This document shows, in pieces, positions 1-21,578 of a stretch of 21,578 nucleotides of DNA. The notes beneath the pieces were generated by a model. It did not search any database, had not been told where the DNA came from, and saw only the letters and a list, made by a program, of their open reading frames with translations. Position numbers and translations under genes: made by a program. Source of the DNA: Anaerolineales bacterium UBA7227 (lineage in GTDB: Bacteria > Chloroflexota > Anaerolineae > Anaerolineales > Villigracilaceae); the NCBI GenBank assembly GCA_002473085.1, contig DKTP01000076.1:1-21578 (forward strand), given 5' to 3'. Every line of letters begins with the position of its first letter. The stretch's first letter is position 1.

Positions 1-1
1 T

Positions 2-232
2 GTGATGGCGCGCCTGACCATCAACCTCCCCTCGCTGGCGGGCAGGGAAGACTGGCAGCCGGTGAAACTGGTCGTGAACCCGCCATCCGCGAGCGTGGGT
101 TTCGACGCCGAGCCGATCTTTGGAAAGAGCAACTTAATCTTCACCCTCGCCCGCGCCGACGGACTCGTCCGCGTCCCGCCCGACGCGACGGGGCTGAGCG
201 CGGGGGAGATGGTGGAGGTGATGTTGATGTGA
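2..232 (+). CDS. moeA: Molybdopterin molybdenumtransferase (MoeA-like), C-terminal fragment
   Basis: The 3' end of a gene that begins outside the window. The visible 76 residues match the C-terminal beta-barrel domain (MoeA_C) of MoeA-type proteins, which insert molybdate into adenylylated molybdopterin in molybdenum cofactor synthesis. The recognisable part is the run GKSNLIFTLARADGLVRVPP followed by GLSAGEMVEV, the usual 'S..I..L..ADGL..IP....L.aGe.V.V' ending of the family. The GTG at position 2 is only the first possible start in the visible frame and is not likely to be the real one. The stop (230-232) overlaps the GTG start of the next gene. The catalytic MoCF-binding domain is not visible, so a MoeA fusion (for example with a periplasmic-binding-like domain, known in this family) cannot be excluded. 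Confidence 0.8.
   Translation: MMARLTINLPSLAGREDWQPVKLVVNPPSASVGFDAEPIFGKSNLIFTLARADGLVRVPPDATGLSAGEMVEVMLM
214..221 (+). promoter_or_regulatory. Shine-Dalgarno sequence that fixes the start of the homocysteine methyltransferase gene
   Basis: GGAGGTGA lies inside the end of the moeA-like gene, 7 nt before the GTG at 229 and 16 nt before the alternative ATG at 238. The spacing favours GTG 229 as the start and implies translational coupling with the preceding gene, whose stop overlaps the GTG. Confidence 0.7.
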
Positions 233-1119
233 ACACGATGTTTTCACTCACGCATACTTTGATTCTCGACGGCGCGACGGGAACCGAACTCAACCGCCGC
301 GGCGTGGACACGGGACTCCCGCTCTGGTCCGCCAACGCGCTTCTCACGGACGAAGGCTCGCGCGTCCTGCAAGACATCCACGAGGATTACCTGCGCGCCG
401 GCGCGGACATCCTCACCACGAACACCTTCCGCACGCACCGCCGCGCCCTCGCGCCCAGCGCCAACGCAGACCGCGCCCTCGAGTTGACGCGCCGCGCCGT
501 GTCAATCGCCCGCGCGGCCATCGCCAAAACGCCCTCAGATCGTCCGCGCTTCGTGGCGGGTTCGATCTCCACGCTGGAGGATTGCTACCGTCCCGACCTC
601 GTCCCGCCCGAGGACGAACTCCGCGCCGAACACGGCGAACGCGTCCGTCATTTGCTCGAGTGCGGCGTGGACGTGTTCCTCGTCGAGACGATCAACTCGA
701 TCCGCGAAGCGCGCGTCGTCGCCGAACTCGCGGCCGCGACGGGGATTCCCGTCATCGTCAGTTTTGTGTGCGGGCGGGATGGGCGTATCCTTTCCGGCGA
801 GAGTCTCGCGGATGCGGCGCGGGAGATGCTCCCGTTGGGCGTCGCGGCCCTCGGCGTCAATTGCGCGCCGACGCCCGACCTGGCGCGTCCGCTCGACGAG
901 TTGAAGTCCGCCTGTCCGCCCGATTTCCCGCTGATCGCGTATGGCAACATCGGCTACGCGGACGAGGCGGTCGGCTGGGTCAACACCGACGCGGAGAATC
1001 CCGAAGCGTATTGCCGTCACGCCTCGAAGTGGCCTGCGCGCATCGTCGGCGGTTGCTGTGGGACGACGCCCGCGCACATCGCGGCGTTGAGCAGGATGTT
1101 GCGCGGCGCAAGTTTGTAG
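229..1119 (+). CDS. Homocysteine S-methyltransferase family protein
   Basis: A 296-residue TIM-barrel methyltransferase of the BHMT/MmuM/MetH-N family, which moves a methyl group from a donor such as S-methylmethionine or betaine to the zinc-bound thiol of homocysteine, in the cytoplasm. Visible motifs are the N-terminal DGATGTELNRRG (about residues 14-25), ADILTTNTFRT (59-69), the first zinc cysteine in GVNCAP (C212), and the paired zinc cysteines in GGCCGTTPAHI (C276, C277). All three zinc ligands are therefore present. The start is GTG 229, which overlaps the moeA stop and has a strong ribosome-binding site. ATG 238 would be three codons shorter. The length suits a stand-alone enzyme without the cobalamin or folate domains of MetH. 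The methyl donor cannot be read from sequence. Confidence 0.88.
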   Translation: MNTMFSLTHTLILDGATGTELNRRGVDTGLPLWSANALLTDEGSRVLQDIHEDYLRAGADILTTNTFRTHRRALAPSANADRALELTRRAVSIARAAIAKTPSDRPRFVAGSISTLEDCYRPDLVPPEDELRAEHGERVRHLLECGVDVFLVETINSIREARVVAELAAATGIPVIVSFVCGRDGRILSGESLADAAREMLPLGVAALGVNCAPTPDLARPLDELKSACPPDFPLIAYGNIGYADEAVGWVNTDAENPEAYCRHASKWPARIVGGCCGTTPAHIAALSRMLRGASL

Positions 1120-1144
1120 ATTTGCGCTACAATTGCGTTAAAAT
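1114..1144 (+). promoter_or_regulatory. Possible promoter for the DUF2726 gene
   Basis: The short gap before 1165 is AT-rich compared with its surroundings. It holds a TACAAT (1128-1133) and a TAAAAT (1139-1144), either of which could be a -10 box. Only weak -35 candidates (TTGTAG 1114-1119) are seen, with 19-bp spacing to TAAAAT. Low confidence. Confidence 0.3.
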
Positions 1145-1164
1145 TTCACCGAGGGATTTGCGCC

Positions 1165-1764
1165 ATGCCAGACAGCAAGCCGCCCAACGCCAAAGCCGAC
1201 TCTCCGTATCGCCTGCGCGAGCGTCTCTTGTCTGCGCCGGAGGCGGCCCTGTTTCGTCTGCTCCAGAAAATGGCGGGAGATCGCTATGTGGTGTGTCCCA
1301 AAGTCGCGCTGACCGATATTTTCACGATCATCCGCCCGAACGAGAACGTCCATTTCTATAACAAGATCTTCCGCAAGCACGTGGACTTTTTGCTGTGCGA
1401 CCCGAAGACGTTCCAGCCCGCCTTCGCGGTGGAACTGGTGAAGCCGATCGCGAAGACCGAGACGCGCGCCAACGATCAATTCATGGCAGATTTGTTTTTA
1501 AGCGAGGGCGTCCCGCTGGTGCATGTCCCGCTGGGGGAGAGTTATGAGGTCGCCGACCTGGTCAACCTGTTCACGCTGGCGGTCACGAAGGCCAAAAGCG
1601 CCGCGCCTCGCAGAAACGATTCCGCGGGCGATTCCGTCCCGATGTGTCCCGTCTGCGGGAAGATGATGGCGCTGCGGATCCATCGCGGCGGGCCGCAGGC
1701 GGGGAAGAGATATTACGGCTGCATGGACTCGCCGCGCTGCGCGGGCGTGGCAGCGGTGGATTGA
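1165..1764 (+). CDS. DUF2726 protein with C-terminal topoisomerase-type zinc ribbon
   Basis: A 199-residue protein. Residues about 15-145 resemble DUF2726, a domain with a restriction-endonuclease-like fold. The core is the run NKIFRKHVDFLLCD followed by AFAVEL, giving D74 and E90 where acidic residues of a nuclease core would sit, but a complete PD-(D/E)xK signature is not clear. Residues about 158-195 form a zinc ribbon like those at the C-terminus of bacterial topoisomerase I, with CPVCGKMM (C161, C164) and YYGCMDSPRC (C186, C192). A linker joins the two. A DNA- or RNA-binding role is likely and catalysis is uncertain. GAGGG at 1151-1155 lies 9 nt before the ATG. The gene converges on the SDR gene across a large inverted repeat. 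Confidence 0.75.
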   Translation: MPDSKPPNAKADSPYRLRERLLSAPEAALFRLLQKMAGDRYVVCPKVALTDIFTIIRPNENVHFYNKIFRKHVDFLLCDPKTFQPAFAVELVKPIAKTETRANDQFMADLFLSEGVPLVHVPLGESYEVADLVNLFTLAVTKAKSAAPRRNDSAGDSVPMCPVCGKMMALRIHRGGPQAGKRYYGCMDSPRCAGVAAVD

Positions 1765-1766
1765 TA

Positions 1767-1860
1767 CGGTACACGGATCACATGGATTGGACGGATTTAC
1801 ACGGATAAGGACTTAAAAAAATCCGTGCAAATCTTCCTTGTCCGTGAAATCCGTGTACCG
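1767..1860. repeat. 40-14-40 imperfect inverted repeat made of degenerate CACGGAT units
   Basis: The left arm (1767-1806) and right arm (1821-1860) are each 40 nt and match as reverse complements at 30 of 40 positions by direct comparison. The outermost 12 pairs (CGGTACACGGAT) and seven innermost pairs (CACGGAT) are perfect. The loop (1807-1820) ends in A6. Each arm contains several degenerate copies of CACGGAT. It fills almost all of the gap between two convergent genes, starting 3 nt after the stop of the left gene and ending 8 nt before the stop of the right one. It could serve as a bidirectional terminator. Its shape also resembles dispersed intergenic palindromic repeats. Confidence 0.8.
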
Positions 1861-1868
1861 CATTCGAA

Positions 1869-2771
1869 CTAAAAATGTCTCTTTAACTCCGACGCGTACT
1901 TCGCGCCGACCGCCTTCCTGTTCTCCTCCAGCCAAACCGAAAACTTTATTTTGCCCCGCGCGGGTTCTTTCGAGACGAGCAGGTTTGCCATCAAGCCGTC
2001 CACTTCTTCGGGGGTGAGGATCACGTCGCTTACGAACAGACTTAAAAACTGCGCGGCGAGCAACGCCAGCCGCGGCGGGACGGAGATCAGCGGACGCCGC
2101 GCGCCGACGGTTTCGCCGACCCGCTTCACCAACTCCTTGAACGTGTACGTCTCGGGTCCGACCGCGTCGACGATGTAATTTTCCCCGCTGTACACGCCCT
2201 CCACGAGCAGGTCGGCCACATCTTCGACATGCACCGGCTGAATCCCATACGAGCCGTCGCCGGGGATGAGGAAGAACGGCATCCGCCGCAACAGGTAGGC
2301 GATGTTGTTGACGAGTACGTCCTCTCCGCCGCCGACCAGCACGGTGGGACGGACGATCGCGTACGCCAATCCCGAATCGGTCACCGCTTTTTCGTTTGCC
2401 GCCTTGCCCCAATAATACGGCAAATGCGAGTCGGCGGACGGATTCGCAATGCTGACGTGGACGATGCGCTTCACGCCCGCCGCTTTCGCCGCGTGGACCA
2501 GTTTCCGCGTGTTCTCCACCGCGCGCGGCTGCGTGTTGGAACCTTTGTCGAACCGCACCCAATAGGTGTTGACCAGGACGTCCGCGCCTTGCAGTGATTG
2601 GGTCATGCCCGCTTCGTCGAAATCCAACGGGAAGGCTTTCACTTGTCCGTTGAACGGGTTGGGACGGTTTGGATGATTGGTCAGCGTGACGACTTCCTCG
2701 CCGCGCGCGAGCAATTTCATTGCAACGAACTTGCCCGTGTAACTGAACGCGCCAGTAATTGCGATTTTCAT
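1869..2771 (-). CDS. NAD(P)-binding atypical SDR / NmrA-like epimerase-family protein
   Basis: A 300-residue Rossmann-fold protein of the atypical short-chain dehydrogenase group that includes complex I NDUFA9-like and NmrA-like proteins. It opens with MKIAITGAFSYTGKFV, a TGAxxxTG nucleotide-binding motif (T6-G13). It then has ADVLVNTYW, VKRIVHVS (about 100-107), and a YYWGK motif that keeps the SDR tyrosine and lysine (Y119, K123). After that come AIVRPTVLVGGGED and a QPVHVEDVADLLVEG segment typical of this group. The frame stays open 16 codons further upstream, but ATG 2771 is preferred because the homology begins there and AAGGAG (2776-2781) lies 4 nt before it. The substrate is unknown. 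It is downstream of the gbsR-like regulator on the same strand (124-bp gap), so co-transcription or shared control is possible. Confidence 0.82.
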   Translation of the reverse strand: MKIAITGAFSYTGKFVAMKLLARGEEVVTLTNHPNRPNPFNGQVKAFPLDFDEAGMTQSLQGADVLVNTYWVRFDKGSNTQPRAVENTRKLVHAAKAAGVKRIVHVSIANPSADSHLPYYWGKAANEKAVTDSGLAYAIVRPTVLVGGGEDVLVNNIAYLLRRMPFFLIPGDGSYGIQPVHVEDVADLLVEGVYSGENYIVDAVGPETYTFKELVKRVGETVGARRPLISVPPRLALLAAQFLSLFVSDVILTPEEVDGLMANLLVSKEPARGKIKFSVWLEENRKAVGAKYASELKRHF

Positions 2772-2807
2772 TTTGCTCCTTTTTTCTACCATTGTCCTTG
2801 GGCTTTT

Positions 2808-2859
2808 ACCGCCAGGCACGCGAAGAGCAAAACGGTTTTTTCTTCGCGGGCTTTGCGGT
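2808..2859. repeat. 19-14-19 inverted repeat (CTTTGCGG / CTTCGCG type)
   Basis: The left arm (2808-2826) and right arm (2841-2859) match as reverse complements at 16 of 19 positions. The eight loop-proximal pairs (CGCGAAGA / TCTTCGCG) are perfect, and the loop is 14 nt. A T-rich run follows on the plus strand (2859-2869). In the direction of the flanking genes (minus strand) no U-tract follows, so it is a poor terminator for gbsR. It may be a 5' leader hairpin of the SDR gene or a dispersed intergenic repeat. Confidence 0.65.
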
Positions 2860-2895
2860 TTGTTTTTTTGGGTGGAGACTTGATTTCCTTCGCGC

Positions 2896-3420
2896 TTATT
2901 TCAACACGCCAAGAATTTTTGTAACGTTGCCGATTCCCAGGCTTTCCAATTTGACGACCGCGCGGGCGAGGCTGTCAATCGCGTCGAAGAATCCCTGCAA
3001 GGCGCGCACGCGTTCGACGAGGAAGGCGCGCTCTTCGGGCTGGCTGGTCCCCGCCTCCAGCTTTGCCAGCGTCTCGCGGACGGATGAGATGGCGCGGTCG
3101 AACTCGTTGTTCTGGCGCTCCTTGAGAATGGAACGGATGGACTTGTAGAAATCCGTCTCGGCTTCGTAGTAGTCTTTTCTATCCGCCAGTTTGGACGAGC
3201 GGTGGACGAGTCCCAGCCGCGCCAGCGCGCGCACTTCCGTGCTGACCGCGCCCTTGGTGAGTCCCGTCTGCTCGACGATCTCGCCGAGGGAGAGCGGATT
3301 GGGCGAGAGATACAGCACGGCGAAGATGGCGCCCATGCCTTTGGGGAAACCCCAGAAGCGGCTGATGTGGCTGAGTCCCTCGATGAATTCCTGTTTGATT
3401 TGGGGTAGGGGGGCAGTCAT
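2896..3420 (-). CDS. GbsR-type MarR-family transcriptional regulator
   Basis: A 174-residue winged-helix regulator of the GbsR subgroup of the MarR superfamily. The family signature is clear in FIEGLSHISRFWGFPKGMGAIFAVLYLSPNPLSLGEIVE (about residues 12-50), with the stretch up to the wing, TGLTKGAVSTEVRALARLGLVHR, forming the recognition helix and wing entrance. The remainder (about 85-174) is helical and probably holds the dimerisation region. GbsR controls choline and glycine-betaine genes in Bacillus, but the subgroup is broad and the ligand here is unknown. The ATG at 3420 is preceded by GGAG. The promoter is a near-consensus sigma-70-type one, overlapped by a long palindrome, which strongly suggests autorepression. 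The SDR gene is the first candidate target. Confidence 0.85.
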   Translation of the reverse strand: MTAPLPQIKQEFIEGLSHISRFWGFPKGMGAIFAVLYLSPNPLSLGEIVEQTGLTKGAVSTEVRALARLGLVHRSSKLADRKDYYEAETDFYKSIRSILKERQNNEFDRAISSVRETLAKLEAGTSQPEERAFLVERVRALQGFFDAIDSLARAVVKLESLGIGNVTKILGVLK

Positions 3421-3430
3421 GGCTTCTCCG

Positions 3431-3464
3431 TATACTGTGTTTAGTAATTACTAAACGTAGTATA
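3431..3464. promoter_or_regulatory. Palindromic operator of the GbsR-type regulator
   Basis: The core GTTTAGTAATTACTAAAC (3439-3456) is a perfect 18-bp palindrome. It extends to arms 3431-3447 and 3448-3464 that match at 15 of 17 positions, with TATACT / AGTATA at the ends. Reading on the minus strand, it covers the -10 box (3464-3459) and the expected transcription start. That is the usual place for a MarR-family autorepressor site. Assignment to this regulator is inferred from position. Confidence 0.75.
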
Positions 3465-3487
3465 TGTTAATTGCCCCGCGCTGTCAA
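3459..3487 (-). promoter_or_regulatory. Consensus-like promoter of the gbsR-type gene
   Basis: On the minus strand there is a -35 TTGACA (3487-3482), a spacer of exactly 17 bp (3481-3465), and a -10 TATACT (3464-3459). The predicted start lies near 3452, giving a leader of about 30 nt that carries the GGAG ribosome-binding site before ATG 3420. This is the best promoter in the window. Confidence 0.85.
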
Positions 3488-3492
3488 GCCAT

Positions 3493-3528
3493 AAAAAGCG
3501 GCGGCCATTCACGAAATGACCGCCGCTT
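3493..3528 (-). terminator. Rho-independent terminator of the 3562-4122 gene
   Basis: A stem of 9 bp (AAGCGGCGG, 3496-3504, with CCGCCGCTT, 3520-3528) continues after one mismatch by 4 bp (3506-3509 with 3515-3518) around a 5-nt loop. On the minus strand it ends in TTTTT (3497-3493). It lies about 30 nt after the stop at 3562 and just before the -35 box of the next gene, so it insulates the two units. Confidence 0.85.
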
Positions 3529-3561
3529 GTCCTCGGCAAACGTCCACAGAAACGGAGCGCG

Positions 3562-4122
3562 TCAGGGCGTCTCGATGGCCGCCAGCAGGTCCGCGCCGCG
3601 GAGTCCGCGCTCGCGGAGTTCTTTCCCCTCCGCGATGGAGACGCGCAGGATGCGCTGCTCGGTCCCGTTCCAGAAGGTGAATTCCACGAATCCCAATTGC
3701 CCGCCGGGGACGCGCGGCGGCGCGAAGTTGTCCGTCTCCGCCAGGATCCGCTCGACGATGCTCCCCAGCGTCTCGTTGTCGTACAGGTCGGCTGCCGCGC
3801 TGAGCACGTAGAAATCCGTCTCCATCGCGGTGAAGACGGCGCTCCCGTCGGCGGACGCGCAATCTTCGCCGAAGGCGGTGGCGTGCGTTTCGGCTTCGGG
3901 CAGGATGGTCCGCACGGCTTTCTGGAAATCCGCGTTGACGTCCGGGAGGTCCTTGTACGCCCAGACATAGGCGCATTGATTCTCGGAACTGGGCTGGGAC
4001 AGATACGGGTCTTCGACGGTCGGCTCCGGCGCCGGGACGGGGGTCCCGCGCGCCCGGATAAACATGCCCGCTCCCGCCAGGACCAGGACGATCAATAGCG
4101 TGAGCGCGATCTTATTTCTCAT
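3562..4122 (-). CDS. Membrane-anchored or secreted protein of unknown function
   Basis: 186 residues, not recognised as a known family. The N-terminus (MRNK followed by a hydrophobic stretch, about residues 5-22, then RARG) is an uncleaved signal anchor or a signal peptide. A proline-rich linker (TPVPAPEPTVEDP, about 27-39) follows, then a soluble domain outside the membrane. Two cysteines (C50, C88) could form a disulfide. The soluble domain has an alternating helix/strand look, with an aromatic strand segment LGFVEFTFWNGTEQRILRVSI near residues 143-163. It is monocistronic, with its own terminator. A TACAAT (4134-4129 on the minus strand) ends only 6 nt before the ATG and there is no ribosome-binding site, so the mRNA may be leaderless. 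The gene is divergent from feoA, but a role in iron uptake is only a guess. Confidence 0.65.
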   Translation of the reverse strand: MRNKIALTLLIVLVLAGAGMFIRARGTPVPAPEPTVEDPYLSQPSSENQCAYVWAYKDLPDVNADFQKAVRTILPEAETHATAFGEDCASADGSAVFTAMETDFYVLSAAADLYDNETLGSIVERILAETDNFAPPRVPGGQLGFVEFTFWNGTEQRILRVSIAEGKELRERGLRGADLLAAIETP

Positions 4123-4128
4123 ATCCCT

Positions 4129-4134
4129 ATTGTA
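4129..4134 (-). promoter_or_regulatory. -10 box, likely leaderless start for the 4122 gene
   Basis: TACAAT on the minus strand, with 6 nt between it and the ATG at 4122, so transcription would begin at or next to the start codon. No convincing -35 is seen. Confidence 0.5.
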
Positions 4135-4179
4135 CCTTGACCGACGCGGGATTGATATTCAACTGTATTGTTTTTTCAC

Positions 4180-4208
4180 TTGGCGGCGGAGGAATTTCAG
4201 GATATAAG
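4180..4208 (+). promoter_or_regulatory. feoAB promoter, likely leaderless
   Basis: TTGGCG (4180-4185), a 17-bp spacer, and TATAAG (4203-4208). Only 6 nt separate the -10 box from the feoA ATG at 4215. A GGAGG at 4188-4192 lies too far (22 nt) upstream to serve as a ribosome-binding site and falls inside the spacer. I see no convincing Fur or DtxR box. Confidence 0.6.
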
Positions 4209-4214
4209 AAGCGC

Positions 4215-4469
4215 ATGACTCTACTCAATGCTCCGCAGAATACCTGGTTGAAAGTGATTGCCCTGGAAGGCGGCCGCAATCTGCGCGCCCGCCTGACCCA
4301 GTATGGCTTGTTCGAAGGCGACAGCGTGCGCGTCGTGCGCGCGGCTCCCTTGCGCGGACCGTTGATGATCGAAGTGAACGGCCGCGAGATCGCCCTGGGA
4401 CGCCGCGTCGCGGACAAAATCGTCGTGGAGGCGAAGGATGCGACTGGCGCTGATCGGCCAACCCAATAG
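4215..4469 (+). CDS. feoA: FeoA, ferrous iron transport accessory protein
   Basis: An 84-residue SH3-like protein of the FeoA family that works with FeoB in Fe(II) uptake at the cytoplasmic face. Typical family features are LxxLxxGxxLRARLTQYGLFEGDSVRVVRAAPLRGPLMIEVNGREIALGRRVADKIVVE, that is, a 'Gl.pG..v.v...aPlggp..v.v.g..iaLr...a..i.V' pattern. The frame is open upstream to 4137, but the family homology begins shortly after the ATG at 4215 and the promoter lies between the two starts. The stop overlaps the start of feoB by 32 bp, indicating translational coupling. Confidence 0.88.
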   Translation: MTLLNAPQNTWLKVIALEGGRNLRARLTQYGLFEGDSVRVVRAAPLRGPLMIEVNGREIALGRRVADKIVVEAKDATGADRPTQ

Positions 4470-6150
4470 CGGGAAAAGCACGTTATTCAATTCGGTTGCA
4501 GGTTACAAAGCCGAGACGGGCAACTTCAGCGGCACCACGGTGACGTTCACCGAGAGCCGCGTCCGTGTGCTGGGACGGGTGGTGGACCTGGTGGACCTGC
4601 CCGGCTCCTACGCGCTGGACGGGCTGAATCCCGCCGAGCGTGAGGCGCTGCGCTACCTCTCCTCGCGGGAGGTGGACGCCATCGTCAACGTGGCGGACGC
4701 CTCTCACCTGGCCCAGTCGCTGGAACTGACCCTCGAACTGCTGGCCCTGGGTCATCCCGTGGTGCTGGCCCTCAACATGATTGACGAAGCCATGCGGCTC
4801 GGCCTGCGGATTGACGGGGCGGGACTGGCCCAGGAACTTGGGATTCCCGTCCTGCCGCTGGTAGCCAGCAAGGGACGCGGCGTCAAGGAGGTGTTCGTCA
4901 AGGCGGTCGAGGCGGGGAGGAACGGGAACCGCGCCGCGCGTCCCAAGGTCGGGAAGAGCGACCCGGCTGAACGTCACGCGCGAGCGCTGGAACTGTCGGC
5001 GCGCTTCGTGACGCGCGGCGAGAAACGCGTCACCTGGCGCGACCGTCTGGACGATGTCCTGCTCCATCCCGTGTGGGGATACGCGATCCTGATTCTGACG
5101 CTGCTCGGTTTTTTTGAAGTCGTTTACGGGTTGGGGAAGCTGATCGAGCCGCCCGTGCTGGCGTTGTTCGACCTGGCGACGCAGTTCGCCCTGCGCCCGT
5201 TCGGCGCGGAGACTCTCTGGTCCGAGATCGTGCTGGGGGTGATGCAGGGAATCGCCGCGGGCGTCGCCATCGTCCTGCCTTATTTGCTGCCGTTTCTGTT
5301 CGGGCTTGGCGTGCTGGAAGATATCGGTTACCTGCCGCGCGTCGCGTTTTTGATGGACGCTTTCATGCACCGCATCGGGCTGCACGGAAAAGCCATCGTG
5401 CCTTTCATTCTTGGATACGGATGCAACGTCCCGGCGGTCATGTCCACGCGCTCGCTGGAGGAGCCGCGCGACCGCTACCTGGCCGCGGCTCTCGCGACCC
5501 TCGTCCCGTGCGCGGCGCGGTTGGCGGTGGTGTTCGGACTCGTCGCCTTTTATCTCGGGCCCATCGCCGCGTTCCTGCTCTACTTTTTCAATCTGCTCGT
5601 CATCGCCCTGACCGGGCGCGTCCTGTCGAATCTCATGCCCGAGGATACGCCCGGGTTGATCCTCGAAATGCCGCCGTATCGCGTCCCCACCCTGCGGAAC
5701 GTCGTCAACAAAGCCTGGTTCCGCGTGCGCGAATTTGTGGTCGAGGCCTGGCCGATCCTGATCGCGGGGAGCGCGGCGCTGGCGATATTGAATTATTTCG
5801 ATTTTGCCTACGTGTTCAACTGGATCGTCCGCCCGTTCACCTGGGCGCTGGGACTGCCGTCTGCGACGGGCGTGCCGCTCATCTTCGGCATCCTGCGCAA
5901 GGAACTCTCCCTCATCATGCTGGGACAGGCGCTCGGCGCCACCGACTTTTCCTCCGTGCTGACCCCCACGCAGATGACGGTCTTCGCCTCGTTCGTCATG
6001 TTCTATCTGCCCTGCCTCGCCACGCTGTCCGTGCTGAAGCGCGAACTTGGGACGCGCGCCATGCTGGTCATCTCCGCGTTGACGGTCGTCGTGGCGCTGT
6101 TTGCCGCCCTGTTCGTGAGGGGCGCGGCGACGCTGCTCCTGGGGCCGTGA
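4438..6150 (+). CDS. feoB: FeoB, ferrous iron transporter with GTPase domain
   Basis: 570 residues. The N-terminal G domain (about 1-160) has G1 GQPNSGKS (7-14), G2 threonine near 33-36, G3 DLPG (53-56), G4 NMID (113-116) and a G5-like ASKGRG. The membrane part has the two Gate motifs with their cysteines, GYGCNVPA (326-333, C329) and PCAARL (357-362, C358), and the conserved GILRKELS before the last helices. The protein moves Fe(II) across the inner membrane. It is shorter than the 770-residue E. coli protein, with a short helical linker (about 160-205) and no long C-terminal extension, as in many non-proteobacterial FeoBs. The start at ATG 4438 lies inside feoA, and GGAGG (4427-4431) precedes it by 6 nt. 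It is convergent with the next gene, with only 3 bp between stops. Confidence 0.93.
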   Translation: MRLALIGQPNSGKSTLFNSVAGYKAETGNFSGTTVTFTESRVRVLGRVVDLVDLPGSYALDGLNPAEREALRYLSSREVDAIVNVADASHLAQSLELTLELLALGHPVVLALNMIDEAMRLGLRIDGAGLAQELGIPVLPLVASKGRGVKEVFVKAVEAGRNGNRAARPKVGKSDPAERHARALELSARFVTRGEKRVTWRDRLDDVLLHPVWGYAILILTLLGFFEVVYGLGKLIEPPVLALFDLATQFALRPFGAETLWSEIVLGVMQGIAAGVAIVLPYLLPFLFGLGVLEDIGYLPRVAFLMDAFMHRIGLHGKAIVPFILGYGCNVPAVMSTRSLEEPRDRYLAAALATLVPCAARLAVVFGLVAFYLGPIAAFLLYFFNLLVIALTGRVLSNLMPEDTPGLILEMPPYRVPTLRNVVNKAWFRVREFVVEAWPILIAGSAALAILNYFDFAYVFNWIVRPFTWALGLPSATGVPLIFGILRKELSLIMLGQALGATDFSSVLTPTQMTVFASFVMFYLPCLATLSVLKRELGTRAMLVISALTVVVALFAALFVRGAATLLLGP

Positions 6151-6153
6151 ACG

Positions 6154-6366
6154 TCACAACGCCCAGGCCAGCATCAATCCCAGAATCGCGATGACCAGCC
6201 CGATGTGCAGGAGGAGATTGCTTTGCGTCAGCCAGTTCGGGAAAAGGACGAATTGCAGGATCAGGTTCACGATGATGAGAGACAGGCCGATCAGGGGCAG
6301 AAGTCCCTTGCGATGGGCGAAGTAATCGGAAAGCCTGTCAATCGCTTTGGATAGCCAGCCGCTCAT
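6154..6366 (-). CDS. Small two-helix membrane protein of unknown function
   Basis: 70 residues. An amphipathic N-terminus (MSGWLSKAIDRLSDYFAHRKG) is followed by two hydrophobic segments (about 22-42 and 51-70) separated by a short FPNWLTQSN loop, the second ending at the C-terminus. I do not recognise the family. It is a genuine gene by context: its ATG overlaps the hflX stop (ATGA), and a full AGGAGG (6371-6376) sits 4 nt before it. It is the last gene of the trmFO-hflX operon. Because hflX acts on stalled or split ribosomes and other operon members are unrelated, no function can be assigned. Confidence 0.72.
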   Translation of the reverse strand: MSGWLSKAIDRLSDYFAHRKGLLPLIGLSLIIVNLILQFVLFPNWLTQSNLLLHIGLVIAILGLMLAWAL

Positions 6367-7718
6367 TCTGCCTCCTCAGGCCCCGCCTGTGCCGGGGCCT
6401 TTTTCGTCGTCCACAATTTGAATTGCGCCGCCAGCCGCCCGGGGATCCGTCCCTGCATCAACACGCCGCCGCGCTCGTGTTCGACGCGCTCCACCTGTCC
6501 CATCTCGTGGAAGAGCGAGATCAACGCGCCCTGTTGGTACGGCAGCTTCACTTCGACGGGGACGAAAGACTCGTACAACTCCTCGTGGACGAGCGCCAGC
6601 ATCTCCTGGATGCCGGTCCCTTTCAGCGCCGAAACCGCCGCCGACTTGGGGACCTGTCTCATCGTCTCTTGCGCGGACTGGGGGCGGTGGAGGCGGTCTA
6701 TTTTGTTCAACACGCTGACGGCGGGGATGTGTCCCGCGCCGATCTCGTCCAGCGTCATCTGCACCGACTCGTACTGGTTCAGCGCGTTGGGATGCGAGAT
6801 GTCCACCACGTGCAGGAGCAGGTCTGCTTCGGCGATCTCCTCGAGCGTGGCGTGGAAGGCGGCCACGAGAGTCGTCGGGAGTTTTTGGATGAAGCCGACG
6901 GTGTCGGTGAAGAGGGCGTTGGTCCCGCCGGGGAGTTCCACGCGGCGCGTCGTCGGGTCGAGGGTGGCGAACAACTGGTCGGCCACGTAGACGTCGGAGC
7001 GGGAGAGTCGATTCAGCAGCGTGGATTTGCCCGCGTTGGTGTATCCGACCAGCGCCACGGTCGGGATGCGCGAGCGTTTGCGCTGGGCGCGGTAACGCGA
7101 GCGATGCGCCTCCACTTTGTCGAGTTCAGCTTTGAGATGGGCGATGCGCTTGCGGATGGCGCGGCGGTCCACTTCAAGCTGGGTCTCGCCCGGGCCGCGC
7201 AAACCGACGCCGCCGGAGGAGCCGGTCCGGCCGCCTCCGCCGCCCGCCTGTCGCGCCAGGTGCGTCCACTGACGCGTCAGGCGCGGCAGATAGTATTCGT
7301 ACTGCGCCAGTTCCACTTGCAACATGCCCTCTTTGGTGCGCGCGTGCTGGGCGAAGATGTCGAGGATGAGTCCGGTGCGGTCCATCACGCGGACTTTCTC
7401 ACCGAGGATTTTTTCGAGTTCGCGCTGGTGACGCGGGTTGAGTTCCTCGTCGAAGACGACGACCTGCGCCAGCGTCTCCTCCACGAGGGCTTTGAGTTCG
7501 TCCACTTTGCCCGCGCCGATGTAAGTCTCTACGTTGGGGCGGTCCATTTTCTGGGTGAGTTCGCCCGTCACGTCCAGCCCGGCGGTGTCGGCCAGCAGGG
7601 CGAGTTCGGCGAGGGAATCGTTCAGGGCCAGGATGGTCTTCTGGCCTTTGAGTTCCACGCCGACGAGAAAGGCGCGTTCACGCGGCGGCAGGGTCGGTTC
7701 TGGTTTCTTTTTCGACAT
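6363..7718 (-). CDS. hflX: HflX, ribosome-associated GTPase
   Basis: 451 residues. Family hallmarks are the N-terminal HflX domain with YIGAGKVDELKALV (about 66-79), the glycine-rich linker into GPGETQLE (175-182), and the G domain with GYTNAGKS (225-232), ATLDPTTR (G2), DTVGF (272-276) and NKID (338-341). A C-terminal VPVEVKLPY..G.LISLFHEMGQVERVEHE segment is as expected. HflX binds the 50S subunit and rescues or splits stalled ribosomes under stress. The start lies inside the histidine kinase gene (41-bp overlap). Only a weak purine-rich sequence (AAAGAAG) precedes it, but homology starts near residue 14, so a much later start is unlikely. It is coupled to the small membrane-protein gene. 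Confidence 0.94.
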   Translation of the reverse strand: MSKKKPEPTLPPRERAFLVGVELKGQKTILALNDSLAELALLADTAGLDVTGELTQKMDRPNVETYIGAGKVDELKALVEETLAQVVVFDEELNPRHQRELEKILGEKVRVMDRTGLILDIFAQHARTKEGMLQVELAQYEYYLPRLTRQWTHLARQAGGGGGRTGSSGGVGLRGPGETQLEVDRRAIRKRIAHLKAELDKVEAHRSRYRAQRKRSRIPTVALVGYTNAGKSTLLNRLSRSDVYVADQLFATLDPTTRRVELPGGTNALFTDTVGFIQKLPTTLVAAFHATLEEIAEADLLLHVVDISHPNALNQYESVQMTLDEIGAGHIPAVSVLNKIDRLHRPQSAQETMRQVPKSAAVSALKGTGIQEMLALVHEELYESFVPVEVKLPYQQGALISLFHEMGQVERVEHERGGVLMQGRIPGRLAAQFKLWTTKKAPAQAGPEEAE

Positions 7719-8958
7719 GGTTTTCTTCTTTGAACGCGGTCAGGTCTCCGAATAATTTCTCCAGACGCGGGTCGGTGGGTTTGGCGCGCATGGGCAGAAG
7801 CACATGGAAGGTGGAGCCGGGACATTTGCTTTCGTCGTATCCCTCGGACTCGACCCAGATCGTCCCGCCATGCGCTTCGACGATGCCGCGCGTGATGGAC
7901 AGTCCCAGGCCGGGACCGCCGCCTTTGAACTTGATCTTGCTGCTCGAATGCAGCTCGGCGCGGCCCAGTTTGCCGAATTTTTCGAAGATGAGCGCCTGGT
8001 CTTCCGGGGATATGCCGATGCCGGTATCGGCGACGGTCACTTCCACGAAGCCGGGCAGGGTGCGCCCGTTTACGACGACTGAGCCTCCGTCGGGGGTGTA
8101 CTTGATGGCGTTGGTCAGCAGGTTGAGAAAGGCCTGGTAGAGGCGTTCGGGGTCCACGTATAACCATGCCTGGCTGCCGGGAAACCTGCGTATTTCCAGT
8201 TCGATGTTTCGTTCTTTCAGCGTCTCTTCAAGATTCTTGTGGAGCAGGTCCAGGATGTGGCTGAGCCACAGCGGCTGAGAGTTGAGCGAGAGCATGTTGT
8301 TGTCTATGAGCGACACGTCGATCATGTCGTCCACGATCTGGCGCAGACGCTGCACGCCGGTCCGAACGCCCTGGAGGAAGAGGTCCATGCTGCCTTGCTG
8401 GCCCGGGCTGGCGCTGGCGTCGCTCATCATGGACGTGTAGCCTTCGATCAGGGTCAGGGGCGTTTTAAGTTCGTGCGCGGCCACCGAGATGAAGTTGGAC
8501 TTGCTGCGGTCCAGCCGTTCCAGTTTTTGCTGGACGCTGGCGATTTCATTGGTGAAATAGGAGACGCGGCTCTCCATTTCGAGACGGGCGGCCTTGTCCA
8601 GCGCGTAGATGAAGGCGGGCTGGATGCTGGCGATGAGCTCGAGCGCTTCGCCCTTGCCGAGCGCGTCGCGCGCCGTCTCGCTGGCGAGTCGGAAGAGGAA
8701 GGCGATGAGGGCCGAGGCGTTTTTCTGTCCCTCGGCGATGTCCGTTTGGGTGTAGGCGTTGACCCAGTCGTGGATGACGGCGTCCAGCCAGCCCGTATCG
8801 CCGGTGGACAAGACCTGCTCGAACAGGTCGTTGAAGCGTTCCACCTGCCCTTCGAAATCCGCGCGCAGGTCTGCGCCGCGCGCCAGTTCCTGCAAAGCGC
8901 GGCGGAGGATTTTCTTGCGGATCTTTGCGAAGTTGGCCTGAAGGTTGGCGGGGCTCAT
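7678..8958 (-). CDS. Soluble sensor histidine kinase
   Basis: 426 residues without a membrane segment. The N-terminal about 150 residues are helical and not assigned to a named sensor domain. They end in a short coiled coil (NEIASVQQKLERLDRSKSNF). The kinase core has the H box VAAHELKTP (H162), N box NLLTNAIKYT (N283), G1 DTGIG (311-315), F box FEKFGKLG and G2 GGGPGLGL (346-353). It therefore autophosphorylates on H162, and no receiver domain or cognate regulator is adjacent. It sits between the M28 gene (72-bp gap) and hflX (41-bp overlap). A weak TAAACT ends 6 nt before its ATG, so an internal promoter is possible. The signal is unknown. A cytoplasmic location follows from the lack of hydrophobic segments. 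Confidence 0.87.
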   Translation of the reverse strand: MSPANLQANFAKIRKKILRRALQELARGADLRADFEGQVERFNDLFEQVLSTGDTGWLDAVIHDWVNAYTQTDIAEGQKNASALIAFLFRLASETARDALGKGEALELIASIQPAFIYALDKAARLEMESRVSYFTNEIASVQQKLERLDRSKSNFISVAAHELKTPLTLIEGYTSMMSDASASPGQQGSMDLFLQGVRTGVQRLRQIVDDMIDVSLIDNNMLSLNSQPLWLSHILDLLHKNLEETLKERNIELEIRRFPGSQAWLYVDPERLYQAFLNLLTNAIKYTPDGGSVVVNGRTLPGFVEVTVADTGIGISPEDQALIFEKFGKLGRAELHSSSKIKFKGGGPGLGLSITRGIVEAHGGTIWVESEGYDESKCPGSTFHVLLPMRAKPTDPRLEKLFGDLTAFKEENHVEKETRTDPAAA

Positions 8959-9030
8959 GGCTATAGTTTATCCCGGTTGGACGGTTTTCAGGCTTTCAGA
9001 AGGATTACGGAATCGCAAAGCGGGGCTGTC

Positions 9031-9933
9031 TCACCGGCCCTGCTGACCGATCCAGTACAACAGGGTGGACCCCACGATGCGGAGGCTTTCCGGGGAGACC
9101 TTGTCGGCTGTATCGTGAGAGGTGTGCCAGTAGTGGTAGTCTATATCAATGATGTCCACCGCGGGGATGCCGGCGCGGAGGAAGGGGACGTGATCGTCGG
9201 TGATGGTGTATTTCTGGATGGGCAGGAAATAATTTTCGAAGCCCAGCGTTTTCGCGGCGTCCCAGATCTCGGCAATGAGACGCGGGCTGGACTGTTTTTC
9301 CTGCAGGATGTTGAGGTTGGGGTCGCCGACCATGTCCACGATTATCACCGCGCGCGGTTTGAGGGCGAATTCGTTCACGAAGGCGCTGGCGCCCAGCGAC
9401 CATTCGTCCCAGCCGGGGATACCGCCCTGGTCCTCCGCGTCGAAGAAAACCAGCCAGACGGGGACCGAGTTGACCGGCAGGACGCGTCCCAGTTCGAGCA
9501 GGACGGCCGCGCCGGACGCGCCGTCGTTCGCGCCCGGCACGGGGTCGCGCGTTTTCTTCGGGTCGGGGTCCTTGTCCGCCATCAGGCGGCTGTCGTAGTG
9601 CGCGCCCAGGATGATCTTTGGCGGCACGTCGGAGCGGCGGGCGATGACGTTTTTGATGATCTTCCCGTTCACTTTGGCGATCTGGACGTCCACCTGCCAG
9701 TTGGCTTTTTGCAACTCGCTGCGGAAGTAGGCGATGACCAACTCGTGGGCCTCGCTGCCGGGCGTGCGCGGACCGAGCGAGGTCTGGTAGACCACGTCCT
9801 GGTAGGCGCGCGCCGCGTCGAAGGATTGGGGACGCACGCGATGGGCGCGGTAATATCTCCAGGCGTAGAATCCGCCCGCGAGCAGGGCGAGCAGGCCGAG
9901 GGTCAGGATGAGGAGGCGTTTAAGGATGGTCAA
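9031..9933 (-). CDS. M28-family metallohydrolase, glutaminyl-cyclase-like
   Basis: 300 residues with an N-terminal membrane anchor or signal segment (about 5-24), so the catalytic domain is probably outside the cytoplasmic membrane. The fold is that of zinc aminopeptidases of family M28. It has ILGAHYDS (H112, D114), GANDGASG (D137), [10 protein letters not shown] (E167), DMVGD (D200), [18 protein letters not shown] (about 246-263) and YWHTSHDT (H270, H273). The single-zinc ligand set D137-E167-H270 and the 'DD..PFl..g.pvl.lI...yP..WHt..Dt' ending are closer to glutaminyl-peptide cyclotransferases, which form N-terminal pyroglutamate, than to classical two-zinc aminopeptidases. The exact reaction is undecided. 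The start overlaps the end of trmFO by 14 bp. Confidence 0.82.
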
Positions 9934-11257
9934 GGAAATTCTCCAGGGCGCGCAGGGCGCGGTCTGCGTGGACGCGGGCGCGGTCGCGTCCCTTTAAGCG
10001 TTTGTCCGATTCGAGCGGAGGCAGGATCCCGAAGTTGGCTTTCATCGGCTGGAAGTCGCGCAGGTCGGCGTGGGTGACGTAATGGCAGAGCGCGCCGAGC
10101 ATGGTCGTCTGCGGAAGTTCGAGCGCGGACGCGCCGCCGAGGACGCGCGCCGCGTTCCAGCCCGCCAGCAGGCCGGTGGCGATGTTGCCCATATAGCCTT
10201 CCACGCCGGTGATCTGCCCCGCGAAGAGCAGGTCGTCGCGGGTCTTGTGCTGCAGGGTGGCGCGCAGGACTTTGGGCGAGGCGATGAAGGTGTTGCGGTG
10301 CATCTGCCCGTAGCGGACGAATTCCGCGCGCTCGAGCCCGGGGATGAGACGGAAGACCCGCTTCTGCTCCGGGAACTTGAGGTTGGTCTGGAAGCCGACC
10401 AGGTTGTACAAGTCTCCGGCGAGGTTGTCCTGACGGAGTTGCAGCGCGGCGTACGGACGCCTGCCCGTGCGCGGGTCGGTCAGCCCGGTCGGGCGCATGG
10501 GACCGAAGGCCAGCGATTCCGCGCCGCGTTCCGCGAGGACTTCGACCGGCAGGCAGCCCTCGAAGAACGTCCCGGCTTTCACGCCGCCGCGGATGGCGTC
10601 TTCGAAGGCGCGCAGTTTGATGCGTTCCGCGGTTTTGAGCGCGGAGACGAACGCCTCGTATTCCGCTTTCGTGAAGGGACAGTTGATGTAGTCGCCCTCG
10701 TCGAGTTCGCCCGCGCCGTAGCGCGAGGCGCGGAAGGCGACGTCCATGTTGATCGAGTCGGCGGCGACGATGGGCGCGATGGCGTCGAAGAAGTAGAGAT
10801 GTTCCGCGCCGTTGAGCGCGGCCAGGGCTTCGGAGAGACGCGGCGAGGTGAGCGGTCCCGAGGCGACGATGGCCGCCGCGGCCGGGATCTCGGTCATCTC
10901 CTCGCGCACGAGGCGGATGCGCGGGTGATTTTCGATCCGCCCGGTGACGCGGCGCGCGAACAGGCCGCGGTCCACCGCGAGCGCCGCGCCCGCAGGCAGC
11001 GCGGATTCTTCCGCGCAAGTCAGCAGCATGGAACCGAGGCGGCGGCACTCCTCCTTGAGGAGTCCCGAAGCGCGGTCGGGCAGGTTGGAGCCGAGCGAGT
11101 TCGAGCAGACCAGTTCGGCCAGGTCGCCCGTCTCGTGCGCGCCGGTCGGGACGCGCGGGCGCATCTCGTAGAGCCTCACGTCCAACCCGCGCTCGGCGGC
11201 CTGCCACGCGGCTTCGCTCCCGGCCAGCCCGCCGCCGATGATGAGGAGTTCGGTCAT
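9920..11257 (-). CDS. trmFO: TrmFO, FAD- and folate-dependent tRNA m5U54 methyltransferase
   Basis: 445 residues. The N-terminal FAD-binding motif [17 protein letters not shown] (about 8-24) is followed by the very conserved segment [16 protein letters not shown] (43-58, with C51), VASGPLTS (131-138), [30 protein letters not shown] (229-245, with C234) and [20 protein letters not shown]. All are diagnostic of TrmFO (formerly Gid). The two cysteines correspond to those involved in catalysis in the Bacillus enzyme. It makes ribothymidine at position 54 of tRNA using methylenetetrahydrofolate. It is the first gene of a five-gene minus-strand operon. TACAAT lies 7 nt before the ATG and there is no ribosome-binding site, so the transcript may be leaderless. 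Confidence 0.96.
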
Positions 11258-11286
11258 GGGTAAGATTGTAACGTATAATTAACGCC
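11258..11286. promoter_or_regulatory. Divergent promoter region with two leaderless-type -10 boxes
   Basis: Only 29 bp separate the divergent start codons of trmFO and the four-GAF kinase. On the minus strand TACAAT (11270-11265) ends 7 nt before ATG 11257. On the plus strand TATAAT (11274-11279) ends 7 nt before ATG 11287. The two -10 boxes are 3 bp apart, so each -35 region must lie inside the other gene. Neither gene has a Shine-Dalgarno sequence. Confidence 0.65.
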
Positions 11287-13890
11287 ATGCCCGCCGATAC
11301 TTCGTTCCTTAAGGACGCCTGTCAGATCACCGGCGCGGACTGGGCTGCGCTGGCCGACCGCGACGACGGAGACTGGCGGCTGCGCGCTTCGCACGGACTC
11401 AGCCGCCCGGCCCGCGACCTGCTGCAAGAGCGTCTCGCCCGACCGGTCGCGGACGCGTGGCTGTGCGGCGCGGTCAACGCGGGCCGGCCGCGGACGCGCG
11501 CGGCGGGGGAAGTCCCCGCGCTCGAAGATTCGAGCCTCCATGTCTATCCCATCGCGAATTCGTTCTCCGTCCTGATGGCAGCGACGCGGAAGTCGGATGA
11601 ACGCTTCCGGGACGTATGGAAGATGGTCGCCGCGATGCGCGCCCCCTCGGACGACGAAGCGGGAGTCTCGCTCCTGCAATCGGAATTGCTCCTGCCCAAC
11701 CTGCAATCCGAGGCGCCCTACGACGTGACGCGCCTGCTGGCGCGCGTCCTGCGCATGTTCGTGACGCGCGCCCGCGCGCAGGGAGGCTGGCTCGCCATCC
11801 GCCGCGCCGAGGCGCTCGAAGTGCAGGCGCAGTGGAACAGTCCGCAATCGGCGGACGCGGTCATGCCCATTGACGAGAATCCCCTGTGGCGGCGCGTCAA
11901 CAAAACTTTGAAACCCCTGTTCGCGAGCGCGGGCCAGGCCGATTGGGAACACGGCCCGCGCGAGGCGGCGCGCGGCTCGAAGGCCTTTGCCTGCTTCCCG
12001 CTCATCATCGGCCAACGCATGATCGGCGCGGTCGCGCTCTGGCGGCAAAAACCCTTCACCGAGGAACAGTCGCTCGCGCTCGACAATCTCTCCGCGCAGG
12101 TCGCGCCCGTCATCGAGATCGTCATCACCTTCGCTTCGATGGCCGACCATCTGCGCCGCCTGGCGGTGTTGAACGACGTGACGCTCACCGTGGCCTCGGC
12201 GCAAAACCTCGACCAGATCACCCGCCGCGTCTTCGGGCTGCTGGAGCGCGTCTTCCGCACCGACCGCGTGGCGCTCTACCTCCTCTCGGTGGACGGGAGC
12301 ATGGTGCGCGAGTACCACAACCGCGAGGGGAAGATTCTCCAGGCGGGGAGCGAGTCGAAGGAACACCGCCTCGCGCCGCTCATCAAAAGCGGGAAGACGC
12401 TGCGCCAGGCGGACGCGTCCGCGGCGGGATTCGCCCCCGCCCAACCCGACTCGGCCTCCTTTCTCTTCATGCCGCTTCGTCACCGCGGGCGGACGATCGG
12501 CGCGCTCACCCTCGAAAGTCCTCGCGCCGACGCGTTTACCATCTACGACGAACATCTGCTCGTCGTCATCGCCTCGCATCTCGCGGGCCTGGTGGAGTAC
12601 AGCCGCCTGCGCGAAGAAGCGGAGGGCCGCGCCCGCAACCTCGGTCTCATCCACGAGGTGGTGCAGGAAGTCGTCGGTCTCACCGACCTGCGCGAGATCG
12701 CCCAGATCACCTCCGACCTGCTCACCCAATATTTCTCCTACGAACTCGCCCTCGTCCTCCTTTTGGACTCGGGGCAGAATCCAGCCGTGCGCGGCTTCGG
12801 CGGAAAGAGCGCGCCGCACGCCGAACGCGCCTTTGCCAAAAACCCCGCCGCGTTGACGGACGGCATCTTCGGGCGCGTCCTGCGCTCCGGCCGGAGCGTC
12901 CTCGTCAACGACGCCGCCGCGGAATCCGACTATCACCCGGCGCCGGGCAGCGCGGCCGGCTCGTTGATGTGCGTGGCCCTCCGTGACGGCGACCAGACGC
13001 TCGGTCTCATCCACGTGGAGCGGCGCGACCGCAACGCCTTCACCCAGAACGACCTGCTCGACCTCGAGTCCCTGGCCGGCATCCTCGCCAGCGTGGTCTC
13101 CAGCGCAGACCAGTACCAGCGCCTGCAAGAATCCATCCGCCAGTTGCGCGCCGCGCAGGACGAGTTGAAGAACCGCATCGAAGCCCAGCGCTCCGCCGAG
13201 AGCCGTCTCATCCAGGCCGCCAAACTGGCCGCCGTCGGCGAGATGGCCGCGGGCGTGGCGCACGAACTGAACAATCCCCTCACCACCGTGACAGGCTTCG
13301 CGGAGTTGACGCTCGAGGAACTCCCGCCCGACGCGGCCTCGCGTCCCGACCTCGAACTGGTGCTGCGCGAGGCGCGCCGCGCCCGCGACGTGGTCCGCCG
13401 CCTGCTCGATTTCGCCCGCCAGACCGAGTCCACGCGCGTCAGCGCCGACCTGAACGAAACGCTGCAAGATGTTGTCGAATTGACGCGTCACCTCATGCAC
13501 ACCAGCGGCGTCGTTTTCACGTCATCCCTTGCGCCGAACCTGCCCTGGGTCTCCGTGGATCGGAATCAGATGAAGCAGGTCTTCCTCAATCTCTTCCACA
13601 ACGCTTTGCAGGCCATGCCGACCGGCGGCGAGTTGAAATTGCAAACCAGCCGCGCCTCCCGCGACGGCCGCGAGTGGGTGGTCGCCTCGGTGCGCGATAC
13701 CGGTCAGGGCATTTTGCCCGAACACCGCGAACGCGTCTTCGAGCCGTTCTTCACCACCAAATCGAACCAGGCCGGCACCGGGCTGGGACTCTCCGTCACC
13801 TACGGCATCGTCACCGATCACGGCGGCGTCATCGAGGTCGAGAGCCAGCCCGGCGAAGGCTCCACATTCACAGTATGGCTGCCAATCTGA
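11287..13890 (+). CDS. Multi-GAF sensor histidine kinase
   Basis: 867 residues, no membrane segment. A GAF-like, partly degenerate N-terminal region (about 1-115) is followed by three clearer GAF domains (about 140-285, 295-440 and 455-605), a coiled coil (about 605-645) and a kinase core. The core has H box GVAHELNNP (H659), N box LFHNALQAM (N772), G1 DTGQG (804-808) and G2 GTGLGLS (830-836), the NtrB-like HELNNPL type. It is a cytoplasmic kinase that could integrate several small-molecule or redox signals. There is no receiver of its own. The next gene starts within its stop codon (TGATG), so the pair is translationally coupled. The probable promoter is leaderless. Confidence 0.9.
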   Translation: MPADTSFLKDACQITGADWAALADRDDGDWRLRASHGLSRPARDLLQERLARPVADAWLCGAVNAGRPRTRAAGEVPALEDSSLHVYPIANSFSVLMAATRKSDERFRDVWKMVAAMRAPSDDEAGVSLLQSELLLPNLQSEAPYDVTRLLARVLRMFVTRARAQGGWLAIRRAEALEVQAQWNSPQSADAVMPIDENPLWRRVNKTLKPLFASAGQADWEHGPREAARGSKAFACFPLIIGQRMIGAVALWRQKPFTEEQSLALDNLSAQVAPVIEIVITFASMADHLRRLAVLNDVTLTVASAQNLDQITRRVFGLLERVFRTDRVALYLLSVDGSMVREYHNREGKILQAGSESKEHRLAPLIKSGKTLRQADASAAGFAPAQPDSASFLFMPLRHRGRTIGALTLESPRADAFTIYDEHLLVVIASHLAGLVEYSRLREEAEGRARNLGLIHEVVQEVVGLTDLREIAQITSDLLTQYFSYELALVLLLDSGQNPAVRGFGGKSAPHAERAFAKNPAALTDGIFGRVLRSGRSVLVNDAAAESDYHPAPGSAAGSLMCVALRDGDQTLGLIHVERRDRNAFTQNDLLDLESLAGILASVVSSADQYQRLQESIRQLRAAQDELKNRIEAQRSAESRLIQAAKLAAVGEMAAGVAHELNNPLTTVTGFAELTLEELPPDAASRPDLELVLREARRARDVVRRLLDFARQTESTRVSADLNETLQDVVELTRHLMHTSGVVFTSSLAPNLPWVSVDRNQMKQVFLNLFHNALQAMPTGGELKLQTSRASRDGREWVVASVRDTGQGILPEHRERVFEPFFTTKSNQAGTGLGLSVTYGIVTDHGGVIEVESQPGEGSTFTVWLPI

Positions 13891-15470
13891 TGGACAGACT
13901 TTCCATCCTCGTACTCGACGACGAACCGGGCATCACGCTTCTCTGCAAACGCATCCTGGAGCGCGACGGCTTCGACGTGACGGCCTTCACCGAGCCGCGC
14001 AAAGCCATGGACGAGTTGACGCGCCGCCGCTTCGACCTCCTGCTGGTGGACATCCGCATGCCCGAAGTGGACGGCTTCGACGTCATCTCGCACGCCCAGC
14101 GCGTCCAGCCCGACCTCGCCGTGCTGGTGATGACCGGCTTCGGCACCGTCGAGACCGCCATCCGCGCCCTCCGCTCGGGCGTGGACGGCCTGCTGCTCAA
14201 ACCCTTCCAGCAGGGCGCCGAATTGATGAAGGCCGTCCGCCAGGCGCTGACCGACAAGCAAAACAAACGCGACGCGGCCCGCATCCAAACCCTGCGCCCG
14301 CTCTTCTCGATCACCGAGGCGATGTTCAGCGAGACCGAGCCGCGCCGCCTCCTGGATCTTATCCTGACCGCCGTCTGCGGACATTTGGACTGCCCGCGCG
14401 CGGCCTACTTCCAACTCGACGCCCCGGGCGAGACGCTGAACCTGCTGGCCGGGCGCGGCGACCCTCCCTTCGGCGCCGCGGACGCGTCCGTGCTGGGCGC
14501 GCAGGCCGCGCGGCTCGAGGCCCCGGCCCTGGTCAACGCCGAGGGTCCCGGCGACCCGGCCGCGCAGTCCGAGATGAAGCGGGGCGGGCTGGCCTCCATC
14601 CTGTTCGTACCGGTGACGCGTCCGGGCGGGCGGAGTCTGCTTTTCGCGGGACGCGCGTCGGGCCAGTCCTCCTTCCGCGAGGCCGACGTGGAAATGTTCC
14701 AGATCCTGGCGCGGCAGGCGGTGGCCGCGATGGAGAACGCGCGGCTCTACGCCGAACTGCGCGACTATGTGCGCCGCGTGGAGGAATCGCAGCAGGCGCT
14801 GTTGCAGGCCGAGAAGATGGCCGCCGCCGGGCGACTCACCGCCTCCATCGCGCACGAGATCAACAACCCCTTGCAGGGCGTCCAGAATTGCATCCACCTG
14901 GCCGGGCGCGCAGACCTGCCCGCGGAGAAACGCGCCGAATACTTTGAACTGGCGCGCGCCGAACTGGACCGCCTGCAGACCACCGTTAAACGCATGTTAG
15001 ACTTTTACCGTCCGAACTCGGTCTCGCCGGAGGACGTGGACCTGGCCGAACTGCTTTCGCATGTGCTGGTCTTGATGGGGAAGCAGTTGGACGAGCGGGG
15101 GATTCGCGTCCACATGGAATTGCCGGGGCGGCTTCCGCGCGTGAAGGCGGTCGGCAGCCAGATCCAGCAGGTGTTCATCAACCTGATCCTGAACGCGTAC
15201 GACGCCATGCCCGGCGGCGGCGAGCTGCAGGTCCGCGCCCGCGCCGCGAAGGGTGAAGTGGAGATCCTGTTCGAGGACAGCGGGCCCGGCGTCCCGTTGA
15301 GCGAGAGCCGAAACATCTTCGAGCCGTTCGTCAGTTCCAAAGTGGGCGGCACGGGGCTGGGTCTTACGGTAAGTTACAATATCGTCACCGCGCACGGCGG
15401 CAGGCTGGAAGCGACGCAGGGGCGCGGCAACGGCGCTTGTTTTCGCGTGACGCTTCCCATGGAGAGGTGA
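13890..15470 (+). CDS. Hybrid histidine kinase with N-terminal receiver (REC-GAF-HisKA-HATPase)
   Basis: 526 residues from ATG 13890, whose A is the last base of the previous stop. ATG 13875 would add five residues. The order is a receiver domain (about 4-120) with acidic D10/D11, phosphoacceptor D54 (VDIRMPEVDGF), T82 and K104. Next is a GAF-like region (about 140-285), a coiled coil (about 285-312), the H box SIAHEINNP (H322), N box NLILNAYDAM (N435), G1 DSGPG (463-467) and G2 GGTGLGL (486-492). A receiver placed before the kinase suggests that its activity is set by phosphorylation, possibly from the upstream kinase encoded in the same operon. It is followed after one base by the response regulator gene. 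Confidence 0.9.
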   Translation: MDRLSILVLDDEPGITLLCKRILERDGFDVTAFTEPRKAMDELTRRRFDLLLVDIRMPEVDGFDVISHAQRVQPDLAVLVMTGFGTVETAIRALRSGVDGLLLKPFQQGAELMKAVRQALTDKQNKRDAARIQTLRPLFSITEAMFSETEPRRLLDLILTAVCGHLDCPRAAYFQLDAPGETLNLLAGRGDPPFGAADASVLGAQAARLEAPALVNAEGPGDPAAQSEMKRGGLASILFVPVTRPGGRSLLFAGRASGQSSFREADVEMFQILARQAVAAMENARLYAELRDYVRRVEESQQALLQAEKMAAAGRLTASIAHEINNPLQGVQNCIHLAGRADLPAEKRAEYFELARAELDRLQTTVKRMLDFYRPNSVSPEDVDLAELLSHVLVLMGKQLDERGIRVHMELPGRLPRVKAVGSQIQQVFINLILNAYDAMPGGGELQVRARAAKGEVEILFEDSGPGVPLSESRNIFEPFVSSKVGGTGLGLTVSYNIVTAHGGRLEATQGRGNGACFRVTLPMER

Positions 15471-15471
15471 T

Positions 15472-16206
15472 ATGAAATCTGTGATCCTGGTCGTGGATGA
15501 CGAGCCGGTGGCGCGCCAGTCGCTTTCGGATATTTTGCGGCTGGAAGGTTTCAGCGTGAACGCGGTCCCCAACGGACAGGCGGCGGTGGAATACGTCCGC
15601 ACTCATTCGGTGGATTTGATGGTGGTGGACCTGCGCATGCCCGGCATGGACGGGCTGGAGGTGATCCAGGTGGTCAACCAGGTCTCGCCGGATACCGAGG
15701 TGATCCTGCTGACCGCGCACGGTTCGATGGAGTCCGCGGTCCAGGCGCTGCGACTGCGGATTCACGACTACCTTTCAAAGCCGGCGGCGCCGCATCAGAT
15801 TCTCGCCAGCGTGAAGAAGGGACTGGCGCGGCGGGAGGCGCGCTTGAAGGAACGCGGCACCCCCGGACTGGCGGCGGAGGAGGCGGTCTCCGAGTTTCGC
15901 TTCAGAGACGGCGCGGTCGCCGATCTCTCGCGGCGGATGATCCGCAAGGGGAGGAAGGAGGCGCATCTCACCCCCGCCGAGGGACGCCTGCTACGCATCC
16001 TGTTGGAAAATCCCGGCCGCGTGTTTTCTCACCGCGACCTGGTGCTGCTGGTGCAGGGCTACGACACTTCCCCGCAGGAGGCGCCGGAAGTGCTTCGTCC
16101 GCTGGTCAGCCGCCTGCGCCACAAGTTGGAGGATTTCCCCGACCTGATGAAGCGCATCTCCAGCGTGCGCGGCACGGGTTATGTGTACGAGGAAAACGGG
16201 AGTTAA
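15472..16206 (+). CDS. Response regulator with OmpR-type winged-helix domain
   Basis: 244 residues. The receiver (about 3-120) has D9/D10, phosphoacceptor D53 (VVDLRMPGMDGL), LTAHGSMESAV and YLSKPA (lysine in place). The receiver sequence is of the NtrC style (LTAHGS..SAV.AL). The output domain (about 145-244) is a Trans_reg_C winged helix, LTPAEGRLLRILLENPGRVFSHRDLVLLVQGY followed by LRPLVSRLRHKLE and RISSVRGTGYVYE, so it binds DNA rather than acting through sigma-54. GGAG (15461-15464) lies 7 nt before the ATG, which is one base after the stop of the hybrid kinase. It is the likely output of the three-gene cascade. No target operator could be identified. Its stop overlaps the convergent transporter stop. 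Confidence 0.92.
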   Translation: MKSVILVVDDEPVARQSLSDILRLEGFSVNAVPNGQAAVEYVRTHSVDLMVVDLRMPGMDGLEVIQVVNQVSPDTEVILLTAHGSMESAVQALRLRIHDYLSKPAAPHQILASVKKGLARREARLKERGTPGLAAEEAVSEFRFRDGAVADLSRRMIRKGRKEAHLTPAEGRLLRILLENPGRVFSHRDLVLLVQGYDTSPQEAPEVLRPLVSRLRHKLEDFPDLMKRISSVRGTGYVYEENGS

Positions 16207-17150
16207 TCGTGCGGCCCCCAGGGGGTATCGGGCGGGATATTGGGCGGGCGGATCCAGTTCAACCAGCCGCTTTTGGGGTTTTTTCTCGGCGGCGGCGCGT
16301 CCTTGCCGGTCAACAACAAGCTGGCGACAAGGCCGCCCGCGCCCAGCCATTGGACGAGAGTCAGGTTCTCGCCCAGCAGCCAGTGACTGAATCCGATCGC
16401 CACCAGCAGTTCGCTCAGGCCGAGCAGGGCAGTCTGCATCCCGCCGATGTGTTTGACGCCGAGGAAGAGCGTCAGCCGAGCGAGGAAGGTGACCAGCGTC
16501 AGACCGACGACCGGCCACCAGGAGACGTTTCCCGAAGGAAGGCGCGGGTCGAGAATCAGGAAGGCGGGCAGCGTCACCGCGCTCATGGCGAGGAGCGTGT
16601 AGAGCGTCACCGTCGGCGCGGGGACGTCGTATAGCACGCGTTGGTTGATCGGCAGGTGAAAGGCGTAAAGCGCGGAGCCGACGAGCATCATTACGACGCC
16701 GAGCGGGTCCACGTCGCCGCGAAAGCCCCCGGTAAGCAGGATCACCGCCAGCATGGCCAGCAGGGTGCGGAAGACGGTCATCCGGCTGAGGGGCGCGCGG
16801 TCCAGGATGATCGAAAAGGCCAGAAAGATGGGATAGAGGGAATAGAGCATCTGCCCGATGGAGGCGGGCAGTCTCGCCAGCGACATGTAGTAGAAGATCG
16901 AGCCGACGCCGTTGATGAAGCCGGCCAGCGTACAGCCCATCAAGCCGACGGGATAAATGAAGAGGTATTGGCGTTTGAAGAGCGCGACGAGGGTGAAGAG
17001 CAACAGGGCGGCGAACGCCGTCCGCAGGGCCACAACGGCCAGTGGGGAGAATCCGAACAGGATGGCCTGCCGGCCCAGCACGGGAGCCAGTCCGAGCAGA
17101 AAGGCCGAGGCAAGCGCGGCCTGAATCCCTTTGGAACGCTCCGTTTTCAT
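16203..17150 (-). CDS. EamA/DMT-family transporter
   Basis: 315 residues with about ten hydrophobic segments arranged as two EamA repeats (about 10-140 and 148-282). The pattern is that of the drug/metabolite transporter superfamily, with the repeat starts GIQAALASAFLLGLAPVLGRQAI and LGVVMMLVGSALYAFHLPINQ and short charged loops. A proline-rich cytoplasmic tail (about 283-315) follows the last helix. It is probably an exporter of a small metabolite. It lies 13 bp after the PLP enzyme-receiver fusion on the same strand, which makes export of an amino acid related to that enzyme conceivable but unproven. No clear ribosome-binding site precedes the ATG. Its stop codon shares the palindrome TTAA with the stop of the response regulator. 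Confidence 0.85.
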   Translation of the reverse strand: MKTERSKGIQAALASAFLLGLAPVLGRQAILFGFSPLAVVALRTAFAALLLFTLVALFKRQYLFIYPVGLMGCTLAGFINGVGSIFYYMSLARLPASIGQMLYSLYPIFLAFSIILDRAPLSRMTVFRTLLAMLAVILLTGGFRGDVDPLGVVMMLVGSALYAFHLPINQRVLYDVPAPTVTLYTLLAMSAVTLPAFLILDPRLPSGNVSWWPVVGLTLVTFLARLTLFLGVKHIGGMQTALLGLSELLVAIGFSHWLLGENLTLVQWLGAGGLVASLLLTGKDAPPPRKNPKSGWLNWIRPPNIPPDTPWGPHD

Positions 17151-17163
17151 CGCATCGTTGCTT

Positions 17164-18828
17164 TCAGCGTAACAGAGACCGCACCTCTTCCAGGAACTCG
17201 TCGTTGAGGAAATCTCCTTTTTGCATCAATGCCTGGATCTGTCCCGCCAGTTTGCTTTTTTCGTCGGGGGTCAATTCCTTGGCCGAGGCCACGATGACGG
17301 GAATTTCGGCGGTTTCGGTTTGGGCTTTCAGGCGGTCGAGGACCGCGAACCCGTCCATTTCGGGCATCATCAGGTCGAGGATGACGAGGTCGGGCAATTC
17401 CTTTTGGATGAGTTCCAGCCCCGACCTGCCGTCCGCGGCTTCGAGAATCTCGAACTCTCCCTGCGACTGGAGGATGCGGCGGATCAACCGCCGGGACTCG
17501 GGACTGTCGTCCACGATGGCGATCCGCTTGAAGCGGTCGGGCGCGACGTTCGTCAGCGCGGCCAGCAAACCTTCCTGCGGTTTGCCCTCCGCCCGCGAAG
17601 GGAGCGCCACGTTGCGCGACCAGTTGTCGCCCAGGATGTAGGGTTCGGCCGGCATGGTGTGACCGGTGCAGTTGACCACAATCACGTCGGTGGGTTTGAC
17701 GATGCCGGCGCGGATGAGTTTGAACAACCCCGCGAAGGCCACGGCCGCGGCGGGTTCGGCGGAGATGCCCTCCATTTTCGCCAGGACATGCATGGCGCGG
17801 TAGGTTTCCTCGTCGGTGGCGCTTTCGAAGACTCCCCCGGTTTCGTCCACGCGCTGGCGCAGCAGGGTGTAGGCGCGGCCGGGGTCGCCGGTGGCGAGCG
17901 TCTCGATGTGCGTGCGCGGCGTGGCGACCGGTTCAGCCTCCTCCAATCCCTTTTTCCAGGATCGGACCATCGGCGCGCAGCCGTCAGCCTGGATGGGCGC
18001 GAGCGCGGGCATGCGGTCGGTCCAACCCATCTGCTTCAATTCGCGGAAGCCTTTGTAGACGCCGATGGGTCCCATCCCGCCGCTGACGGCCTGGATGTAC
18101 CAGTCCGGTGCGCGCCAGCGCGGGCCGTTTCCGTTCGAGGGAGGGCCGAGGCGGGCGGTGAGTTGCTCGCTGATCTCAAAGGCGATGGTCTTCATGGCTT
18201 CGATGGACGTGACGGCGCGCGCCCCGCGGTCGAGGTGGAGGTTGCGCTGACGGGCGAACTCGGCCGCCAGTTGTTTGGCCTGGTCGTAGGAGGCGGTCAC
18301 TTTGACGACCTGGCTCCCGTAGAGCGCGATCTCGTGCATTTTGACGGCCGGGACGAGGCTGGTGACGAACGCCCATAGTTTGATTCCCGCGCGGGCCGCG
18401 TACGCCGAATAAGCGATGGCGACGTTCCCGGTGGAGGCGGCCACCATCTCGGTGATGCCGGCCTCTTTGAGCGCCGCGATCGTGACGGCGGCCTGGCGGT
18501 CCTTGAAGGAACCCGTCGGGCCCTGGCGCTCGTCCTTGATGAAGAGGTTGGGAGTCCCCAGCATCATGCCGAGGTTGACGGCCTGGATCAGGGGAGCGCC
18601 TCCCTCGCCGAGGCTGAGGGAGGGATTGGGGTTGCGAATCGGCAGGAGTTCGCGGTATCGCCACAGGTCGAAGGGACGGGAGGCGAGGAGCCGGGGCAGG
18701 GTTTCCGCGACGGAGGCATAGTCGTATTCCGCCTCGGTCCACTGGCTGTTACAGCGCGGGCAATGGACGGATGCGGGCGAAAACGGCGCGGCAAGGCCGC
18801 AATCAATGCATTTGACTGAAAAAGACAT
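17164..18828 (-). CDS. Threonine-synthase-like PLP enzyme fused to a C-terminal receiver domain
   Basis: 554 residues. It begins with a small zinc ribbon (C7-x2-C10 and C23-x2-C26), as in many threonine synthases. The fold-type II PLP domain (about 45-405) shows LGEGGAPLIQA (73-83), the Schiff-base lysine in GPTGSFKDRQA (K109), the ASTGN loop (131-135), the phosphate loop SGGMG (249-253) and NCTGHTMP (386-393). After a linker (about 405-430), residues 434-554 are a complete receiver with D440/D441, phosphoacceptor D485 (VILDLMMPEMDGF), S515 and a QKG lysine (K537). The receiver is in the same frame without interruption, so it is a real fusion, not a frameshift. The enzyme could be threonine synthase or a relative such as a cysteate-synthase-type enzyme. 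It is flanked by a hybrid kinase (18-bp gap) and a transporter, all co-directional. Confidence 0.9.
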   Translation of the reverse strand: MSFSVKCIDCGLAAPFSPASVHCPRCNSQWTEAEYDYASVAETLPRLLASRPFDLWRYRELLPIRNPNPSLSLGEGGAPLIQAVNLGMMLGTPNLFIKDERQGPTGSFKDRQAAVTIAALKEAGITEMVAASTGNVAIAYSAYAARAGIKLWAFVTSLVPAVKMHEIALYGSQVVKVTASYDQAKQLAAEFARQRNLHLDRGARAVTSIEAMKTIAFEISEQLTARLGPPSNGNGPRWRAPDWYIQAVSGGMGPIGVYKGFRELKQMGWTDRMPALAPIQADGCAPMVRSWKKGLEEAEPVATPRTHIETLATGDPGRAYTLLRQRVDETGGVFESATDEETYRAMHVLAKMEGISAEPAAAVAFAGLFKLIRAGIVKPTDVIVVNCTGHTMPAEPYILGDNWSRNVALPSRAEGKPQEGLLAALTNVAPDRFKRIAIVDDSPESRRLIRRILQSQGEFEILEAADGRSGLELIQKELPDLVILDLMMPEMDGFAVLDRLKAQTETAEIPVIVASAKELTPDEKSKLAGQIQALMQKGDFLNDEFLEEVRSLLR

Positions 18829-18846
18829 GGAATGACTCTGAGGGGT

Positions 18847-21578
18847 TTAAGTGTGGACGCGCTGGAGGGCGCGCTCGAGGCTGGCGAGGAGCTGCTGTTC
18901 GGTGAGGGCGCTTTTTTGGATCAGGCGTTGGCCGAATTCGCGCAGGACTTTTTCCTGTTCGGGCGTCAGGTCGCCTCCGCTGACCGCCAGGATGGGGATG
19001 TCGCGAAGCCGTTCGTCGCCGCGTATTTTTTCGATGAGGGTGAACCCGTCCAGGTCGGGCATGAACAGGTCAACGATCACCGCGTTGGGGATGTTGTTCT
19101 GGAGGGCCTTCCAGCCCTCTTCGCCGCCGCGCGCCAGGGTGGGGCGGTATTGGCTGTGACGGGAAAGCATGTGGTCGAGTAGGCGCAGGTCGTCGGGGTT
19201 GTCGTCCACGATGAGAATCTCGCGGAGGCTGCCGTCCATGTTCAGGCGGTCGAGGGCGTCGAGCAGGTCGTCTTCGATGATGGGTTTGACGATGTAATCG
19301 GCCGCGCCGAGGCTGAATCCTTTTTCACGCTCCTCGACGATGCTGCAAACGATCACGGGGAAATCGCGGGTCTCGTCGTTGGATTTAAGGTCGTTGAGCA
19401 CGCGCCAGCCGTCGTAGCCGGGCATCATGATGTCGAGCGTGACGGCGAAGGGTTTCAACTGTTTAACGCGTTCCACCGCCCGCGACGGGTCGCTGAGCGG
19501 GACGACCTGGTATCCCTGCGGCTGAAGGAAGCGCTCGTACAGGCTGATGACCTGCGGATCGTCGTCAATCGCCAGGATGACGCGCTTGTTCGTCGGCGCG
19601 TCGGTTTCGGCAGGACCTCGGAAGGCGGGCAGGGTGAAATAGAAGACGCTGCCTTCGCCGGGGGCGCTGTCCACGCCCATGCGTCCGCCGTGCATCTGGA
19701 TGAGGTGGTTGGAAATGGAGAGGCCGAGTCCCGAGCCGCCGCTCTTGCGCGTAGGGGAAGCGTCCACCTGCGAGAAGGGCTGGAAGAGTTTTTTCTGGTC
19801 CGCGGCAGAGATGCCGGGGCCGGTGTCCGTCACGCGGACGGTGATCTCCGGATGGCGGTTGGATCCCTGGCTCACGCTGGCGCTCACGAGGATGGAGCCT
19901 TCGTCGGTGAACTTGGAGGCGTTGGAGAGCAGGTTGAGCAATACCTGGCGGACGCGCATCGCGTCGGCGCGAACGGTGGGCAGGTCCGCGGGCAGGTCGC
20001 GGCGCAGGGTGATGGGCCTGTCTTTGACCAGTCCGCTGGCGGTGGACATGACGCTGACGATGAGGTCGGAGAGGTTGACTTCGTCGAAGGTCAGTTCCAT
20101 CTTCCCGGCTTCGATGCGGGAGAGGTCGAGGATGTCGTTGATCAGGCCGAGCAGGTGCTGTCCCGAGTTGTGGATGGCGAGCAGGTCCTGCTGCTGGAGG
20201 TCGGTGGTGGGGCCGTCTATGCCTTTCAGGATGACGCGCGAGAAGCCAATGATGGAGTTGAGCGGGGTACGCAGTTCGTGGCTCATGTTGGCGAGGAACT
20301 GGCTCTTGAGCCGGTCGGCCTCGCGCATTTCCTTGACGGCCTGCATGGAGAGTTCGTAGGAGCGGGCGTTGTCAATGGCGATGGCGACCTGGTCGGCGAG
20401 GGTTTGCAGCACGGCGATGTCGTCGTCGCGGAAGGCGCCGGCCTGCTCTGATTGGATGTCGAGCGCGCCGATGGTGCGCGAGCCGACGCGCAGGGGCAGC
20501 GCGGCTTCGGCGCGCGTGCGCGGCAGGAGCGGGTGCGGGCGGTGAACCTGGCTGGCCGCGGTGTCGTTGACGATCACCGCGCGGCCTTTTTCGGTCACTT
20601 CGCCGACGATGGAGCGCGAGCCGATCGGCAGGCTGTGTTTCTGGCGCAGCATTTCGGCCCCGGCCTCGCCGGTGGCCGCCTGGAGGACGGCGTTGAAGCC
20701 CGTCTCCTCGGCGACAAAGATGCCGGCGTGGTAGTAGCCGAAGCGTTCGCGCACCAGGTTGACGGTCCGTGAGAAGAGCGTGGGCATGTCGAGGGTGGAG
20801 GTCACCAGTTGGGAGATCTCGGCTGTGGCGGAGAGGTATTCGTTGCGGCGGCGGAGGGCTTCCTCGTCCTGTTTGCGGGCGGTGATGTCGCGCGCCACCC
20901 AGAAGACCTGGTCGTCCGTCAGTTTGGAGACGTTGGCCTCGAACCAGTATGTTTTTTCCTCGATGGCGAGCGAATATTCTATCCGTTCGAGCTGCCCGCT
21001 TTCCAGGGCGCGCTGGATGGTTTGAAGGAAGGGCTGGTGCATGGATTCGGGCAGCACTTCGCTGATCTTCTTTCCGAGCATATCCTCTGGCGGAAGGAAC
21101 AGGCGCGACGGACTGGTGGGCGCGATGCGGATGTAGCGGCCCTCGCGGTCATAGATGATGATCACGTCGGTCATGGCAGAGAAGAGGGCGCGCAGTTCGC
21201 CTTCCGAGCGGGCGAGGGCCTCCTGCGACTGGCGCGTTTCTTCGAACAGGCGCGCGTTTTGGATGGCGATGGCGGCCTGCGCCGAAAGGGCGATGAGCAG
21301 GTCGCGGTCGTGTTCGTCGAAGGCGTTCTCTTCGACATAGGATTGCGTCGCCATGACGCCGATCGCCTGCTCGCCCAGGAGCAGCGGCACGCCCAGCCAG
21401 CAGGCGGGCGGCTGCCCCACCGCTTCGATGCCCAATTGACGCATGACCTCCGCTACGTTGTTGGGTATGAGGAGCGGCCTGCGGGTGCGCAGAAGGTAGC
21501 CGCTCAACCCCTTATCGGCGGGGATGGTGAGGATGTCCCGGTCCACGACCGATTCCGAGACGTTCAAAGGAAATGTGA
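18847..21578 (-). CDS. Hybrid histidine kinase GAF-PAS-GAF-HisKA-HATPase-REC-REC (5' end outside window)
   Basis: The frame stays open through the window edge. The TTG at 21567 is merely the first possible start in view, and the visible N-terminus lies in the middle of a GAF domain, so the gene is 5'-partial. Numbering from that TTG gives a partial GAF (to about 108), a PAS domain (about 122-232), a GAF (about 250-405), H box MSHELRTPLN (H430), N box NLLSNASKF (N549), DTGPG (581-585) and GGSGLGL (610-616). Two receivers follow, with phosphoacceptors D712 (TLDIMMPGYDGW) and D833 (IVDLFMPDLDGF). It is a cytoplasmic kinase in its visible part. A histidine phosphotransfer domain is not seen, so the two receivers may be internal or output to separate partners. 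The next gene encodes the PLP enzyme-receiver fusion. Confidence 0.9.
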   Translation of the reverse strand, partial: TFPLNVSESVVDRDILTIPADKGLSGYLLRTRRPLLIPNNVAEVMRQLGIEAVGQPPACWLGVPLLLGEQAIGVMATQSYVEENAFDEHDRDLLIALSAQAAIAIQNARLFEETRQSQEALARSEGELRALFSAMTDVIIIYDREGRYIRIAPTSPSRLFLPPEDMLGKKISEVLPESMHQPFLQTIQRALESGQLERIEYSLAIEEKTYWFEANVSKLTDDQVFWVARDITARKQDEEALRRRNEYLSATAEISQLVTSTLDMPTLFSRTVNLVRERFGYYHAGIFVAEETGFNAVLQAATGEAGAEMLRQKHSLPIGSRSIVGEVTEKGRAVIVNDTAASQVHRPHPLLPRTRAEAALPLRVGSRTIGALDIQSEQAGAFRDDDIAVLQTLADQVAIAIDNARSYELSMQAVKEMREADRLKSQFLANMSHELRTPLNSIIGFSRVILKGIDGPTTDLQQQDLLAIHNSGQHLLGLINDILDLSRIEAGKMELTFDEVNLSDLIVSVMSTASGLVKDRPITLRRDLPADLPTVRADAMRVRQVLLNLLSNASKFTDEGSILVSASVSQGSNRHPEITVRVTDTGPGISAADQKKLFQPFSQVDASPTRKSGGSGLGLSISNHLIQMHGGRMGVDSAPGEGSVFYFTLPAFRGPAETDAPTNKRVILAIDDDPQVISLYERFLQPQGYQVVPLSDPSRAVERVKQLKPFAVTLDIMMPGYDGWRVLNDLKSNDETRDFPVIVCSIVEEREKGFSLGAADYIVKPIIEDDLLDALDRLNMDGSLREILIVDDNPDDLRLLDHMLSRHSQYRPTLARGGEEGWKALQNNIPNAVIVDLFMPDLDGFTLIEKIRGDERLRDIPILAVSGGDLTPEQEKVLREFGQRLIQKSALTEQQLLASLERALQRVHT

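Follow-up and report, generated by a model that had tools for sequence, protein, structure and literature searches.

A PALP-family PLP enzyme fused to a phospho-receiver domain in Chloroflexota

Introduction

Most response regulators act on transcription or on second messengers. Among the closest described systems to the one reported here are the enzymatic-output response regulators, such as KaiC-REC and BcsA-like glycosyltransferase-REC proteins, which appear as class (vii) in PMC5847659 and combine a receiver domain (REC) with an enzyme. The same paper treats the joining of a REC to a metabolic enzyme as a recognized route to environmental control of that enzyme, and describes archaeal REC-enzyme fusions that are spread at the family or genus level (PMC5847659).

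Here we describe a fusion of a PALP-family PLP enzyme and a REC (PALP-REC) that is encoded in a 21,578-nucleotide stretch of DNA (the window) from Anaerolineales bacterium UBA7227. Like the class (vii) proteins, PALP-REC unites in a single chain a REC and an enzyme domain of metabolic type, both of them intact. It differs from those named above in that the enzyme is a PALP-family PLP enzyme and the REC is C-terminal, and its spread over many families of one class plus Herpetosiphon is wider than that given there for the archaeal fusions (PMC5847659). Fusion of a REC to a metabolic enzyme is known; this variant stands out by the PALP enzyme, by its wide occurrence in one phylum and by the kinase and transporter genes that recur beside it. 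Among the top matches in open-licence PMC full text, none dealt with a receiver fused to a PALP enzyme or a threonine synthase, and an earlier mention in surveys of response-regulator output domains is possible. The position of PALP-REC between a sensor kinase gene and a transporter gene suggests that a signal may act on metabolism directly in these bacteria and not by way of gene expression.

Gene structure and conservation

PALP-REC is encoded by an open reading frame of 554 amino acids on the minus strand (17164..18828), as are all features of the window below unless the plus strand is named. The ORF list places the ATG start at 18828 and the stop codon at 17164-17166, and the plus-strand frame over the same interval is interrupted by stops. 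The first-pass annotation, which gave no strand, described one uninterrupted frame with an enzyme followed by a receiver; this was borne out, and the residues that it named (K109, SGGMG at 249-253, D440/D441, D485, S515 and K537) were all at the positions given. Both domains scored above the Pfam gathering cut-offs. PALP (PF00291) matched residues 72-389 (17662..18615), the predicted fold-type II PLP enzyme domain, with 211.4 bits against a cut-off of 35, and Response_reg (PF00072) matched residues 436-527 with 72.9 bits against 30.2, within a REC that spans residues 435-553 (17170..17526). The two domains are joined by a linker (residues 390-434; 17527..17661) with a conserved segment, EGLLAAL (residues 419-425), in which G420 was found in 91 and L425 in 90 of 96 family members. 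The predicted structure leaves the interface between PALP and receiver unfixed, with a pLDDT below 50 over residues 390-419 of the linker and at the receiver C-terminus and a pTM of 0.68.

Conservation was assessed in 96 distinct members, after four identical sequences among 100 were dropped; members were chosen by BLAST at more than 350 bits to the window protein, a choice by which badly decayed copies would not enter the set. The four cysteines of the zinc ribbon (C7-C10-C23-C26; 18751..18810), the predicted Schiff-base lysine K109 (18502..18504), which sits in a GSFKDR motif in the window protein, D110 and S132-T133-G134-N135 were invariant in all 96 members. So were S249, G250 and G253-P254 at the predicted PLP-phosphate loop SGGMG (residues 249-253; 18070..18084), as well as G389-H390, D441 and the predicted phospho-acceptor aspartate D485 (17374..17376). 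K537-G538 (K537 at 17218..17220; the motif is KG and not KP) and S/T515 were kept in 95 members, the remaining one having a gap, and position 440 was D in 56 members and E in 40. The receiver signature (D/E440, D441, D485, S/T515 and K537) was present in the family. Identity among the members goes down to about 50%, and the fact that these residues are retained over that range suggests that both active sites are under strong purifying selection. The invariant PLP and phospho-acceptor residues support the view that both halves are intact and strongly conserved. Decay of one half was rejected on the same residues, so the earlier statement that neither half looks decayed holds across the 96 members.

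The fusion of PALP and receiver is real. Both PF00291 and PF00072 were found in all 120 matches listed for the window protein (itself included) and in all 120 listed for a Herpetosiphon member, and full-length PALP-RECs are present in single-contig genomes (e.g., G013, G265, and G400), which excludes chance and assembly error. The first-pass annotation had considered that relatives might carry the receiver as a separate gene and that an assembly error might have joined the two; no full-length Chloroflexota match listed was without a receiver.

Distribution and origin

Among the nearest 61 genomes, 49 had a full-length match with at least 54% identity to the window protein, and a second group with about 48-52% identity was also present. 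In the class sample, 146 of 396 genomes matched at E ≤ 1e-80. The matches listed extend to residue 524 or beyond and so include the receiver; four genomes (G108, G161, G188, and G362) had weaker best scores and no coordinates among the matches listed, and since the E-value alone demands no receiver (receiver-free cyanobacterial proteins reach 1e-106 to 1e-118), some of these four may hold only a partial protein or one without a receiver. Thirty-four of 301 genomes matched in the phylum sample. Seven of the 34 lie outside the class, namely G452 and six members of a single genus. This genus is Herpetosiphon, because the PALP-REC of one of its genomes (L121 in G473) is identical to P0121, which has the NCBI name Herpetosiphon giganteus. 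Herpetosiphon is cultivable and is not a known pathogen, and the presence of the fusion in this genus means that direct control of an amino-acid-type enzyme by phosphorylation could be tested in a cultured host.

The other phyla sampled were, as read, Acidobacteria, Planctomycetes, Bacillota, and Cyanobacteria. Three other phyla gave no match at E ≤ 1e-70 (two samples of 199 genomes each and one of 249), in searches that had no known positive and whose absences are therefore provisional. Of a further twelve genomes from other phyla, six matched at E ≤ 1e-30 in the enzyme part only, with 31-37% identity, and six had no match. The word scan of genome contigs used words specific to close relatives, with distant phyla outside its reach, and none of the 1314 plasmid records with a match covered 80% of the query. 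Possible restriction of the fusion to a lineage had been raised at first reading; in the genomes sampled here, every fusion found was from Chloroflexota, its absence elsewhere being provisional.

The cyanobacterial phylum was the only one sampled to yield receiver-free relatives of the PALP-REC subfamily, with matches in four of 194 genomes. Three of these proteins (L201, L202, and L203; 398-420 amino acids) are complete and, unlike PALP-REC, without a receiver; L200, the remaining one, is truncated at the end of its contig. These relatives are 46-51% identical to PALP-REC in one comparison and 48-53% in another, and have the same zinc ribbon and SGGMGP loop. No ORF matching the window kinase was found near the cyanobacterial receiver-free genes. 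L202 and L203 have GR instead of GH at residues 389-390.

Phylogenetic analysis placed 97 PALP-RECs in one clade (UFboot 69), apart from 18 receiver-free homologs from the source genome and its relatives, and the same clade including the four cyanobacterial proteins had a UFboot value of 79. An earlier FastTree analysis of the PALP domain with 98 PALP-RECs gave a clade support of 0.714. One sequence of 494 amino acids at a contig end (L022) was left out of both PALP trees, and L176 was in the first and out of the second. In a midpoint-rooted receiver tree, 95 PALP-REC receivers formed one clade against 115 receivers of adjacent kinases (FastTree 0.832). Single clades in both trees fit one fusion event between a PALP enzyme and a terminal-type kinase receiver, with modest supports.

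Gene neighborhood

The genes that flank PALP-REC in the window encode a kinase and a transporter. A predicted hybrid histidine kinase (18847..21576, its 5' end beyond the window) with the domain order GAF-PAS-GAF-HisKA-HATPase-REC-REC lies 18 bp before the PALP-REC start; its terminal REC (approximately 18862..19221) is of the same receiver type as that of PALP-REC. An EamA-family transporter gene (16203..17150) begins 13 bp past the PALP-REC stop. The transporter matched PF00892 with 87.8 bits against a cut-off of 28.2 in two stretches, corresponding to two repeats, and scored far below the cut-off of TIGR00950 (47.2 vs. 230.2). From their arrangement, kinase, PALP-REC and EamA look like a three-gene operon.

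The kinase context was recurrent in a set of 98 distinct loci, 97 of which had enough upstream sequence and 64 of which had 2.6 kb of downstream sequence. In 81 of the 97 loci, a same-strand histidine kinase gene lay no more than 400 bp upstream. The other 16 had no kinase inside the limits used, and these include L010, L127, and L146, which were scored as misses despite a nearby kinase ORF (frame split, overlap of more than 300 bp or gap of more than 400 bp). Histidine kinase, REC, EamA or PALP genes were present in the downstream 2.6 kb in 54 of the 64 loci, with EamA in 27 of the 54. Three layouts were seen. The first, that of the window, is histidine kinase, PALP-REC and EamA, sometimes with a REC-histidine kinase gene in between. 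The second is histidine kinase, PALP-REC and a single REC, followed in some loci by a ThrC-like gene; that of L116 scored 561 bits with PRK08197. The third is PALP-REC-REC followed by a single REC. The proteins of this last subgroup (L124, L126, L127, and others) are about 700-800 amino acids long, have two receivers and precede a single-domain REC gene; the two-receiver layout was checked by domain scan in three members.

The link to EamA was examined further across 61 related genomes. Forty-eight had both PALP-REC and an EamA ortholog, 11 had neither and two were discordant (Fisher p = 3.4e-10, a value that overstates independence because the genomes are related). The two genes were within 1 kb of each other in 47 of the 48, and in the remaining genome (G031) both were at contig ends. 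Positives were full-length matches with at least 54% identity, so that G052, with a 52% full-length match on another contig, was counted as discordant; in that genome EamA is joined to a truncated PALP. In the other discordant genome, G017, PALP-REC lies at a contig end without EamA. The 11 genomes without either gene span six families (one of these genomes, G036, is only 65% complete), and unless the two genes share a function, it is difficult to account for their being absent together from several families. We infer that EamA moves the product or the substrate of the PALP enzyme as its cargo. The joined ORF of G052 (L176:5397-6974) runs from PALP residues 1-228 straight into EamA, as if the middle of the operon had been deleted or misassembled.

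Receiver domain

The receiver of PALP-REC did not have the classical aromatic switch residue at the beta5 position in the 96 members. This position, which presumably is residue 534 by counting K-3 as in CheY, was L, I or V in 93 members, F in one, M in one and a gap in one, which makes a textbook Thr-Tyr switch unlikely. Of the receivers of the adjacent kinases, 49 of 61 terminal RECs likewise had L, I or V at beta5, whereas 53 of 54 internal RECs had Tyr or Phe; 21 of the 82 kinases gave no REC with the profile used. In PMC9981736, the aromatic residue of S/T-Y/F coupling is associated with terminal receivers that act allosterically, and is variable in an intermediary receiver. In all 53 loci that had both types of kinase REC, the receiver of PALP-REC was nearer to its own kinase's terminal REC than to the internal one. 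By these comparisons the PALP-REC receiver resembles the terminal REC of the kinase, that is, a histidine kinase-type receiver. With the aromatic switch missing, it may pass or store phosphate rather than switch the enzyme.

Proposed function

The reading that we favor, with a probability of roughly one half, is that PALP-REC is a response regulator with a PLP-enzyme output, which would be phosphorylated by a kinase, would be controlled in its enzyme activity and would be coupled to EamA. The GAF/PAS hybrid kinase would pass phosphate to D485, either directly or via its own receivers. Phosphorylation of D485 would then alter the activity, or the assembly, of the threonine-synthase-like domain via the short conserved linker. 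The enzyme would act on an amino-acid-like substrate, probably not O-phosphohomoserine, and the adjacent EamA would carry the product or the substrate across the membrane. Phosphotransfer from the adjacent kinase, the PLP chemistry and the direction of control are what we infer, and control could instead use another face of the protein, dimerization or the opposite direction, with PALP as the sensor.

The proposal of a kinase-controlled PLP enzyme is favored by the residues kept in 96 members, the kinase upstream in 81 of 97 loci, the co-occurrence with EamA and the single clades in both trees, and the layouts PALP-REC-REC plus REC and histidine kinase, PALP-REC, REC keep the same theme. It is weakened by the missing aromatic switch, the histidine kinase-type receiver, the unfixed interface, the 16 of 97 loci without a kinase and two second copies that lie beside unrelated genes. 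Taken further, the locus would be a two-component system without transcriptional output at its core, in which a kinase, a phospho-gated PLP enzyme and a dedicated transporter make and export, or import and consume, an amino-acid-derived molecule, possibly a signal; we hold this larger picture to be unlikely.

The opposite direction of control deserves separate mention. The PALP half may be a PLP-dependent amino-acid sensor whose ligand alters phosphate uptake or donation by the receiver, the information running from metabolite to phosphorelay. MocR and GabR are PLP-domain sensors, and the PLP domain of MocR is fused to a DNA-binding domain. A PLP sensor too would keep K109, the STGN motif and the Gly loop, and a sensor role would suit a receiver that has no aromatic switch and is like the terminal REC of the kinase, the REC-histidine kinase or single REC genes that adjoin many loci and the presence of a separate ThrC in the source genome. 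However, the co-occurrence with EamA (48 both, 11 neither and two discordant of 61) fits a flow of substrate through an enzyme at least equally, and no MocR-like DNA-binding domain was found in PALP-REC with Pfam. We regard a sensor as possible but unlikely.

Identity of the PALP enzyme

The first-pass annotation called the enzyme half a zinc-ribbon threonine-synthase-like PLP enzyme with a role in amino-acid biosynthesis; the family assignment stood, and a threonine-biosynthetic role was not supported. The Schiff-base lysine and the STGN loop of the fold-type II family were present in all 96 members. PALP-REC is like the threonine synthases (2zsj, 1uim, 2d1f, 6cgq, and 1e5x) in fold, in the Schiff-base lysine in SFKD, in the STGN/D loop and in the T-G or T-x-H near the C-terminus, with 27-34% identity to the bacterial ones. 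It differs from them in having SGGxGP where they have a GNAGN or GNLGN loop, in the attached receiver, in the absence of the segment NSxNxxR and in that the window protein is under the curated cut-offs. These fold comparisons span model residues 1-410, and the match to the cysteate synthase CapA2 (9k3c, matched chain of 430 residues) covers the enzyme part only.

The window protein missed the cut-offs of TIGR00260 (threonine synthase; 154.5 vs. 167.1) and PRK08197 (251.8 vs. 303). The Herpetosiphon member passed TIGR00260 with 170.6, and the PALP-REC of L116, a type-B member, was just under it with 166.8. The five solved threonine synthases, when aligned, have N-S-[VL]-N-x-x-R-x-E-G-Q-K-T in common; in the Thermus enzyme, its N, S and R presumably bind the phosphate of the substrate. 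In the window protein, residues 200-214 (DRGARAVTSIEAMKT; 18187..18231) align with this stretch and the NSxNxxR segment is absent. The PALP-RECs have D200 (96 of 97), G202 (97 of 97) and M212 (95 of 97) in this stretch, and E210, K213 and T214 remain. All 18 receiver-free homologs had T or H at residue 202. At residue 208, S, A or G stood in 92 of the 97 PALP-RECs and Arg in none, and 17 of the 18 homologs had R or T. Position 249 was G in all 18 receiver-free homologs. The source genome's own ThrC keeps N-T-G-Y-N-P without the Arg, so the Arg alone is not decisive against a threonine synthase.

The source genome has a separate receiver-free ThrC on another contig, as the first-pass annotation had suggested looking for, and this protein passed TIGR00260 (177.3 vs. 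167.1). No ThrB homoserine kinase scored over the cut-off in the whole source genome (best score 37.4 bits vs. 168.25), when 11 of 14 control genomes passed, which weakens the case for O-phosphohomoserine supply by the ThrB route. The missed cut-offs, the absent NSxNxxR segment and the separate ThrC leave the name threonine synthase not supported for the window PALP-REC, which probably uses a substrate other than O-phosphohomoserine. Many PALP-RECs are called threonine synthase in databases, a name that is probably wrong or incomplete. A genuine, or second, threonine synthase that is set by phosphorylation and has altered substrate-phosphate contacts is decidedly unlikely: besides the absent segment, the separate ThrC and the ThrB result, the window protein is under three relevant cut-offs and differs from the receiver-free homologs at residues 202 and 208. 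If the larger picture of a phospho-gated enzyme with a dedicated transporter were right, PALP proteins of the subfamily marked by D200/G202/SGGxGP would run a reaction so far undescribed. Cysteate synthase was rejected as a candidate, its curated cut-off being far from reached (TIGR03844; 113.3 vs. 324.9).

A receiver that serves solely as a phosphate sink or relay, with PALP as a docking platform whose activity is unaffected by phosphorylation, would agree with the receiver type, the missing aromatic switch and the two own receivers of 55 of the 82 adjacent kinases, but is very improbable, as a mere platform would not be expected to keep its predicted PLP residues unchanged in all 96 members.

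Other features of the loci

The gene neighborhood gave no clue to the substrate. Kinase-free second copies of PALP-REC (L160:5994-7658 and L194:5095-6903) were found near genes for a Mrp/ApbC-like P-loop protein, a peptide deformylase and a ZIP transporter, and one of the two was also near a xanthine-dehydrogenase-like gene. No shared neighbor was seen among the ten proteins scanned per set, either for the remaining orphan copies or for the receiver-free genes of the cyanobacterial phylum.

Two further gene groups border the operon. In the window, a divergent cluster on the plus strand (11287-16206) encodes a GAF histidine kinase, a REC-GAF kinase and an OmpR-type regulator and abuts the operon; judging from the sizes of the ORFs and their match to the kinase, relatives such as L012, L013, L018, L021, L166, and L168 have a similar cluster beside the operon. 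A ParA/AAA_31-type ATPase of about 260 amino acids is encoded directly upstream of the hybrid kinase in two loci (L011:4679-5467 and L010:3763-4548), and ORFs of the same size occupy this position in many other loci.
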